From: Streptomyces phaeolivaceus
GTDB taxonomy: Bacteria > Actinomycetota > Actinomycetes > Streptomycetales > Streptomycetaceae
Assembly (NCBI RefSeq): GCF_009184865.1
Contig: NZ_CP045096.1
Span: 3,100,001 to 3,164,000 of the forward strand
DNA length: 64,000 bases
Direction: 5' to 3'
The number at the start of each line of letters is the position of its first letter. Position 1 is the first letter of the stretch. The position numbers and the translations under genes were made by a program. This document shows positions 1 to 64,000 of the stretch, one piece after another. Under the pieces are notes generated by a model that was not told where the DNA came from, did no database searches, and saw nothing but the letters and a program-made list of their open reading frames with translations.

Positions 1-1
1 C

Positions 2-115
2 TGCTCCCTGTGGGAGACCGACAACATGCCCGAGGAGACCTTCCTGGGCGTCCGCGTCTGCATCGTCGAGGGCACCCACCGGACATGCTCGGACGACAGG
101 TGGACCTGGGCCTGA
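2..115 (+). CDS. C-terminal end of an unknown protein (partial)
   Basis: The last 37 codons of a gene that begins before the window, read in frame 2 and ending at TGA 113-115. The visible tail contains cysteines in CSLWETDNM, RVCIVEG and RTCSDD and ends in WTWA. Evenly spaced cysteines and tryptophans would suit a small secreted, disulfide-containing protein, but the family is not recognisable from this fragment. It is followed at once by a strong hairpin, which supports this being a real gene end. Confidence 0.55.
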   Translation, partial: CSLWETDNMPEETFLGVRVCIVEGTHRTCSDDRWTWA

Positions 116-125
116 GCCAGCGGCC

Positions 126-161
126 GGAAGGGGCCCGGCCACCCATGGCCGGGCCCCTTCC
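126..161. terminator. bidirectional terminator hairpin
   Basis: Perfect 15-bp stem (126-140 with 147-161) around a 6-nt loop, GC-rich. It lies between the convergent ends of the partial gene and the serine hydrolase gene, so it can serve both strands. No long T-run, as is usual in Streptomyces. Confidence 0.75.
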
Positions 162-205
162 GCCGTCGCCCGCCGCCTCCTCGGCGCGGCCCCGGCCGGT
201 TCCTC

Positions 206-1408
206 CTACTTCTCGCAGAACTCCGCCTCGACGATCGACAGGCTGTCGCCCGTCCAGTCGCCGTTGAAGTTGAAGGTGAGGGTGTGGCGGCCGTCGGCGG
301 TGGTGGCGGTTTCGGAGAGGGAGCCGTGGATGCCGCCGCTGTGGCCCCAGAGCTGGACGCCGCAGGAGAGCTCGTAGGTGATGAGGCCGAGGCCGTAGCC
401 GCCGTTCTCGCCGTCGACGGGGATGACGTTCTTCATCTCGGCGAGCTGCTTCCTCGGGAGGAGCTTGCCGCGCAGCAGCGCCGAGTAGAAGCGGTTGAGG
501 TCGTCGGCGTCGGAGATCATCCCGCCGGCGGCGCCGGCCGCCGAGGGGTTGAACCTGGTGACGTCGTAGGTCTTTCCGTCCGTCGTCTCCGCGAGCTTGG
601 AGTAGGCGCGGCTGTGCGGCTTCGGGAGGGTGGGGTCGGTGCCGGGGACCTCGGTGTCGGTCAGGCCGAGGGGCTTGATGACGCGGGCCCGGATCTCGTG
701 GCCGTACGAGTGTCCGGTGGCCTTCTCGATGACCATGCCGGCGAGTACGTAGTTGGTGTTGGAGTAGCTCCAGTCGGTGCCGGGGGCGAAGTCCGGCTTG
801 TGCTTCATGGCGATGCCGACCAGTTCGCGCGGGGTCCAGGTGCGGTAGCGGTTCTTGAAGAAGCCCTCGGCGAGGAAGACGTCCTTCACGAACCGGTCGT
901 CCGAGGTGTACTCGGCGATTCCGCTGGTGTGGTTGAGGAGTTGGCGCAGCGTCACCTCGCGGCCGTCGTGCCCCTTGCCCCGGACGACGCCCGGCAGCCA
1001 CTTCTCCACCCTGTCGTCCAGGGACAGCCCGCCCTCGGCCTCCAGTTGCAGCAGCACGGTGGAGACGAAGGTCTTGGTGATGCTGCCGACGCGGAAGTGG
1101 TCGCGGGCGGAGCGCGGTTCGCCCGTCTTCAGGTCGCCGACGCCCGAGGTGGCCTTCCAGACGCCGTGTTCGTCCTTGGCCTGGGCGGCGATGCCGACGA
1201 CTCCGTCCTTCACATTGGCGTCCAGCGCCTTCCGGGTGGCGGCGTGGTCGCCTCTCCCCGGAGCGGCGGTGGGGACGGCCGCCACCGCCGGGACGGCCAG
1301 CGCCAGCGCGGCGGCCACGGCGGTCGCCGCCAGCAGAGTCGTACGGATCGAGCGGGACGAGCGGGAGGTGCGGGGCGTGTGAGTGGGGCGGGGCGGGCGT
1401 GCGGGCAT
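206..1408 (-). CDS. secreted serine hydrolase, class C beta-lactamase / D-Ala-D-Ala carboxypeptidase fold
   Basis: A 400-aa protein of the beta-lactamase family (PF00144), the group that includes R61-type DD-carboxypeptidases and esterases. An Arg-rich N-terminus and a hydrophobic stretch at about 24-48 form a signal peptide, so the enzyme acts outside the membrane. The catalytic triad motifs are visible: SITK at 109-112 (nucleophile Ser109), YSN at 215-217 and HSG at 356-358. Length fits single-domain secreted members. The ATG is preceded by a GGGGG-type ribosome site about 8 nt upstream. It stands alone, convergent with the preceding partial gene. Substrate (peptidoglycan peptide, ester or beta-lactam) cannot be told from sequence; the YSN motif favours a peptidase/esterase of the R61 type. 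Confidence 0.9.
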   Translation of the reverse strand: MPARPPRPTHTPRTSRSSRSIRTTLLAATAVAAALALAVPAVAAVPTAAPGRGDHAATRKALDANVKDGVVGIAAQAKDEHGVWKATSGVGDLKTGEPRSARDHFRVGSITKTFVSTVLLQLEAEGGLSLDDRVEKWLPGVVRGKGHDGREVTLRQLLNHTSGIAEYTSDDRFVKDVFLAEGFFKNRYRTWTPRELVGIAMKHKPDFAPGTDWSYSNTNYVLAGMVIEKATGHSYGHEIRARVIKPLGLTDTEVPGTDPTLPKPHSRAYSKLAETTDGKTYDVTRFNPSAAGAAGGMISDADDLNRFYSALLRGKLLPRKQLAEMKNVIPVDGENGGYGLGLITYELSCGVQLWGHSGGIHGSLSETATTADGRHTLTFNFNGDWTGDSLSIVEAEFCEK

Positions 1409-1522
1409 GTGGGTGTTCCCCCTTCGGCCGGCGTTCTCGGCTGTTCCGAGAACGGTTCGGTCTGGGGACAGGACACCGGTGGTCCGCGCCGGGTTGAGCG
1501 GTCCGCGGCCGTTGAGCCGTTT

Positions 1523-3304
1523 TCAGCCCTTCCGGAGGACCAGCTCCGTATTGCGGTCGCCGGCCGTGCCGGTGAGCGTGTCGCGGCGGCCGGGGGCGTT
1601 GTAGGACAGCTCGCGGTAGAGGGCGGCGAGGCCGGTCTGCGAGAGGTCCGTGAAGTTCGTGGCGTGCGGGGCGGCCGATTCGATCAGGGTGGTGAAGAGG
1701 GAGAGCGTGCCGTCCTTGTTGTCCACCAGCTCGATGACCCGGGCGAGTTGCGGGAAGTCGATGTGGGAGGCCGTGGAGATCTCCCAGAAGGAGCCGCCGC
1801 TCGCCGCCGAGTGCGGGGTGACGCGGTTGCGGTGGCTGTGGCCGTTCACCCAGGCCAGAACGGAGCGGTGGCGGCCGAGCAGGGCGAGCACCTCGTCGCC
1901 GCCGTGGCGGGCCTCGGTGGGGCGGGCGGGGTCCTTGCGCAGGTTCCGCATCGACTTGCTGGTGTGGTGGCTGAAGACGACGGCGTACGAACCGTCCTTG
2001 GCCGCCTCCTTCAGCGTGCTGTCCAGCCACTTGAGCTGAGCCGTGCCGAGCGAGCCCTCGTAGTGGCCGCCGGGGTCGGTGGAGTCGAGGCTGATGCCGA
2101 TGACGTCGTCGGCTACGCGGAAGGCGTAGTACTGGGTGCGGGCGTCCAGGTTGGCCTTCGAGTAGCCGTGGCCGACCGGGCCGGGGCCCGTGTGGGCCGG
2201 GTCCAGGTGGGCCTTCAGGTACTCCTGCGGGGTGAACGGGGCGCGGTTCTCGTCCGGGGTGACCGCACGCATCTTCTTCGCCTGGGCCTTGAGGATGGCC
2301 TTCCACTCGGCGCCCCGGGGGTCGCCGCCGCTCTTGACGTTGTCCCAGATGGCCTTGCCGACCTGCTCGTCCAGGGTCATCAACTTCTTGCCGCCGACGG
2401 CGAACTCGGCGAACCAGGAGTCGCCGGGGGCGTAGCAACCGCCGGGGAGGGAGTCGTGGTTGCCGACCGTGGAGTACCAGGGGACGTTCAGGCCGGGGCT
2501 GTTGACCTCGCGGATCGCGGCGGCCAGGAAGCCGTTCAGGCGGGGGAAGCCGAGCTGCTTGTCGGCGTCGCGGAGGGCCGCGTCCGGCTGCCAGTAGAGC
2601 TTCAGGCCGGAGTTCTGGACGCCCTCGTAGCGGCGCGGGTCACCGGAGTTGGGGGTGACGCGGCCACCGCTCATCACCTTCAGGAACCAGTCCAGTTCCG
2701 TCTTGGAGTTGTTGTCGGTGTTGTCGCCGGTCGTCATCACGAAGTGCAGCGGTGAGCCGGTCACCGGGGCGCCGCGCAGCGCGTTCACCCGCTCGACGAG
2801 CGAGACCGCGCCGGCCACGGACAGCGCCTCCTGCGGGCGCCAGGCGCTGGCGGTCTGGGCGCGGAGGTACTCGTAGCGCAGCGGGTGCTGGACGTCGACC
2901 ACGTGCAGGTCGGTGAACTGCACGAAGGAGGCCAGTGCCGTACGGCGGTTCTCGCGGCCGGACTTGGGGGTCGCGAGGTCGCCGCGCACGACCCGCTTCC
3001 AGGCCGGGCCGCCGCCGAGGCGGCGGTAGCCGGAGGAGTTGCGGGGGGCGGCGGCCGAGGCGAGGGTGGTGCCTCGGGTGTAGGGCGCGAGGGGTGCGGC
3101 CGGGGCCTCTCTGTTGGAGAGGTTGGCGAGGGGGACCTCGGTGGCCGCGGCGCGGTCGGCGGCGGTGGTGGCGGCGTGGGCGTCGGTCTCCGGCCGCAGG
3201 GCGAAGCCGACCCCCGCGGCGAGGCCGACCGCGCCGGTGGCGGCGAGGAAGGCCCGGCGGTCAGGGTTGGTGGCGGCGGCAGCGACTGAGCGTATGCGCG
3301 ACAT
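1523..3304 (-). CDS. TAT-exported metallophosphoesterase (PPA1498-type family)
   Basis: A 593-aa calcineurin-like phosphoesterase. The N-terminus carries a twin-arginine signal (DRRAFLAATG at 15-24 followed by a hydrophobic run), so it is exported folded, presumably with its metals. The two-metal motifs appear in order: D132-x-H134 in FTDLHV, GDNTD at about 193-197, GNHD at about 282, SHH, and GHSH near the C-terminal part. Length and the YEYLRAQTASAWRPQE region match the actinobacterial family described as TIGR03767. Substrate unknown; such enzymes release phosphate from phosphodiesters or monoesters outside the cell. The start is ATG with GGGGAGA about 7 nt upstream. Monocistronic, same strand as the next serine hydrolase. 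Confidence 0.88.
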   Translation of the reverse strand: MSRIRSVAAAATNPDRRAFLAATGAVGLAAGVGFALRPETDAHAATTAADRAAATEVPLANLSNREAPAAPLAPYTRGTTLASAAAPRNSSGYRRLGGGPAWKRVVRGDLATPKSGRENRRTALASFVQFTDLHVVDVQHPLRYEYLRAQTASAWRPQEALSVAGAVSLVERVNALRGAPVTGSPLHFVMTTGDNTDNNSKTELDWFLKVMSGGRVTPNSGDPRRYEGVQNSGLKLYWQPDAALRDADKQLGFPRLNGFLAAAIREVNSPGLNVPWYSTVGNHDSLPGGCYAPGDSWFAEFAVGGKKLMTLDEQVGKAIWDNVKSGGDPRGAEWKAILKAQAKKMRAVTPDENRAPFTPQEYLKAHLDPAHTGPGPVGHGYSKANLDARTQYYAFRVADDVIGISLDSTDPGGHYEGSLGTAQLKWLDSTLKEAAKDGSYAVVFSHHTSKSMRNLRKDPARPTEARHGGDEVLALLGRHRSVLAWVNGHSHRNRVTPHSAASGGSFWEISTASHIDFPQLARVIELVDNKDGTLSLFTTLIESAAPHATNFTDLSQTGLAALYRELSYNAPGRRDTLTGTAGDRNTELVLRKG

Positions 3305-3590
3305 GGCGCGGTCTCCCCGAGTGCGAACGCGTCGGAAGTGGTCGCGGGGCCGCTCCGCGGTGGGGGCCGGAGTGGGGTTCCCGCTCTTCCTTGATGCTTG
3401 GCAGCCGGGGTGGCCTGGACGTTAACGACGTCGCAACGGGTGGCGCCGATCACCGTACGTGGATCTTCGGGTACGGGGGCGTTCACTGGGGGTTCCCGAA
3501 TGTGAGGGGGAGGGAAGGGAGTCGGTCACTCCTTGTTCATCTGGCGGGGTAGGGCACCTGTTCGCCGTGGGGGCTTCGGTGGTGCCGTGA

Positions 3591-3641
3591 GTGCGGGTGC
3601 GTCGTGGTTGTTCGCGCGGTTCCCCGCGCCCCTAAGCGGAC
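3591..3641. repeat. Streptomyces intergenic repeat, short copy
   Basis: GTGCGGGTGCGT followed after a short gap by GCGCGGTTCCCCGCGCCCCT. The same two blocks recur at 18388-18433 and, inverted, at 18508-18553. It sits at the 3' end of the NUDIX gene within the 327-bp gap 3305-3631. I see no gene in the remainder of that gap, which is the upstream region of the metallophosphoesterase. Confidence 0.7.
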
Positions 3642-4096
3642 ACCGGTGGTTGCAGGTGGCCGTTCTCCGGGCGCTCCCTCCACAGGCCCAGAGCCGCGTC
3701 CACCAGGTCCACGCGGTCCAGGGCCGGGATCTCGTCCAGGGGGTGCCAGGCGGCCAGGTCCGTGGAGCCGTTCGTCTCGTGGCGGAGGTCGCCGCCGGTG
3801 ATGTGGGCCTCGTAGACGATGCGGAGGGCCTGGAAGTCGACGGCGGCGCCGAGGCGGCGGGGGTGGTGGTGGCGCCTGGTGTCGATGCCGAGGAGGGTGG
3901 TGGGGGTGATGGTGTAGCCGGTCTCCTCGGTGGCCTCGCGGACGACCGTGTCGTACGGGTCCTCGCCGTGTTCCATGCCGCCGCCGGGCAGGGTCCACCG
4001 CTTCTCGCGTCCGTCCGGGGAGACCCAGCGGGCCAGCAGCAGGTGTCCGTCGCGGACGCAGACGGCGTAGGCCGCCACTCTCAACTCCTCGCGCAT
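3632..4096 (-). CDS. NUDIX hydrolase
   Basis: A 154-aa single-domain protein with a complete Nudix box at residues 39-61: Gly39, Glu45, then REATEETGY from Arg53. The glutamates bind the metal used to hydrolyse nucleoside diphosphates linked to another moiety. The start MREELRVAAYAVC fits the family, and the ATG lies at 4094-4096. The strand RWVSPDGREKRWTLPGGG is like MutT/ADP-ribose-type members, but the substrate cannot be assigned. Monocistronic; it faces the divergent S8 protease gene across 228 bp. Confidence 0.88.
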   Translation of the reverse strand: MREELRVAAYAVCVRDGHLLLARWVSPDGREKRWTLPGGGMEHGEDPYDTVVREATEETGYTITPTTLLGIDTRRHHHPRRLGAAVDFQALRIVYEAHITGGDLRHETNGSTDLAAWHPLDEIPALDRVDLVDAALGLWRERPENGHLQPPVSA

Positions 4097-4324
4097 GACC
4101 AGACGTTAGCCAAAATGTCCGCTCAGGCGCGGCCGACGGCGACCGCATCGGTGGCGGGTTTACGCCATGACACAATTCCGCCTCGGTCAACACTCCCCAA
4201 ACATGTGTCACTTCGGTAAGGCTGAGCGATCATCCGGTATCGCATAACGGACCGGACCGATCCGAAACCGCCGCTCGGATCATCAATGTTCGTTCTCACC
4301 TGAATCTCACCCACAGGGACGCTG

Positions 4325-7300
4325 ATGACCCTCACCCCCCACCCCGGCCCCCGGCCGGGTGCGAGACGCGTGGCACGCGTAGCCGTGGCCGCGGGACTCG
4401 TCGCCGCGCTCTCCGCGGCAGGACCGATACCCATGGCCTTCTCGGCGGACGACCCTCCCCCACGGCCAAACGCGTGGGAGGTACCCTCAGCGGTCGTCCC
4501 GGCGGACGGCGGTGTCAAGTCCGCGCACGACAAGCTCGGCGCGACCGACGCCGACCTGCTCGCCGAGGCCAAGGCCGACGGCGACAAGAACATCACGATG
4601 ATGATCGCCACCGCGCCCGGCAGGACCGAACAGGTCGCCGAGCAGCTGGACTCGGTCAAGGGCGGCTCAGTGGGCCGTACCTACGACAAGCTCGGCTACG
4701 TCCGCGCCACGGTCCCGACCAAGAGCGCCGACTCGGCCATCTCGGCCGCCGCGAAGCTCTCCTCGGTGCAGGGCATCGACCTGCGCCAGCAGATCGTCCT
4801 CGACGACCCCTCGCCGGCCGCGGACACCGCCGAGGGCGCGAAGACGCAGACCACGGTCGCCAAGACGTACCCGGCGCCGGACAAGAACACCCCCGCCGAG
4901 AACCCGTACAACCCGTCCTTCGAGACGGGCGCCGTCGACTTCGTGAAGCAGAACCCGAAGGCGGACGGCCGGGGCATCACCATCGGCGTCCTGGACTCCG
5001 GTGTCGACCTCGCGCACCCCGCGCTGCGGAAGACCACCACCGGCGAGCGCAAGATCGTCGACTGGGTGACGTCCACCGACCCGATCACCGACGGCGACGG
5101 CAGCTGGCGCCCGATGACGAACTCGGTCTCCGGGCCGACGTTCACCTTCGGCGGCCGGACCTGGACCGCGCCCTCGGGCACGTACTCGGTGAACACCTTC
5201 CGCGAGTCCGTCACGGCGGCCGGTGACGCCGCCGGTGACGTGAACCGGGACGGCGACACCACCGACGCGTGGGGCGTGCTCTACGACGCGGCGGCCGGCA
5301 CGGTCACCGTCGACGTGAACCAGAACTTCGACTTCACCGACGACCGGCCGATGAAGCCGTACAAGGACGGCTACCAGGTCGGCTACTTCGGCACCGACGA
5401 CCCGTCGACCGATGTCGCCGAACGCCAGCCGTTCGTCGTCGAGTTCCGCAAGGACGTCCCGATGGACCCCTTCGGGGGCGACTGGGTCGGCAAGAAGGCC
5501 GACTTCGTCAACATCGGTCTCATCTCCAGCGAGCACGGCACCCACGTCGCCGGCATCACCGCCGCGAACGGGCTGTTCGGCGGCAGGATGAACGGTGCCG
5601 CGCCCGGCGCGAAGCTCGTCTCGTCCCGCGCCTGCCAGTTCGGCCCCGGCTGCTCCAACGTGGCGCTCACCGAGGGCATGATCGACCTCGTCGTCAACCG
5701 TGGCGTGGACATCGTCAACATGTCCATCGGCGGCCTCCCGGCGCTGAACGACGGCAACAACGCGCGCGCCGCGCTCTACACCCGCCTCATCGACACCTAC
5801 GGCGTCCAGCTGGTCATCGCCGGCGGCAACGAGGGCCCCGGCGCCAACACCATCGGCGACCCCGGCCTGGCCGACAAGGTCATCTCGGTCGGCGCGGCGA
5901 TCTCCAAGGAGACCTGGGCCTCCAACTACGGCTCGCAGGTCACCAAGGACTACCAGCTGTTCAACTTCTCCTCGCGCGGCCCGCGTGAGGACGGCGGCTT
6001 CACGCCGACCCTGGTGGCGCCCGGCGCCGCCGTCAACACCACGCAGACCTGGCTGCCGGGCTTCATCGCCCCCGAGGCCGGCTACACGCTCCCGGCCGGC
6101 TACCAGATGCTGAACGGCACCTCGATGGCCTCCCCGCAGGCCGCCGGCGCCTCCGCGCTGCTGCTCAGCGCCGCCAAGCAGAAGGGCATCGACCTGACGC
6201 CCCTGAAGCTGCGGACCGCGCTGACCTCGACCGCCGACCACATCGACGGTGTCCAGGCGTACGCCGAGGGCGCGGGCCTGATCGACATCGTCGACGCGTG
6301 GAAGTCGGTCAAGGCGGGCGCGACGGCCCACGAGTACGCGGTCAAGGCCCCGGTCGACACCGCGATCGACTTCGCGCTGAAGACCCCGGGCTTCGGCACC
6401 GGCGTCTACGACCGCGAGGGCGGCCTGGAGGTCGGGCAGCAGAAGACGTACGACGTGACCATCACCCGTACCTCCGGCGCCGACAAGGCGATCCGCCACC
6501 GGCTGCGCCTGGAGAACAACGGGCACCACCCGTTCCGGATCGTCGGTTCCCACTCGGTCTCGCTGCCGTTGAACGTGCCGGTCACCGTGAAGATCGCCGC
6601 CAAGCCGAAGGACGCGGGCCTCACCAGCGCGATCCTGGAGATCGACGACCCGAAGACCGAGGGCATCGACCGTCAGGTCCTCAACACGGTGGTCGTCTCC
6701 GCGCCGCTGAAGTACACCCACTCGGCGTCCGGCACGGTCCAGCGCAACTCCTTCAAGTCGTACTTCATCACCGTCCCCGAGGGCGCCAAGACCCTCGAGG
6801 TCGCGATCAGCGGGCTGAAGGACAAGAGCCAGACCCGCTTCATCGCCAACCACCCGTACGGCACCGCGGTCGAGGACACCGGCTCGCCGTACTGCTACAG
6901 CAACTACCTCGACGGCAGCGGTTGCCGGCCGGACGTGCGCGCGTACGCCGACCCGCAGCCCGGCGTCTGGGAGATCGAGGTCGAGTCGCGCCGGACCTCC
7001 CCGGTGCTCGACAACACGTTCAAGCTGGACTTCTCGGTGTACGGCGCGAGCTTCGACCCGGAGGTCGTGACCGTGCCCGAGGCCAAGGTCGGCACCCCGA
7101 CCGCCGCCTCCTGGAAGGTCACCAACGACCTCGCCCCCGTCGACGGCAAGCTGACGGGCGGCCCGCTGGGCTCGGCCAAGAGCGACCGGCCGACCATCGC
7201 CACCGGTGTCACCCAGACCTCCACGGTCGAGGTGCCCGCGGGCGCCGACTCCCTGGACGTCGCCATCGGCAACACGGCGGACACCGGCGCCGACCTGGAC

Positions 7301-7669
7301 CTGTACGTGTACGACGCCGAGGGCACCCAGGTGGCGTTCGAGGCGGACGGCGACTCCGAGGAGTCCGTCTCCATCCCGAAGCCGGCCGCCGGTACGTACA
7401 CCGTCGAGGTCGTCGGCTACGCGGTGCCGTCCGGGTCGACCGCGTACGACTACCGCGATGTGTTCTTCTCCTCCGCACTGGGCGGGATCAAGGTCGCGGA
7501 CACCGCCGTCAAGCTCGGCACGGGCGCGACGGCCACCGTCTCCGGTGAGGTCGTCGCGGCGGCCGAGGCCCCGGCCGGCCGGGAGTTCTTCGGCCAGGTC
7601 CAGCTGGTGAACGCGCGCGGCACCGCGGCGGGCACCGGCAGCGTACGGATCGAGAAGGTCACGCCGTAG
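4325..7669 (+). CDS. secreted subtilisin-like (S8) serine protease, large multidomain
   Basis: A 1114-aa exported protease. A signal peptide (about 1-38: Arg-rich, then a hydrophobic run ending near AFSA) and a propeptide-like region precede the S8 domain. Catalytic residues: Asp224 (GVLDSGVD), His404 (SEHGTHVAG) and Ser600 (NGTSMASP); the oxyanion Asn lies in AGGNEGPG. About 180 residues separate Asp and His, far more than in subtilisin, so the domain carries a large insertion holding a DxNxDGD element (DVNRDGDTTD) that looks like a calcium site. Beyond about residue 690 are beta-rich domains, including a pre-peptidase C-like segment near 970-1080 (TGADLDLYVYD). Start ATG with AGGGA 6 nt upstream. 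Monocistronic, followed by a strong terminator. Confidence 0.93.
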   Translation: MTLTPHPGPRPGARRVARVAVAAGLVAALSAAGPIPMAFSADDPPPRPNAWEVPSAVVPADGGVKSAHDKLGATDADLLAEAKADGDKNITMMIATAPGRTEQVAEQLDSVKGGSVGRTYDKLGYVRATVPTKSADSAISAAAKLSSVQGIDLRQQIVLDDPSPAADTAEGAKTQTTVAKTYPAPDKNTPAENPYNPSFETGAVDFVKQNPKADGRGITIGVLDSGVDLAHPALRKTTTGERKIVDWVTSTDPITDGDGSWRPMTNSVSGPTFTFGGRTWTAPSGTYSVNTFRESVTAAGDAAGDVNRDGDTTDAWGVLYDAAAGTVTVDVNQNFDFTDDRPMKPYKDGYQVGYFGTDDPSTDVAERQPFVVEFRKDVPMDPFGGDWVGKKADFVNIGLISSEHGTHVAGITAANGLFGGRMNGAAPGAKLVSSRACQFGPGCSNVALTEGMIDLVVNRGVDIVNMSIGGLPALNDGNNARAALYTRLIDTYGVQLVIAGGNEGPGANTIGDPGLADKVISVGAAISKETWASNYGSQVTKDYQLFNFSSRGPREDGGFTPTLVAPGAAVNTTQTWLPGFIAPEAGYTLPAGYQMLNGTSMASPQAAGASALLLSAAKQKGIDLTPLKLRTALTSTADHIDGVQAYAEGAGLIDIVDAWKSVKAGATAHEYAVKAPVDTAIDFALKTPGFGTGVYDREGGLEVGQQKTYDVTITRTSGADKAIRHRLRLENNGHHPFRIVGSHSVSLPLNVPVTVKIAAKPKDAGLTSAILEIDDPKTEGIDRQVLNTVVVSAPLKYTHSASGTVQRNSFKSYFITVPEGAKTLEVAISGLKDKSQTRFIANHPYGTAVEDTGSPYCYSNYLDGSGCRPDVRAYADPQPGVWEIEVESRRTSPVLDNTFKLDFSVYGASFDPEVVTVPEAKVGTPTAASWKVTNDLAPVDGKLTGGPLGSAKSDRPTIATGVTQTSTVEVPAGADSLDVAIGNTADTGADLDLYVYDAEGTQVAFEADGDSEESVSIPKPAAGTYTVEVVGYAVPSGSTAYDYRDVFFSSALGGIKVADTAVKLGTGATATVSGEVVAAAEAPAGREFFGQVQLVNARGTAAGTGSVRIEKVTP

Positions 7670-7717
7670 TGCGCCGGTAGTACTCCGGTAAGTACTCCGG
7701 TGGTGCGTGAGTGAAGG

Positions 7718-7753
7718 GGAGGGGCGGGTGTCCGGCAGGACACCCGCCCCTCC
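7718..7753. terminator. bidirectional terminator between S8 protease and anti-sigma-like gene
   Basis: Perfect 16-bp stem (7718-7733 with 7738-7753) with a GGCA loop, located between two convergent stop codons. Just upstream, AGTACTCCGGT is present twice (7680s and 7690s), a small direct repeat after the protease stop. Confidence 0.8.
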
Positions 7754-7780
7754 GTCGTCCGGTCCTCCCGCCTCAGCGGG

Positions 7781-8770
7781 TCACTCGCATCCCAGCCCCT
7801 TCGAGCCCGGCAGCGCCTCCTCGATCCAGGCCCGGTCGCGGGCGATCTCCGACTCCGTCGTGGTCCAGATGTCCGGCTGCGCGCTGTCCTCCGGGATGCC
7901 GACGAGGACGTGGTCGCCCTGCCGCAGCCGGGGCTCGACGTCGTGGGCCATGGGGAAGTCGATCCGCTTCTCGCCCTCGCCGGGCTTGATCCAGCGGTCC
8001 ACCTCGACCGTGATCCGGTCGTGCGCGGCCCCGGGCACGGGTTCGACCCCGGTGACGGTGCCCTCGACGATGAGCCGGGCGCAGGCGACGTACCCCTCCT
8101 CGGTGAGCAGGCCGGAGTCGGTGTCCGCGCTCTCGTCGCGCTGTGCCCCGCCGTCCGACTTGCTGGCGGCGCCCGAGTCGGACGACGTCCCGTTCGCCCC
8201 GCCGCCGGTCTGGACGACGACCCAGCCGATGCCGAGGACGACGGAGGCCGCCGCGGCGGCGGCGAGGGTGCCGAAGGTGATCCTCAGGGCGCGCCGGGCG
8301 CGGGACGGCCGCGGCGACAGGGGTGTCACCGACGCGGTGGGGGCCGCCGCGGGCCCGGACACCCGCCCGGGGTCCGTCTGGGCACCGGCCGCGTCCCCCG
8401 GCCGCGCGGCCACGGGTCGCCCCGCCGAACCCCCGGCCGCGGCCTCCTGTCCCGTGGCCGCCAGCGCGTCACCGATCAGCCCCAGCTGCTCCCGCAGCAG
8501 CGCGATGTCCCCGGCGGCGGTGTCCCGGGCCGCCACGAACTCGCCGTCCCGCAGCGCCTCCTCGGACAGCGGTTCGTCCAGCAGGGCCGCCATCAGCGCG
8601 TCCATACCGGAGTGGAGGGGGCCGTCGAAGTCGGGCTCGTCGAAGGTGAATTCGTCAAGGGGGGATTCGTCGAGGGGGGATTCGTCGAGGGCGGAGCCGT
8701 CGGAGGTGGGTCCGTCGTACGTCGGAGTCTCGTGCCCGGCGTCGTGTCGGCTTTCTTCCTGGGCGGACAC
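7781..8770 (-). CDS. single-pass membrane protein, probable regulator of the adjacent sigma factor
   Basis: A 329-aa protein starting GTG at 8770, one base after the sigma factor stop, so the two are translationally coupled. The cytoplasmic N-terminal half (1-160) is acidic with three copies of a 15-bp repeat encoding LDESP-like units (about 28-43) and a Pro/Ala-rich linker. One transmembrane segment lies at about 163-187. The extracytoplasmic part (about 215-329) contains VACARLIVEGTVTGVE and HDRITVEVDRW, with two cysteines in total (CARL and terminal GLGCE). No anti-sigma zinc motif (HxxxCxxC) is visible, so the anti-sigma role is inferred from coupling and topology only. Confidence 0.8.
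   Translation of the reverse strand: MSAQEESRHDAGHETPTYDGPTSDGSALDESPLDESPLDEFTFDEPDFDGPLHSGMDALMAALLDEPLSEEALRDGEFVAARDTAAGDIALLREQLGLIGDALAATGQEAAAGGSAGRPVAARPGDAAGAQTDPGRVSGPAAAPTASVTPLSPRPSRARRALRITFGTLAAAAAASVVLGIGWVVVQTGGGANGTSSDSGAASKSDGGAQRDESADTDSGLLTEEGYVACARLIVEGTVTGVEPVPGAAHDRITVEVDRWIKPGEGEKRIDFPMAHDVEPRLRQGDHVLVGIPEDSAQPDIWTTTESEIARDRAWIEEALPGSKGLGCE
8651..8695. repeat. three 15-bp tandem repeats inside the anti-sigma-like gene
   Basis: TTCGTCAAGGGGGGA, TTCGTCGAGGGGGGA and TTCGTCGAGGGCGGA follow each other without gap. Each unit adds five residues of the LDESP type on the minus strand, so copy-number change keeps the frame. Confidence 0.85.
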
Positions 8771-8771
8771 G

Positions 8772-9308
8772 TCACACCACCTCGTCCTCGTGCAGGCGGG
8801 TGCGCAGCGCGCGGACCGCCGAGTGGAGCCTGCTCTTGACCGTGCCCTCGGGGATGCCCAGTTCGTCGGCGATCCCACGGACCGGCAGGTCGGCGTAGAA
8901 GCGCAGGACGAGGACCTGGCGCAGGGCGTCGGGCAGTTCGTCCAGGCCCCGTGCGACGGCGAGCGAGAGCACGCTGGAGTCCTCGCCGGAGGGGTGCTCG
9001 TGCTGGCGCAGCGAGGCCAGCCGTTCGCCCAGGCGTTCCTGGCGCCGCTTGGCGCGATGCCAGTCCATCGCCAGGTTGGAGGCCACCACCGCCGCCCACG
9101 CGGACACGTCCCGCGGTGCCTCCCGGCCGCTCGCGGCCCGCTCCAGCAGCCGCAGCCGTACCTGCTGCACCCCGTCCAGCAGGTCCGACTGCGGCACACC
9201 GCCGAGCGCGAGCACGGCCCGCACCCGCCGTTCCTGGGCCGCGTCCAGTGGGTCGTCCGCCTCCGTGACCCCCTCGACGTGGCGCGCCTTTCTGCGCAGC
9301 ACAGCCAC
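8772..9308 (-). CDS. sigma-70 family (ECF-like) RNA polymerase sigma factor
   Basis: About 178 aa from the GTG at 9308; a second GTG at 9302 is equally plausible. GGGAGGGGGGAGGG lies immediately upstream of both. Region 2 is visible around DVSAWAAVVASNLAMDW and region 4 as a helix-turn-helix in PVRGIADELGIPEGTVKSRL (near the C-terminus), preceded by LPDALRQVLVLRFYADL. It directs RNA polymerase to a dedicated promoter set and is followed after 1 nt by the membrane protein above, the usual sigma/anti-sigma arrangement. A longer frame open to 9452 lacks conserved sequence and was not used. Confidence 0.88.
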   Translation of the reverse strand: MAVLRRKARHVEGVTEADDPLDAAQERRVRAVLALGGVPQSDLLDGVQQVRLRLLERAASGREAPRDVSAWAAVVASNLAMDWHRAKRRQERLGERLASLRQHEHPSGEDSSVLSLAVARGLDELPDALRQVLVLRFYADLPVRGIADELGIPEGTVKSRLHSAVRALRTRLHEDEVV

Positions 9309-10680
<1,372 letters not shown>

Positions 10681-10695
10681 GCGGTCGGTACGCGG

Positions 10696-10728
10696 AAGGG
10701 GCGCCCCCGGATGCCGGGGGCGCCCCTT
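10696..10728. terminator. terminator downstream of asd, shared with mazF
   Basis: Perfect 15-bp stem (10696-10710 with 10714-10728) with a 3-nt ATG loop followed by T residues. It lies between asd and the convergent mazF remnant. Confidence 0.85.
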
Positions 10729-10735
10729 TGCGTGG

Positions 10736-11090
10736 TCAGAGGGCCAGTTGCTGCCGCAGGGCCCGGTCGATCTCCTTGAGCACGTGCGGCGGTACGACGC
10801 CGATCCGATGGCCGAACCGTGAGAGGTCCAGCACCTGAATCTGCTCGCACTGCGCCTTGGAGTCTTTCCGCAGGCCGCAGGCCGCAGTCCGCAGCGCGCA
10901 GGCGGACCTGGAAGGGCCAGACACGGGAGATGTCGGAGGTCACCGGCACCACCGCCAAGACCCCACGCCCCGCTCGGCCGGCCATGCGGTTGGCTGCGTT
11001 GTTGGTGACGAGGACCGCCGGACGCTTCCTGTCCGCCTCACTGCCGACGACCGGCGCCAGATCAGCCAGGTAGATGTCACCTCGACGCAT
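10736..11090 (-). pseudogene. mazF: MazF/PemK-type toxin, frameshifted in a 7-bp repeat
   Basis: The first part reads MRRGDIYLADLAPVVGSEAD and continues through RPAVLVTNNAANR to FQVRL and AADCGLR, a typical MazF endoribonuclease N-terminus. The reading frame then runs off into unrelated sequence, while another frame carries the missing end: KDSKAQCEQIQVLD to the stop at 10736-10738. The joint falls in a run of five 7-bp units, and removing one CCTGCGG unit would restore a normal toxin of about 115 aa. Total length is 355 nt, one more than a multiple of three. ATG at 11088-11090 lies inside the antitoxin gene end (14-nt overlap), as in live modules. Either inactive or in an OFF state of a slippable tract; a sequencing error is possible. 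Confidence 0.85.
10867..10901. repeat. five 7-bp tandem units inside mazF
   Basis: Plus-strand units TCCGCAG, GCCGCAG, GCCGCAG, TCCGCAG and CGCGCAG, all ending CGCAG (CGCGCAG differs only at the second and third bases). On the coding strand these are CTGCG-type heptamers. One unit changes the frame by +1, and four units would leave mazF open. Confidence 0.85.
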
Positions 11091-11305
11091 CGGAGAGACC
11101 GTCCCCTGCCATGCGGTCCCACAGTTCCGCGTCTCCGCTCGCGTACCACTCGTCCCAGGCCGCGAGGTAGTCCTCCTCCAGAGCGGACTCGCGCAGCAAC
11201 TGGACGGCGACACGTATTCACGGCGGACCTGGACAGTCCTTTCCGAGCCGCGTACCCATCGACGAACGCGACATCCTCCTGGGGCAGACTGACGCTGATC
11301 TTCAT
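11077..11305 (-). pseudogene. mazE: MazE-like ribbon-helix-helix antitoxin, frameshifted
   Basis: Starts at ATG 11303-11305 with MKISVSLPQEDVAFVDGYAA and KGLSRSAVN, the DNA-binding part of an antitoxin that pairs with MazF. About 30 codons in, the frame is lost; a different frame supplies RVAVQLLRESALEEDYLAAW and the toxin-neutralising tail to SDASR and TGA at 11077-11079. The switch lies near GTGAATACGTGTCGCC (about 11205-11220) and needs a net change of one base (229 nt in all). So both halves of the module carry frame errors, which argues for decay rather than isolated misreads. Confidence 0.78.
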
Positions 11306-11405
11306 ACCAAGAATGCTACTGATGAGGCCCGTCGGTACTACATACCCGCACACCCCCACCCCATGGAAGGATGGCGCAACCCACACATACCGAGGAGATG
11401 ACCGC

Positions 11406-13985
11406 GTGCCTGGCACAAACCTGACCCGCGACGAGGCTCAGCAGCGGGCGGCGCTGCTCAGCGTCGACTCGTACGAGATCGATCTCGACCTCTCCGGCGC
11501 GCAGGAGGGCGGCACCTACCGGTCCGTGACCACGGTGCGCTTCGATGTCGCCGAGACCGGCGCGGCGTCCTTCATCGACCTGGTGGCCCCGGCGGTCCAC
11601 GAGGTGACCCTCAACGGCGACGCGCTGGACCCGGCGGAGGTCTTCGCGGACTCCCGGATCGCGCTCCCGGGCCTGCTGCAGGGCCGGAACATCCTGCGGG
11701 TCGTGGCCGACGCCGCGTACACCAACACCGGTGAGGGTCTGCACCGGTTCGTCGACCCGGTCGACGACCAGGCCTATCTGTACACCCAGTTCGAGGTCCC
11801 GGACGCCCGCCGCGTCTTCGCGTCCTTCGAGCAGCCGGATCTGAAGGCGACCTTCCAGTTCACCGTGAAGGCCCCGTCCGGCTGGACCGTCATCTCCAAC
11901 TCGCCGACGCCGGAGCCCAAGGACGACGTCTGGGTGTTCGAGCCGACGCCCCGTATCTCGACGTACATCACGGCGCTCGTCGTGGGCCCGTACCACTCCG
12001 TGCACAGCGTGTACGAGAAGGACGGGCAGAGCGTGCCGCTCGGCATCTACTGCCGGCCGTCCCTCGCCGAACACCTGGACTCCGACGCGATCTTCGAGGT
12101 CACCCGGCAGGGCTTCGCCTGGTTCCAGGAGAAGTTCGACTACGCGTACCCGTTCAAGAAGTACGACCAGCTGTTCGTGCCGGAGTTCAACGCGGGCGCG
12201 ATGGAGAACGCGGGCGCGGTGACCATCCGCGACCAGTACGTGTTCCGTTCGAAGGTGACGGACGCCGCGTACGAGGTCCGCGCCGAGACCATCCTCCACG
12301 AGCTGGCCCACATGTGGTTCGGCGACCTGGTGACGATGGAGTGGTGGAACGACCTCTGGCTGAACGAGTCGTTCGCCACGTACACGTCGATCGCCTGCCA
12401 GGCCGACGCGCCGGGCTCGCGGTGGCCGCACTCCTGGACGACGTTCGCCAACTCCATGAAGACCTGGGCGTACCGGCAGGACCAACTGCCGTCCACGCAC
12501 CCGATCATGGCGGAGATCAACGACCTGGACGACGTCCTCGTCAACTTCGACGGCATCACGTACGCGAAGGGGGCGAGCGTGTTGAAGCAGCTCGTCGCCT
12601 ATGTCGGCCAGGACGAGTTCTTCCGGGGCGTGCAGGCGTACTTCAAGGCGCACGCGTACGGCAACACGCGACTGTCCGATCTGCTGGGCTCCCTGGAGGA
12701 GATCTCGGGCCGCGATCTGAAGGCCTGGTCGAAGGCGTGGCTGGAGACGGCGGGCATCAACGTCCTGCGCCCGGAGATCGAGACGGACGGGGAGGGCGTC
12801 ATCACGGCCTTCGCGATCCGTCAGGAGGCCCCGGCGCTGCCCACGGGCGCGAAGGGCGAGCCGACGCTCCGCCCGCACCGCATCGCGGTCGGCCTGTACG
12901 AACTGGACGAGGCCAGTGGCAAGCTGGTCCGTGACGAGCGCGTCGAGCTGGACGTGGACGGCGAACTGACCGCCGTACCGCGGCTGGTGGGCAAGCGCCG
13001 CCCGGCGGTCGTCCTCCTCAACGACGACGACCTCTCCTACGCGAAGGTCCGCCTCGATGAGCAGTCCCTCGCGTTCGTCACCGAGCACCTCGGCGACTTC
13101 GAGGCCTCCCTCCCCCGCGCGCTGTGCTGGGCCTCGGCCTGGGACATGACACGTGACGCGGAGCTGGCGACCCGCGACTACCTGTCCCTGGTCCTCTCCG
13201 GCATCGGCAAGGAGTCGGACATCGGTGTCGTGCAGTCCCTGCACCGCCAGGTGAAGCTGGCGGTCGAGCTGTACGCCGACCCGACGGCCCGTGAGGCGCT
13301 GCTGACCCGCTGGACGGACGCCACGCTCGCGCATCTGCGCGCCGCCGAGGCCGCCTCCGACCACCAGCTGGCCTGGGCCCGCGCGTTCGCCGCGACCGCC
13401 CGCACCCCCGAGCAACTGGACCTCCTGGAGGGCCTGTTGGAGGGCACGCAGACGATCGAGGGCCTCGCCGTCGACACCGAGCTGCGCTGGTCCTTCGTGC
13501 AGCGGCTCGCGGCGGTGGGCCGGTACGACGAGGCGGAGATCGCCGGCGAGTACGGGCGGGACAGGACGGCCGCCGGTGAGCGGCACGCGGCCACGGCCCG
13601 TGCCTCCCGCCCGACCGCCGAGGCCAAGGCGGAGGCCTGGGCCCAGGTCGTCGAGTCGGACAAGCTGCCCAACGCCCTCCAGGAAGCGGTCATCGGCGGC
13701 TTCGTCCAGACCGATCAGCGCGATCTGCTCGCCACGTACACCGACAAGTACTTCGAGGTGGTGAAGGAGATCTGGGAGTCCCGCTCCCACGAGATCGCCC
13801 AGCAGATCGCCATCGGCCTCTACCCGACCGTCCAGGTCTCGACCGACACCCTGCGCAAGACCGACACCTGGCTGACCGGCGCCGAGCCCACCGCGGCCCT
13901 GCGCCGTCTGGTCTCGGAGTCCCGCTCGGGCGTGGAACGCGCCCTGAGGGCCCAGGCGGCGGACGCGGCGGCGCCCTCGGCGTAG
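11406..13985 (+). CDS. pepN: aminopeptidase N (M1 metallopeptidase)
   Basis: An 859-aa cytoplasmic zinc aminopeptidase that trims N-terminal residues from peptides. The substrate-anchoring GAMEN motif (NAGAMENAGA) precedes the zinc site HELAH (His298, Glu299, His302) with Glu321 in LWLNESF as the third ligand. The C-terminal half is the helical ERAP1-like domain, ending with short Ala-rich sequence. Length matches actinobacterial PepN. I chose the GTG at 11406 because the protein then begins MPGTNLTRDEAQ and GAGGAG lies about 8 nt upstream; the frame is open much further upstream but that part overlaps the antitoxin region and is not conserved in type. Followed by a strong terminator. Confidence 0.96.
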   Translation: MPGTNLTRDEAQQRAALLSVDSYEIDLDLSGAQEGGTYRSVTTVRFDVAETGAASFIDLVAPAVHEVTLNGDALDPAEVFADSRIALPGLLQGRNILRVVADAAYTNTGEGLHRFVDPVDDQAYLYTQFEVPDARRVFASFEQPDLKATFQFTVKAPSGWTVISNSPTPEPKDDVWVFEPTPRISTYITALVVGPYHSVHSVYEKDGQSVPLGIYCRPSLAEHLDSDAIFEVTRQGFAWFQEKFDYAYPFKKYDQLFVPEFNAGAMENAGAVTIRDQYVFRSKVTDAAYEVRAETILHELAHMWFGDLVTMEWWNDLWLNESFATYTSIACQADAPGSRWPHSWTTFANSMKTWAYRQDQLPSTHPIMAEINDLDDVLVNFDGITYAKGASVLKQLVAYVGQDEFFRGVQAYFKAHAYGNTRLSDLLGSLEEISGRDLKAWSKAWLETAGINVLRPEIETDGEGVITAFAIRQEAPALPTGAKGEPTLRPHRIAVGLYELDEASGKLVRDERVELDVDGELTAVPRLVGKRRPAVVLLNDDDLSYAKVRLDEQSLAFVTEHLGDFEASLPRALCWASAWDMTRDAELATRDYLSLVLSGIGKESDIGVVQSLHRQVKLAVELYADPTAREALLTRWTDATLAHLRAAEAASDHQLAWARAFAATARTPEQLDLLEGLLEGTQTIEGLAVDTELRWSFVQRLAAVGRYDEAEIAGEYGRDRTAAGERHAATARASRPTAEAKAEAWAQVVESDKLPNALQEAVIGGFVQTDQRDLLATYTDKYFEVVKEIWESRSHEIAQQIAIGLYPTVQVSTDTLRKTDTWLTGAEPTAALRRLVSESRSGVERALRAQAADAAAPSA

Positions 13986-14024
13986 CGAGGACCGCCCGCA
14001 CGACCACGCCACCCGGCGTATGAC

Positions 14025-14059
14025 GGGGGCGCCCGGTGATGTCACCGGGCGCCCCCTTT
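14025..14059. terminator. bidirectional terminator, pepN / EamA transporter
   Basis: Perfect 15-bp stem (14025-14039 with 14042-14056), 2-nt loop, then TTT. It separates two convergent genes. Confidence 0.85.
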
Positions 14060-14083
14060 CCGTGCCGGTCGGCCGGGGCGACG

Positions 14084-15067
14084 TCAGGCGCCGGACGGGC
14101 GCCGGACGGTCGGCGTCGGCCGGTGTGCCGTGCCGCGTGGTGCCGCCAGTGGGCGGTCGTTCCGTGGCGGTGTGCGGTGTGGCCGGAGTTGGCCGAGGAC
14201 CGTCGCGCCGAAGGCGATGGTCATGCCGAGGAGTTGGAGCGGGGTGAGGGACTGGCCGAGGGCCGCCCAGCCGACGACGGCGGCGGTCAGGGGGGAGAGG
14301 GGGCCGAGGAAGGTGACCTGGGTGGCGGAGAGGCGGCCGATGCCCCGGAACCAGAGCCAGTAGGAGACGGCGGTGTTGGCGAGGGCGAGGTAGAGGTAGC
14401 CGCCGATCGCCCGGGTGTCCAGGGCCGGGGGCGCGCCCTCGATCAGCAGGGTGAGCGGGGCGATCAGCAGGCCGCCGGCGGTCAGTTGCCAGCCGGTGAG
14501 GGCGAGCGGGCCGACGCCGGGCGGGCGGCCCCAGCGCTTGGTCAGGACCGTGCCGGTGGACATGGAGGCGGTGGAGGCGAGCGCCGCGACCAGGCCGACC
14601 GGGTCCAGCGCGCCCGCCGCCTTCAGGACGACCAGGCTGACGCCGAGCGCCGCCGCGATCCCGGTGAGCAGGGTGCGTACGGTCGGCCGCTCCCCCAGCA
14701 GCACGGTCGCCAGGCCCGCGACGAACAGCGGGCCGACCGAGCCGACGACCGCCGCCATACCGCCCGGCAGCCGGTACGCGGAGAGGAAGAGCAGCGGGAA
14801 GAAGGCGCCGATGTTCAGCGCGCCCAGCACCGCGGCCTTCCCCCACCAGACCCCGCTGGGCAGCCTGCGCGAGAGCGCCAGAAGCAGCAGCCCCGCCGGC
14901 AGCGCCCGCGCCAGGCCCGTGAACAGCGGGCGGTCGGCCGGCAGGAACTCCGTCGTCACGGCGTAGGTGGTGCCCCAGGAGATGGGGGCGAGCGCGGTGA
15001 GGGCGATGAGAGGGGGTCGACCCGCGGTGGGCGTGGCGCGCGCGGTGAGCGGGGTGGGCGCGGTCAT
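14084..15067 (-). CDS. EamA/DMT family transporter (RhaT/YedA-like)
   Basis: A 327-aa integral membrane protein with ten predicted hydrophobic segments in two EamA repeats (about 20-145 and 160-290), typical of the drug/metabolite transporter superfamily exporting amino acids or other small metabolites. WGTTYAVTTEFLP at the first helix and ALANTAVSYWLWF in the second repeat are family-like. I placed the start at ATG 15065-15067, with AAGGA about 9 nt upstream; an in-frame ATG nine bases earlier has no room for a ribosome site. Divergent from a MarR regulator across a palindromic operator, so it is probably that regulator's target. Substrate unknown. The C-terminal 30 residues are Arg/Pro-rich. 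Confidence 0.9.
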   Translation of the reverse strand: MTAPTPLTARATPTAGRPPLIALTALAPISWGTTYAVTTEFLPADRPLFTGLARALPAGLLLLALSRRLPSGVWWGKAAVLGALNIGAFFPLLFLSAYRLPGGMAAVVGSVGPLFVAGLATVLLGERPTVRTLLTGIAAALGVSLVVLKAAGALDPVGLVAALASTASMSTGTVLTKRWGRPPGVGPLALTGWQLTAGGLLIAPLTLLIEGAPPALDTRAIGGYLYLALANTAVSYWLWFRGIGRLSATQVTFLGPLSPLTAAVVGWAALGQSLTPLQLLGMTIAFGATVLGQLRPHRTPPRNDRPLAAPRGTAHRPTPTVRRPSGA

Positions 15068-15105
15068 GGGGCGCATCCTTCGCGACTCGATTAGCTTGCT
15101 TGCAA

Positions 15106-15120
15106 TTAGCTTAACGCTAA
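15106..15120. promoter_or_regulatory. palindromic operator in the EamA/MarR divergent promoter
   Basis: TTAGC-N5-GCTAA lies in an unusually AT-rich stretch (15085-15130) between the two divergent starts. MarR proteins bind such short inverted repeats; the half-site TTAGC recurs at 15091-15095. Position makes it the likely site for repression of both genes. Confidence 0.6.
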
Positions 15121-15179
15121 GCAACTTTCCGTCAAGCCACTTTCTTGCGGCCGACCCGTCGGCGGCCGATACTCACCCC

Positions 15180-15698
15180 ATGAACGCGCGCCCCGAGCCC
15201 GACCGGCCCCTTCGCGACCCCGTCGACGCGATCATCGACCAGTGGGCGCTCGCCCGGCCCGATCTGGACACCACCGCGATGGAGGTGTTCGGCCGCGTCA
15301 ACCGGCTCGCACGGACGCTCGGCGACCGGATGGAGAAGGCGTACGCGCGGTTCGGGATCTCGCGCGGCGAGTTCGACGTGCTCGCGACCCTGCGGCGGTC
15401 CGGCGAGCCGTACACGCTCTCGCCCCGCGAACTCTCCGCCACCCTGATGCTCACCACCGGCGGGATGACCGGCCGCCTCGACAAGCTCGAACGCGCGGAT
15501 CTGCTCCGCCGCTCCCCCGACCCGCACGACCGCCGCGCCCTCCAGGTCACCCTGACCGACGAGGGCCTGCGTCTCGTCGACGACGCCGTGGCCGCGGGGC
15601 TCGCCATCCAGACCGAGGCGCTCTCCCCGCTGAACGACGAACAGGCCGGCCAGTTGGCCGGCCTGTTGAGGACGCTGGTGGTGGGGACGGGGGCGTAG
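15180..15698 (+). CDS. MarR family transcriptional regulator
   Basis: A 172-aa winged-helix dimer protein. The fold is recognisable from RTLGDRMEKAYARFGISRGE, the recognition helix region LSPRELSATLMLTTGGMTGR, and the wing DKLERADLLRRSPDPHDRRA, where the DxRxA signature (DPHDRRA) is intact. It probably senses a small phenolic or similar ligand and derepresses the divergent EamA exporter. ATG at 15180 has no clear Shine-Dalgarno, so the message may be leaderless or nearly so. Confidence 0.92.
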   Translation: MNARPEPDRPLRDPVDAIIDQWALARPDLDTTAMEVFGRVNRLARTLGDRMEKAYARFGISRGEFDVLATLRRSGEPYTLSPRELSATLMLTTGGMTGRLDKLERADLLRRSPDPHDRRALQVTLTDEGLRLVDDAVAAGLAIQTEALSPLNDEQAGQLAGLLRTLVVGTGA

Positions 15699-15723
15699 AG
15701 GAGCGGCCCGGACGGCGGCCGGA

Positions 15724-17265
15724 TCACACCTCGGAGCCCAGCGGCTTCCCCGGCTCCAGCGACTCCCCCAGCGGCTCCCCCAGCCACTCCCTCAGCGCCG
15801 CCTCGACCGTCGCGTCGTCGACGGCGTCGTCCGCCGCCCAGGCCACGTATCCGTCGGGCCGGACCAGCACGGTCGTACGACAATCACTCGTCCAGTGGCC
15901 GACGGCGAGGCGGTCGCCCCGGTCACCCTCGGGCTCCCGGCCGGGCGGGGTGACGAGGACGAACCGGCCGCCGCGCAGGGACTCGTGGAGGCGGCCGGTG
16001 ATGAGGGCGACGTCCGGGACGCGGGTGCCGACCAGGCGGTGGGCACCGCGCGGTGCCGCGTACCGGTAGCCGATACCGGTGATCCGGCCGACCGCCCTGG
16101 TGCGGACCGGGGCGACCTGGTTGACCAGGGTGGTGAGGGCGGTGCGGAGCCCCAGCATCCAGGGGGACTTGGCCATGGCGAGGCGGACGATGCCCCCGCT
16201 GCTGCGGAGCACGGCCCGGCCGACGGGGTGGCGTTCGGCCTCGTAGGTGTCGAGGAGCGCGGGGTCCGCGTGGCCGCCCAGGACGGCGGCGAGCTTCCAG
16301 CCGAGGTTCGCGGCGTCCTGGAGACCGGTGTTCATGCCCTGCCCGCCGGCCGGGGTGTGGACATGGGCGGCGTCACCGGCGAGGAAGACACGGCCGACGC
16401 GGTACGCGGGGGCCTGGCGCTCGTCGCTGTGGAAGCGGGACATCCAGCGGGCGTCGCGCATACCGTAGTCACGGCCGAGGGCGAGCCGGGTGATCTCCCT
16501 GACCTCGTCGAGGCCGAGCGGCTCGCTGTCGGGGACGTCGTGGCCCCGGTGCCAGCCGATGACCCGGTGGTAGCCGTCGCCGAAGGGCGCGATGAAGGCG
16601 AAGGCGTCGCCGACGGCGTTCGCGGTCAGCACCTGGGCGGGTTCCTCGTCGAGCCGTACGTCCGCGAGGACCACCGAACGGATGACCGACTTCCCCGGGA
16701 ACGGCAGCCCGACCGCCGTACGGACCGCGCTGCGGTGCCCGTCCGTCCCGACGACGTACGCGGCGATGAGCCGGTCCGTCCCGCCGTCGGCCGTGCGGAC
16801 GACGACCGTGACGCCGCCCTCTTCCCCGCCCGCTCCCACGCCCGTGGCCGTGCCCGCGTCCGTGCCTTGCTCGATGGCGGTCACCTCCGTCTCGTACCGG
16901 AACCGCACCCCGGCCTCCACCGCCCGGCGCTCCAGGACCTCCTCCACCTCGTACTGCGGGATGACCAGCAGATGGTTGAAGCGGGAGGGGAGGGTATCGA
17001 GGCGTACGGAGAGGCGGCCGAAGAGGTTGATGCGGTCGAGGGTGCGGCCCTTTGCCTCCAGCGCGTCGGCGAGGCCCCGGGCGTCGAGCTGCTCCAGCGT
17101 GCGGGCGTGCACGACGAAGGCCCGGGAGAGGTTGCTGATCCGGTGACCTCGCTTCTCGACGAGCGTGACGGGGACACCGGCGGCGGCGAGGTCGCCCGCC
17201 AGCAACAACCCGGTGGGGCCCGCGCCCACGACGATGACGTGGCGCTCGCTGGTCTCTCCGTTCAT
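15724..17265 (-). CDS. FAD-dependent aromatic monooxygenase (PF01494 family)
   Basis: A 513-aa class A flavoprotein hydroxylase. The dinucleotide motif VVGAGPTGLLLAGD is at about 12-25, the DG motif in GTDGHRSAVR, and the FAD-contacting GD motif in FLAGDAAHVHTPAGGQG followed by NTGLQDAANLGWKL. The C-terminal thioredoxin-like part (about 410-513) matches longer members such as those acting on polyketides, phenols or rifamycin-type drugs. NADPH-dependent hydroxylation of an aromatic substrate is expected, identity unknown. I chose ATG 17263-17265 because GGAGG lies 7 nt upstream; the longer open frame crosses the operator region. Divergent from a TetR regulator with clustered operators between them. 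Confidence 0.9.
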   Translation of the reverse strand: MNGETSERHVIVVGAGPTGLLLAGDLAAAGVPVTLVEKRGHRISNLSRAFVVHARTLEQLDARGLADALEAKGRTLDRINLFGRLSVRLDTLPSRFNHLLVIPQYEVEEVLERRAVEAGVRFRYETEVTAIEQGTDAGTATGVGAGGEEGGVTVVVRTADGGTDRLIAAYVVGTDGHRSAVRTAVGLPFPGKSVIRSVVLADVRLDEEPAQVLTANAVGDAFAFIAPFGDGYHRVIGWHRGHDVPDSEPLGLDEVREITRLALGRDYGMRDARWMSRFHSDERQAPAYRVGRVFLAGDAAHVHTPAGGQGMNTGLQDAANLGWKLAAVLGGHADPALLDTYEAERHPVGRAVLRSSGGIVRLAMAKSPWMLGLRTALTTLVNQVAPVRTRAVGRITGIGYRYAAPRGAHRLVGTRVPDVALITGRLHESLRGGRFVLVTPPGREPEGDRGDRLAVGHWTSDCRTTVLVRPDGYVAWAADDAVDDATVEAALREWLGEPLGESLEPGKPLGSEV

Positions 17266-17304
17266 GGCGGCCTCCTGCCGACGCGGGTGACTCGACGGCT
17301 GCTT

Positions 17305-17388
17305 GCCAACGTTTGTTGGCCAACACCTGTTGTCAACGTAAGGACACCCGGCTGGACTGTCAACACGCGTTGGCCTACGTTTGTTGGC
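17305..17388. promoter_or_regulatory. cluster of TetR-type operators between monooxygenase and tetR genes
   Basis: Several inverted repeats built on CAAC/GTTG lie head to tail: GCCAACGTTTGTTGGC (17305-17320), CAACACCTGTTG (17321-17332), CAACACGCGTTG (17361-17372), and a further CTACGTTTGTTGGC touching the tetR start codon. They cover the whole divergent promoter, so the TetR protein likely represses both genes. Confidence 0.75.
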
Positions 17389-17976
17389 ATGACCGATACG
17401 GAAGCCGCGCCTCCCGCGCGAACACCCCGCCGCTCCGACGCCACCCGGCAGGCGATCCTCCGGGCCGCGCGCGAGCGGTTCGCGGCCGACGGGTACGACC
17501 GGGCCACCATCCGGGCCATCGCCAAGGACGCGCGGATCGATCCGTCGATGGTCATGCGGTACTACGGCTCGAAGGAGGGCCTGTACGCGGCGGCCCTCGA
17601 CGTCGATCTGCGGCTGCCGGACCCGGACTCGTTCGACGCGGGGGACGTGGGCCGGGTGCTGGTGAGCCACTTCCTCGACCTCTGGGAGGAGAACGAGGTG
17701 CTCACCGCGATGCTCCGGGTCGGCGCGACGAACCAGGCGGGCGCCGAGCGGATGCAGGGTGTCTTCCGGGACCAGTTGCTGCCGCTCGCGCGGCGGGTGT
17801 GCCCGGACCCCGAACAGGCGCCGACGCGGGCGGCGCTGTGTTCGTCACAGGTGCTGGGGCTGGCGCTGGCGCGCTATGTCCTGCGGTTCGGGCCGGCCGT
17901 CGCGCTGAGCCGTGAGGAGATCGTGGAGTGGCTGGGGCCGACGGTGCGGCGGTATCTCACGGCGCCCCGGCCGTAG
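17389..17976 (+). CDS. TetR family transcriptional regulator
   Basis: A 195-aa repressor. The N-terminal helix-turn-helix is seen at about 17-62: ATRQAILRAARERFAADGYD, then TIRAIAKDARIDPSMVMRYY and GSKEGLYAAAL. The C-terminal part (TetR_C-like, about 80-190) forms the ligand pocket. ATG at 17389 directly abuts the operator array, suggesting a leaderless transcript and tight autorepression. The likely controlled gene is the divergent monooxygenase; its substrate or product may be the inducer. Confidence 0.92.
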   Translation: MTDTEAAPPARTPRRSDATRQAILRAARERFAADGYDRATIRAIAKDARIDPSMVMRYYGSKEGLYAAALDVDLRLPDPDSFDAGDVGRVLVSHFLDLWEENEVLTAMLRVGATNQAGAERMQGVFRDQLLPLARRVCPDPEQAPTRAALCSSQVLGLALARYVLRFGPAVALSREEIVEWLGPTVRRYLTAPRP

Positions 17977-17998
17977 CGGCGCGTGCCGGGAACGCGTC

Positions 17999-18036
17999 GA
18001 GGGCACCCTCCGCACCGGTGTGCGGAGGGTGCCCTC
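17999..18036. terminator. bidirectional terminator, tetR / small membrane protein
   Basis: Perfect 17-bp stem (17999-18015 with 18020-18036) and 4-nt loop between convergent genes. Confidence 0.85.
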
Positions 18037-18043
18037 AAGGCAG

Positions 18044-18307
18044 TCAGGCCTTGGCCTTCGCCTTGGCCTTGGCCTTCGGCTGACGGTCCGTCGACCCGTC
18101 CAGGACCATCACGAGACCGGTGATCACCGCGAACAGGGCGAGCGGCGCGACGACGAAGAGGCCGAGCGTCTCGATCACGCTGAGGCCCGGACCCGGGTCG
18201 TCGCCGTCGTCGGGCGTCAGCGCGAGGGCGGGGGACGACATGAGCAGCATCATCAGCGTCGTACCGGCAGCCAGGGCGCCGGCGCGCAGGGCGTTCTTCT
18301 TGTCCAC
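18044..18307 (-). CDS. small secreted/membrane protein with Lys-Ala tail
   Basis: An 87-aa protein of unknown function. Residues 1-29 form a signal peptide (KKNALRAGALAAG then a hydrophobic run ending SSPALA). A short acidic stretch TPDDGDDPGP follows, then a transmembrane helix at about 45-67 (TLGLFVVAPLALFAVITGLV), and a basic C-terminus of five Lys-Ala pairs encoded by GGCCTT-type repeats at 18047-18079. The predicted topology is a tiny type I membrane protein with a positively charged cytoplasmic tail. Strong terminator downstream and conserved-looking architecture favour a real gene; role unknown. Confidence 0.78.
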   Translation of the reverse strand: MDKKNALRAGALAAGTTLMMLLMSSPALALTPDDGDDPGPGLSVIETLGLFVVAPLALFAVITGLVMVLDGSTDRQPKAKAKAKAKA

Positions 18308-18387
18308 GCGCTAAAGGTAACGAACGCGGGTGAGCTTCGCTGAACCGGGGGCGCCTAATGGCTCGGGGGGGTGGGGGTTCGTGGGCG

Positions 18388-18553
18388 GGTGCGGGTGCGT
18401 GGGGCTTCTCGCGCGGTTCCCCGCGCCCCTGAAAGATTCAGGCCCCCGCGGGCCTGAAAGACCACGGCCCCGCGCCCCTGGAAAGCAAGGGGCGCAGCCC
18501 CTGCTTTCCAGGGGCGCGGGGAACTGCGCGACCAGCCCCCACGCACCCGCACC
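18388..18553. repeat. composite intergenic repeat with nested hairpins
   Basis: A long imperfect inverted repeat: the left arm (about 18388-18433) contains GCGGGTGCGTGGGG and GCGCGGTTCCCCGCGCCCCT, and the right arm (about 18508-18553) carries AGGGGCGCGGGGAACTGCGC and its matching partner. Inside are two further hairpins, TTCAGGCCC/GGGCCTGAA (about 18437-18456) and GGAAAGC/GCTTTCC with CTGG/CCAG-like flanks (18480-18509). The left block also occurs at 3591-3641. The 268 bp between 18308 and 18575 hold nothing else. Confidence 0.8.
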
Positions 18554-18575
18554 CGACAACGCACCCCCGGCGGAG

Positions 18576-20663
18576 CTATGACGCGCCCCCGCCCCTCAAT
18601 ACATCCACCAACGCGTACAGCCGAGGGGACGCCGCCAGGTCCTCCAGTGTCACGGGGCGACCCGTCGCGTCGGCGATCGGGAGGCGCCAGTTCGGATACT
18701 GATCCCACGTGCCGGGCAGATTCTGCGGACGCCGGTCGCCGAGCGTGTCGGGGAGCCAGAGTCCGATCATGCGTGCGGGCGTACGGAGCAGGAACCGGTG
18801 GACAGCCTGGATCCGGTCCTCCTCGGAGGTCGTGGAGATGCCCCCGCCCGCCCCCTTCAGCAGGCCCAGCCGGGCGAGAAGGGCCAGCCACTCACCCGCG
18901 TCGGCCGCGGCCTCGGCCCGCTCCTCGGCCAGCGAACGGGTGAGCAGCCCCAGCCCGTGGCGGAGATCGACGTGGTCGCAGGTCAGCCGGGACGCCGTGG
19001 GCGGGAGGTCGTGCGTGGTGGCGGTGGCGAGACAGTTCGCGCGCCAGCGCTCCGGCGGCAGGGGGCGGCCCGTGCCCTCCCAGTCGCGCTCGAACCACAG
19101 GACGGACGTGCCGAGCACACCGCGCGCGTCGAGGGCCTCGCGAACCCCCGGCTCGACCGTGCCGAGATCCTCGCCGATCACCAGCGCCCCGGCCCGTGAC
19201 GCCTCCAGGACCAGGATCGCGAGCATGGCGTCCGCGTCGTAACGGACGTAGGTGCCCTCGGTCGGGGCCTGGCCCTGGGGCACCCACCAGAGGCGGAACA
19301 GGCCCATGACGTGGTCGATGCGGAGGGCGCCCGCATGGCGCAGGAGGGCGCGCAGGAGGTGGCGGTAGGGGGCGTATCCGGACTCGGCGAGACGGTCGGG
19401 GCGCCAGGGCGGCAGGCCCCAGTCCTGGCCCCGGGAGTTGAAGGCGTCGGGGGGCGCGCCGACGGACATGCCGGCCGCGAAGAACTCCTGCTGCGCCCAG
19501 GCGTCGGCACCGCCGGGGTGCACGCCGACGGCCAGGTCGTGGACGAGTCCGATCGGCATGCCCGCGTCGCGCGCGGAGCGCTGCGCGGTGCCGAGCTGGG
19601 CGTCGGTCAGCCAGGCCAGCCGGGTGTGGAAGTCGACGCGGTCCATCAGCTCGCCCCGGGCGCGCGCCGTCTCGGCGGAGCGCGGGTCGCGCAGGCCCGC
19701 CGGCCAGCGCTGCCAGTCGGAGCCGTAGACCTCGGCGAGCGCGCACCAGGTGGCGTGGTCCTCCAGCGCCTCGCCCTCCTCGGCGAGGAAGTCCCAGTAC
19801 GCGGCCCGTCGCCCGGGGCCGAGTTCCACGGCGCGCACCTGTTCCAGGGCCTCGCGCTTGAGGTCCCACACGGCGTCCCGGTCGATCAGCTCACCCTTGT
19901 CCAGGACGGATTCCCGCAGCCGCGCGGCCCGTTCCCGCAAGGAGTCCGGGGTGGGGGCGTACGGGTATTCGTGGATGTCCTCGACGCGCAGATGGACCGG
20001 GTCCGGATAGCGGCGGGAGGACGGGCGGTACGGGGAGGGGTCGGTGGGGGTGCCGGGGACGGCCGCGTGCAGCGGGTTGACCTGGACGAATCCGGCGCCG
20101 AGTGCGCGGCCGGCCCAGGCGGTGAGTTCGGCGAGGTCGCCGAGGTCGCCCATGCCCCAGCTGCGGCGCGAGAGGAGCGAGTAGAGCTGGACGAGGAGGC
20201 CGTAGGTGCGGCCGGGCGGGGCGGGCAGCCGGGCCGGGGCCACGACGAGGTGGGTGCCGGCGGTGCGGCCGTCGGGGGTGGTGGCGCGCAGGGCGTGCAC
20301 GCCCGGGGGCAGGTTCTCGATGCCGGTACGGACTTCGCCCTGTTCGGTCTCGACGCGCAGCCGGGTGCCGTCCGGGAGGGCGGTCAGCGCGGCGGGCGGC
20401 GCGCCGTCGGCCCACCGGACCACGGTGGGCGGCAACAGCCGTGCGTCCAACTGCCGTTCGCGTGCCGCGAGGGCGGCCGTCACGGCCTCCGGGGTGCTCG
20501 CGTCGACGTCCAGCGCGGCGAGGGCGGCGACGACCGCGCCGTCCGAGGCCGCGACCGTACGGTCCGGTGAGGGGCTGTAGGAGGTGGCGACGCCGTGCAG
20601 TGCGGCGAGCCGGGCCAGTGGGGTGCCGGGCATCGGGCTCGAACCCCCTGGATCTTCGTGCAT
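18576..20663 (-). CDS. malQ: 4-alpha-glucanotransferase (amylomaltase)
   Basis: A 695-aa GH77 enzyme that transfers maltodextrin segments between alpha-1,4-glucans in glycogen and maltose metabolism. Diagnostic blocks: FVQVNPLHA, FNSRGQDWGLPPW, LRIDHVMGLFRLWWVP (the Asp of RIDH is the nucleophile), VIGEDLGTVEP (Glu acid/base) and TTHDLPP (third acidic residue). The N-terminal 150 residues are the extra domain of actinobacterial MalQ. ATG 20661-20663 directly follows the TAG of the small upstream ORF, consistent with coupling; an in-frame ATG at 20631-20633 (MPGTPLARLAALHG), preceded by AGGGGG, is an equally good start and would give 685 aa. Confidence 0.94.
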   Translation of the reverse strand: MHEDPGGSSPMPGTPLARLAALHGVATSYSPSPDRTVAASDGAVVAALAALDVDASTPEAVTAALAARERQLDARLLPPTVVRWADGAPPAALTALPDGTRLRVETEQGEVRTGIENLPPGVHALRATTPDGRTAGTHLVVAPARLPAPPGRTYGLLVQLYSLLSRRSWGMGDLGDLAELTAWAGRALGAGFVQVNPLHAAVPGTPTDPSPYRPSSRRYPDPVHLRVEDIHEYPYAPTPDSLRERAARLRESVLDKGELIDRDAVWDLKREALEQVRAVELGPGRRAAYWDFLAEEGEALEDHATWCALAEVYGSDWQRWPAGLRDPRSAETARARGELMDRVDFHTRLAWLTDAQLGTAQRSARDAGMPIGLVHDLAVGVHPGGADAWAQQEFFAAGMSVGAPPDAFNSRGQDWGLPPWRPDRLAESGYAPYRHLLRALLRHAGALRIDHVMGLFRLWWVPQGQAPTEGTYVRYDADAMLAILVLEASRAGALVIGEDLGTVEPGVREALDARGVLGTSVLWFERDWEGTGRPLPPERWRANCLATATTHDLPPTASRLTCDHVDLRHGLGLLTRSLAEERAEAAADAGEWLALLARLGLLKGAGGGISTTSEEDRIQAVHRFLLRTPARMIGLWLPDTLGDRRPQNLPGTWDQYPNWRLPIADATGRPVTLEDLAASPRLYALVDVLRGGGAS

Positions 20664-20900
20664 CTAGACCCCCGCTGCGGCGCCGTGGGACGTGGGTTCA
20701 CTGGTGAGGGGTGCCGCGTCGGTGAGGGGCGGCTCGCTGGTGAGGGGCTCGGCGTCGGGGAGCGGGGGCTCGCTGGTGAGCGGGGCGTCGGCGCAGGGGC
20801 CCTCGGCGCTGAAGACGCAAGTGTGGGGCTCGTGGAGCTCGTACGGCTCCGCGGTGCGTTTGGAGCGGGCCTGGGTCGGAAGGTGAGCCGGTGCGGCCAC
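20664..20900 (-). CDS. small repetitive hypothetical protein upstream of malQ
   Basis: A 78-aa ORF starting GTG at 20898-20900 with a perfect AAGGAGG 5 nt upstream and ending with TAG immediately before the malQ ATG. The N-terminal part (HLPTQARSKRTAEPYELHEP, then HTCVFSAEGPCADAP) is non-repetitive with two cysteines. The C-terminal part contains three APLTSEPPL-like units. The ribosome site and abutting stop/start suggest a translated leader cistron co-transcribed with malQ. No function recognised. Confidence 0.68.
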   Translation of the reverse strand: MAAPAHLPTQARSKRTAEPYELHEPHTCVFSAEGPCADAPLTSEPPLPDAEPLTSEPPLTDAAPLTSEPTSHGAAAGV

Positions 20901-21032
20901 GGGGGCCTCCTTGTCGTCGTACGGCGATGGATGCGGGTCCGGGGGTACTCCAGCCCTACCCAGCGCGCGCCACCGCAGACGTGGGTGGGCGGACATCGTG
21001 GCTTTGCTCACTCCCGCGGTCACTATTCACTC

Positions 21033-21044
21033 AGTACATATACT
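21033..21044. promoter_or_regulatory. probable PadR operator
   Basis: AGTACATATACT is an AT-rich inverted repeat (AGTA/TACT), followed by a related CATACT at 21050-21055, inside the only AT-rich stretch before the padR start. PadR regulators bind such ATGT/ACAT-type palindromes, so this is the likely autoregulatory site. Confidence 0.5.
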
Positions 21045-21062
21045 CGGTGCATACTGGAGGGC

Positions 21063-21596
21063 ATGAGCACCCGTCACATCCTGTTGGGGCTGCTCGCCGG
21101 TGGGCCGAGCCATGGCTACGACCTCAAGCGACGGCACGACGAACGCTTTCCGCAGGCCCGCCCGCTGGCCTACGGGCAGGTCTACACGACCCTGCAGCGG
21201 CTGGTCCGCGACGGGCTCGCCGAGATCGACGGCACCGAGGCGGACAGCGGCCCGGAGCGGACCATGTACCGCTCGACGGCCGAGGGGGCGCGCGAGCTGA
21301 CCGCGTGGGCCGGGGCGATCACCCCGCCCGCGCCGTTCGTGACCAACGAGATCTTCACCAAGCTCGTCGTCTCGATCCTGGCCGGCGGCGACCCGGCCGC
21401 CCACCTCCGGGCGCAGCGCACGGCGCACATGACGCGCATGCGTGAGCTGACCGGCGTGAAGACCGCGCCGGGAGCCGATCTCGCGACCGTGCTCGCGGCG
21501 GACTACGCCCTCAACCATCTCGACGCCGATCTCCGCTGGATGAACACCACGGCGGCCCGGCTGACCACCCTGACCGCGGAGGTCGACGCAGCATGA
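21063..21596 (+). CDS. PadR family transcriptional regulator
   Basis: A 177-aa winged-helix repressor. The PadR N-terminal domain is clear in ILLGLLAGGPSHGYDLKRRH and YGQVYTTLQRLVRDGLAEID, with the helical C-terminal dimerisation part (about 95-175). Its stop overlaps the next ATG (ATGA, 21593-21596), so it is co-translated with an ABC exporter. Such triplets usually respond to a toxic peptide or drug and control the exporter. Confidence 0.92.
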   Translation: MSTRHILLGLLAGGPSHGYDLKRRHDERFPQARPLAYGQVYTTLQRLVRDGLAEIDGTEADSGPERTMYRSTAEGARELTAWAGAITPPAPFVTNEIFTKLVVSILAGGDPAAHLRAQRTAHMTRMRELTGVKTAPGADLATVLAADYALNHLDADLRWMNTTAARLTTLTAEVDAA

Positions 21597-22306
21597 CCGA
21601 GAAGAACGCGGGTCCCCTGCCGCTGCTCGCGGCGCGCGGGCTCGTCAAGGCGCACGGCAGGACGAAGGCGCTGCGCGGCGCCTCGCTGGAGCTGGGCGAG
21701 GGCGAGATCCTCGCCGTGACCGGGGCCAGCGGCAGCGGGAAGTCCACGTTGCTGCACTGTCTGGCGGGCATCGTCCGGCCGGACGAGGGCGCGGTGACAT
21801 ATGCCGGGAAGCAGCTCGACCGGCTTCCCGAGAAGGAGTTGAGCGAGCTGCGCCGGACGGACTTCGGGGTCGTCTTCCAGTTCGGGCAGCTGATACCCGA
21901 GCTGACGGCCGTCGACAATGTCGCGCTGCCGCTGCTGCTGGCCGGCACGTCCCGGCAGGAGGCGCGGGAGCGGGCCGGTGCGTGGCTGGAGCGGTTCGGC
22001 GTACGCGGGCAGGAGGAGCAGCGGCCCGGTGAGCTGAGCGGCGGCCAGGCGCAGCGGGTGTCGCTGGCGCGGGCGCTGGTGACCACGCCCAGGGTGGTGT
22101 TCGCGGACGAGCCGACCGGGGCGCTGGACTCGCTGGCCGGCGAGCAGGTGATGGTGGCGCTGACGCACGCGGCCCGGGAGTCCGGTACGGCGGTGCTGCT
22201 GATCACGCACGACGCGCAGACCGCGGCGTACGCGGACCGCGAGGTCACGCTGAAGGACGGGGTCGTGGTGTCGGAGGCCGGCGCGGCACTGGAGGTGTCC
22301 CGGTGA
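21593..22306 (+). CDS. ABC transporter ATP-binding protein (MacB/LolD-type)
   Basis: A 237-aa nucleotide-binding subunit. Walker A GASGSGKST at 44-52, Q-loop in VFQFGQL, signature LSGGQ at 148-152, Walker B VVFADE at 168-173, and the switch His in LLITHD. The FGVVFQFGQLIPELT segment is typical of the LolD/MacB/BceA group that works with FtsX-type permeases. Overlaps both neighbours by 4 nt, so the three genes are one translation unit. Powers export or extraction of a substrate from the membrane. Confidence 0.93.
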   Translation: MTEKNAGPLPLLAARGLVKAHGRTKALRGASLELGEGEILAVTGASGSGKSTLLHCLAGIVRPDEGAVTYAGKQLDRLPEKELSELRRTDFGVVFQFGQLIPELTAVDNVALPLLLAGTSRQEARERAGAWLERFGVRGQEEQRPGELSGGQAQRVSLARALVTTPRVVFADEPTGALDSLAGEQVMVALTHAARESGTAVLLITHDAQTAAYADREVTLKDGVVVSEAGAALEVSR

Positions 22307-23697
22307 AGCCGCCGGTGAGGACACCCGCGCACACGCCGGTGAAGGCGCCGGCGAACGATCTCCGTCTCGCCCTTCTGCTGGTCCGGGGGTCCGACCGGCG
22401 GGAGTGGTGGCGGGTGACGCTGACGGCCCTCGGGGCGGCCCTGGCCACCGGCTTCGGCACCGCGGCGGCCACGCTGGCCTCGCTGGAGGGCCAGTACAGC
22501 GTGGAGTTCGGCCACGGTCTGCTCGATCACCCCGGCGAGCGCTCCGGGGTGATCGTCACCCTGCTGCTCCTGCTGGTCCCGGTGCTGGGCTTCCTCGGCC
22601 AGTGCACCCGGGTCGGCGCCGTCCACCGCGACCGGCGGCTGGCGGGGCTGCGGCTGGCCGGGGCGTCGGCGGCCCAGGTGCGGCGGATCGCGGCGCTGGA
22701 GACCGGGGTGGCCTGTCTGCTCGGCTCCCTCGTCACCACGGTCTTCTTCGTGCTGCTCCTGCTGAGCACATGGACCCCGCCCGCCCTGGCCTGGGCCGGT
22801 GTCGCCGTGGTGGCGCTCGGGGTACCGGCGCTGGGCGCGGGCGCGAGCGTGCTGGCGCTGCGCCGGGTGGTCGCCTCGCCGCTGGGCCGGGTGCGCAGGG
22901 TGCGGCCGGACACGGGCCGCGGGCCCGGGTGGGTGTTCCTGGGCGCGGTGGCCCTGGTGGTGCTCGGGGCGCTGCTCGCCGTCGCCAACACCAACCGCTA
23001 CATGCCCGGCGGCAAGTTCGGCCAGGCACCGCTGATCGTCGGCGGCGCGCTGCTCGCGGTGGGCGCGGGCGCGGTGCTGCTGTCCGGCGCGGTCTCGCTG
23101 CTCACCGGGCGGCTGCTGGCCCGGCGCACCGGGAGCCCGGCGGTGCTGATCGCCGCCGAGCGGCTGCGCGACGACCCGTGGGCGGCGGCCCGGACCCATG
23201 CGGCCGTCCTCATGGGGGTCGTGGCCGGCAGCGGATTCATCGGCGTACGGCGGGCGCTGCTCACGGACATCGCCACGTATGACTACCTGGCCGAGCGCGA
23301 CGACTTCTACGTCACCGGCCTCAACCTCACCGCCGCCGCCATCCTCGTCGGCTTCGCCATCACCCTCTTCGCCCTGGCCGTCGGCACCGCCGAGTCCCTC
23401 GCCACCCGCCGCCGGGGCCTGGCCGCCCAGGTCGCCGCCGGGGTGCCGTACGGGGTGCTGCGCCGCGCGCTGCTGCTGGAGACGGCCCTGCCGCTGGCGC
23501 CGTCGGTGCTGGTCGCCGGTCTCGGTGGCACGGCGATCGCCGTGGTGTACGCCACGGCCCTCGGTGACGGCCTGGTCGTCCCCTACGGCGCCTTCCTGGT
23601 GCCGCTCGCGGTCTACGGCGCCTGCCTCCTCGCCGCCGCCACGGCCCTGCCCCTGCTGCGCCGCACGGTCCGGCCCACGGAGCTGCGGTACGCGTAG
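22303..23697 (+). CDS. FtsX-like ABC transporter permease
   Basis: A 464-aa permease starting GTG in a GTGA overlap with the ATPase gene. It has about eight hydrophobic segments: one near residue 40-60, a group at about 75-185, one near 205-260, and a last set at about 340-460. It looks like a reduced two-module MacB/FtsX-type permease without the large extracellular domain of MacB. With the preceding ATPase it should form an exporter or resistance pump under PadR control. A hairpin follows. Confidence 0.87.
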   Translation: MKPPVRTPAHTPVKAPANDLRLALLLVRGSDRREWWRVTLTALGAALATGFGTAAATLASLEGQYSVEFGHGLLDHPGERSGVIVTLLLLLVPVLGFLGQCTRVGAVHRDRRLAGLRLAGASAAQVRRIAALETGVACLLGSLVTTVFFVLLLLSTWTPPALAWAGVAVVALGVPALGAGASVLALRRVVASPLGRVRRVRPDTGRGPGWVFLGAVALVVLGALLAVANTNRYMPGGKFGQAPLIVGGALLAVGAGAVLLSGAVSLLTGRLLARRTGSPAVLIAAERLRDDPWAAARTHAAVLMGVVAGSGFIGVRRALLTDIATYDYLAERDDFYVTGLNLTAAAILVGFAITLFALAVGTAESLATRRRGLAAQVAAGVPYGVLRRALLLETALPLAPSVLVAGLGGTAIAVVYATALGDGLVVPYGAFLVPLAVYGACLLAAATALPLLRRTVRPTELRYA

Positions 23698-23702
23698 GAC
23701 CC

Positions 23703-23726
23703 GGCGCCCGGAGAGATCCGGGCGCC
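23703..23726. terminator. terminator after the PadR-ABC operon
   Basis: GGCGCCCGG (23703-23711) and CCGGGCGCC (23718-23726) with a 6-nt loop; lies between convergent genes and can serve both. Confidence 0.7.
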
Positions 23727-23762
23727 CCCACTGTCACGCACGAGCCTCCGCGCGCCCTCGCG

Positions 23763-24860
23763 CTACTTGGGCACGCCCGAGGGCGCGATCGGCGTGGCCC
23801 GTTCCGACTGGGGCGAGGCCGTGTTGGCGTAGACGGACGGGGCCGAGACGCCGGCCGTCGGGTCGGCGTCCTCGTCGGCGACGAGGGCCGGGACACCGCC
23901 GACGATGCGGATGTCGGCGGCGTCGAAGGCCTTCTTGATGCGCCAGCGCAGCTCGCGCTCGACGGTGAGGGCCTTGCCCGGCATGGTCTTGGCGGAGACG
24001 CGGACGACCATCGAGTCCAGCAGCACGTCGTCGAGGCCGAGGACCTCGATGGGACCCCAGAGCAGCTCGTTCCAGGGGTCCTCCTTGCTCATCGCCTCGC
24101 CGACCTCCACGAGGGTGCGGCGGACCTTGTCGAGGTCCTCGTCGTAACGGACGGTGACGTCGACGCCGGCGGTGGCCCAGCCCTGGGAGAGGTTGCCGAT
24201 GCGCTTGACCTCGCCGTTGCGGACGTACCAGATCTCGCCGTTGTCGCCGCGCAGCTTGGTGACGCGCAGGCCGACCTCGATGACCTCGCCGGAGGCGACG
24301 CCCGCGTCCACGGTGTCGCCGACGCCGTACTGGTCCTCCAGGATCATGAAGACACCGGAGAGGAAGTCCGTGACCAGGTTCCGGGCGCCGAAACCGATGG
24401 CGACGCCCGCGACACCGGCGGAGGCCAGCAGCGGGGCGAGATTGATCTCGAAGGTGCCGAGGACCATCAGGGCGGCGGTGCCCAGGATCAGGAAGGACGC
24501 CACCGAGCGCAGTACCGAGCCGATGGCCTGGGAGCGCTGGCGGCGGCGCTCGACATTGACCAGCAGCCCGCCGAGGGCGCCGCCCTCGACGCCCGGGACC
24601 GCGCGGTTCATCCGGTCTATCAGCTTGGTGATCGCCCGCCGGACCACCACTCTCAGCACCGCCGCTATCACCACGATCAGCAGGACGCGGAGACCGATGG
24701 CCAGCCATGTGGACCAGTTCTCCTCGACCCAGCTGGCGGCGTTGGTCGCGCTCTCCTGGGCATCCTCCAGCGAGGGCACGGCGGGCGTCGTCGACGTCTC
24801 GGAGGGAGACGGCGACGGCGAGGCGGCCAGGAGGAGGGACAGGGAAGAAACGGACGACAC
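23763..24860 (-). CDS. small-conductance mechanosensitive channel (MscS family)
   Basis: A 365-aa membrane channel that opens on membrane tension to release solutes in hypo-osmotic shock. Hydrophobic segments at about 52-73, 117-138 and 140-165. The last contains the pore-lining glycine/alanine pattern (ASAGVAGVAIGFGARNLV) and leads into the beta-domain (EDQYGVGDTVDAG) and the cytoplasmic vestibule. The N-terminus has a Ser/Pro-rich extracytoplasmic tail. I chose GTG 24858-24860, with GGAGG 7 nt upstream; the longer frame adds unconserved sequence. The C-terminal 40 residues are low complexity. Confidence 0.92.
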   Translation of the reverse strand: MSSVSSLSLLLAASPSPSPSETSTTPAVPSLEDAQESATNAASWVEENWSTWLAIGLRVLLIVVIAAVLRVVVRRAITKLIDRMNRAVPGVEGGALGGLLVNVERRRQRSQAIGSVLRSVASFLILGTAALMVLGTFEINLAPLLASAGVAGVAIGFGARNLVTDFLSGVFMILEDQYGVGDTVDAGVASGEVIEVGLRVTKLRGDNGEIWYVRNGEVKRIGNLSQGWATAGVDVTVRYDEDLDKVRRTLVEVGEAMSKEDPWNELLWGPIEVLGLDDVLLDSMVVRVSAKTMPGKALTVERELRWRIKKAFDAADIRIVGGVPALVADEDADPTAGVSAPSVYANTASPQSERATPIAPSGVPK

Positions 24861-25175
24861 GGCGGGAACCTCCAGGTGCGTTATCTGCCCTCCGGCACGG
24901 CGGTCAAGATCCATCGGGTCACGGAAAGGTCACCGGACGGGCAGGCCCACCACACTAACGGGGCATTGCGTGGAGGTCGTCGCCATGTTCGAGGGAGACA
25001 GGGCGCTCACCAGGGAGTGAAGGGCGCACACGGCGGGGGATGAATCAGGGTGTGGTCGAAAACACTCCCAGCCCGTTACCGGGACATGGTGGCGCTTCCA
25101 CCAGGCATGAGGGGAGACTGACTACGGATCGTCCACGGCGCGAGCCACGCGCCGCCGGCGTACAAGGAGGCATCC
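24861..25175. other. intergenic region, mscS / HNH gene
   Basis: 315 bp between divergent genes. I see no supportable ORF or RNA gene. AAGGAGG at 25163-25170 is the ribosome site for the HNH gene. Confidence 0.5.
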
Positions 25176-25712
25176 GTGCCGCACGTCCTGGTCCTCAACG
25201 CGTCGTACGAGCCGCTCGGTGTCGTACCGCTCCGCCGCGCGCTCGTCCTCGTCCTGGAGAACAAGGCGATCTCCCTGGAAGAATCCGGCGCCTATCTGCA
25301 CAGCGCGACCGTCACAATCCCCGCACCCAGCGTGGTCCGGCTCAAGCGATTCGTCCGGGTTCCCTATCGGGGGCCCGTTCCTCTGACCCGTCGGGCGCTG
25401 TTCGCCCGTGACGGGGGCCGGTGCATGTACTGCGGTGGCGTCGCAACCAGCGTCGACCACGTCATCCCGCGCAGCCGCGGGGGCAAGCACGTCTGGGACA
25501 ACGTCGTCGCGTCGTGCCGCCGCTGCAACCATGTCAAGGCCGATCGCCATCTCGTCGAGATCGGCTGGCGGCTCCGCCACAAACCCGCCCCGCCCACCGG
25601 GCTGGCCTGGCGCATCATCGGCACGGGCCATAGGGACCCGCGCTGGCTGCCCTACCTACAGCCCTTCGGCGCGGACGACGCGATGGCCCGGATCGACGGC
25701 ATCTCCGCCTGA
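25176..25712 (+). CDS. HNH endonuclease domain protein
   Basis: A 178-aa protein with GTG start and AAGGAGG 5 nt upstream. The C-terminal HNH fold has a structural zinc site, Cys83-x2-Cys86 and Cys114-x2-Cys117, the catalytic DH pair in SVDHVIPRSRGG (His95), and the Asn of WDNVV. The first 75 residues (VLVLNASYEPLGVVPLRRAL) are typical of a widely conserved actinobacterial and cyanobacterial HNH family that is chromosomal and not linked to phage packaging. A DNA nicking or cleaving function is expected from the motif; the biological role is unknown. Monocistronic. Confidence 0.9.
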   Translation: MPHVLVLNASYEPLGVVPLRRALVLVLENKAISLEESGAYLHSATVTIPAPSVVRLKRFVRVPYRGPVPLTRRALFARDGGRCMYCGGVATSVDHVIPRSRGGKHVWDNVVASCRRCNHVKADRHLVEIGWRLRHKPAPPTGLAWRIIGTGHRDPRWLPYLQPFGADDAMARIDGISA

Positions 25713-25732
25713 CGGTCCGGGTCTTCGCATGA

Positions 25733-25759
25733 CCGGGTGCCCCGCGACGGGGCGCCCGG
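25733..25759. terminator. terminator after HNH gene
   Basis: 12-bp stem (25733-25744 with 25748-25759) containing one G-T pair, 3-nt loop, 20 nt after the stop codon. Confidence 0.7.
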
Positions 25760-25910
25760 AACGCTCACATCCGGTTGACCTGCGGATTCGTTACCGTCTT
25801 CACAGGTACCCCGTGTTCCTCCCGCACATGTGATCGCTTAGTGTCACCCCAACAGCGGGCCCTTGTTCTGGAGCGCAACGCCCAGGGGCCCGCCGCGAAT
25901 GTGGGGACTC

Positions 25911-26750
25911 ATGCGCAAGCTCGCCATAGGTGCCGCCGTGTCCGGCGCCCTGGCTCTCACCGGTCTGGCCGCGCCCGCCGCGCTGGCCGACTCGCCGGAC
26001 CTGACCTTCGGCGCCGTCACGGTCAACAACGGCAAGCCGATCGTGGTCGGCACCAGGGCCGCCGTGACCGTGCCGGTCACGTACAGCTTCACCCGGCCGG
26101 CCGACCTCGTGATCGACTACAAGAACAACTTCCTGGGCATCGTCCTCTACCGGGGCAAGTCACTCATTGAGCCCGACAACGCTCTGGACAGTTCCTCGAA
26201 GAAGCCCGCCTGCACCACGACCGCGACCACCGACACCACGGTGGCCGAGTCCTGCTCGACGAAGCTCACCGTCGATCCGCGCGAGTACCTCTTCGAGGGC
26301 GCGGACGCCACCACCTGGAAGGCCTCCGCCTTCTACGTCGAGTCGGCGGCCGACCTCGACGACTCCGACGGGCACATCAGCTTGCACACCGGCTTCGACG
26401 CGTGGGGCCCGCTCGGCACCGCCAAGCTCCAGCGGCTCGCCAAGGCCACCGTCAACGCCACCCCGGAGCCGGTCGTCAAGGGCGGGACCCTGACCGTCAA
26501 GGGCGGTCTGACCCGCGCGGACTGGAACACCGGCAAGTACGCGGGCTACAAGGGCCAGAAGGCCACCCTCCAGTTCAAGGCCAAGGGCGCCACCGCCTAC
26601 ACGGACGTGAAGACGGTGACCTCCGGTACGGCCGGCGCCCTCAAGACCACCGTGAAGGCGTCCAAGGACGGCTCGTACCGCTACAGGTTCGCGGGCACGA
26701 CCACCACCGCGGCCGTGACGTCCGCGGCGGATTACGTCGATGTGAAGTAG
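25911..26750 (+). CDS. secreted protein of unknown function
   Basis: A 279-aa protein. MRKLAIGAAVSGALALTGLA and the following residues up to ALADS form a clear Sec signal peptide. The mature part is rich in Thr, Lys and beta-strand-type sequence, with cysteines in KKPACTTTATTD and VAESCSTK that could pair. The second half (about 180-279) contains Ig-like phrasing (VVKGGTLTVKGGLTRADWNT, GYKGQKATLQFKAKG, and a closing YRYRFAGTTTT), as in bacterial surface or wall-associated repeat domains. An in-frame start upstream gives an unlikely N-terminus, so ATG 25911 was used. Followed by a canonical T-run terminator. Function unknown. Confidence 0.85.
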   Translation: MRKLAIGAAVSGALALTGLAAPAALADSPDLTFGAVTVNNGKPIVVGTRAAVTVPVTYSFTRPADLVIDYKNNFLGIVLYRGKSLIEPDNALDSSSKKPACTTTATTDTTVAESCSTKLTVDPREYLFEGADATTWKASAFYVESAADLDDSDGHISLHTGFDAWGPLGTAKLQRLAKATVNATPEPVVKGGTLTVKGGLTRADWNTGKYAGYKGQKATLQFKAKGATAYTDVKTVTSGTAGALKTTVKASKDGSYRYRFAGTTTTAAVTSAADYVDVK

Positions 26751-26771
26751 TCCTCGGCCTCCGTGGCCGAC

Positions 26772-26812
26772 ACCGCCCCCAGGTAACGACTCCGTTGCCG
26801 GGGGCGGTTTTT
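26772..26812 (+). terminator. rho-independent terminator
   Basis: Outer stem ACCGCCCCC (26772-26780) with GGGGGCGGT (26800-26808), an inner stem GGTAACG/CGTTGCC with one wobble pair, then TTTTT (26808-26812). The clearest T-run terminator in the window. Confidence 0.92.
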
Positions 26813-26824
26813 GTTGGCCGGATA

Positions 26825-26853
26825 TTGACGCTCACCTGGTCTAGTCCTATCGT
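26825..26853 (+). promoter_or_regulatory. predicted vegetative promoter of csnR
   Basis: TTGACG (26825-26830) and TATCGT (26848-26853) are 17 nt apart, a good match to the principal sigma factor consensus. The start codon is 50 nt downstream. Two operator-like elements overlap or follow it. Confidence 0.65.
26835..26850 (+). promoter_or_regulatory. DasR-responsive-element-like site (dre) in the csnR promoter
   Basis: CCTGGTCTAGTCCTAT matches 12 of 16 positions of the palindromic DasR consensus as I recall it (ACTGGTCTAGACCAGT, degenerate), including the TGGTCTAG core. It fills the spacer and touches the -10 box. DasR is the GntR repressor of aminosugar use that is released by glucosamine-6-phosphate, which fits control of a chitosan operon. 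Site identity is inferred from sequence only. Confidence 0.5.
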
Positions 26854-26866
26854 CCTGGCATCCGAC

Positions 26867-26879
26867 AGGAAACTTTCCT
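26867..26879 (+). promoter_or_regulatory. CsnR operator
   Basis: AGGAAACTTTCCT, a perfect palindrome centred on C, lies 24 bp before the csnR start codon, just downstream of the -10 box. The same AGGAAAC/GTTTCCT-type palindrome is the known binding site of CsnR at chitosanase promoters, so autoregulation is expected. Confidence 0.8.
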
Positions 26880-26902
26880 AACAGTTGGGCAGGTGGCGGA
26901 CC

Positions 26903-28135
26903 ATGGCAGGAACCCCCCGCGTACTGCGCGCCATGAACGACCGCGCCGCACTCGACCTGCTGCTGGAGCACGGGCCGCTCTCCCGGACCCGGCTCGGCAA
27001 GCTGACGGGGCTGTCCAAGCCGACCGCCTCACAGCTCCTGGCCCGACTCGAAGCCGCCGGACTCGTGATCGCCACGGGCACCGGCACGGACGGGTCCGGC
27101 GCCGGCGCGAGCGACTCGGGCGCGGGCCGACCCGGCCCCAACGCCCAGCTCTACGCGGTCGACCCGACCGCCGCCTACGCCGCCGGGCTCGACGTCACCC
27201 CCGAACGCGTCCTGGCCGCCGTCGCCGACATCACCGGCCGCACGGTCGGCGAGCACGCCGTCCCCACCCCCGGACGACGCCCCGCCGAACCCGTCGTACG
27301 ACAGGTCACCACCGCGCTCGACGGGGCGGTCAAGGCCGCCGGGCTCGTCCGGTCCGATGTGCGCCGCCTGGTCATCGGCACACCCGGCGCCTTCGACCCG
27401 GGCACCGGACGGCTGCGGTACGCCTCGCATCTGCCCGGCTGGCACTCCCCCGCCCTCCTCGGTGAACTCGCCGCCGCGCTGCCGATGCCGGTGGAGTACG
27501 AGAACGACGTGAACCTCGCCGCGCTGGCCGAACAACGGCTGGGCGCGGCCAAGGGCCACGAGGACTTCGTCCTGCTGTGGAACGAGGGCGGTCTCGGCGC
27601 GGCCGTGATACTGGGCGGACGGCTGCACCGGGGCTTCACCGGGGGCGCCGGCGAGGTCGGGTTCCTGCCCGTGCCCGGGGTGCCGCTGGTCCGTCAGGTC
27701 ACCAAGGCGAACAGCGGGGGCTTCCAGGAGCTCGCCGGTTCGCAGATCATCCCCCGGCTCGCCCGTGAGCTGGGCATCTCCCCGATCCCGGAGGGGCCGT
27801 ACGCCGAGGTCGCGGCGGAGCTGGTGGCCCGCGCCGCCGCCGACCCCGACTCCGGGTCCCACCGGCGACTTCTGGCCACGTACGCCACCGGGCTCGCCAC
27901 GGGTATCGCCGCCCTCATCGCCGTACTCGATCCCGAACTCGTCGTCCTCAGCGGTACGGCGCTCACCGCCGGTGGTGAGCCGCTGCGGGGGCTCGTCGAG
28001 GCCGAGTTGGCGGAGCTGGCCGCGTCCCGGCCCCGGCTCGTCCTCGGTGACGTACGTGAACACCCTGTGCTGCGGGGGGCGCTGGAGAGCGCGCTCGCCG
28101 CGACGCGTGACGAAGTCTTCGACACCTCGCGCTGA
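26903..28135 (+). CDS. csnR: ROK family repressor of chitosan utilisation
   Basis: A 410-aa ROK (repressor, ORF, kinase) protein. The N-terminal winged helix is at about 14-60 (ALDLLLEHGPLSRTRLGKLT, GLSKPTASQLLARLE). The ROK domain starts near 90 with AAGLDVTPERVLAAVADITG and contains VEYENDVNLAALAEQ and LHRGFTGGAGEVGF. The zinc-binding CxCGxxGC motif of sugar-kinase ROK proteins is absent, as in CsnR-type regulators. The downstream ABC-GH4-kinase genes and the AGGAAACTTTCCT operator identify it as CsnR, which in S. lividans/coelicolor represses chitosanase csnA and its own operon until chitosan oligosaccharides are present. Start ATG 26903; an upstream in-frame codon at 26885 lies in the leader. 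Confidence 0.88.
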   Translation: MAGTPRVLRAMNDRAALDLLLEHGPLSRTRLGKLTGLSKPTASQLLARLEAAGLVIATGTGTDGSGAGASDSGAGRPGPNAQLYAVDPTAAYAAGLDVTPERVLAAVADITGRTVGEHAVPTPGRRPAEPVVRQVTTALDGAVKAAGLVRSDVRRLVIGTPGAFDPGTGRLRYASHLPGWHSPALLGELAAALPMPVEYENDVNLAALAEQRLGAAKGHEDFVLLWNEGGLGAAVILGGRLHRGFTGGAGEVGFLPVPGVPLVRQVTKANSGGFQELAGSQIIPRLARELGISPIPEGPYAEVAAELVARAAADPDSGSHRRLLATYATGLATGIAALIAVLDPELVVLSGTALTAGGEPLRGLVEAELAELAASRPRLVLGDVREHPVLRGALESALAATRDEVFDTSR

Positions 28136-28160
28136 TCGATCGTTCAGAGCATGCGGGCCG

Positions 28161-28220
28161 TTCGTGGCTGGTCGCGCCCACGCGGCGGAGCCGCACATCG
28201 ATACAGCCCCGCACCCCCTG
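28161..28220. repeat. Streptomyces intergenic repeat (second half type)
   Basis: GTGGCTGGTCGCGCCCACGC followed by GGCGGAGCCGCACATCGATA and CAGCCCCGC. To my knowledge this is the partner half of the GCGCAGTTCCCCGCGCCCCT repeat family scattered in Streptomyces genomes. It lies in the 147-bp csnR-csnE gap, so the operon may be read through it or processed there. Confidence 0.6.
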
Positions 28221-28282
28221 GGTTTCCCGGGCGCACTCCCTTCCTCGCAGATCACCCCTCCCCTCCCTCAGGAGACTCCGCA

Positions 28283-29620
28283 ATGTCCGGAATATCCAAG
28301 AAAGCCGCCATCGCGCTCGCCGCCACCGCCTCCCTCTCCCTGCTCGCCACCGCGTGTACGGGTCAGGCCGACTCCCGTGCCTCCGACGACCCGAACGCCA
28401 AGACGACGATCACCTTCTGGCACGGGTGGAGCGCGCCCGCCGAGGTGAAGGCGATCCAGGCGAACGTGGACAAGTTCGAGAAGGAGCACCCGAACATCAC
28501 GGTGAAGGTCGTCGGGAACATCAACGACGACAAGCTCAACCAGGCGCTGCGGGCGGGCGGTTCGAGCGGGCCGGACGTGGTGTCGTCGTTCACGACGTCG
28601 AACATCGGCAAGTTCTGCTCGTCCGGGGCGTTCCTCGACCTGAAGCCGTTCATCGAGAAGTCGAAGCTGGACCTCGACAAGATCATCCCGAAGCCGATGC
28701 TGGACTACACCCAGTTCGAGGGCACCCGCTGCGCGCTGCCGCTGCTGGGTGACGCGTACGGGCTGTATTACAACAAGGACGCGTATCGGAAGGCCGGCAT
28801 CAAGGCGCCGCCGAAGACGTGGTCGGAGTTCGCGAAGGTCGCCAAGAAGCTGACCAAGACCAAGGGCGACAGCTACGCGCAGCTCGGGTTCATGCCGAAC
28901 TACCACGGCTACGAGACGGTCGTGGACCACTACATGTCGCAGTGGGACCACTCCTACTTCAACTCCGAGGGCAAGTCGAACATCTCCGAGGACCCGGCGT
29001 TCGCGGAGATGTTCACGTACCAGAAGAGCCTGGTGGACTCGCTCGGCGGCTTCGAGAAGCTGGAGAAGTACCGGAACACCTTCGGTGACGAGTGGGGCGC
29101 CAAGCACCCGTTCCAGACCGGCCAGGTGGCCATGCAGCTGGACGGCGAGTGGCGGCTCGGTATGGCGGAGGCCGCCGGGACCGACTTCGAGATCGGCACC
29201 GCGCCCATGCCCGTGGCCGACGACGAGGTCGACGAGTACGGCAAGGGCTTCCTCTCCGGCACGATCATCGGCATCGCCCCGCAGAGCGAGAAGCAGAACG
29301 CGGCCTGGGAGCTGGTGAAGTACCTGACGACCGACACCGGCGCCGTCGTCTCCTTCGCCAACGCCATCCACAACGTGCCGTCCACGTTCGCGGCCCTGAA
29401 GTCGCCCGACCTGAAGGTGGACGAGGGCTTCCAGACCTTCCTGGACATCGCCCAGAACACGCACTCGAACACCCCGCCGGCCTCCATCAACGGCTCCACG
29501 TACCAGACGACGCTCCAGGACTTCGGCTACCAGTACGAGTCCGGCAAGGTGACGGATCTGCAGAAGGGTCTGGAGAAGACCGCGGCGCAGATCGACACCG
29601 ACATCGCCCAGGCGAAGTAG
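28283..29620 (+). CDS. csnE: ABC transporter solute-binding lipoprotein for chitosan oligosaccharides
   Basis: A 445-aa family 1 sugar-binding protein. Signal peptide with lipobox LLATAC puts the lipidated Cys at residue 25, anchoring it to the outer face of the membrane. ITFWHGWSAPAEVKAIQ, PDVVSSFTTSN and AYGLYYNKDAYRKAG are typical of oligosaccharide binders. Position between csnR and two permeases matches CsnE, which binds glucosamine oligomers. ATG has AGGAG 8 nt upstream. No ATPase gene is present in the cluster; the shared MsiK ATPase encoded elsewhere usually serves such Streptomyces importers. Confidence 0.9.
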   Translation: MSGISKKAAIALAATASLSLLATACTGQADSRASDDPNAKTTITFWHGWSAPAEVKAIQANVDKFEKEHPNITVKVVGNINDDKLNQALRAGGSSGPDVVSSFTTSNIGKFCSSGAFLDLKPFIEKSKLDLDKIIPKPMLDYTQFEGTRCALPLLGDAYGLYYNKDAYRKAGIKAPPKTWSEFAKVAKKLTKTKGDSYAQLGFMPNYHGYETVVDHYMSQWDHSYFNSEGKSNISEDPAFAEMFTYQKSLVDSLGGFEKLEKYRNTFGDEWGAKHPFQTGQVAMQLDGEWRLGMAEAAGTDFEIGTAPMPVADDEVDEYGKGFLSGTIIGIAPQSEKQNAAWELVKYLTTDTGAVVSFANAIHNVPSTFAALKSPDLKVDEGFQTFLDIAQNTHSNTPPASINGSTYQTTLQDFGYQYESGKVTDLQKGLEKTAAQIDTDIAQAK

Positions 29621-29659
29621 CGGTACGGAATACCGGATACGGGAAACGGGATCCCTCCG

Positions 29660-30640
29660 ATGTCCACGCACTCCCCGCGCGTGTCGCTCGCGTCCACCGC
29701 GTCCACGCACACGCTCCGTTCGAAGCGCCGCCGGTCGGCGCTTCGAACGGTGGCCTTCCTGTCACCCTGGCTGATCGGGTTCGGCGTCTTCTTCGCCTAT
29801 CCGCTGGTGTCGACCGTGTACTTCTCGCTGATGAAGTACGACGGCTTCGGTACACCGTCCTTCCGCGGCCTGGGCAACTGGTCCTACGTCTTCACCGACT
29901 ACCCGATGTTCTGGCCGGCCCTGCGCAACACCCTCTGGCTGGTCCTGGTGATGGTGACCTGCCGGGTGCTGTTCGGGCTCGGCATCGGTCTGCTGATCAC
30001 CAAGATCAGGACGGGTACGGGTGTCTTCCGCACCCTCTTCTATCTGCCGTACCTGGCCCCGCCGGTCGCCGCGACCCTCGCCTTCGTCTTCCTCCTCAAC
30101 CCCGGCACCGGACCGGTCAACGCGATCCTGGGCGACCTGGGTCTGCCGACACCCGGCTGGTTCACCGACCCCACCTGGTCCAAGCCGGCGCTCACCGCGC
30201 TCGCGCTGTGGGGCGTGGGCGATCTGATGGTCATCTTCATGGCCGCGCTGCTCGACGTACCGAAGGAGCAGTACGAGGCCGCCGAGTTGGACGGGGCGTC
30301 GGCCTGGCAGCGGTTCCGGTTCGTGACGCTGCCGACCATCTCGCCGATCGTGATGTTCGCGGTGGTCACGGGCGTGATCCAGACGATGCAGTACTACACG
30401 CAGCCCCTGGTCGCCGGGAAGGTCGCCTCCGGCATCATCGGCGGCTCCGGTCAGCAGTTCGAGCCGGGCTACCCGGACAAGTCGACGCTGACCCTGCCCC
30501 AGCTCGTCTACAACCTCGGCTTCCAGCGCTTCGACTACGGCTCCGCCTGTGTGGTCGCCCTCGTGCTGTTCGCCCTGTCGATGGTGTTCACCGCGCTGCT
30601 GATGCGGCGCCGGGGCGGACTGATCGGAGCGGGTGACTGA
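29660..30640 (+). CDS. csnF: ABC sugar transporter permease 1
   Basis: A 326-aa MalF-type permease with six hydrophobic segments, the first at about 30-52 (VAFLSPWLIGFGVFFAYPLV). The cytoplasmic EAA loop, which docks the ATPase, is seen near 205-225 as YEAAELDGASAWQRFRFVTL. A basic, Ser-rich N-terminus precedes the first helix. Stop overlaps the next start by one base (TGATG). Forms the inner-membrane channel with CsnG. Confidence 0.92.
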   Translation: MSTHSPRVSLASTASTHTLRSKRRRSALRTVAFLSPWLIGFGVFFAYPLVSTVYFSLMKYDGFGTPSFRGLGNWSYVFTDYPMFWPALRNTLWLVLVMVTCRVLFGLGIGLLITKIRTGTGVFRTLFYLPYLAPPVAATLAFVFLLNPGTGPVNAILGDLGLPTPGWFTDPTWSKPALTALALWGVGDLMVIFMAALLDVPKEQYEAAELDGASAWQRFRFVTLPTISPIVMFAVVTGVIQTMQYYTQPLVAGKVASGIIGGSGQQFEPGYPDKSTLTLPQLVYNLGFQRFDYGSACVVALVLFALSMVFTALLMRRRGGLIGAGD

Positions 30641-31554
30641 TGACCCAACCACTCGACGCGCAGGGCAAGTCCGTACGCGACAGGCCCGTGGTGTCACCGG
30701 CCGCCGCGGACAGCGAGCGGACCGCCCGCCGGCGGGCCCTGCTGGAGTGGATCGCCGTCCACTCGCTCGGCGTGGCCGCCGCGCTCTTCTTCACCCTGCC
30801 CTTCGTCTTCGTCGTGCTGACCTCGCTGATGAGCGACCAGCAGGCGCTGACCCGCGATCTGCTCCCGGACACCTGGGAGTGGAGCAACTACCGGCAGGTG
30901 CTGGACACCCCCGGCTTCCTGACCTGGTGGAAGAACACCCTGATCTACGCGGGCCTCGGCACCGTCCTGACCGTCGTGTCGTCGATCCCGGTGGCGTACG
31001 CCCTCGCCAAGTTCCGCTTCCGCGGCCGTAATCTGGCGCTGATGCTGGTCATCTCGATGATGATGCTGCCGCCGCAGGTCGTCGTGATCCCGATGTACCT
31101 GTTCTGGGCCAAGCAGATGGACCTGTCCGGTTCACTGTGGCCGCTGATCATCCCGATGGCGTTCGGTGACGCGTTCTCCATCTTCCTGCTGCGGCAGTTC
31201 CTGACGACCATCCCGAACGAGTACCTCGACGCGGCCCGGGTAGACGGCTGCGGCGAACTGCGCACCCTGCTGCGGGTCGTCCTGCCGATGGCCAAGCCGG
31301 GCATCGCGGCCGTCGCCCTGTTCCAGTTCTTCTACGCCTGGAACGACTACTTCGGCCCGCAGATCTACGCCTCCGAGAACCCGGCCGCGTGGACGCTCAG
31401 TTACGGCCTGGAGTCCTTCAAGGGCGCGCACCACACCGACTGGAATCTGACCATGGCCGCGACCGTGCTGGTCATGGCCCCCGTGATCCTCGTGTTCTTC
31501 TTCGCGCAGAAGGCGTTCGTCGAGGGCGTCACCCTGACCGGAGTAAAGGGTTGA
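30640..31554 (+). CDS. csnG: ABC sugar transporter permease 2
   Basis: A 304-aa MalG-type permease. Six hydrophobic segments; the EAA loop is at about 192-212 (NEYLDAARVDGCGELRTLLR). The N-terminal 35 residues are polar and charged. Translationally coupled to csnF and followed after 7 nt by csnH. Partner of CsnF for uptake of chitosan-derived oligosaccharides. Confidence 0.92.
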   Translation: MTQPLDAQGKSVRDRPVVSPAAADSERTARRRALLEWIAVHSLGVAAALFFTLPFVFVVLTSLMSDQQALTRDLLPDTWEWSNYRQVLDTPGFLTWWKNTLIYAGLGTVLTVVSSIPVAYALAKFRFRGRNLALMLVISMMMLPPQVVVIPMYLFWAKQMDLSGSLWPLIIPMAFGDAFSIFLLRQFLTTIPNEYLDAARVDGCGELRTLLRVVLPMAKPGIAAVALFQFFYAWNDYFGPQIYASENPAAWTLSYGLESFKGAHHTDWNLTMAATVLVMAPVILVFFFAQKAFVEGVTLTGVKG

Positions 31555-31561
31555 TCCGCAT

Positions 31562-32827
31562 ATGAAGCTCACTGTGGTCGGCGGAGGCTCGACCTACACA
31601 CCCGAACTCGTCGACGGGTTCGCCCGGCTCAGGGACACGCTGCCGATCGAGGAGCTGGTGCTCGTCGATCCGGCCGCCGACCGGCTGGAGCTGGTCGGCG
31701 GTCTGGCCCGGCGGATCTTCGCCCGCCAGGGCCACCCCGGACGGATCGTCACCACCGGTGACCTGGACGCGGGCGTCGAGGGCGCCGACGCGGTCCTCCT
31801 CCAGCTCCGGATCGGCGGCCAGGCCGCCCGGGAGCAGGACGAGACCTGGCCGCTGGAGTGCGGCTGCGTCGGACAGGAGACCACCGGCGCGGGCGGCCTC
31901 GCCAAGGCGCTGCGCACGGTCCCGGTCGTCCTGGACATCGCCGAACGGGTCCGCCGGACCAACCCGGACGCCTGGATCATCGACTTCACCAACCCGGTGG
32001 GGATCGTGACCCGGGCGCTGCTCAAGGCCGGCCACAAGGCGGTCGGTCTGTGCAACGTGGCGATCGGCCTGCAGCGGAAGTTCGCCGAGCGTCTCGGGGT
32101 GACCCCGGCCGAGGTCCATCTGAACCACGTGGGCCTCAACCACCTCACCTGGGAGACCGGGGTCCGCCTCGGCGGCCCCTCCGGCGAGGACGTCCTGCCG
32201 AAGCTGCTGGCCGACCACGGCGAGACGATCGCAGCCGATCTGCGCCTGCCCCGCCCGGTCCTGGACCGCCTCGGCGTGGTCCCCTCCTACTACCTGCGCT
32301 ACTACTACGCCCACGACGAGGTCGTGCGGGAGCTGGGCACCAAGCCGTCCCGGGCCGCCGAAGTGGCGGCGATGGAACGGCAGTTGCTGGAGATGTACGC
32401 CGACCCGGCGCTCGACGAGAAGCCCGCGCTGCTCGCCAGGCGCGGCGGGGCCTTCTACTCCGAGGCGGCCGTCGACCTCGCCGCGTCGCTGCTGGGCGAC
32501 GGGGGCAGCACCTACCAGGTGGTGAACACCCTCAACCACGGCACCCTGCCCTTCCTCCCCGCCGACGCGGTGATCGAGGTGCAGGCCGCCGTCGGCAGGC
32601 AGGGCGCCGCGCCGCTGCCGGTGGAGGCCGTGGACCCGCTGTACGCGGGCCTGATGGCGAACGTGACCGCGTACGAGGACCTGGCCCTGGACGCGGCCCT
32701 GCGCGGCGGCCGGGACCGGGTGTTCCGGGCGCTGCTCTCGCACCCCCTGATCGGCCAGTACGAGTACGCCGAGGCCCTCACCGACCGGCTGATCGCACAC
32801 AACCGGGAGCACCTCGCGTGGGCGTGA
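31562..32827 (+). CDS. csnH: GH4 family glycosidase (6-phospho-beta-glucosidase type)
   Basis: A 421-aa glycoside hydrolase family 4 enzyme, which cleaves by a redox mechanism needing NAD+ and a divalent metal. The dinucleotide-binding start is VVGGGSTYTPELVDGF; NPVGIVT (from Asn144), the metal-binding Cys164 in LCNVAIGL and His194 in HVGLNHLTW are intact. Family members often act on 6-phospho-sugars, but this cluster lacks a PTS, so it probably splits intracellular glucosamine oligosaccharides, with the kinase downstream acting on the product. Stop overlaps the next GTG start (GTGA). Confidence 0.9.
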   Translation: MKLTVVGGGSTYTPELVDGFARLRDTLPIEELVLVDPAADRLELVGGLARRIFARQGHPGRIVTTGDLDAGVEGADAVLLQLRIGGQAAREQDETWPLECGCVGQETTGAGGLAKALRTVPVVLDIAERVRRTNPDAWIIDFTNPVGIVTRALLKAGHKAVGLCNVAIGLQRKFAERLGVTPAEVHLNHVGLNHLTWETGVRLGGPSGEDVLPKLLADHGETIAADLRLPRPVLDRLGVVPSYYLRYYYAHDEVVRELGTKPSRAAEVAAMERQLLEMYADPALDEKPALLARRGGAFYSEAAVDLAASLLGDGGSTYQVVNTLNHGTLPFLPADAVIEVQAAVGRQGAAPLPVEAVDPLYAGLMANVTAYEDLALDAALRGGRDRVFRALLSHPLIGQYEYAEALTDRLIAHNREHLAWA

Positions 32828-33888
32828 GCGAGGGGGTGGACGACGGCGTGCGTCCGGCTTCGGAAGCGGGCGTGCGCGGGCGTACGGCTGCGGAAGCGGG
32901 CGTGCGCGGGCGGGACGGCGGGCGTGGGAGCGTGCTCGCCGTCGACGCCGGCAACAGCAAGACCGATGTCGCCGTGATCGCGCCGGACGGGGAGGTGCTG
33001 GGCGCGGCGCGCGGCGGCGGATTCCAGCCGCCGGCGGTCGGGGTGACCACGGCCGTCGACGGCCTCGCGGAGGTCGTACGGCGGGCCCTCGCCGAGGCCG
33101 GGATCGGCTCGGTCGACCATGTCTCGGCCTGTCTGGCCAACGCCGACTTCCCCGTGGAGGAGGAGCGGCTCGCGGCGGCGCTGGGCACGCGCGCGTGGGG
33201 CACGACCGTCGAGGTCCGCAACGACACCTTCGCCATCCTGCGGGCCGGCGTGGCCGAGCCCCGGGGCGTGGCCGTGGTGTGCGGGGCCGGTGTGAACTGC
33301 GTCGGGATGCGCCCCGACGGCCGCACCGCCCGCTTTCCGGCGCTCGGCCGCGTCTCCGGGGACTGGGGCGGCGGTTGGGGCCTCGCCGAGGAGGCGATGT
33401 GGCACGCGTCCCGCGCTGAGGACGGCCGGGGCGGGCCCACGGCGCTCGCCGACACCCTGCCCGCGCACTTCGGCCTGGACTCCGTGTACGCGCTGGTGGA
33501 GGCCCTGCACCTGGAGCACATCCCGGCCCCGCGCCGCCATGAGCTCACCCCGGTCCTGTTCGCCACGGCGACCGCCGGCGACCCGGTGGCCCGCTCGCTG
33601 GTGGACCGGATGGCCGAGGAGGTGGTGGCCATGGCGACGGTGGCCCTGACCCGCCTGGACCTCCTCGGCGAGGAGACCCCCGTCCTCCTCGGCGGCGGGG
33701 TCCTCGCCGCCCGGCACCCCCTCCTCGACGCCCGGATCCGGGAGGCGCTCGCCGCCGCCGCGCCCAAGGCCGTCCCCCGGGTGGTCACGGCCGCCCCGGT
33801 GCTGGGCGCGGCGCTGCTCGGCCTCGACCGGGTGAGAGCGCCGAGGACCGTGCACGCGCGCGTGCGGGCGCACTACGAAGGAGGGTGA
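32824..33888 (+). CDS. csnK: N-acetylglucosamine/glucosamine kinase-like ATPase (BadF/BadG family)
   Basis: A 354-aa ASKHA-fold sugar kinase. Phosphate-1 loop VLAVDAGNSKTDVAVI is at about 36-51, with GDWGGGWGLAEEA and LLGGGVLAARHP further on. It should phosphorylate the aminosugar released by CsnH. The GTG at 32824 overlaps the csnH stop by 4 nt and is used here, but the first 35 residues come from two tandem copies of a 23-bp unit (about 32868-32914) and have no family similarity. A GTG at 32932 (VLAVDAGNSKTD) is an alternative start. Last gene of the csn operon. Confidence 0.86.
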   Translation: MSEGVDDGVRPASEAGVRGRTAAEAGVRGRDGGRGSVLAVDAGNSKTDVAVIAPDGEVLGAARGGGFQPPAVGVTTAVDGLAEVVRRALAEAGIGSVDHVSACLANADFPVEEERLAAALGTRAWGTTVEVRNDTFAILRAGVAEPRGVAVVCGAGVNCVGMRPDGRTARFPALGRVSGDWGGGWGLAEEAMWHASRAEDGRGGPTALADTLPAHFGLDSVYALVEALHLEHIPAPRRHELTPVLFATATAGDPVARSLVDRMAEEVVAMATVALTRLDLLGEETPVLLGGGVLAARHPLLDARIREALAAAAPKAVPRVVTAAPVLGAALLGLDRVRAPRTVHARVRAHYEGG

Positions 33889-33919
33889 CCCGCACCCCGC
33901 GCCACCCCTCGTTTCCCCT

Positions 33920-33937
33920 CCTCGAACGCGTTCGAGG
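33920..33937. promoter_or_regulatory. perfect 18-bp palindrome after csnK
   Basis: CCTCGAACGCGTTCGAGG lies 32 bp after the csnK stop, in the 277-bp gap before the signalling cluster. It could be an operator (LacI-like CGAACGCGTTCG symmetry) for the downstream cluster or a terminator for csn. Nothing else is seen in the gap except a weak TTGTCA at 34076-34081. Confidence 0.6.
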
Positions 33938-34165
33938 TCGCAGGGAACCGAACCCGACCGGAGCGCGTATTCATGGGCGGGGGGTGGTGCGGGAAGCCTT
34001 GTGCTGCGCCGGAACGCGACCGGCGCGGCGCATACGGACACGATCGGGGAACAAGATCGAGTCAGGGTCTGTGCGTTGTCAGTCCCGGCGGCGATACTTG
34101 CGGCCGTGCACCTCTGTCCGTGCGTGCGGGCGGAAGTGACGGACGGATGACCAGGGGGAGGTCAG

Positions 34166-35647
34166 GTGACATTCACGCCGGAGGGCAGCGCGCCACCGAC
34201 GGCACCACCCGCGGGCCCGGTCCCCGCCGTGCCGCCACAGAACTCGCCCGCGTCCGGGACGCCCCGGCCGGCTCCGTCCCCGGACGGCGGCCCGCCCCGC
34301 CGGACGGCGTTCGCGGAGGGCGTCGACCAACTGCGTGCCGCCGCGACGACCGAGCCTGGCCGGCTGCGCATCATCGGTGCCCTTCTCGCCCTCCTGGTCG
34401 TGGCGTTCGGCTCCGTCACCGCCTGGCAGATGACCGACCGCGCCGCCGCCGCCGACGACGTACTGCACGGCAGCCAGCCGCTCAGCTCGGCCGCGGCGGA
34501 GATCTACAGTTCGCTGGCCGCCGCCAACACGGCGGCCTCCAGCGGTTTCCTCGCCGGCGGGCAGGAGACCGAGGAGTCGCGCGAGGACTACGAGCGGGAG
34601 ATGGGTGAGGCCGCGAAGCAGTTGGCCTTCGCCGCGACCGCGTCCGAGTCCGGCTCCGACTCCGAGCAGCGCATCGCCGAACTGAACAGCCTGCTGCCCG
34701 AGTACAAGGGCCTGGTGGAGCGGGCCCGCGCCAACAACCGGCTGGGGTACCCGCTGGGCGGCGCCTATCTGCGGTACGCCAACGACAAGATGCAGAAGAT
34801 GCTCGGCGAGGCACAGAGCATCTACGACAACGAGAACGAGCGGCTCCGTGACGACTACGCGGACGCCACCTCGTACCCGTGGGCCGCGATCGGTCTCGGT
34901 GTCATCGCCATCGGCGGCCTGGTCTGGGCGCAGCGCCGCAACTACCGGCGCACCAACCGGGTGTTGAACCACGGCCTGGTCGCGGCGACGGCCGCCTCCA
35001 CCGTCGTGCTGCTGTGGCTGGCCGGAGGTCACACCGTCGCCCGCTCGGGGCTGAACGAGTCCTATGAGCACGGTGTGCGGTCGCTGACCGTCCTGAACGA
35101 CGCGCGCATCGCCTCCCTCACCGCGCGCGGCAACGAGAACCTGACGCTGATCAGCCGGGGCGCGCAGACCACCGAGATCATGGTCGACGGAAAGCCCACG
35201 GACGTCGACGAGTTCGACAACCAGTTCAAGGTGGAGATGGCCGGGCTCACGAAGCATCTGGCCGCCGCCGAACGACTGGCCGACGACGACAGCGGAGCGA
35301 AGCCCGTGCGGGCCGCCGGCGCGAGCATGGAGGCGTGGCAGAACCGGCACGCGAACGCCCGCGCCGCCGACAACAGGGGCGACTACCAGTGCGCCCTCGC
35401 CCAGGTGATCGGCGGCAGGTCCACGTCCGAGTGCCCGGACGGTGACAAGCCGACCGGCGAGTGCTTCGACGAGGTCGACAAGAACCTGGGCATCGCGAGC
35501 GCGTACGAGAAGAACGAGTTCAAACTGGCGGCCGAGGGCGGCCGTAGGGCGATGCTGGGTCTTCCCGTCGGTGCCGCCGTACTGGCCGTGCTGGGCGCGG
35601 CGGGCGCGGTGCTGGGCATCGGACGCAGGCTTTCGGAGTACCGGTGA
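34166..35647 (+). CDS. glnX: GlnX-like four-helix membrane sensor protein
   Basis: A 493-aa membrane protein. A Pro-rich cytoplasmic N-terminus (1-65) is followed by transmembrane helices at about 68-88, 237-255, 268-288 and 467-487, enclosing two extracytoplasmic helical domains (89-236 and 289-466) rich in Ala, Glu and Gln, like chemoreceptor ligand domains. The second domain has cysteines in DYQCALA, SECPDG and GECFD. GTG start with GGAGG directly upstream. In mycobacteria GlnX couples the binding protein GlnH to kinase PknG for control of glutamate metabolism; the same order here (glnX, glnH, then pknG) supports the name. First gene of the cluster. Confidence 0.78.
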   Translation: MTFTPEGSAPPTAPPAGPVPAVPPQNSPASGTPRPAPSPDGGPPRRTAFAEGVDQLRAAATTEPGRLRIIGALLALLVVAFGSVTAWQMTDRAAAADDVLHGSQPLSSAAAEIYSSLAAANTAASSGFLAGGQETEESREDYEREMGEAAKQLAFAATASESGSDSEQRIAELNSLLPEYKGLVERARANNRLGYPLGGAYLRYANDKMQKMLGEAQSIYDNENERLRDDYADATSYPWAAIGLGVIAIGGLVWAQRRNYRRTNRVLNHGLVAATAASTVVLLWLAGGHTVARSGLNESYEHGVRSLTVLNDARIASLTARGNENLTLISRGAQTTEIMVDGKPTDVDEFDNQFKVEMAGLTKHLAAAERLADDDSGAKPVRAAGASMEAWQNRHANARAADNRGDYQCALAQVIGGRSTSECPDGDKPTGECFDEVDKNLGIASAYEKNEFKLAAEGGRRAMLGLPVGAAVLAVLGAAGAVLGIGRRLSEYR

Positions 35648-36717
35648 CGGCGGCGGGAGGAGGCACGGTGGAAGGGCTCGCGATGAAAGCGGTACGGCGC
35701 CTGCGGGCCGGTCTCAGTGGCTGGGGCGGCGTGGGCGCGATGGCGGTCCTCTGCGCACTGACCCTGGTCTTCGCCCTGGTGCTGCCGGTGAAGGGCACCC
35801 GCGGCGAGGGCGCGACGGCCACCGGCGGCCAGGGGACCGCCCGGGGCACCCAGGCTCGGGCGGACAAGTGCGCCACGATGAAGGCCCCGGAGAACCAGAG
35901 TCTGCGGCCCTCCTCCGACGCGTCCGACAAGGCGATCGAGCGCATCGAGAAGAACGACTTCATCACGGTCGGCGTCGACCAGAACAGCTACCGCTGGGGC
36001 TATCGCGACCCGAACAGCACCAACGACGACGCCCAGCTGGAGGGCTTCGACATCGACATCGCGCACCGCATCGCCGAGGAGATACTCGGCGACCGGACGA
36101 AGGTGCGTTTCAAGGCGATTCCGACCAGCCGACGCATCCCCGCGCTCCAGGAGGGGGAGGTCGACATGGTGGTCCGCACGATGACGATCAGTTGCGAGCG
36201 CATGAAGCAGGTCGCCTTCTCCCAGCCGTACTTCGAGACCGGGCAGCAGATCCTGGCCCCCAAGTCGACGACGATCGAGGGCTACGGCAAGACGCTGGCG
36301 GACAAGAAGATCTGCACGGCGGCCACTTCCACGGCACTGTCCACCCTCCAGGACGGCAAGGACACGGGGAAGCTGCCCGACTCCACCGACATCTCCCTGA
36401 CCGTCCCCAACCAACTCGACTGCCTGGTACGGCTCCAGCTCGGCCAGGTCGACGCCGTGGTCACCGACGGCGCCCTCGCCGCGAGCCAGGCGGCGCAGGA
36501 TCCGACCGTGAAGCTGGTGGGCGAGCCGTTCACCACCGAGTACTACGGCGTGGCGATGAACAAGGACGCGACGGATCTGGTACGCCGGGTCAACCAGGTG
36601 CTGGTGGACTATCTCAAGGACGGCTGGAAGACCTCGTACGACACCTGGCTGTCCGGGACGCTCGGCAACGACTCGGCGAACTCCCGGCCGCCTTCCCCAC
36701 AGCAGTACAGCGACTGA
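35644..36717 (+). CDS. glnH: GlnH-like amino-acid-binding protein, membrane anchored
   Basis: A 357-aa family 3 solute-binding protein. GTG start overlaps the glnX stop (GTGA). One hydrophobic segment at about 28-49 anchors it; there is no lipobox Cys, unlike mycobacterial GlnH. The binding domain (about 95-340) has ITVGVDQNSYRWGYRDP, LEGFDIDIAHRIAEEILG, VDMVVRTMTISCERMKQVAF and SQPYFETGQQIL, typical of glutamate/aspartate/glutamine binders. No permease or ATPase is adjacent, so it is a sensor rather than an importer component. Presumed to present ligand occupancy to the GlnX-like protein. Confidence 0.85.
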   Translation: MTAAGGGTVEGLAMKAVRRLRAGLSGWGGVGAMAVLCALTLVFALVLPVKGTRGEGATATGGQGTARGTQARADKCATMKAPENQSLRPSSDASDKAIERIEKNDFITVGVDQNSYRWGYRDPNSTNDDAQLEGFDIDIAHRIAEEILGDRTKVRFKAIPTSRRIPALQEGEVDMVVRTMTISCERMKQVAFSQPYFETGQQILAPKSTTIEGYGKTLADKKICTAATSTALSTLQDGKDTGKLPDSTDISLTVPNQLDCLVRLQLGQVDAVVTDGALAASQAAQDPTVKLVGEPFTTEYYGVAMNKDATDLVRRVNQVLVDYLKDGWKTSYDTWLSGTLGNDSANSRPPSPQQYSD

Positions 36718-36758
36718 CGTACAGGACCGACGTACCAGGACCAGACGTACAAGGACCG
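36717..36758. repeat. three short direct repeats after glnH
   Basis: GACGTACAGGACC, GACGTACCAGGACCA and GACGTACAAGGACC follow one another between the glnH stop and the next gene. Confidence 0.75.
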
Positions 36759-36798
36759 CTTTCCACAGACGGACACCGACAGCAGCGAGAGGTGATCG

Positions 36799-38124
36799 AT
36801 GGGCGTCGCGGGATCCACGGGGCCGGTGATGGACCGGGACGATGTGGACCGTGCGCTCGCGCGGCTCGGCGCGGAGCACGAGGCCATCGAGACCTCGCTG
36901 CTCGCCCTCCAGGACCACGCGGGCCGCAGGCTGCTCGAAGGCGCCGCGCTGACCGGCGTCACCAAGGAGCGCTGGACGTCCGCGGACGCCTCGATCACGT
37001 TGCTGTGGGCGTACTTCGACGCGTACACGGACGCGCTGCGCTCCGCCCGGGAGATCCGTTCGCGGCGCCGCTGGTCCAGCCGTGAGGACCTGGTGGAGCT
37101 GACCGAGCTGCTGCGCGGCGAGGCCGTCACGGTGGCCGGCTCCGCGACGGCGATGGCCAACGCGCCGACGCTCCAAGGCGGGAGTCGGCTCAGCGAACAG
37201 TTCTCGCTGGTCAGCCTCGTGGACCGGATGAACGACCTGTACGCGTCCTCGCTGGACATGGTGGTGGCCGCCGACGCGGTGTGGTCCGCGCTGCCCGCGC
37301 GGATCGATTTACTGGCCGCCGAGCTCCAGCGCACCCGCCAGCTCGCGCACTCCGTGGGCGTACGCCCCGGCGAGCACCCGGCCGGCGACGATCTGGAGCG
37401 GATCACCCGCACCCTGACCCGCCTCCGTGAGCAGGTCGTCTCCGACCCGCTGGCCTTCTGGGTCCCGGCACCGGGCAGTTCGGCGCCCGGCGGCGGCCGT
37501 CCGGACACCACGACGTACGACCGCGAGGCGCGCGCCCTGGAGGACGTACGGCGGGAGATCGACGCCGTGCTGACGGTCCGGCAGGACGCCGAGTCGCGGT
37601 TGGTGAAGCTGCGGGACGTGCTCAGCCGCGCGGACCGTACGCTCGCCGAGGCGCGCAGCGCGCGCGGTGAGGTGCTGGCGAAGATCGCCGCGACCGAGGT
37701 GCCCGTGGTGAGCGGCCCGCCGACGGTGCTGCAGGAGCAGTTGGCGATGGCGGCGGAGTACCGCAGACACGCGCAGTGGCACCGGCTGTCCCCTCTGCTG
37801 GAGTCCCTGGAGCAGAAGGCGGACGACGAACTGCTGCGCGCCCGGGAGTCGTTGACGGCGGTGACCGCGCCGCTGGCGGTCCGCGCGGAGCTGCGCGGCC
37901 GGCTCGACGCGTACAAGGCGAAGGTCGCCCGGCACGGCTTCGCGGAGGACTCGCTGCTGGTCGAGCGGTACGACGCGGCGCGCCGCATGCTGTGGAGCGC
38001 CCCCTGCGACCTGCGGGTCGCCGAGATGGCGGTGCTGCGCTACCAGCACGCGGCGGTCGAACTGCTGGGCGGTTCGGTGCCCGCCCCGCGCGCGCCCCAG
38101 GACCGGCGGGAGGAGGAATCGTGA
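36799..38124 (+). CDS. cytosolic coiled-coil protein of the PknG cluster, unknown function
   Basis: A 441-aa soluble, mainly helical protein with no signal peptide or membrane segment. Long charged helices at about 10-60, 85-130 and 255-350 (such as EDVRREIDAVLTVRQDAESR and KLRDVLSRADRTLAEARSA) suggest a coiled coil. The C-terminus (about 360-425) has ELRGRLDAYKAKVARHGFAE. ATG 36799 with GAGAGG 6 nt upstream; its stop overlaps the kinase start (GTGA), so the two are translated together. Likely a scaffold or regulator of the kinase; I recognise no enzymatic motif. Confidence 0.82.
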   Translation: MGVAGSTGPVMDRDDVDRALARLGAEHEAIETSLLALQDHAGRRLLEGAALTGVTKERWTSADASITLLWAYFDAYTDALRSAREIRSRRRWSSREDLVELTELLRGEAVTVAGSATAMANAPTLQGGSRLSEQFSLVSLVDRMNDLYASSLDMVVAADAVWSALPARIDLLAAELQRTRQLAHSVGVRPGEHPAGDDLERITRTLTRLREQVVSDPLAFWVPAPGSSAPGGGRPDTTTYDREARALEDVRREIDAVLTVRQDAESRLVKLRDVLSRADRTLAEARSARGEVLAKIAATEVPVVSGPPTVLQEQLAMAAEYRRHAQWHRLSPLLESLEQKADDELLRARESLTAVTAPLAVRAELRGRLDAYKAKVARHGFAEDSLLVERYDAARRMLWSAPCDLRVAEMAVLRYQHAAVELLGGSVPAPRAPQDRREEES

Positions 38125-40820
38125 GTCAGACCGAGGAGAACCCGACGAGCGAGGAGGCCGCGCGGCAGCCGTGTCAGCGGCCCGGCTGCTCGGGCGGCTA
38201 CGAGGACGTGGGCGGCGGCGAGCTGTACTGCGACGAGTGCGGTCTGGCGCCGGTCGTCTCGGCGAGCGGCATGGTCAACTCGCCGCCCACCGGTATCACC
38301 GGGGGCGGCCGGGGCTCGCGCGGCTCCGGTTCCGGCAGTTCGCGCTCCTCGCGCTCCTCGCGCTCCTCACGGACGTCCGCGCGCTCCTCGCAGTCCCGGC
38401 GCTCGGTCTCGGGCCGTCTCTCGCGGGCCCTGTCGGGCAGGTCGACGGGCCGCTCGGTGTCGGTGCGCAGCTCCGGCAAGACCGCCGGTTCCTCGGGTCG
38501 GGCGCGGCTGGGCGTCGGTCTCGTCCAGGTCCCGGACGTACCGCGCCCGGACCCGCGTTCGATGGTGCTGGAGTCCGCGGAGGTGCCCGAGCGGAAGCGG
38601 TTCTGCTCGCGCTCCGACTGCGGGGCGCCGGTCGGCCGGGCGCGCGGTGAGCGGCCGGGGCGCACGGAGGGCTTCTGCACCAAGTGCGGCCATCCGTACT
38701 CGTTCGTGCCGAAGCTGCACTCGGGCGACATCGTGCGCGGCCAGTACGAGGTCGTGGGCTGTCTCGCGCACGGCGGTCTGGGCTGGATCTATCTGGCCAT
38801 AGACCGGGCGGTGTCGGACCGCTGGGTGGTGCTGAAGGGTCTGCTGGACACCGGCGACCAGGACGCGATGGCCGCCGCGATCTCCGAGCGCCGCTTCCTC
38901 GCCGAGATCGAACACTCCAACATCGTCCGCATCTACAACTTCGTCGAGCACCTCGACCAGCGCACCGGTTCGCTGGACGGGTACATCGTCATGGAGTACG
39001 TCGGCGGAAAGTCGCTGAAGGAGATCGCCAACGGCCGTCGCACGACGGACGGCCGCCGCGATCCGCTCCCGGTCGAGCAGGCGTGCGCGTACGGCATCGA
39101 GGCGCTGGAGGCGCTCGGGCATCTGCACAGCCGCAATCTGCTGTACTGCGACTTCAAGGTCGACAACGCGATCCAGACCGAGGACCAGCTCAAGCTGATC
39201 GACATGGGCGCGGTGCGCAGGATGGACGACGACGAGTCGGCCATCTACGGCACGGTCGGCTACCAGGCGCCCGAAGTCGCCGACGTGGGCCCGTCGGTGG
39301 CCTCCGACCTGTACACGGTCGCCCGGACGCTCGCGGTCCTCACCTTCGACTTCCAGGGGTACACGAACGTCTTCGTGGACTCCCTGCCCGACCCCGACAA
39401 CATCGAGGTCTTCCGCCGGTACGAGTCCTTCTACCGGCTGCTGGTACGTGCCACCGACCCCGACCCGGCCCGCCGGTTCGCCTCCGCGCAGGAGATGTCG
39501 GAGCAGCTGACGGGTGTGCTGCGGGAGGTCGTCTCGCTCCAGACGGGTCGGGCCCGCCCCGCCATGTCGACGATCTTCGGCCCGGAAGTGCGGGTCACGG
39601 ACACGGAGTTGTTCGCGAAGCTGGACGGCGAGGTGTCCCGGCTGGGGACCCGGGTGATTCCGGTGGGGAAGGGGCCGTGGCGAGGCAAGGGGGCGGCCGG
39701 GAACGGGAGTTCGCCCGCCACGCCGGCCGTCGGTAACGGATCTTCGCCGTCCGGTACGCCCGCGCCGCTGACCGGGGGCGCGGCCGTGCCCGCCCGGCTC
39801 ACCCGGGAGCTGGACACCGCCGCCGCGGCTCTCGCGCTGCCCGTCCCGCGCGTGGACCCGGGGGACCCGAACGCCGGGTTCCTGGCGGGGCTCATGACCT
39901 CCGCGCCGACCGAGCTGATCACGGCGCTGCACTCGGCGCCCAGCGGCTCGCTGGAGCTGCGGCTGCGGGAGCTGCGGGCCCGGCTGGAGATGGCCGAGTT
40001 CACCATCGCGCTGGCCACCCTGGACGCCCTGGAGCGGGACCACCCCGACGACTGGCGGGTGGTCTGGTACCGGGGCGTGGCCGCGCTGGCCACCGGCGAC
40101 CACGAGAACGCCGCGCTGTCCTTCGACGCCATCTACGACGCCTTCCCCGGCGAGCCGGCCCCCAAGCTGGCCCTCGGCCTGTGCGCGGAGGTGCTCGGGC
40201 AGCTGGACAACGCCGCCGAGTACTACCGTCTGGTGTGGACGACCGACCCGAGCTTCGTCAGCACCGCGTTCGGGCTGGCCCGGGTGCGGCTGACCGCCGG
40301 GGACCGGCAGAACGCCGTCCAGGTCCTGGAGTCCGTACCTGAGGCGTCCATCCACTACACCGCCGCCCGGGTCGCCGCCGTACGGGCCCGGCTCAGACAC
40401 CGCACGGAGGCGACGCCCGTGCCGTCCGGGGCCGCTCCGTCGGGAACCGTGCCGTCCGGGGCCTCGCCCTCCGCGACCGTGCCGTCCGGGGCCGTCCCGG
40501 ACGCACCGTTCCTGGACGATCTGACCGCTGCCGCCGGGCAGATCGAGGCGCTCGGCGGGTACGGTCTGGACGCGGTGCGCCGTGAGCAGTTGTCCACAGA
40601 GGTCCTTGGCTGCGCCCTGGACTGGGTACTCTCCGGTAGCCAGGGTGCCGCGCCCCCGGCGGCCGAGCGGGTGCTGCTCGGCAGCGCGCTGGACGAGCGT
40701 GGCCTCCGCTTCGGACTGGAGCGGTCGTACCGCACTTTGGCCCGGCTCGCCCAAGGCGGCGAGGAGAGGATCGACCTGGTGGAACGTGCCAACCGTTACC
40801 GCCCCCGGACGTGGGTGTAG
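38121..40820 (+). CDS. pknG: PknG-like serine/threonine protein kinase with zinc ribbons and TPR domain
   Basis: An 899-aa soluble kinase. Order: Zn ribbon 1 (CQRPGCSG and YCDECG, about 15-40), a Ser/Arg repeat region (about 70-135), Zn ribbon 2 (CSRSDCGAPVG and FCTKCGHPY, about 160-195), kinase domain (about 205-460), linkers, then TPR-like helices (about 600-780). Motifs: P-loop LAHGGLGWIYLA, Lys239 (VVLKG), catalytic loop YCDFKVDN with Asp344 and Lys346, metal Asp361 in DMG, and GTVGYQAPE. The HRD motif is replaced, as in PknG of mycobacteria (kinase class without RD-type activation). Near 770-800 are VPSG repeats. PknG adjusts 2-oxoglutarate/glutamate flux by phosphorylating an FHA protein; an FHA protein is encoded downstream here. 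Confidence 0.9.
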   Translation: MSQTEENPTSEEAARQPCQRPGCSGGYEDVGGGELYCDECGLAPVVSASGMVNSPPTGITGGGRGSRGSGSGSSRSSRSSRSSRTSARSSQSRRSVSGRLSRALSGRSTGRSVSVRSSGKTAGSSGRARLGVGLVQVPDVPRPDPRSMVLESAEVPERKRFCSRSDCGAPVGRARGERPGRTEGFCTKCGHPYSFVPKLHSGDIVRGQYEVVGCLAHGGLGWIYLAIDRAVSDRWVVLKGLLDTGDQDAMAAAISERRFLAEIEHSNIVRIYNFVEHLDQRTGSLDGYIVMEYVGGKSLKEIANGRRTTDGRRDPLPVEQACAYGIEALEALGHLHSRNLLYCDFKVDNAIQTEDQLKLIDMGAVRRMDDDESAIYGTVGYQAPEVADVGPSVASDLYTVARTLAVLTFDFQGYTNVFVDSLPDPDNIEVFRRYESFYRLLVRATDPDPARRFASAQEMSEQLTGVLREVVSLQTGRARPAMSTIFGPEVRVTDTELFAKLDGEVSRLGTRVIPVGKGPWRGKGAAGNGSSPATPAVGNGSSPSGTPAPLTGGAAVPARLTRELDTAAAALALPVPRVDPGDPNAGFLAGLMTSAPTELITALHSAPSGSLELRLRELRARLEMAEFTIALATLDALERDHPDDWRVVWYRGVAALATGDHENAALSFDAIYDAFPGEPAPKLALGLCAEVLGQLDNAAEYYRLVWTTDPSFVSTAFGLARVRLTAGDRQNAVQVLESVPEASIHYTAARVAAVRARLRHRTEATPVPSGAAPSGTVPSGASPSATVPSGAVPDAPFLDDLTAAAGQIEALGGYGLDAVRREQLSTEVLGCALDWVLSGSQGAAPPAAERVLLGSALDERGLRFGLERSYRTLARLAQGGEERIDLVERANRYRPRTWV

Positions 40821-40823
40821 TTG

Positions 40824-42140
40824 ATGTCCCAGATGCCCCAGCCGACCGCGCTGACGAAGTGCCCGATCTGCGAGTGGCCCCTCGCCTCGGAGGACCGCTT
40901 CTGCGGTGCGTGCGGCCATGACCTCTCGGCGGTGCCCGCGCCGCCGGAGGACCAGCCGACGATCACCATGAACGGGACGGCGGGCGAGGCGCCCGACGAG
41001 GCCGCGTCCGTGGCCTGGCCCCTCGCCTCCGAGCCCAGCTCCGACACGCCCCCGCCGGTGGTCCGCCCCACCGACATCCCGGGCACCGACTCCGGCGGCG
41101 GCGAACTGCCCGGCGCGGGGCGGGGCGTACGGTTCGACCGGCCCCGCGAGCCCGACGAGTACCCGCTGGCCGCGCCCCTGCCGCCGGACCCGCGCACCGC
41201 CGACCTGGCCACCCCGCCGGCCGGTACGAAGCTGTGCGTGGCCTGCCGCGCGGGCCATGTCGACCGGGACGGCTACTGCGAGAACTGCGGGCACGCCCAG
41301 CCGCGCGAACGCGACCACATGGAACTGGAGTTGGGCGCGGTCGCCGCGGTCAGCGACCGGGGCCTGCGGCACCACCGCAACGAGGACGCGTTCGCGATCT
41401 CCTCGACGGCGCTGCCCGACGGCTCCCCCGCGGTCGTCGCGATCGTCTGCGACGGCGTCTCCTCCGCGACCCGCCCCGACGACGCCTCGCTCGCCGCGGC
41501 CCGCGTCGCCAACGAGACGGTGCTGGACTCCCTGCCGCGCGGCACCCACCCGCAACAGGCCATGCACGACGCGATCATCGCCGCCGCGGGCGCGGTCAAC
41601 GCCCTGGCGGAGGAGCCGGAGACGGCCCAGGAGCACGCCCCGCACCAGAACGCGCCGGCCTGCACCATCGTCGGCTCGATCATCACCCCGAGCCTGCTCG
41701 TGGTCGGCTGGGTCGGCGACAGCCGGGCCTACTGGGTCCCGGTGGACCGCGGCGCGCCCCCGGCCCGGCTCACCGAGGACGACTCGTGGGCGGCACAGAT
41801 GGTGTCCGCGGGACTGATGAACGAGGCCGAGGCGTACGCCGACGAGCGCGCCCACGCGATCACCGGCTGGCTCGGCGCGGACGCGTACGAACTGGAGCCG
41901 CACACCGCTTCCTTCAAGCCGGACCGGCCGGGTGTAGTGGTGGTGTGCACCGACGGACTGTGGAACTACGCGGAGGCCGCCGAGGACATGGCCGAGGCCG
42001 TGCCGCCGGACGCGGCCGGGCGACCGCTGCACTGCGCGCAGGTCCTGGTCGGCCGGGCGCTCGACGGCGGGGGCCACGACAACGTAACAGTGGCCGTCCT
42101 GCCGTTCCCGGCCCCTCCTCAGGGGGCAGGATCGGCCTGA
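40824..42140 (+). CDS. PP2C-family Ser/Thr protein phosphatase with zinc ribbons
   Basis: A 438-aa metal-dependent phosphatase. N-terminal zinc ribbon Cys13/16/27/30 (KCPICEWPL, FCGACGHD), an acidic Pro-rich linker, and a second ribbon near 138-157 (CVACRAG, YCENCGHA). The PP2C domain begins near 172 with SDRGLRHHRNEDAF; VAIVCDGVSS supplies a metal Asp, WVGDSRAYW, VCTDGLWNY and GGHDNVTVAVL complete the set. It reverses kinase action, most likely that of the PknG-like kinase just upstream. ATG at 40824 follows the kinase TAG after 3 nt (a TTG at 40821 is also open). Confidence 0.92.
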   Translation: MSQMPQPTALTKCPICEWPLASEDRFCGACGHDLSAVPAPPEDQPTITMNGTAGEAPDEAASVAWPLASEPSSDTPPPVVRPTDIPGTDSGGGELPGAGRGVRFDRPREPDEYPLAAPLPPDPRTADLATPPAGTKLCVACRAGHVDRDGYCENCGHAQPRERDHMELELGAVAAVSDRGLRHHRNEDAFAISSTALPDGSPAVVAIVCDGVSSATRPDDASLAAARVANETVLDSLPRGTHPQQAMHDAIIAAAGAVNALAEEPETAQEHAPHQNAPACTIVGSIITPSLLVVGWVGDSRAYWVPVDRGAPPARLTEDDSWAAQMVSAGLMNEAEAYADERAHAITGWLGADAYELEPHTASFKPDRPGVVVVCTDGLWNYAEAAEDMAEAVPPDAAGRPLHCAQVLVGRALDGGGHDNVTVAVLPFPAPPQGAGSA

Positions 42141-42249
42141 GCACCCGGCCCACGAGGACCGGAGGGGACCGGTCCGGAACGGGCACGACAGGCATCACCC
42201 CACGTGCCGTGGGGCCAACAGTGGGGCTGCTAGGGGGATCTGAGTAGGC

Positions 42250-43596
42250 ATGGCCAATTTCTCGAAGTCGAACGTGCCGCGGTTCTCGGTCGAGGTGTAC
42301 CAGAACGAGTACCTGCCCGAGGGTGGCCGCGAGGTCAACGCCATCGTGACGGTCAGCGCGACGGGGGGCGGCACCATCGGCAGCGCGGTCGCCGCGCCGC
42401 ACCTCTACTCGCCAGGCCAGGGCCCGTCCGCCGCCGTGGCGCTCATGGTCGACTGCTCGGGGTCGATGGACTACCCGCCGACCAAGATGCGCAACGCCCG
42501 GGACGCCACGGCCGCCGCGATCGACACCCTGCGCGACGGCGTCCACTTCGCGGTGATCGACGGCACCCATGTGGCCCGGGAGGTCTACCCGGGCAACGGC
42601 CGGCTCGCGGTCGCCGACTCCGCCACCCGGGAGCAGGCCAAGCAGGCGCTGCGCAGGCTCAGCGCGGGCGGCGGCACCGCCATCGGCACCTGGCTGAAGC
42701 TCGCGGACCGGCTGCTCGCCTCGGCGGACGTCGCCATCCGCCACGGCATCCTGCTCACCGACGGCCGCAACGAGCACGAGTCGCCCGAGGACTTGAAGGC
42801 CGCGTTGGACGCCTGTGCCGGACGGTTCACGTGTGACGCGCGTGGAGTGGGCACCGACTGGGAGGTGAAGGAGGTCACGGGGATCGCCTCCGCGCTGCTC
42901 GGCACCGCCGACATCGTCGCCGACCCGGCCGCCCTGTCCGCCGACTTCACGCAGATGATGGAGGCGGCCATGGGCAAGGAGGTCGCGGACGTCGCCCTGC
43001 GACTGTGGACCCCGGTCGGTACGCAGATCAAGTTCGTCAAGCAAGTGGCACCCACGGTCGAGCAGTTGACCGACCGTCGCACGGAGGCCGGACCGCGTGC
43101 CGGGGACTACCCGACCGGGTCGTGGGGTGACGAGTCCCGCGACTACCACGTGTGTGTCGAGGTGCCGTCCGCCGACCTCGGCCAGGAGATGCTGGCCGCC
43201 CGTGTCTCCCTGGTGATCCCGCAGCCCGACGGCACCGTCCAGAACCTCGGCGCCCAGGGTCTGGTGAAGGCGGTGTGGACCGACGACATGGTCGCGTCGA
43301 CGTCGATCAACCCCCAGGTCGCGCACTACACGGGCCAGGCCGAACTGGCACAAGTCATCCAGCAGGGTTTGGATGCCCGCAAATCAGGTGATTTCGACGG
43401 GGCAACGGCCAAGCTGGGACGAGCCGTTCAGCTCGCCAGCGCGTCGGGGAACGCGGATACTGCGAAACTGCTTGCGAAGGTGGTGGACGTGGTCGACGCG
43501 GCGACAGGTACTGTGCGACTGAAGGCGAAGGTCACGGAGGCCGACGAGATGACTCTCGAGACCCGGTCCACAAAGACTGTTCGTGTAAAGAAGTAG
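42250..43596 (+). CDS. von Willebrand factor A domain protein
   Basis: A 448-aa cytosolic protein. Residues about 60-235 form a vWA domain with an intact metal-ion-dependent adhesion site: DCSGSM (Asp68, Ser70, Ser72), GGGTAIG (Thr about 142) and LLTDGRNEH (Asp about 176). The rest (about 245-448) includes beta-rich sequence and a helical TPR-like end (LDARKSGDFDGATAKLGRAV). Such cytosolic vWA proteins act as metal-dependent docking factors in phosphosignalling clusters. 109 bp after the phosphatase; same strand and cluster. Confidence 0.88.
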   Translation: MANFSKSNVPRFSVEVYQNEYLPEGGREVNAIVTVSATGGGTIGSAVAAPHLYSPGQGPSAAVALMVDCSGSMDYPPTKMRNARDATAAAIDTLRDGVHFAVIDGTHVAREVYPGNGRLAVADSATREQAKQALRRLSAGGGTAIGTWLKLADRLLASADVAIRHGILLTDGRNEHESPEDLKAALDACAGRFTCDARGVGTDWEVKEVTGIASALLGTADIVADPAALSADFTQMMEAAMGKEVADVALRLWTPVGTQIKFVKQVAPTVEQLTDRRTEAGPRAGDYPTGSWGDESRDYHVCVEVPSADLGQEMLAARVSLVIPQPDGTVQNLGAQGLVKAVWTDDMVASTSINPQVAHYTGQAELAQVIQQGLDARKSGDFDGATAKLGRAVQLASASGNADTAKLLAKVVDVVDAATGTVRLKAKVTEADEMTLETRSTKTVRVKK

Positions 43597-43668
43597 GCAG
43601 ACCACACCGGCCCGTCGCGGCCACAGGAACCGGCCGTGAGGCCGGAAAGGAGAGGGGGAAGCGCCGAC

Positions 43669-45372
43669 ATGCCGACCTGCCCGAACGGACACCAGTCGGG
43701 TTCCGACGACTGGTGCGAGGTCTGCGGTCACCGTATGGCCGGTGCCGTACCCCCGCCGCCTCCACCGCCGCCCCCGGGCGCCGGTTACGGATACCCGCCG
43801 CCCGGCTCCCCTCCCCCGCCTCCCGGTGGGGGCGGTCCCGGCGGCCCCGGGGGACGCCCGCACCTCGCCGCCGAGCCGGAACTCTGCCCGCAGTGCCGCA
43901 CGCCCCGCGAGGGCGGCGCGCCCTTCTGCGAGGAGTGCCGGTGGAACTTCCTGACCAACACCGCGACGACGTACACCCCGGCCGCGCCCCGGTCGGGGCC
44001 GCCCGGTCCCGGCGGCCCCGGCCCCGGTCAGGGTCCCGGCCCCGGCGGGAACCCGGCGCTCCGGTTCCAGCAGCAACAGCCGCCTCCGCCGTCCTTCGGC
44101 GGCGGTGACGCGTACGACTACCAGAGCTCCCGCCCCTCCCAGATGAACCGCCCCGCCGAACCGATCCCGCCGGGACCGTTCGGCGGCGATTCGTCGGGTC
44201 CGGGCGGCCCCGGGGGACCGGGCGGAAACGGTGGGTTCGGCGGTCCTGGTGGACCCGGAGGTCCTGGTGGCCCCGGTGGACACGGCGGTCAGGGTCCGGG
44301 TGGACCGGGCCGTCCGGGTGGGCCCGGGGGTCCTGGCGGCCCCGGTGGCCCGCCGGGGCCCGGGGGTTCCTCCGGGTTCGGCGGTGGGCCTTCGGGCCAG
44401 CCCGGCCGTCCCGGTCCGGGGCAGCCCGGCCAGTCGGCGTTCGGCGGCGATCCTTCACGCCCCGGCCCCTCGGGCTTCGGCGGCGACCCTTCGCGGCCCG
44501 GCCCCTCCGGCTTCGGCGGCGACCCTTCGCGGCCCGGCCCCGGCGGCTTCGGCGACCCCTCCCGGCCTGTTCCTCCGCCGCCCGGTCCCACACCGGGCGG
44601 TCAGGGTCCCGGTGGACCCGGTGGACCCGGATTCCCCGGTGGCCAAGGCCAGGGCGGCGGACCGGGCGGCCCCGGTGGGGCACCGCAGGGCTACCAGCAG
44701 GCGGGGGCGTCCGCTCCGCCGGCCTTCCCGCAGGAGACCCGGCGACCGCAGCCCGGGAACCCCGGCGGACCGGGTGGACCCGGCCCCGGTCCCGGTGGTC
44801 AGGGTCCCGGTGGCGGACCCTCCTTCGGTGGCGACGACGACTGGGTGATCTCCCCGCCGTCGACCGGCCCCGGCGGTCAAGGTGGACCCGGTGGACCCGG
44901 TGGCTACGGCTACCCGCAGCCCGGTGCCACCCAGGCCCCGCCCGGCCCCGCGTACCCGCAGGCGCCGACGACCTGGAGCGCGACCATCGGCCCGGACCGC
45001 GACTACTTCATGGCGATGATGCAGCGCTCGGGCCCCGAGGCGGCGGGCCTGAACCTGCCCGCGTACTCCCCGGAGCAGCGGCGCGCCCTCACCGGCAACC
45101 AGATCACCATCGGACGCCGCCGGCACTCCACCGGCGACACCCCCGACATCGATCTGTCGGTGCCGCCGGAGGACCCGGGCGTCTCGCACCAGCACGCGGT
45201 GCTGGTGCAGCAGCCCGACGGCAGCTGGGCGGTCGTCGACCAGAACTCCACGAACGGCACCACGGTCAACGGTTCCGAGGACCCCATCCAGCCCTTCGTC
45301 CCGATCCCCCTCCAGGACGGGGACCGGGTCCACGTGGGCGCGTGGACGACGATCACGATCCGCCGGGGCTGA
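43669..45372 (+). CDS. FHA domain protein with zinc ribbons and Gly/Pro-rich linker
   Basis: A 567-aa protein. Zinc ribbons: PTCPNGHQSGSDDWCEVCG at 2-20 and LCPQCRTP with FCEECRW near 75-105. From about 110 to 430 lies a low-complexity region of GPGGPGG-type and Pro-rich segments including three near-identical PSRPGPSGFGGD units. The C-terminal FHA domain (about 470-567) shows ITIGRRR, VSHQHAVLV and NSTNGTTVNG, the phosphothreonine-binding loops. Likely the reader of phosphorylation by the PknG-like kinase. ATG 43669 chosen over upstream GTG 43636 because AGGAGAGGGGG precedes it and the protein then starts at the ribbon. A strong hairpin ends the cluster. Confidence 0.88.
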   Translation: MPTCPNGHQSGSDDWCEVCGHRMAGAVPPPPPPPPPGAGYGYPPPGSPPPPPGGGGPGGPGGRPHLAAEPELCPQCRTPREGGAPFCEECRWNFLTNTATTYTPAAPRSGPPGPGGPGPGQGPGPGGNPALRFQQQQPPPPSFGGGDAYDYQSSRPSQMNRPAEPIPPGPFGGDSSGPGGPGGPGGNGGFGGPGGPGGPGGPGGHGGQGPGGPGRPGGPGGPGGPGGPPGPGGSSGFGGGPSGQPGRPGPGQPGQSAFGGDPSRPGPSGFGGDPSRPGPSGFGGDPSRPGPGGFGDPSRPVPPPPGPTPGGQGPGGPGGPGFPGGQGQGGGPGGPGGAPQGYQQAGASAPPAFPQETRRPQPGNPGGPGGPGPGPGGQGPGGGPSFGGDDDWVISPPSTGPGGQGGPGGPGGYGYPQPGATQAPPGPAYPQAPTTWSATIGPDRDYFMAMMQRSGPEAAGLNLPAYSPEQRRALTGNQITIGRRRHSTGDTPDIDLSVPPEDPGVSHQHAVLVQQPDGSWAVVDQNSTNGTTVNGSEDPIQPFVPIPLQDGDRVHVGAWTTITIRRG

Positions 45373-45398
45373 ACCACCCCACCACGGTGATCACGACC

Positions 45399-45428
45399 GG
45401 GGCCGGCCGAGCGACTTCGGCCGGCCCC
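45399..45428. terminator. bidirectional terminator at end of the kinase cluster
   Basis: GGGGCCGGCCGA (45399-45410) and TCGGCCGGCCCC (45417-45428), 6-nt loop, between convergent stops of the FHA and methyltransferase genes. Confidence 0.85.
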
Positions 45429-45436
45429 GAGCCGTC

Positions 45437-46417
45437 TCACGGCAGCGGCCAGGCGTACGCCCCCTCGGGGTCGTCCAGCCAGGCCCAGGCGCGGTCGCCG
45501 CGGACCGTGATGCCGTAGCGCTCACGGGACGGCATGCCCTCGCGCTGCCACAGGGCGAGCGCCTCGTGCGGGTCGAGACTGGCCGCCGTCAGCGCCAGCA
45601 GGAACCGGAACAGCTCATGGTCCCTGGCCCGGTGCGGCAGCCCGCCGAGATGCGGACGCACCACCTCCGGCTCACTGCCCCCGCGCAGCGGCACGAAGTA
45701 CGCCGACGTGTGCAGGAAGCGCCCCTCGGCGTGCTCGGCGTCCTCGACCCGCAGCCGCACCAGCCCGGTGGCCAGCGGGGTCAGGACGTGCGCGCCGGGC
45801 GTGCACTGGGCGAGCCAGGCGCGCGGGATCGAGTGCAGCGTGCAGGTCGCGATGATCCGGTCGTACGGCGCCCGCTCGGGCACCCCGCGCGCGCCGTCCC
45901 CGGTGACGACGGTCGGGTGGTACCCGGCGGCGTGCAGATGCGTGCGCGCCGCCTCCGTGATGTCGGCGTCCAGATCGACGGTCGTGACCAGGTCGTCCCC
46001 CAGCCGGTGCGCCAGCAGGGCGGCGTTGTAGCCGGTGCCCGCGCCGATCTCCAGCACCCGGTCGCCGTCCTCCACCCCCAGCTCGGCCAGCATCATCGCC
46101 ATCAGCGACGGCTGGCTGCTGGAGGAGATCAGCTCCCCGTTCCGCACCCGCGTGGCGAGCGGGGCGTCGGCGTACGCGCCCCGCACCCAGCGGGCCCGCC
46201 GCCCGGGGTCGCGCTCCTCGCCCCACAGCCGCTCGAATCCACCCACACCGCCCACGTAGTAGTAGGGCACGAAGAGATGCCGGGGAACGCTCTCGAACGC
46301 CTTCCGCCACTCCAGGTCGGCGTCCCACGCCCCGCTCGCCTCGATCTCCCGCACCAGCGCCGACCGGGCCTCGGCGGCGAGGCGTTCCAGATCGTGGTCC
46401 ACGGTGTCCGAGCCCAT
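45437..46417 (-). CDS. protein-L-isoaspartate O-methyltransferase family protein
   Basis: A 326-aa SAM-dependent enzyme. Pre-motif sequence PRHLFVPYYYVG and ISSSSQPSLMAMMLAEL is characteristic of PCMT-type enzymes; motif I is VLEIGAGTGYNAALLA and the acidic loop VDLDADI. It repairs or otherwise methylates isoaspartyl residues in damaged proteins, or belongs to the PCMT-like peptide-modifying branch. The C-terminal extension (about 220-326) is longer than in classical PCMT (about 210 aa), as in actinobacterial members. ATG 46415-46417 is used; its GGAGG is very close, so a GTG slightly downstream could be the true start. Confidence 0.86.
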   Translation of the reverse strand: MGSDTVDHDLERLAAEARSALVREIEASGAWDADLEWRKAFESVPRHLFVPYYYVGGVGGFERLWGEERDPGRRARWVRGAYADAPLATRVRNGELISSSSQPSLMAMMLAELGVEDGDRVLEIGAGTGYNAALLAHRLGDDLVTTVDLDADITEAARTHLHAAGYHPTVVTGDGARGVPERAPYDRIIATCTLHSIPRAWLAQCTPGAHVLTPLATGLVRLRVEDAEHAEGRFLHTSAYFVPLRGGSEPEVVRPHLGGLPHRARDHELFRFLLALTAASLDPHEALALWQREGMPSRERYGITVRGDRAWAWLDDPEGAYAWPLP

Positions 46418-46536
46418 ACCTCCACTGTGCGGCCGGACGCCCCCGGAGGCGAGCACCGGGACCCTCCGGCCCGGAATCCACCGGTCCTGGACCTAGGCCG
46501 CAAGTCCTCCGTCGCCGCGTCTGAGACCATGGGAAC

Positions 46537-46941
46537 GTGAATGAGATTCGGCGCGGCACGCTTCAGGAGCAGACCTTCTACGAGCAGGTCGGCGGCGAGG
46601 AGACCTTCCGACGCCTCGTACACCGTTTCTACGAGGGTGTGGCCGGGGATCCGCTCCTGCGGCCGATGTATCCCGAGGAGGACCTGGGCCCTGCCGAGGA
46701 CCGCTTCGCGCTGTTCCTGATGCAGTACTGGGGCGGCCCCACCACGTACAGCGAGAACCGCGGCCACCCCCGGCTCCGGATGCGCCACGCCCCGTTCACC
46801 GTGGACCGCGCCGCCCACGACGCCTGGCTGAAGCACATGCGCGACGCCGTCGACGAGCTGGGCCTGTCCGAGGAGCACGAGCACACCCTCTGGAACTACC
46901 TCACCTACGCCGCGGCCTCGATGGTGAACTCCCCGGGCTGA
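46537..46941 (+). CDS. glbO: group II truncated hemoglobin
   Basis: A 134-aa heme protein of the trHbO type. Tyr32 (B10 position), the proximal His84 in RMRHAPF, and Trp97 (G8) in HDAWLKHM, invariant in this group, are all present, and FYEQVGGEETFRRLV is the usual N-terminus. Binds oxygen or handles reactive oxygen and nitrogen species. GTG start at 46537 with weak ribosome site. Stands alone; its stop lies within a hairpin shared with the opposite gene. Confidence 0.93.
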   Translation: MNEIRRGTLQEQTFYEQVGGEETFRRLVHRFYEGVAGDPLLRPMYPEEDLGPAEDRFALFLMQYWGGPTTYSENRGHPRLRMRHAPFTVDRAAHDAWLKHMRDAVDELGLSEEHEHTLWNYLTYAAASMVNSPG

Positions 46942-46965
46942 GCGGCCCCGGACGGCCGGCTCAGC
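46937..46965. terminator. overlapping bidirectional terminator
   Basis: GCTGAGC (46937-46943) pairs with GCTCAGC (46959-46965) and an inner GGCC/GGCC; it contains both stop codons of the convergent genes. Confidence 0.6.
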
Positions 46966-47653
46966 GGACGCTGACGCCCAAGGTGCCGAGCCCCGCCCTG
47001 CGTACCGCGATCGACCCGTACGGCGTGCGCAGCCGCAGCCACGCGCCCGACGAGAAGAGTCCCGGTGACGCCGCCCCGGGCGGGCCGGCCGTGCGGGCGG
47101 TGCGGAGGAAGCCGAGCGACTGGGCCGCGTGCACGGCCCGGACCGGCAGCGGGGTGTCGCCGACCGTCCGGGACCAGATCTCCCGCCCTATCCGGTCGAG
47201 TTCGGCCCGCGTGCGCCGCTCGGGCACCAACTGCTCCGTACGGGACCGGAATTCGCGTACCGCCGCGGAGACCATCGCCCGCAGCACGTCCGGCGCGGGC
47301 AGCCCCGCCTCCGGCCGCCAGCCGCCGCGCGGGGGCAGCACCCCGGCCCACGGCGGCCCGGTCACCGCGTCCGGCACCAGTGCCGTGCCCGCCGACTCGT
47401 CTACGGACTCCAGGAGTTCACCGGCCGACACGGTCGCGTCGAGAGTGACGTCGAGACCGTTCTCGTAGGGCTTGGCCAGGCGCACGGCCCGGATCGCCAG
47501 GACCTCGAAGGACGGTGGCCTGCCGAAGACGGCCAGGGCCGTACCGGCCGCCTGGAGGCGTACCGCTGCTCCACGGTCGTAGTGGAGCAGCCGGGAGAGG
47601 AAGGCCGCGAGATCCGCGGCCTCCCCCTCGTCGGCGAGGTGGAGCACCGTCAT
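46961..47653 (-). CDS. conserved actinobacterial hypothetical protein
   Basis: A 230-aa soluble protein with no recognised domain. The start MTVLHLADEGEAADLAAFLS and the phrase PSFEVLAIRAVRLA are followed by VTLDATVSAGELL and, later, EIWSRTVGDTPLPVRAVHA and SLGFLRT. Its ATG overlaps the thioesterase stop by 4 nt, so it is the third gene of the ettA operon. No catalytic motif seen; function unknown. Confidence 0.8.
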   Translation of the reverse strand: MTVLHLADEGEAADLAAFLSRLLHYDRGAAVRLQAAGTALAVFGRPPSFEVLAIRAVRLAKPYENGLDVTLDATVSAGELLESVDESAGTALVPDAVTGPPWAGVLPPRGGWRPEAGLPAPDVLRAMVSAAVREFRSRTEQLVPERRTRAELDRIGREIWSRTVGDTPLPVRAVHAAQSLGFLRTARTAGPPGAASPGLFSSGAWLRLRTPYGSIAVRRAGLGTLGVSVR

Positions 47654-48060
47654 GCGGCGACGGCCTCCGCCTTGTCGTCTCTGTACTCCTCCAGGAACTC
47701 ACGTTCCTCGGCGGTGATCCGCCGGGGCCGCTGGGTCGCGAAGTCGAACGGCACTATCACCGTCGAGGCCCGGACGTAGACCTGCTCGGGGTCCTTGACC
47801 TCGTAGGTGATCGTGAACGAGGCCGCCCTTATCTCCGTGACCCACAGCTCGACGTCCACCGGCCTGTGCCGGTGCACCAACTGCCGCTTGTAGTCGATCT
47901 CATGGCGCGCCACCACGGACCCCTGCTTGAAATCCTTCTCCGGGCGGAACAGGAAGTCGATACGGGCTTCCTCCAGATAGCGGAGGAACACCACGTTGTT
48001 GACGTGGCCGTACGCGTCCATGTCCGCCCAGCGCAGTGGGCAGCGGTAGATGTGCCGCAA
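47650..48060 (-). CDS. acyl-CoA thioesterase (4HBT hotdog fold)
   Basis: A 136-aa single hotdog-domain protein starting TTG at 48058-48060. The active-site strand RWADMDAYGHVNNVVFLRYL matches the 4-hydroxybenzoyl-CoA thioesterase family (Asp in MDAYGHVNN as catalytic residue). Likely hydrolyses an acyl-CoA; substrate unknown. Begins 6 nt after the ettA stop and overlaps the next gene by 4 nt, so it belongs to that operon. Confidence 0.9.
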   Translation of the reverse strand: MRHIYRCPLRWADMDAYGHVNNVVFLRYLEEARIDFLFRPEKDFKQGSVVARHEIDYKRQLVHRHRPVDVELWVTEIRAASFTITYEVKDPEQVYVRASTVIVPFDFATQRPRRITAEEREFLEEYRDDKAEAVAA

Positions 48061-48066
48061 GATCGA

Positions 48067-49731
<1,665 letters not shown>

Positions 49732-49957
49732 GAGAAACCGTCCGGCAACTTGAAATCTGGCAGTGGGCAGTACCACCCATCTTGCCGCACTGCCAGCCCT
49801 CGACGGAAACCGGATGGTGAAGCCGTCGCGGGAACGACGCGGCCCCGGCGCCTCGGAGGCCTACCGGGGCCGCGTCGCACGCGTGCGTCACCGCGCGGTC
49901 ACTCACTGTTGAGTTGCCAAGGAGCTGTTTCGCCTTGCGGCGCCCGCCGATTCCTCG

Positions 49958-51391
49958 TCACGGGTTCCGCTTGCGGAGAAGGATCACCACCGCGCCGCCG
50001 ATCACGACAAGCCCGATGGCGACGCCCCCGATCAGCGGGGTGGCGCCGGAGCTGCCGGTCTCAGCAAGATCGGTGTCGGACGCCGTGGCCGCGTTGCCGC
50101 CGACGGTCGCCGGGCTGGGCTCGCTCAGCGTCTGGACCGAGTCCCCGTCCGCGTCGGCCGCGGTCTCCGTCCGGCAGTCGAGCACGCCCCGGAACTGCTT
50201 CGCGAAGCCGTTCGGCCCCTCGATGGTGAAGTCGTACGCCTGGTCCTCCTGCAAGGGGATCGTCACCGTGCGGGTCTCACCCGTGTCGATGGTGTACGTG
50301 ATCCCCATCAGCTCGAAGACGAAGGGCTTGTCGCCCTGGTTGGCGGCCGTGATGTCGAGGCCGCCCTCGGCGCAGTTCTTCTCGGCCGACAGTGCGGGTA
50401 TCGCGCCCTTCCCGGCCCAGTGCGCGGTCGCCGTCGCGGAGACCGTGGACTCGCTGGAGCCCGCGAGGATCTGCGTCTGGCTGCGGGTCTCGGAGGCGAA
50501 GGCACGGCCCACCGGCACGGTCGTCGAGGCCTGCACGGTCAGTTCGGCCGTGCCGTCCGCGGCGTCCTCGGGCACCTCGAAGTACAGCTCACCGCCGTCA
50601 CCGGCCGAGGTCACGGCCTCACCGTCCGCGTCGACGACCCTCACCCCGTCCGCCGTCCCGTCCGAGGGCGGGGTCACGGTCACGGCGTCCGCGTTGGTGT
50701 GCACCGTGACCGGGCCGAGTCGCTCGCCCGGCCGACCGGAGACCGCGGCCGGGTCCAGGGTCAGGGACGCGGCCGGTTCCGCCAGGCTCCGCGCGCTCTT
50801 CTCCAGGTAGTCCGCGAGCTTCTCCGCCTCCGGGTCCAGGGCGGTCACATCGGCCGCGTCCGAGTAGCGCCAGATCGCCACCTGGGTTCCGGTCGCCGCT
50901 TCCTCCTCGGTGAGCCCCTTGGTCCCGGCCTTGCCGGCGAGTGCCGCGAGGTCGTTCACCTGCGGGTAGGAGTTCTGGAGGATCCAGCGGATCTTCCCGG
51001 CGTCCTTGTTGGCGCCCAGCGAGGTGCCGCTCCAGGGGGTCTCCTGGTACTTGGCGTCCTTCTGCGTCGGGTTCTGGACATCCACGCAGTAGGTCTGCAG
51101 GGTGCCCCCGCCGTCGACGAACATCTCGAACAGCCCTGCGGGGAGCCGCTGTTCCTGTCCGTCGCCGGTCCGGAGCACGGCCGTCCCGTACGTCTTGAGC
51201 CCGCCTATGGTCGCGGTCGCCCCACCGGAGTTCCGCGGTGTCCCGTCGGCGGCGGCCGGGCCCGCGGTGACGATCGCACCCGCGACGAGGAGTCCGGACA
51301 CGAGTGACACGGCGGCGAGGCGAGTCGCCCCTCGCCTGCGCGCGGCCCACCCGGACCACCCGGAGAACGACGCCGAGAACGAAGAAACCAC
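49958..51391 (-). CDS. thioester-domain surface protein with LAxTG sortase signal
   Basis: A 477-aa cell-wall protein. Signal peptide at about 15-48 (RRRGATRLAAVSLVSGLLVA). The thioester domain (about 65-185) has Cys102 in QTYCVDVQNP and Gln170 in TQVAIWRYSD, the pair expected to form an internal Cys-Gln bond able to attach covalently to a target. Two beta-rich Ig-like domains follow (about 195-290, 310-410), then LAETG at 442-446, a hydrophobic helix and RKRNP, a class E sortase signal. GTG 51389-51391 with AAGGGA upstream was chosen. Predicted role: covalent adhesion or surface assembly, perhaps on aerial hyphae. Confidence 0.9.
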   Translation of the reverse strand: MVSSFSASFSGWSGWAARRRGATRLAAVSLVSGLLVAGAIVTAGPAAADGTPRNSGGATATIGGLKTYGTAVLRTGDGQEQRLPAGLFEMFVDGGGTLQTYCVDVQNPTQKDAKYQETPWSGTSLGANKDAGKIRWILQNSYPQVNDLAALAGKAGTKGLTEEEAATGTQVAIWRYSDAADVTALDPEAEKLADYLEKSARSLAEPAASLTLDPAAVSGRPGERLGPVTVHTNADAVTVTPPSDGTADGVRVVDADGEAVTSAGDGGELYFEVPEDAADGTAELTVQASTTVPVGRAFASETRSQTQILAGSSESTVSATATAHWAGKGAIPALSAEKNCAEGGLDITAANQGDKPFVFELMGITYTIDTGETRTVTIPLQEDQAYDFTIEGPNGFAKQFRGVLDCRTETAADADGDSVQTLSEPSPATVGGNAATASDTDLAETGSSGATPLIGGVAIGLVVIGGAVVILLRKRNP

Positions 51392-51653
51392 AGAATTTCC
51401 CTTCGAGCAGGACCCGTTGACGTGGGGGGTTGTGGTCCCACCAGCAGAATCAGAAGCCCCGTGAGCTATGCCCGGCATCCTAGGGACGCGGCGCACCGCT
51501 CTTCCCGGTCGTATCGTCGGACAACCGATCCGAATCGGAATCGTTATCGCTCACACAGCCCATGAACAGCACTTGTCGACAAATTGATCAGCCGCACACA
51601 TGGACTCTTCACGACGCATTCGCCGATAACGCACCATCGCGCGCGAACTGAGG

Positions 51654-52151
51654 TCACGTCACCCCGGCCGGCTCCGGCCGGAGTTCACCGGCCGCGTCGA
51701 GCCGGCTTCCGGGCGGCGGTGTCTCCCAGTTCGGCTCCGGCTCCGGCTGCGACGGGGGTGGGTAGTTGGCCTGAGACACCGCCGACGCCTCTCCCCTGGG
51801 TGTCCTTCGGAACGCCGACGTGCCCCGCGACAGATCGTGGCCGATGGCGATCGCGTCAACGTCCGCCGAGACCCGGCTCTGCCCGTCCCGCTGTTCGGTG
51901 CGCACCTTCAACCGGCCCTGCACCACCACCGGATCGCCCAGCGCGACGGACGACGCCACGTTCGCGGCGAGCGTGCGCCGCGCCCACACCGTGAAGAAGT
52001 TGGTGTGTCCGTCGGTCCACTCGTTCTTCTCCCGGTCCCAGTACCGCGAGGTCACCGCCAGCCGGAAGCGGGCCGACGACCCCGTCGACGATTCCCGGCA
52101 GACCGGCTGCGTCGCCACGTTCCCCACCACGCACACCGTCGTCTCGTTCAT
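51654..52151 (-). CDS. ssbB: single-stranded DNA-binding protein, SsbB type
   Basis: A 165-aa SSB paralogue. The OB fold covers about 1-110: ETTVCVVGNVATQPVC, SARFRLAVTSRYWDREKNEW, FFTVWARRTLAANVASSVAL and GDPVVVQGRLKVRT. The tail is Pro/Glu-rich and lacks the acidic DDDIPF-like tip of the replicative SSB, as expected of SsbB, which in S. coelicolor is needed for chromosome segregation during sporulation. ATG has AAGGAGG 10 nt upstream. It lies just downstream of the dynamin pair, which works in sporulation septation. Confidence 0.9.
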   Translation of the reverse strand: MNETTVCVVGNVATQPVCRESSTGSSARFRLAVTSRYWDREKNEWTDGHTNFFTVWARRTLAANVASSVALGDPVVVQGRLKVRTEQRDGQSRVSADVDAIAIGHDLSRGTSAFRRTPRGEASAVSQANYPPPSQPEPEPNWETPPPGSRLDAAGELRPEPAGVT

Positions 52152-52374
52152 CTCGCGAACCCCTCCTTCGCATCGGCACCGATCCCGATGCCGGCCGGAC
52201 ACGCGTACGGGCCCGTCCCGTACGGCTGTCGCGTCCGTCGTGCGGCGGTGCTGTGATCGCCGCGTGTTCAGACTGCCGCCGTCGGGCCGAGCCCGCTGAG
52301 CCCTGTGCATCACCGGCCGGCTGTGGACAACTCCGTCACCCGACGGAGTGAACCGCCCGTCCGGGAGCCGCCGG

Positions 52375-54413
<2,039 letters not shown>

Positions 54414-54417
<4 letters not shown>

Positions 54418-56042
54418 CTCTCCTTCTGCAGTACGGACAGGGCGGCGATGAGTTCGGCCTGTGGTTCGGGGTGGACGTCGAGTGCGTCGAGCGGGGCGAG
54501 GCGGCGTTCCCGCTCGGTGTCGAGGGCCCGGTCGAGGTACTCGGTGAGCAGCCGCCCGCCCCGGTCGCGCAGCCGCAACGCGCCGTGCGCGCCGATCCGT
54601 TCGGCGAGGCCCTCCCCCGCGGACCGGGCCCGGCGGCCACCCAGCAGCGCGGTGGCGCCCAGGGCGGCCACCACCTCGGCGTCGGGCGCGACGCTCCGTT
54701 CGAGGTCGCGCACCTCTTCCTCGGCGTACTCCTCCAGGACGCGCCGCCAGCGCCGTACGGTCATCCCGATCCGGTGTTCGACGCTCTCCCCGGTGACCTC
54801 ACGTTCCGTCAGCCCGGCGGACACGGCGGCCGGTTCGCGGCTCCAGGCCTCGCCGATCCGCTCGTCGGCGGCGGTGACGGCGCACAGCACCAGCGTGCCG
54901 AGGCTTTCGACGAGGGCGTCGAGCAGTTCACCGGCGGTGCAGTCGAGCGGATAGCTGCGCCACCGTTTGAGGGCGTCGCCCGCGAGCACGGCCCCCGACT
55001 GCAGACGTCCCTTCACGCGCGCGTGCTCGCTGTCGTACGCCGTGTCGACGGCTGCGGTGAGGCGGAGGGCGGTGGAGTACTGCTGGGCTGCCGCGCTCGC
55101 CAGTTCGGGCATCCGGGACCGCAGCGAGTCGAGAACCCCGTGCGCGGTGCGGGCGACGGTCTCGTGCCGGGCTCCCGGATCGGTGGTCTGCTGGACGAGC
55201 CAGGTCCGCAGCGGGGCGACGGCCGTGCCCGGCAACAGCCCGCCGCCCCAGGCGGACTCGGGGAGTTCGGGCACGGTGAACCGGGGTACGTCGCCGAGCC
55301 CGGCCTTGGTCAGGAGCGCCCCGTACTGCCGGGAGACCTCGGAGACGACCTGGTGGGGGACGCGGTCGAGCACGGTGACCAGGGTGGCCCGGTGTTCCTT
55401 CGCGGACCGCAGCAGATGCCACGGCACGGCGTCGGCGTAGCGGGAGGCAGTCGTGACCATCACCCAGATGTCGGCGGCGCAGATGAGTTCGGCGGCGAGT
55501 ACGCGGTTGTCGGCGTCCAGGGAGTCGACATCGGGCGCGTCCAGGAGGGCGAGACCGGGGGGAAGGCTGTCGGCCGTCTCGATGCGCAGGACGCGCTCGC
55601 CGCCCTTGCCACCGTCGCCGTCCGACGGGAAGGAGTCGTCGCCCGGGTCCCGCCCGGGATGCCGTTGAGGTGTCCACGCACGCGTGAGGTTGGGCAGGAC
55701 GCGCATACCGCTGAACCAGTGATGGTCCTCGGGATGGCAGATCAGGACGGGCGTGCGGGTCGTCGGCCGCAGCACGCCGGCCTCGCTGACCTTCCGTCCC
55801 ACCAGGGAGTTGACGAGAGTGGACTTGCCGGCTCCGGTCGACCCCCCGACAACGGCCAGCAACGGCGCTTCGGGTTGCCGCAGCCGGGGCACCAAGTAGT
55901 CGTCGAGTTGCGCGAGCAGTTCGTCGCGGTTGGCACGCGCGCGCGGGGCCCCTGCCAGGGGCAGCGGAAAGCGCGCGGCGGCGACACGGTCGCGCAGGGC
56001 GGAGAGCGCGTCGAGCAGCTGAGGCCGTACGTCCAAGGTCAC
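54414..56042 (-). CDS. dynA: dynamin-like GTPase
   Basis: About 542 aa. G1 motif [10 protein letters not shown] at 66-75, the Thr of [12 protein letters not shown]3 DAPDVDSL, and TVLDRVP in place of a strict NKxD. A GGKGG-containing loop follows the G2 region. The rest is helical, with hydrophobic patches near 370 ([20 protein letters not shown]) but no clear membrane span, matching peripheral DynA, the partner of DynB in sporulation septation. Start: I used GTG 56040-56042 ([14 protein letters not shown]); GTG 56043-56045 and ATG 56082-56084 are also in frame, and no good ribosome site marks any of them. Confidence 0.86.
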
Positions 56043-56356
56043 CACATGCGAAGAATGCCCAATTTTGTGGACATTCTGAAGCATATAAGTTACGTCTGCG
56101 CGCCGACAGGACACACGGGACGGAGGGGACGAGAGGGGCGCAGGCATAACGAGTGCACAACACCCGAGGCCCGAGGCGCCAAAAGAGGTGCACGATTCGC
56201 ACCTGCCTGCGATTATCAGGACCGCTTCACCGAACCTCCACATTGAGCCACGGAGGTGAAGCAACAGGGACACGGACTCGGGAGCCCTATCCTTGTCCCC
56301 GGCAACGTCACGGATCAGCCCACACCCGGGCACCAGGACAGAGGCCACCACACCCG
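56043..56356. other. intergenic region, dynA / tRNA-Arg
   Basis: 314 bp without a supportable ORF. It must hold the dynA promoter (AT-rich stretch 56060-56092) and the tRNA promoter (CTATCCT near 56287-56293 could be its -10). A GACAC, the core recognised by WhiA, is at 56110-56114; a single pentamer is weak evidence. Confidence 0.4.
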
Positions 56357-56432
56357 GCCCCCGTAGCTCAGTGGATAGAGCAGGCGCCTTCTAAGCGCTT
56401 GGCCGCAGGTTCGAGTCCTGCCGGGGGCGCCA
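56357..56432 (+). tRNA. tRNA-Arg (anticodon TCT)
   Basis: Full cloverleaf: acceptor GCCCCCG (56357-56363) pairs with CGGGGGC (56422-56428), D-arm AGCTCAGTGGATAGAGCA, anticodon loop CTTCTAA with anticodon TCT, T-arm GCAGGTTCGAGTCCTGC, discriminator G56429 and an encoded CCA. It decodes AGA codons, rare in this G+C-rich genome. The integrase gene beyond it points back at its 3' end, so it is the probable attachment site. Confidence 0.97.
56390..56432. other. probable attL in the 3' half of tRNA-Arg
   Basis: Tyrosine integrases of actinomycete elements commonly use the 3' half of a tRNA gene as attB. The int gene is adjacent and convergent. The core cannot be delimited because the right-hand copy is not seen in the window; an imperfect match (GCAGGTTCCAGTC) occurs at about 59113-59125. 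Confidence 0.45.
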
Positions 56433-56569
56433 CTGACCGTCGGTCTGACTGGCGACGTTTCCGCAGGTCAGACTGCGTTTACCTGGCTTTCCACGTTAAT
56501 CGGATTCTTCGCCTCCGCCTGGGGCTGAGTCCGGCTGGCACCGGTCAAAACCGGGCTTCTACGGGTGTC

Positions 56570-56589
56570 CGTCCCACATACGTCCCACA
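56570..56589. repeat. CGTCCCACA direct repeats, candidate integrase arm sites
   Basis: CGTCCCACA occurs at 56570-56578 and 56581-56589 (11-bp spacing, one helical turn) between the tRNA and int. Short direct repeats beside att cores serve as arm-type integrase or excisionase sites in related elements; function here is inferred. Confidence 0.5.
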
Positions 56590-56633
56590 AAATCTGGGGG
56601 CGCGAGACAACCCGACACTCCTTTCAGCACACA

Positions 56634-56683
56634 AAGCGGAGCGGCCTCGGTCCCCTCTTCGGGGGACCGAGGCCGCTCCGCTT
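56634..56683. terminator. very strong hairpin after the integrase gene
   Basis: Perfect 22-bp stem (56634-56655 with 56662-56683), 6-nt TCTTCG loop, ending one base before the int stop codon. It should end int transcription and insulate the element from the tRNA gene. Confidence 0.92.
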
Positions 56684-56684
56684 C

Positions 56685-58079
56685 TCACGACGCCACTTGT
56701 GGGAGCCTCAGAGCGGCTTCGGCGCGTTTCAGGTAGAGCTCCCGCTGGCCAACGACGCAGCGCGCATAGATAGCCTGCAGGACCGGCACACTGTTGCCGG
56801 CCATCTCGGCGACCTCTGAGTGCGGGATGCCCTCGTTCATCCAGGCCGTCAGGCAAGTGTGACGCAGGTCGTACACGCGCTTGCCCGTCGGTGACCGAAA
56901 CTCGTGGTCGGACAGGACCTCCTCGCGCGCCTTGGCCCAGACGCGCCTGAAGACCGACCCCGCGAGCATGTCACCCTTCTCGCCCGGGAAGAGGAGGTCG
57001 GCCGACCCGAGGTCATACTTCTTGATGATCTCGCGAAGGATCACGACGAGAACCGGGTGGATGGGGACCAGACGCGTGTCGCCCTCTGCCCGTCCTTTGA
57101 GGTGCCGCTTCTCATGGACGTCACCAGTGTCGGTCCACTGACGGCCGACTTCGGGCTGAGCCTCATGGACCAGGAACTCGCCCCATCCCGTCTCAGGCAG
57201 CGTGGCGTCCCCCACACGGAGGGCGACCGCCTCCTCAGGCCGGAGGCCGGCGTAGTAGAGGGTGGCGAAGAAGGCCCGGTAGAGGCGCCCGCGGCGCGGG
57301 CGCCGGCCTATCCAGTCCAGCATCTTCGCGACCTGGTCTCCGTTCAGCAGACAGCGCTTGTCGATGGCTTGGGCCACCTTCGGAGCAGTACGCTCACCCT
57401 TCTCCTTCGGCAGAGGGTTGACCTTCAGGTAGCTGTGCTTGATCGCGTACCCCATGACCAGGTTCATGATCCGGTCATTGCGTCTTATGGAGCTGGCGGC
57501 TGCCGCGGTGCCGTCGAGGCGCGTGCTGAGGGCCGTGACGACCTTGTCAACGTTCTCGGCCTTCTCCCACGCGCTCATTGGGAGGGAGTTGCGCTGAATC
57601 CAGTCGAGGATCGTCTGCACCTCGACAGGTATGGGTTTGTCGGTGTGGGCACGCCCCCTGACGCTGAAGGCGTACTCCCGCAGCGCCTTACGGACCGCCA
57701 CCGGTTCGAAGTGCATCGGCGGTGTCGTGCGCAACAGGGCGATGGTCGCAGGAGTGAGCGCCTTGGCCAGGTTCTTTCGGGTGTTACTGGCAGCTTGGGG
57801 CCATTTCCAGTTGACGTACTCGACCGCAAAGTCGTACCAGTTCACCTCGGCGGCCTTGGACATCCAGGCGATCGGCCGACCCGTTTCGATGTCGAACGGC
57901 TCACGCTTCCTGTGCGCGGCCATCAGCTTCGAGCGCTCGTCATCGGCGACCGCGCTCTTCTTATACGTCTTGCTGTGCTTCTTGTGGGCGACCTTCCAAC
58001 GGACGGTGTAGGTGTTGCCTTTGGCCCGCTTGTTCGTCTCAACGGGGTAGAAGCGAACGTCCAACGAGCTGTTGTCCAT
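56685..58079 (-). CDS. int: tyrosine site-specific integrase
   Basis: A 464-aa phage/ICE-type recombinase. N-terminal arm-binding beta domain (about 1-60, Lys-rich: KGNTYTVRWKVAHKKHSKTY), core-binding SAM-like domain (about 85-200), and catalytic domain (about 250-464) with Arg in LYYAGLRPEEAVALRVGD, LRH in YDLRHTCLTAWMNEG and the nucleophile Tyr in VLQAIYARCV. The HxLRH box has Tyr in place of the first His, as in several actinomycete integrases. ATG overlaps the excisionase stop by one base (TGATG). Codon use is less G+C-biased than in the flanking core genes, in line with transfer. Confidence 0.94.
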   Translation of the reverse strand: MDNSSLDVRFYPVETNKRAKGNTYTVRWKVAHKKHSKTYKKSAVADDERSKLMAAHRKREPFDIETGRPIAWMSKAAEVNWYDFAVEYVNWKWPQAASNTRKNLAKALTPATIALLRTTPPMHFEPVAVRKALREYAFSVRGRAHTDKPIPVEVQTILDWIQRNSLPMSAWEKAENVDKVVTALSTRLDGTAAAASSIRRNDRIMNLVMGYAIKHSYLKVNPLPKEKGERTAPKVAQAIDKRCLLNGDQVAKMLDWIGRRPRRGRLYRAFFATLYYAGLRPEEAVALRVGDATLPETGWGEFLVHEAQPEVGRQWTDTGDVHEKRHLKGRAEGDTRLVPIHPVLVVILREIIKKYDLGSADLLFPGEKGDMLAGSVFRRVWAKAREEVLSDHEFRSPTGKRVYDLRHTCLTAWMNEGIPHSEVAEMAGNSVPVLQAIYARCVVGQRELYLKRAEAALRLPQVAS

Positions 58080-58276
58080 CAAGAAGCGTCCTCGCAATCC
58101 ATAAGCCAGTTCTCGAAATCGCTGCGCCGTATCCGAAGGGAGCCGTTGGGCAGTCGAATGCAGCGCGGGCCGCGCCCCTTCTGGCGCCAGTCGTAGAAGG
58201 TCGATCGGGCGATCTGCAGCTCGTCGCAAACCTCGTCGACCGTCAGCTTCTGCCCAGGTCGAACCGCTACCGCCAT
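58079..58276 (-). CDS. xis: excisionase-like MerR/HTH_17 DNA-binding protein
   Basis: A 65-aa protein with a single winged-helix (HTH_17) domain: KLTVDEVCDELQIARSTFYD, then WRQKGRGPRCIRLPNGSLRI and RRSDFENWL. Such small proteins act as recombination directionality factors, favouring excision by the adjacent integrase. ATG at 58274-58276 was chosen because the protein then has normal Xis length; the frame is open upstream but without homology-like sequence. Translationally coupled to int. Confidence 0.9.
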   Translation of the reverse strand: MAVAVRPGQKLTVDEVCDELQIARSTFYDWRQKGRGPRCIRLPNGSLRIRRSDFENWLMDCEDAS

Positions 58277-58617
58277 GACGCCGCCACGCGGTCCCAGATG
58301 GACAAGGAGTCGGCGTACAAGGAGGGCGGACCTGCCAGCCCGGGGCGAAAAAGGGCAGGGGGTATCGCGGATCGGCACATGAGGTGGGTGTTCCTTGCGA
58401 AAGAGCGCGCGGGGCGACGGAGCGGAACCAACAGCGCTGAGAGCCCATGCGGCACGGCAAGGACATCGCTTCTCTTCAGCGAACAGGCGCTGCGGATAAC
58501 AGGGCAGCAGCAGGCAGGAGCCGCTCATTGCCTCCTTGCGTCTTTGCGGCACTGTCTACTGCATCCGCCACGGCTCCACCGCCAAGCACAGCCGCTGCGA
58601 ACACCCTCAATGGTCGT

Positions 58618-58650
58618 CACGATCGCCGGTTTGGCTAACCGGCGATCGTG
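58618..58650. repeat. perfect 14-bp inverted repeat
   Basis: CACGATCGCCGGTT (58618-58631) and AACCGGCGATCGTG (58637-58650) around a TGGCT loop. No T-run follows. Could be a terminator, an operator or a structural site of the element. Confidence 0.8.
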
Positions 58651-59364
58651 GTCTATGTTTCGCCCCACACAGCTCAGAAGAACAGCCAGTACGACCAGAA
58701 ACCCAGGGCCGGGAACACTGACACCCGGGCGACGTCTGGGGTGCGGCTCCGGGGTGGGCCGAGTGCGCGAAGACCGCTCGGTACCGGCGGTCCGCCGCGT
58801 AGCAACAAGCCCTCACCGAGCAGCCCGGCAGTGCGAACACAGAAAGTCATCACTGCGGAAAGGGCGCCACAGTCCTATCGCCCCTATGCGCTCCACGCGC
58901 CCAGGTCGCCAAGCGGATGGGGAGCAGGGAAACGGGCGGATCGGAGAGTCGCATTCGACAGGTGATGCTCCTTGTTCAGGGCCTCTACGAGGAGGCCGAG
59001 CAGCGTGAGATACCGGCTGGCTAACATCGTGGTCGGCCTCCTGCCGACCCGAAAGCCCGCCCCTCCAATGACCTGGTATTTCCGGGATGTTGTACGTTGA
59101 CATGCTTCCGGAGCAGGTTCCAGTCTCTTCGGGCTCTTTCTCGTCTGCCGTGGGCGAAGTGAAGGTCTCCGGCAGATACTCACTCGCTGTTCGGGGCCTC
59201 GCTGCACATGTATCGACGCCTCAGCCGCGCCGCGGAAACGGGAAGCGGCAGTGCGCGAGCAGGGCTAGATACAGAGGAAACGCTGCGCGAGGCGCACCGG
59301 GTGCTGCCCGCGCTGACGAGCCGTCGCACCGTCCTGCTGACCTTGCGGCGCCCCTCGACGTTCC

Positions 59365-59391
59365 GGCCGTGCCTGGCACGGCCGATAGAAT
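59365..59391 (+). promoter_or_regulatory. palindromic operator and -10 box upstream of the gpsA-like gene
   Basis: GGCCGTGCCTGGCACGGCC (59365-59383) is a perfect palindrome around a central T. TAGAAT follows at 59386-59391, a good -10 hexamer, so the palindrome fills the -35/-10 spacer and would allow repression. Confidence 0.6.
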
Positions 59392-59448
59392 GTCCGGGCC
59401 CGGCCGCCACCCCGGTGCGGGGCCCGTGCCCGGCGAGAGGACCCCGCA

Positions 59449-60462
59449 GTGAGCCAGCACCGTTCCGCCCGTGCGGCGGTGTTCTCGGCCGGCTCCTGGG
59501 GTACCGCAGTCGCCAAGATCCTGGCCGACGCCGGCACCAACGTCATCGTGCACGCCCGACGGGACGAGATCGCCGAGGCGATCAATACGGTTCACCGCAA
59601 CCCTGGTTACTTCCCGGACGTCGAACTGCCCGCCTCCCTGGCGGCCACGACCGACCCTGCCGCCGCGCTTCACCGTGCGGACTACCTCGTGCTGTCCATC
59701 CCCGCACAGTCCCTGCGGACCAACCTCGCTCTGTGGACGCCGCACGTCGGGCCCGACACCCTGATCGTGTCCCTGATGAAGGGCATCGAACTGGGCAGCG
59801 GGGAACGGGCGAGCCAGGTCATCACCGAGGTAACCGGCGTGAGCGCGGACCGGGTCGCGGTGCTGTCCGGCCCGAACCTTGCCCGCGAGATCATGGACGG
59901 CCAGCCTGCCGCCGCCACCGTCGCCTGTCCCGACGAGGACGCCGCCCGCCGCTTCCAGCAGGCGTGCCACACCTCGTACTTCCGGCCCTACACCAGCACC
60001 GACGTGATCGGCTGCGAGCTGGGCGGCGCGGTGAAAAACGTCATCGCCCTGGCGGTCGGCATCGCTTCGGGCATGGGCCTGGGCGACAACGCCTCGGCGA
60101 TGCTCATCACCCGCGGGCTGGCCGAGACCACCCGGCTGGCTGTGGCCATGGGCGCCCACCCGGCCACCCTCGCAGGGCTTGCCGGCCTCGGCGACCTGGT
60201 GGCCACCTGCTCGTCCCCGCTCTCCCGCAACCGCACCTTCGGCACCCACCTCGGGCACGGCCTGAGCGTCGAACAGGCGACCGCCGCCACCCGGCAGACC
60301 ACCGAGGGCGTCAAATCCGCCGAGGCGATTCTCGCCCTGGCTCATGCCCACAGCGTTGAGATGCCGATCACCCAAGTGATCTCCGCCCTGCTGTACGAGA
60401 AGGTCACCCTCGACGAGGCCGCAGCCGCGCTGATGCAGCGGCCCCCAAAGCCCGAGTGCTGA
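59449..60462 (+). CDS. NAD(P)H-dependent glycerol-3-phosphate dehydrogenase homologue
   Basis: A 337-aa GpsA-family protein. The N-terminal Rossmann part has FSAGSWGTAVAKILADAG, VLSIPAQSLR and SLMKGIELGSG; the C-terminal catalytic part has LSGPNLAREI, GGAVKNVIALAVGIASGMGL and TCSSPLSRNRTFG. The catalytic Lys of AVKN is present. The first Gly of the usual GAGSWGT is Ser here (SAGSWGT), and GDNASAM replaces GxNxxAxL-type wording, so cofactor use or substrate may differ from housekeeping GpsA. GTG start with GAGAGGA upstream. As island cargo it is probably an additional copy; a modified substrate is possible. Confidence 0.88.
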   Translation: MSQHRSARAAVFSAGSWGTAVAKILADAGTNVIVHARRDEIAEAINTVHRNPGYFPDVELPASLAATTDPAAALHRADYLVLSIPAQSLRTNLALWTPHVGPDTLIVSLMKGIELGSGERASQVITEVTGVSADRVAVLSGPNLAREIMDGQPAAATVACPDEDAARRFQQACHTSYFRPYTSTDVIGCELGGAVKNVIALAVGIASGMGLGDNASAMLITRGLAETTRLAVAMGAHPATLAGLAGLGDLVATCSSPLSRNRTFGTHLGHGLSVEQATAATRQTTEGVKSAEAILALAHAHSVEMPITQVISALLYEKVTLDEAAAALMQRPPKPEC

Positions 60463-60522
60463 CCCCCGCTGCTCGTCCCGGAGACGATGCTGTAGGCCAT
60501 CGCAGCCGCGGATCGAAGCGGA

Positions 60523-60540
60523 AGACGTCCCAGGACGTCC
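60523..60540. promoter_or_regulatory. GACGTCC-CA-GGACGTCC site before the HD gene
   Basis: Tandem palindromes: AGACGTCC (60523-60530) and GGACGTCC (60533-60540), 10 bp apart, 48 bp before the HD gene start. Its reverse complement GGACGTCCTGGGACGT matches the site at 62413-62428 in 14 of 16 positions. Confidence 0.65.
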
Positions 60541-60588
60541 GGCCGATCACCGCCCGGCCCTCGCACCTTACGTCATAGTCTGCCGAGC

Positions 60589-61146
60589 ATGGATCTCACC
60601 ATTTGGGCCCGTGATCTGGCCGGGTCTCTCCTCGCCGAGCCCCTGCCTCGGCGCTGGGCACACTCTCAGGGGGTTGCCGCAAGGGCGCAGTTGCTGGCGG
60701 GAATCCTGGGCGACGATGCGGAACTCCTGTGGGCCGCAGCGATGCTGCACGACATCGGTTACACGCCGTCGCTCGCCACGACGGGGTTCCATCCGCTGGA
60801 CGGCGCCCGCTACCTGCGCGACTGTTCGGCCGCGGACGAGCGCCTGGTACGGCTGGTCGCCAACCACTCGTACGCGCTGTTGGAGGCGGAGGAGCGCGGG
60901 CTGCGGGAAGAGCTGGAGGGCGAGTTCCCGATCCTCGACCACGCCGGGCTGGTGGATGCTCTCGTGTACTGCGACATGACCACCACCCCGGACGGTACCC
61001 CCACGACCGTGGATGCCCGGCTGGCGGAGATCGTCACTCGGTACGACTGCGACAGTGTCGTCGGCCGATTCATCCGCCGAGCCGATGAGGATCTCCGAGC
61101 TGCTGTACACAGAGTCGAAGCCCGGCTGATCTTGGCAGAGCGGTAA
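60589..61146 (+). CDS. HD domain phosphohydrolase
   Basis: A 185-aa protein with HD-superfamily metal ligands: His25 (RWAHSQGVA), His54-Asp55 (AAMLHDIGYTP), His68 (GFHPLDGARYL), His92 (VANHSYA) and an Asp in LVDALVYCDMTT. Single-domain HD proteins remove phosphate from nucleotides or related small molecules. ATG 60589 without obvious ribosome site but with CATAGT 14 nt upstream, so a leaderless message is possible. Preceded by the GGACGTCC-type operator, so likely controlled by the XRE regulator at 61648-62400. Confidence 0.86.
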   Translation: MDLTIWARDLAGSLLAEPLPRRWAHSQGVAARAQLLAGILGDDAELLWAAAMLHDIGYTPSLATTGFHPLDGARYLRDCSAADERLVRLVANHSYALLEAEERGLREELEGEFPILDHAGLVDALVYCDMTTTPDGTPTTVDARLAEIVTRYDCDSVVGRFIRRADEDLRAAVHRVEARLILAER

Positions 61147-61161
61147 GGGAGGGCACGGTAC

Positions 61162-61632
61162 TCAGTCGACGTGAGGGAACATCCCGTCCAGGTAGTGGGC
61201 GATCTGCTTCCGCATGGAGTGGTGGATGTCGTAGGAGTCCAGTTCGCCGGGCAGGATCCAGCGGACGCCATCGGCCTCGTCGTTGATCGTGGGCTCGCCT
61301 CCGACCGGCCGGCCGATCACGGTGACCTCGTATGCCTGCCGGATCTCCCCGTCCGTATAGGCAACCACATGCTCAGGGAGCGAGTACACGCCGAGGAGCC
61401 CGGTGGGTTCGGCGTCGATTCCGGTCTCTTCCTTGCATTCCCGGACTGCGCACTGCGATGGGGATTCCCCTATGTCCATGGCTCCCCCGGGCAGAGCCCA
61501 CTGCCCCGTGTCGCGGCGCCGCTGTAGGAGGATCGCCCCGTCCGCCTCCCGGACTACCAGCATGTTGCACGCCGGGATCAAAGTGTTCGGCTTGGGTGCG
61601 TTCTCGTCGTACCAGTACTCCGTACGTCCCAT
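61162..61632 (-). CDS. NUDIX hydrolase (cargo)
   Basis: A 156-aa protein with Nudix box at 50-72: Gly50, Glu56, RECKEETGI from Arg64. The N-terminus contains RTEYWYDENAPKPNTLIPAC and LLQRRRDTGQWALPGGAMDI, typical of a family common in actinomycete mobile elements. ATG begins 15 nt after the XRE gene stop, so both form an operon. It convergently meets the HD gene 15 nt away. Substrate unknown, probably a nucleoside diphosphate derivative. Confidence 0.9.
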   Translation of the reverse strand: MGRTEYWYDENAPKPNTLIPACNMLVVREADGAILLQRRRDTGQWALPGGAMDIGESPSQCAVRECKEETGIDAEPTGLLGVYSLPEHVVAYTDGEIRQAYEVTVIGRPVGGEPTINDEADGVRWILPGELDSYDIHHSMRKQIAHYLDGMFPHVD

Positions 61633-61647
61633 CGCGGGCTGCGCTCC

Positions 61648-62400
61648 TCACATGGACTCGGGTGACCAGGGCTTTGCAGTCTCCCAGACCGCGTCGAAGC
61701 TGCCGGTGTAGTGGTCGAACCAGCCGTCTTCCTCCAGGCGCCGCAGCTCGAACAGGGGGTTTGCGCTGGCGGGCTGCCCCCAGACGTGCGGATTGACCAG
61801 GAGCACGTCATCGAAGCGGAAGAGGCTGTTGTAGAGGGTGGTGTCGTGGAGGCGCACCTCGCACCCGGGCGTGCCGATCAGCTTGCGGTAGTAGGTGAGG
61901 GACGCCCTGATCTTTGCTGAGAGGGTGCCGCCGATGCCTTCTTCATCGTCCCTGACGGCGACCGCCTTGCCCGATGGGTCACCGAAACAGAGGCGGACCT
62001 GAACTCCGGCGTCGGCGCGCTCGGCAAGCATCGCTGCAACGCGCGGGTTGGTCTGGGCGAAGAACGTGCCGCTGAACACCAGTACGTCGATATGTTCCTG
62101 AGCGGTCTTCAGGAGGCGGACCCAGGACTTCTGCGGGAAGCTCGCGCGGTTCGGGAAGGCAGCGACCAGTTCGGTCTGCTCGGTCGGCTGCCCCTGCGCC
62201 TCGTCCTCCTCGGGCGGCCACAGGTACGACATGTCCACACCGAGATGCTTCGCAACCGCCCATTGGTGCCGACGGAGTGGCTGTCGGCCGATGCTGATCC
62301 AGCGCTCCACCGTCTTGACATCAACTTGGCACGAGGCCGCGAGGTCCTCGGGGGTGACCTGCCGCTGGAGCATCACCGTACGCAACCGCTCGTTCACCAT
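61648..62400 (-). CDS. XRE-type regulator with C-terminal phospholipase D-like sensor domain
   Basis: A 250-aa protein. The Cro/C1 helix-turn-helix spans about 1-60 (MLQRQVTPEDLAASCQVDVK, TVERWISIGRQPL, HLGVDMSYLWPP). After an acidic linker, residues about 90-245 form one alpha/beta domain (IDVLVFSGTFFAQTNPRVAA, GVQVRLCFGDPSG, GCEVRLHDTTLYNSLFRFDD) resembling half a phospholipase D fold, but HxK is HDT, so it is probably a ligand sensor, not an enzyme. Start ATG 62398-62400; the next codon GTG has better spacing to GAGGA. Likely binds the GGACGTCC sites in its own and neighbouring promoters. Confidence 0.82.
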   Translation of the reverse strand: MVNERLRTVMLQRQVTPEDLAASCQVDVKTVERWISIGRQPLRRHQWAVAKHLGVDMSYLWPPEEDEAQGQPTEQTELVAAFPNRASFPQKSWVRLLKTAQEHIDVLVFSGTFFAQTNPRVAAMLAERADAGVQVRLCFGDPSGKAVAVRDDEEGIGGTLSAKIRASLTYYRKLIGTPGCEVRLHDTTLYNSLFRFDDVLLVNPHVWGQPASANPLFELRRLEEDGWFDHYTGSFDAVWETAKPWSPESM

Positions 62401-62412
62401 CGCATCCTCGCA

Positions 62413-62458
62413 GGACGTCCGGGGACGCGGCAAGATCTTGCGGGACGCCAGGACGTCC
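62413..62458. promoter_or_regulatory. GGACGTCC operators in the XRE/HAD divergent promoter
   Basis: GGACGTCCGGGGACGC at 62413-62428 and, on the other strand, GGACGTCCTGGCGTCCCG ending at 62458 (plus-strand GGACGTCC at 62451-62458). They flank AAGATCTT and lie between the divergent starts at 62400 and 62506. The CAGGACGTCC 10-mer occurs here twice and once before the HD gene. Confidence 0.7.
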
Positions 62459-62505
62459 CACAAGGTCACTTCTAACAGGTAGTTCACGCTGCCTACCCTG
62501 GTCCC

Positions 62506-63195
62506 GTGCAGCGAATTGTGTTGTGGGACGTGGACCACACCCTTGTAGAAAACTCCGGTGTGAGCAAGGAGATCTACGCCAGCGCCTTCAAGGCACTAGC
62601 TGGGCGGGAGGCCGAGTTGCCTGCTCCAACGGAAGGGCGTACGGATCGGGCGATCATGCGCGAGATGTTCACCCGGCACGGTTTGCCGGATCCTGACTGG
62701 GAGCGGGCGCAGCAGGCGCTGGAGAAAGCCGGCCGTTGCCGCGAGGAAGATCTGCGACGGCGGGGTCATGTCCTGCCCGGTGTCGAGGACGCGTTGAAGG
62801 CACTCGCGGCGGACCCAGCTATCTGTTCCTCGGTCCTCACCGGCAACATTTCGGCCAATGCCCGCGTCAAGCTCCGTGCGTTCGGGCTTGATGGCCTGCT
62901 CGACATGGCTGTTGGCGGGTACGGCGAGGACAGCGACGATCGAGCGCGTCTCGTCGACGCCGCCCGTGCCCGTATCCATGCAGCCCACGGCATCCCACTC
63001 GTTGCGCCGACCGTCCTGATCGGGGACACGCCCCGCGATGTGCGCGCCGCGCATGACGCCAAGGCACACTGCATCGCCGTCGCCTCCGGGATCCACTCGG
63101 TGGCAGAACTCCGCACCGCCGGGGCCGACGTTGTCGTCCCTGATCTGACCGACACGGAGGGCTTGTTGACCCTCCTGCGGGAAGTCCTGACCTGA
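62506..63195 (+). CDS. HAD-superfamily phosphatase
   Basis: A 229-aa phosphoglycolate phosphatase-like enzyme. Motif I is DVDHTLVEN (nucleophile Asp8, Asp10; His replaces the usual Gly11), motif II SVLTGN, motif IV GDTPRDV with the metal Asp. The cap domain covers about 18-85. It removes phosphate from a small phosphorylated metabolite. GTG start is 8 nt after TACCCT, so a leaderless transcript is likely. Transcribed divergently from the XRE regulator across the GGACGTCC sites. Confidence 0.88.
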   Translation: MQRIVLWDVDHTLVENSGVSKEIYASAFKALAGREAELPAPTEGRTDRAIMREMFTRHGLPDPDWERAQQALEKAGRCREEDLRRRGHVLPGVEDALKALAADPAICSSVLTGNISANARVKLRAFGLDGLLDMAVGGYGEDSDDRARLVDAARARIHAAHGIPLVAPTVLIGDTPRDVRAAHDAKAHCIAVASGIHSVAELRTAGADVVVPDLTDTEGLLTLLREVLT

Positions 63196-63235
63196 GTGGA
63201 CAGCGGAGCTCCGTAACCAGAGACCGGTGGCCGGG

Positions 63236-63805
63236 TCAGGGGCGCAACGCGTAGCAGCGCAGCGTGTCCAGGTCTTCGCTGTGGACCGAGGACCAGGACG
63301 CGGTCAGCAATTCGGCGTGCTGCGGGCTGATCCCGATGGACTTCCTTTCGTCCGGGAGGCGTTCAGCGAGTGGGGTGACGACCCAGAACGTCCCGCCGGG
63401 TGGGAGAAGGTATCGGATGCGGGCGAGGAAGGCCGCCTTGTCCTTGATGAAGGCGAACACCAAGCGGCAGGTGACGGCGGCGTAGCCCGCCTCCGGCAAC
63501 GTTCGGATGTCCTCGGTCTCGACGTCCAGCCGCTGAAAATGTGGACCGTCGGACGTGTCCTGCTCGGCCTGGGCGATCTCCAGCGCGGCGGAGGCACAGT
63601 CGATCGCTGTGGTGCGGTATCCCAGGTCACCATGCAGGTACCGGGCAAGGACACCGTCGCCGCAGCCAATGTCGAGCGCAGGCCGGCCCCTGCCGGCGCC
63701 GAGGAAGCGGCTTGTCAGCTGCCGTTCCTCCGGGCCGACGCCGCGGTAGCGGCGCCCCGATGCCCACAGCGGGTCCCAGTATTCGGCCGGGTTGGTGATC
63801 GTCAT
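63236..63805 (-). CDS. SAM-dependent methyltransferase (class I)
   Basis: A 189-aa Rossmann methyltransferase. Motif I is ALDIGCGDGVLARYLHGDLG, followed by TTAIDCASAALEIAQAEQ, TCRLVFAFIKDKAAFLARIR and LLPPGGTFWVVTPLAERLP. Small, with no extra domain; the methyl acceptor cannot be assigned. ATG 63803-63805 overlaps the stop of the upstream transporter gene by 4 nt (ATGA), so the two form an operon and the methylated compound may be the exported one. Confidence 0.86.
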   Translation of the reverse strand: MTITNPAEYWDPLWASGRRYRGVGPEERQLTSRFLGAGRGRPALDIGCGDGVLARYLHGDLGYRTTAIDCASAALEIAQAEQDTSDGPHFQRLDVETEDIRTLPEAGYAAVTCRLVFAFIKDKAAFLARIRYLLPPGGTFWVVTPLAERLPDERKSIGISPQHAELLTASWSSVHSEDLDTLRCYALRP

Positions 63806-64000
63806 GGGTTGGCGGGCTCCTCGGTCGGGGTCAGGGAGATGGCGGCGGCCGAGCCGAGAGTCCGAACGGGCGACTTCCACAGCACGAGGAACGGGACGGC
63901 CAGGGCCGCGGTAATGAGCGTGAGCGTGGGGCGCAGGCCGAACAGGGTTCCCAGCGCGCCGGCAGCGAGCGCGGCGAACGGGCGCAGGCTGAAGGCGAGC
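63802..64000 (-). CDS. C-terminal part of an MFS-type transporter (partial)
   Basis: Final 66 codons of a gene that starts beyond the window edge. The sequence AFSLRPFAALAAGALGTLFG, then RPTLTLITAALAVPFLVLW, forms the last two transmembrane helices and the RP-containing loop typical of major facilitator exporters, ending in a short polar tail TPTEEPANP. Coupled to the methyltransferase through an ATGA overlap. Confidence 0.75.
   Translation of the reverse strand, partial: LAFSLRPFAALAAGALGTLFGLRPTLTLITAALAVPFLVLWKSPVRTLGSAAAISLTPTEEPANP

Follow-up and report, generated by a model that had tools for sequence, protein, structure and literature searches.

What does PknG serve when its operon is larger than the one in which it has been studied? 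In Mycobacterium and Corynebacterium, the available text of PMC6069109, PMC9769921 and PMC8546545 describes a GlnX-GlnH-PknG pathway with an amino-acid input and the FHA protein GarA/OdhI downstream. The window, the whole 64,000-nucleotide stretch of Streptomyces phaeolivaceus DNA analysed here, carries the same sensor and kinase genes together with four more. A literature search, with most subscription journals outside its coverage, returned no description of the seven-gene set.

Organization of the gene cluster

Positions 34166..45372 (+) hold seven genes, all on one strand, with catalytic and binding residues intact.

34166..35647, +: GlnX, membrane signal-transduction protein (GTG start; NF058618, 471 bits, cut-off 250)
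35644..36717, +: GlnH, family-3 solute-binding protein (PF00497, 4.7e-29, 101 bits; 4-nt overlap with glnX)
36799..38124, +: CC, 441-aa all-helical protein (AF2 mean pLDDT 90)
38121..40820, +: PknG, rubredoxin-kinase-TPR Ser/Thr kinase (PF16918 PknG_TPR, 1.6e-82, 277 bits; PF16919, 4.2e-29, 101 bits)
38172..38243, +: extra four-Cys zinc ribbon, N-terminal in PknG
40821..42140, +: PP2C phosphatase with two N-terminal zinc ribbons (PF13672, 4e-11)
42250..43596, +: vWA-beta-sandwich-helical-bundle protein, ArnB-like, MIDAS intact
43429..43593, +: vWA C-terminal region PF18571 and conserved L-E-T-x-S-T-x-T-V end
43636..45372, +: FHA protein with two zinc ribbons, a long Gly/Pro linker and a C-terminal FHA domain (PF00498, 9.7e-16, 58 bits)
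45103..45339, +: FHA domain (PF00498, residues 490-568)

The coordinates and the Pfam and NCBIfam matches confirm the same-strand cluster of named families proposed in the initial annotation. Its description of the genes as mostly overlapping holds for two of the six junctions (both -4) and fails for the other four, the spacings from 5' to 3' being -4, +81, -4, 0, +109 and +39. PknG, GlnX and GlnH, a solute-binding protein of the amino-acid type, are same-strand neighbours in a predicted operon. Its other members are the helical protein, the PP2C with its zinc ribbons, a vWA protein resembling ArnB and a zinc-ribbon-FHA protein resembling ArnA. ATG 43669, not 43636, is the likely true start of the FHA protein. 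Absent from the initial annotation are the zinc ribbons in PknG, PP2C and the FHA protein, the resemblance to ArnA-ArnB, the upstream extension with TelA and the history of reduction, all described below.

Sensors, helical protein and kinase

The GlnH ligand residues used for comparison are those named in the available text of PMC6069109. Arg147, Thr162, Arg169 and Asp250 look retained and Trp232 does not, as judged by pattern placement on an alignment with GlnH proteins of f3 (a group called Mycobacteriaceae-like from its position in the tree) that includes no Mtb sequence. The protein encoded between the sensor genes and the kinase had been described as an unknown coiled-coil protein; CC matches no Pfam or NCBIfam family above cut-off and has an all-helical model. 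PDB sequence and fold searches gave nothing convincing for it (best fold match E=0.57). A role for CC as a sensor-kinase adaptor is weakened because CC outlasts both the sensors and the kinase in some genomes.

The rubredoxin (PF16919), kinase (PF00069) and TPR (PF16918) domains of PknG each score above cut-off, and the protein matches PDB 2pzi at 540 bits. Residues K194, D291, N296 and D308 (L040 numbering), which we take to be the functional residues of the kinase, are invariant in 12/12 aligned sequences. PADLOC also matches PknG, apparently through general kinase similarity. The extra N-terminal ribbon is present in 65 of 70 located PknGs encoded with PP2C, vWA and FHA genes, in a scan that skipped 71/181 loci where the anchor was not found; four of the five scored ribbonless are f67 rows that keep 3/4 Cys. 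It was found in 0/9 located f3 loci without PP2C, vWA and FHA, and it is also present in one three-gene Pseudonocardiaceae locus, L174.

Phosphatase, vWA protein and FHA reader

PP2C residues D189, D211 and D378 are conserved in 124/124 homologues and D420 in 123/124; we take these to have metal-binding roles. The second ribbon, which abuts the PP2C domain, keeps all four Cys in 124/124 homologues. The vWA, beta-sandwich and C-terminal helical bundle of the vWA protein make up the entire ArnB fold over its whole length. The MIDAS (DxSxS...T...D) is invariant among the 33 sequences of alignment A5. S-T-x-T stands at the C-terminal end in 106/124 homologues (>500 bits) and is only suggestive, from its conservation, of a pThr site for the FHA domain. 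The AF2 model places residues 430-439 in a confident helix, so the conserved end may be structural and not a phosphosite. S. rimosus phosphoprotein SRIM_014225, annotated 'VWA-containing', is a candidate cluster vWA only, and S. coelicolor SCO2666 is presumably a candidate gene linked to this locus. A vWA search of a plasmid collection matched a single, chromosome-sized record.

Among FHA homologues R49 is conserved in 112/118, S72 in 118/118 and N95 in 118/118, and a ribbon-like motif occurs in 116/118 (loose pattern, stop-to-stop frames). A T-T or T-S motif follows the second ribbon in Streptomyces rows only, among the rows shown. The possibility that this protein is the local GarA is ruled out: the genome has a separate GarA relative, bearing a T-T-S-T motif, at G000:C2:1321687, and the operon protein has two ribbons.

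Distribution and partial loss of the gene set

All seven genes are present at 48/92 untruncated PknG loci of the first genome sample plus the window and at 46/70 of a second, similarity-ranked sample. Full clusters range over Actinomycetes and one acidimicrobium (a record named Acidimicrobiaceae), and one cyanobacterium has six of the genes. The arrangement is not chance: other families and the Acidimicrobiaceae record carry it too. In a 295-genome class sample PknG accompanies 71/72 vWA genes, an association confounded by shared ancestry within the sample, 72/75 CC genes and 108/109 GlnX genes, counted by genome. The recurrence of the full set across families and the vWA count uphold the proposal of a conserved sensor-kinase-eraser-reader-vWA unit. 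Six genomes have PknG and CC with no vWA at E<=1e-30 (G221, G240, G326, G334, G342 and G472; some of these loci end at contig ends), and PknG therefore does not need the vWA protein.

Three Streptomyces genomes retain CC, PP2C and FHA side by side after loss of the kinase, sensors and vWA. These are the only PknG-less genomes with CC in the class sample. Tree tests assign the losses to at least two independent events; three were considered and dropped, as a single event for G418 and G446 was not rejected (AU p=0.255). Just one of two ribbons was found in the G418 PP2C, and likewise in its FHA protein. In some f67 genomes the PP2C-vWA-FHA genes lie apart from PknG, which is encoded elsewhere in the same genomes. 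The outcome that the initial annotation named as refuting, vWA, FHA and PP2C genes varying independently of kinase and sensors, is thus observed in part, and its description of the unit as self-contained is not supported in that form. FHA and PP2C are not dedicated to the vWA protein because both survive without it, and the phosphatase survives without the kinase as well.

The three-gene operon as a probable reduced form

CC, PP2C, vWA and FHA are missing from the f3 three-gene operons and from most Pseudonocardiaceae loci examined. The extra genes are nevertheless present in single loci of f3 (L095), Nocardia and Mycobacterium (L128, L140). The placing of these four genes outside the mycobacterial scheme is supported for the three-gene operons. 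A single three-gene clade is opposed by AU p=0.0106, from quick trees of 48/128 rows with groups named after the first tree was seen. The PknG trees are midpoint-drawn, and the Streptomyces tree has a Kitasatospora/Streptacidiphilus outgroup. On parsimony and this AU value, reduction seems to have produced the GlnX-GlnH-PknG operon on at least two occasions, which suggests that the three-gene mycobacterial version is a cut-down relic of the seven-gene operon.

Proposed mechanism and alternatives

The reading we favor, at about even confidence, is that the cluster is the full PknG system, in which PknG-phosphorylated vWA protein is bound by the FHA protein and reset by PP2C, GarA is separate and the mycobacterial operon is reduced. 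Amino acids would bind GlnH, and GlnX would act on PknG. PknG would then phosphorylate threonines in the vWA C-terminal region, and the FHA protein, held near by its ribbon, would bind the pThr to form a tight vWA-FHA complex, a closure modelled on the binding of ArnC-phosphorylated ArnB by ArnA. PP2C would reopen the complex. FHA, PP2C and CC probably serve at least one further partner, because they outlast the kinase and vWA. GarA, encoded elsewhere, would remain a separate PknG output, and the three-gene mycobacterial operon would have retained the sensor-kinase branch only. Metabolic or membrane-stress control is a guess at the output of the complex.

The adjacency of exactly CC, PP2C and FHA after at least two loss events could instead mean that these three form an independent phosphatase-reader module with another kinase, which the PknG-vWA-sensor genes borrow as a plug-in. 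We consider this rather doubtful: CC without PknG is limited to those three genomes of the class sample, the separated f67 trios sit in genomes with PknG elsewhere, G418 shows the reduced ribbons, and the retained genes may just take longer to disappear. It is improbable that PknG acts on GarA as in mycobacteria, with PP2C as the GarA phosphatase and FHA and vWA as scaffolds of that pathway. Nearly every row examined shows a GarA motif of the T-T-S or S-T type, and in many full-cluster genomes GarA bears its own zinc ribbon. By eye the ribbon is present in 18/18 rows labelled full-cluster (the pattern scored 12 and missed six with Tyr for Phe; the G249 cluster is incomplete) and in 0/11 three-gene rows, with nine rows not located. 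The GarA ribbon nevertheless tracks the cluster loosely; no such ribbon was found in cluster-bearing genomes of Winogradskya, Cellulomonas and one of the Microbacteriaceae, and it was dropped as a marker of the seven-gene set. It was also not seen in G214, whose locus is truncated. GarA and its motif moreover persist in the three PknG-less Streptomyces and other PknG-less genomes, and mycobacteria, in the available text on the pathway, regulate GarA without CC, PP2C, vWA or FHA genes.

Stress signaling is the remaining functional alternative. In 27/27 loci of one clade, genes for a TelA relative, a small protein and an AAA+ ATPase lie upstream of glnX. The two TelA proteins scanned match PF05816 at 309 and 313 bits; for the AAA+ ATPase of L123 the match is weak, at 47 bits. 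A separate flank scan covered 30 chosen loci, and some of its clusters are antisense ORFs. The available text of PMC11090510 defines TerY-P by vWA, PP2C and a zinc-ribbon kinase, with a link to tellurite resistance. Given this definition, the upstream genes and the ribbons of the kinase, PP2C and FHA protein, the cluster could be a TerY-P-type metal/toxic-anion stress switch: metal would be sensed through the ribbons and MIDAS, the kinase-phosphatase-vWA triad would pass the signal to TelA and the AAA+ ATPase, and amino-acid sensing would only tune it. This has a low probability, as the TelA linkage is confined to one clade, TelA is absent at E<=1e-15 from 23/36 genomes checked (including full-cluster G023, G162, G369 and G386), and PknG has its ribbon and rubredoxin N-terminal and its TPR C-terminal, whereas the TerY-P kinase ribbon is C-terminal. 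No TerY-named model was among the Pfam and NCBIfam matches up to E 0.01. Co-location without joint function is very improbable in view of the parallel losses and of a make-up conserved between families and as far as an acidimicrobium and a cyanobacterium.

Relation to known systems

The GlnX-GlnH-PknG-GarA/OdhI pathway shares with the cluster its sensor and kinase families and the three-gene core. The available text of its papers describes the three-gene operon, and CC, PP2C, vWA and FHA are absent from the examined f3 loci other than L095. The word 'phosphatase' has 0 occurrences in the main text, as available, of PMC6069109 and likewise of PMC8546545. The available text of the PknG papers concerns lineages that have the three-gene operon. 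Should the full form be older, Streptomyces may be the easier place to understand the outputs of PknG, the route from GlnX to PknG and the purpose of its zinc and TPR domains, and wild strains lacking just one half of the unit are a ready test set there.

In TerY-P triads, too, a single operon encodes vWA, PP2C and a zinc-ribbon kinase, and TelA is nearby in one clade here; the FHA reader and solute sensor are additions of the present cluster. TagQRST is the periplasmic input of the T6SS threonine phosphorylation pathway. That pathway (PpkA/PppA/Fha1) shares a kinase, PP2C, FHA protein, vWA domain and periplasmic input with the cluster (the first four in the available text of PMC3224232), but there the vWA domain sits within a transmembrane kinase, and the output is a secretion system, genes for which were not noticed in the flanks inspected.

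The ArnA-ArnB-ArnC/D-PP2A archaellum network of Sulfolobus shares an ArnB-fold vWA with intact MIDAS, a partner with zinc ribbon and FHA domain (compared by domain make-up, not ArnA sequence), a TPR kinase, a phosphatase and a nutrient signal. It differs in that the kinase here is of the PknG type with an extracytoplasmic sensor, the phosphatase is PP2C and not PP2A, and there is no archaellum. An actinobacterial protein, 4FX5, has already been likened to ArnB in print (PMC6509490, PMC12852372), and PknG has 0 occurrences in the available main text of either paper. We propose tentatively, at somewhat less than even confidence, that the original job of PknG beyond GarA was a bacterial ArnA-ArnB phospho-switch, built like the archaeal nutrient switch and reset by PP2C, and that the mycobacterial and corynebacterial system is a remnant left by the loss, at least twice, of that output. 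An older full form would also link a bacterial kinase that senses amino acids to the ArnAB switch of archaea and, in one clade, to TelA.

Organization and conserved residues of the seven-gene cluster

The cluster occupies a single stretch of the 10.2-Mb genome (G000):

34166-45372 of the window, all genes co-directional: GlnX, GlnH, CC, PknG, PP2C, vWA and FHA

The six junction spacings are, in order, -4, +81, -4, 0, +109 and +39 nt. The initial annotation described these seven same-strand genes correctly, and six were assigned to families; CC, a 441-aa coiled-coil protein, is the sole member left without an assignment in family profile searches. Streptomyces proteins match CC at 96% identity.

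The catalytic residues of PknG are kept in 12/12 aligned homologues. The four metal aspartates of PP2C are kept in 124/124, 124/124, 124/124 and 123/124 homologues, and the ribbon adjoining the catalytic domain retains its four cysteines in 124/124. The FHA domain conserves Ser72 and Asn95 (118/118 each) and Arg49 (112/118), and the vWA MIDAS does not vary among 33 sequences. The lipobox-like cysteine found in GlnH of other lineages is absent from the aligned Streptomyces GlnH rows, including that of the window (35644-36717). GlnH ligand-pocket residues are named in PMC6069109; placed by pattern against these residues, in an alignment with GlnH proteins of the Mycobacteriaceae-like family f3, the pocket appears kept save for the tryptophan.

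Distribution across the class

Of 295 genomes sampled from the class, 110 carry a PknG_TPR match at E<=1e-15. Two sets of loci were scored for gene content with home-built profiles. The first comprises the window and 100 loci around PknG matches: 24 of the 29 other Streptomyces-group genomes in which PknG was matched contribute their main locus, and the remaining loci were picked to span families and paralogues. The second holds 80 loci from named records, the top-ranking ones among at least 591 matches to the PknG of a seven-gene cluster, and is biased to that type.

Locus content in the two sets (101 loci; 80 loci)
All seven genes, same strand: 47; 46
All seven genes, mixed strands: 1; 0
Lacking only a detectable CC: 4; 7
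Three genes (GlnX-GlnH-PknG): 16; 11
Other: 24; 6
Truncated: 9; 10

All seven genes occur in 25/25 main Streptomyces loci examined, with PknG split over two frames in one (L011) and CC in another (L003). The set extends to Micromonosporaceae, Thermomonosporaceae, Nocardioidaceae, Kribbellaceae, Cellulomonadaceae, Intrasporangiaceae, Kineosporiaceae and a record named Acidimicrobiaceae, and to one surveyed locus each in Mycobacterium sp. OAS707, Nocardia colli and Kibdelosporangium banguiense. The usual order in family f66 is CC-PknG-PP2C-vWA-FHA-GlnX-GlnH. Six of the seven genes occur in the cyanobacterium Phormidium sp. LEGE 05292 (L146), which may reflect transfer or old age; its vWA tail is nearly identical to the usual one.

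Several loci depart from this plan. In family f67 (L194-L199, L201), PP2C-vWA-FHA also form a separate block, where the adjoining PknG is absent or divergent; the vWA match of L201 contains stop codons. Streptomyces also has a second, divergent PknG-like kinase (L002, G000:C2:6199000-6218500, and L027-L036), 7/11 of these loci also have a vWA protein, and some of these vWA proteins end in a zinc ribbon that replaces the usual tail. The PknG tree places locus L173 with Kribbella; its record is named Streptomyces sp. SID13031, perhaps wrongly.

Among the 295 genomes, PknG accompanies vWA in 71/72 (vWA E<=1e-30), CC in 72/75 (E<=1e-12) and GlnX in 108/109 (E<=1e-25). Fisher tests of these associations give tiny p-values but take no account of common descent among the genomes. 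The vWA and GlnX exception is genome G300, where both are fragments; the CC exceptions are G300, G418 and G446. At the same thresholds, 33 PknG genomes gave no match to vWA or CC, and six gave CC without vWA.

A ten-gene extension

In 27/27 loci of one well-supported PknG clade, three same-strand genes precede glnX, as in the example:

L114:2376-5629, upstream of glnX: telA relative, gene for a 174-aa protein, AAA+ ATPase gene

These loci (L114 and 26 others) are thus ten-gene clusters, and the arrangement occurs in none of the remaining surveyed loci. Gene identities were checked with Pfam in two loci. TelA is present in 13/36 genomes checked.

The three-gene form as a putatively reduced operon

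In the PknG tree, drawn at midpoint, those loci of the Mycobacteriaceae-like family f3 that lack PP2C, vWA and FHA are sister to seven-gene loci of Nocardia, Mycobacterium and genome G423. Another three-gene group falls within Pseudonocardiaceae. A single clade of both groups' three-gene loci is rejected (AU p=0.0106). Both forms are present in G423 (L095, L096, L210), and K. banguiense, N. colli and Mycobacterium OAS707 each carry an extra PknG, with no PP2C gene beside it in the ~4-kb stretch seen in these three genomes. Because some genomes carry a second PknG of this kind in addition to a seven-gene locus, duplication followed by loss is as likely an origin of the three-gene form as loss in place.

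Natural dissection in PknG-less Streptomyces

The PknG_TPR search did not find PknG in G300, G418 or G446, all of the Streptomyces genus group. Their remnant loci, the only places where GlnH was sought, were scanned by tblastn with the window's proteins and by profiles. In all three, tblastn matches cover 96-99% of CC and 77-100% of PP2C, and the FHA domain is found. A single ribbon, rather than two, was recovered in PP2C and in the FHA protein of G418, whereas both were recovered in G300 and G446. No GlnX, GlnH or vWA was detected by tblastn in the G418 and G446 loci, and G418 has only a short C-terminal PknG match. G300 retains pieces covering 20% of GlnX, 25% of GlnH, 14% of PknG and 88% of vWA.

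On the CC+PP2C+FHA tree the pattern takes three changes, with a 5-95% bootstrap range of 3-3; well-supported branches force two of them. There were at least two independent loss events, because a clade of all three genomes is rejected (AU p=1.5e-5) and a G418+G446 pair is not (AU p=0.255). Because the lost genes are interspersed with those kept, a single deletion cannot account for what is seen. If any four of seven genes go at random, the same set would be lost again by chance 1 time in 35, a figure that ignores shared selection. Since the same genes were lost and kept in at least two events, the cluster is read as two modules, sensors-kinase-vWA and CC-PP2C-FHA.

The seven-gene unit described by the initial annotation recurs across families, but CC-PP2C-FHA persists without PknG in the three Streptomyces genomes. 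This persistence would suit an alternative proposal, in which sensor-PknG-vWA is a plug-in to an independent CC-PP2C-FHA module; we consider it doubtful. Some f66 loci (L049, L050) lack vWA alone and keep all else, which cautions against over-reading the modules.

Comparison with known systems

A GarA/OdhI relative is present in 26/26, 29/30 and 10/11 genomes checked, PknG-less ones included, and its Thr-rich N-terminal motif is kept in nearly all rows examined. GarA relatives of five loci (L202, L203, L188, L190, L192) bear an N-terminal zinc ribbon that was not seen in f3 rows. GarA, the PknG substrate known from mycobacteria, is separate from the cluster. The phosphosignalling unit proposed by the initial annotation survives in outline, and the mechanism proposed for the cluster is one that we infer. 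That account missed both the two-module structure and the likeness to ArnAB, the vWA/FHA switch of Sulfolobus, whose ArnB the vWA protein resembles.
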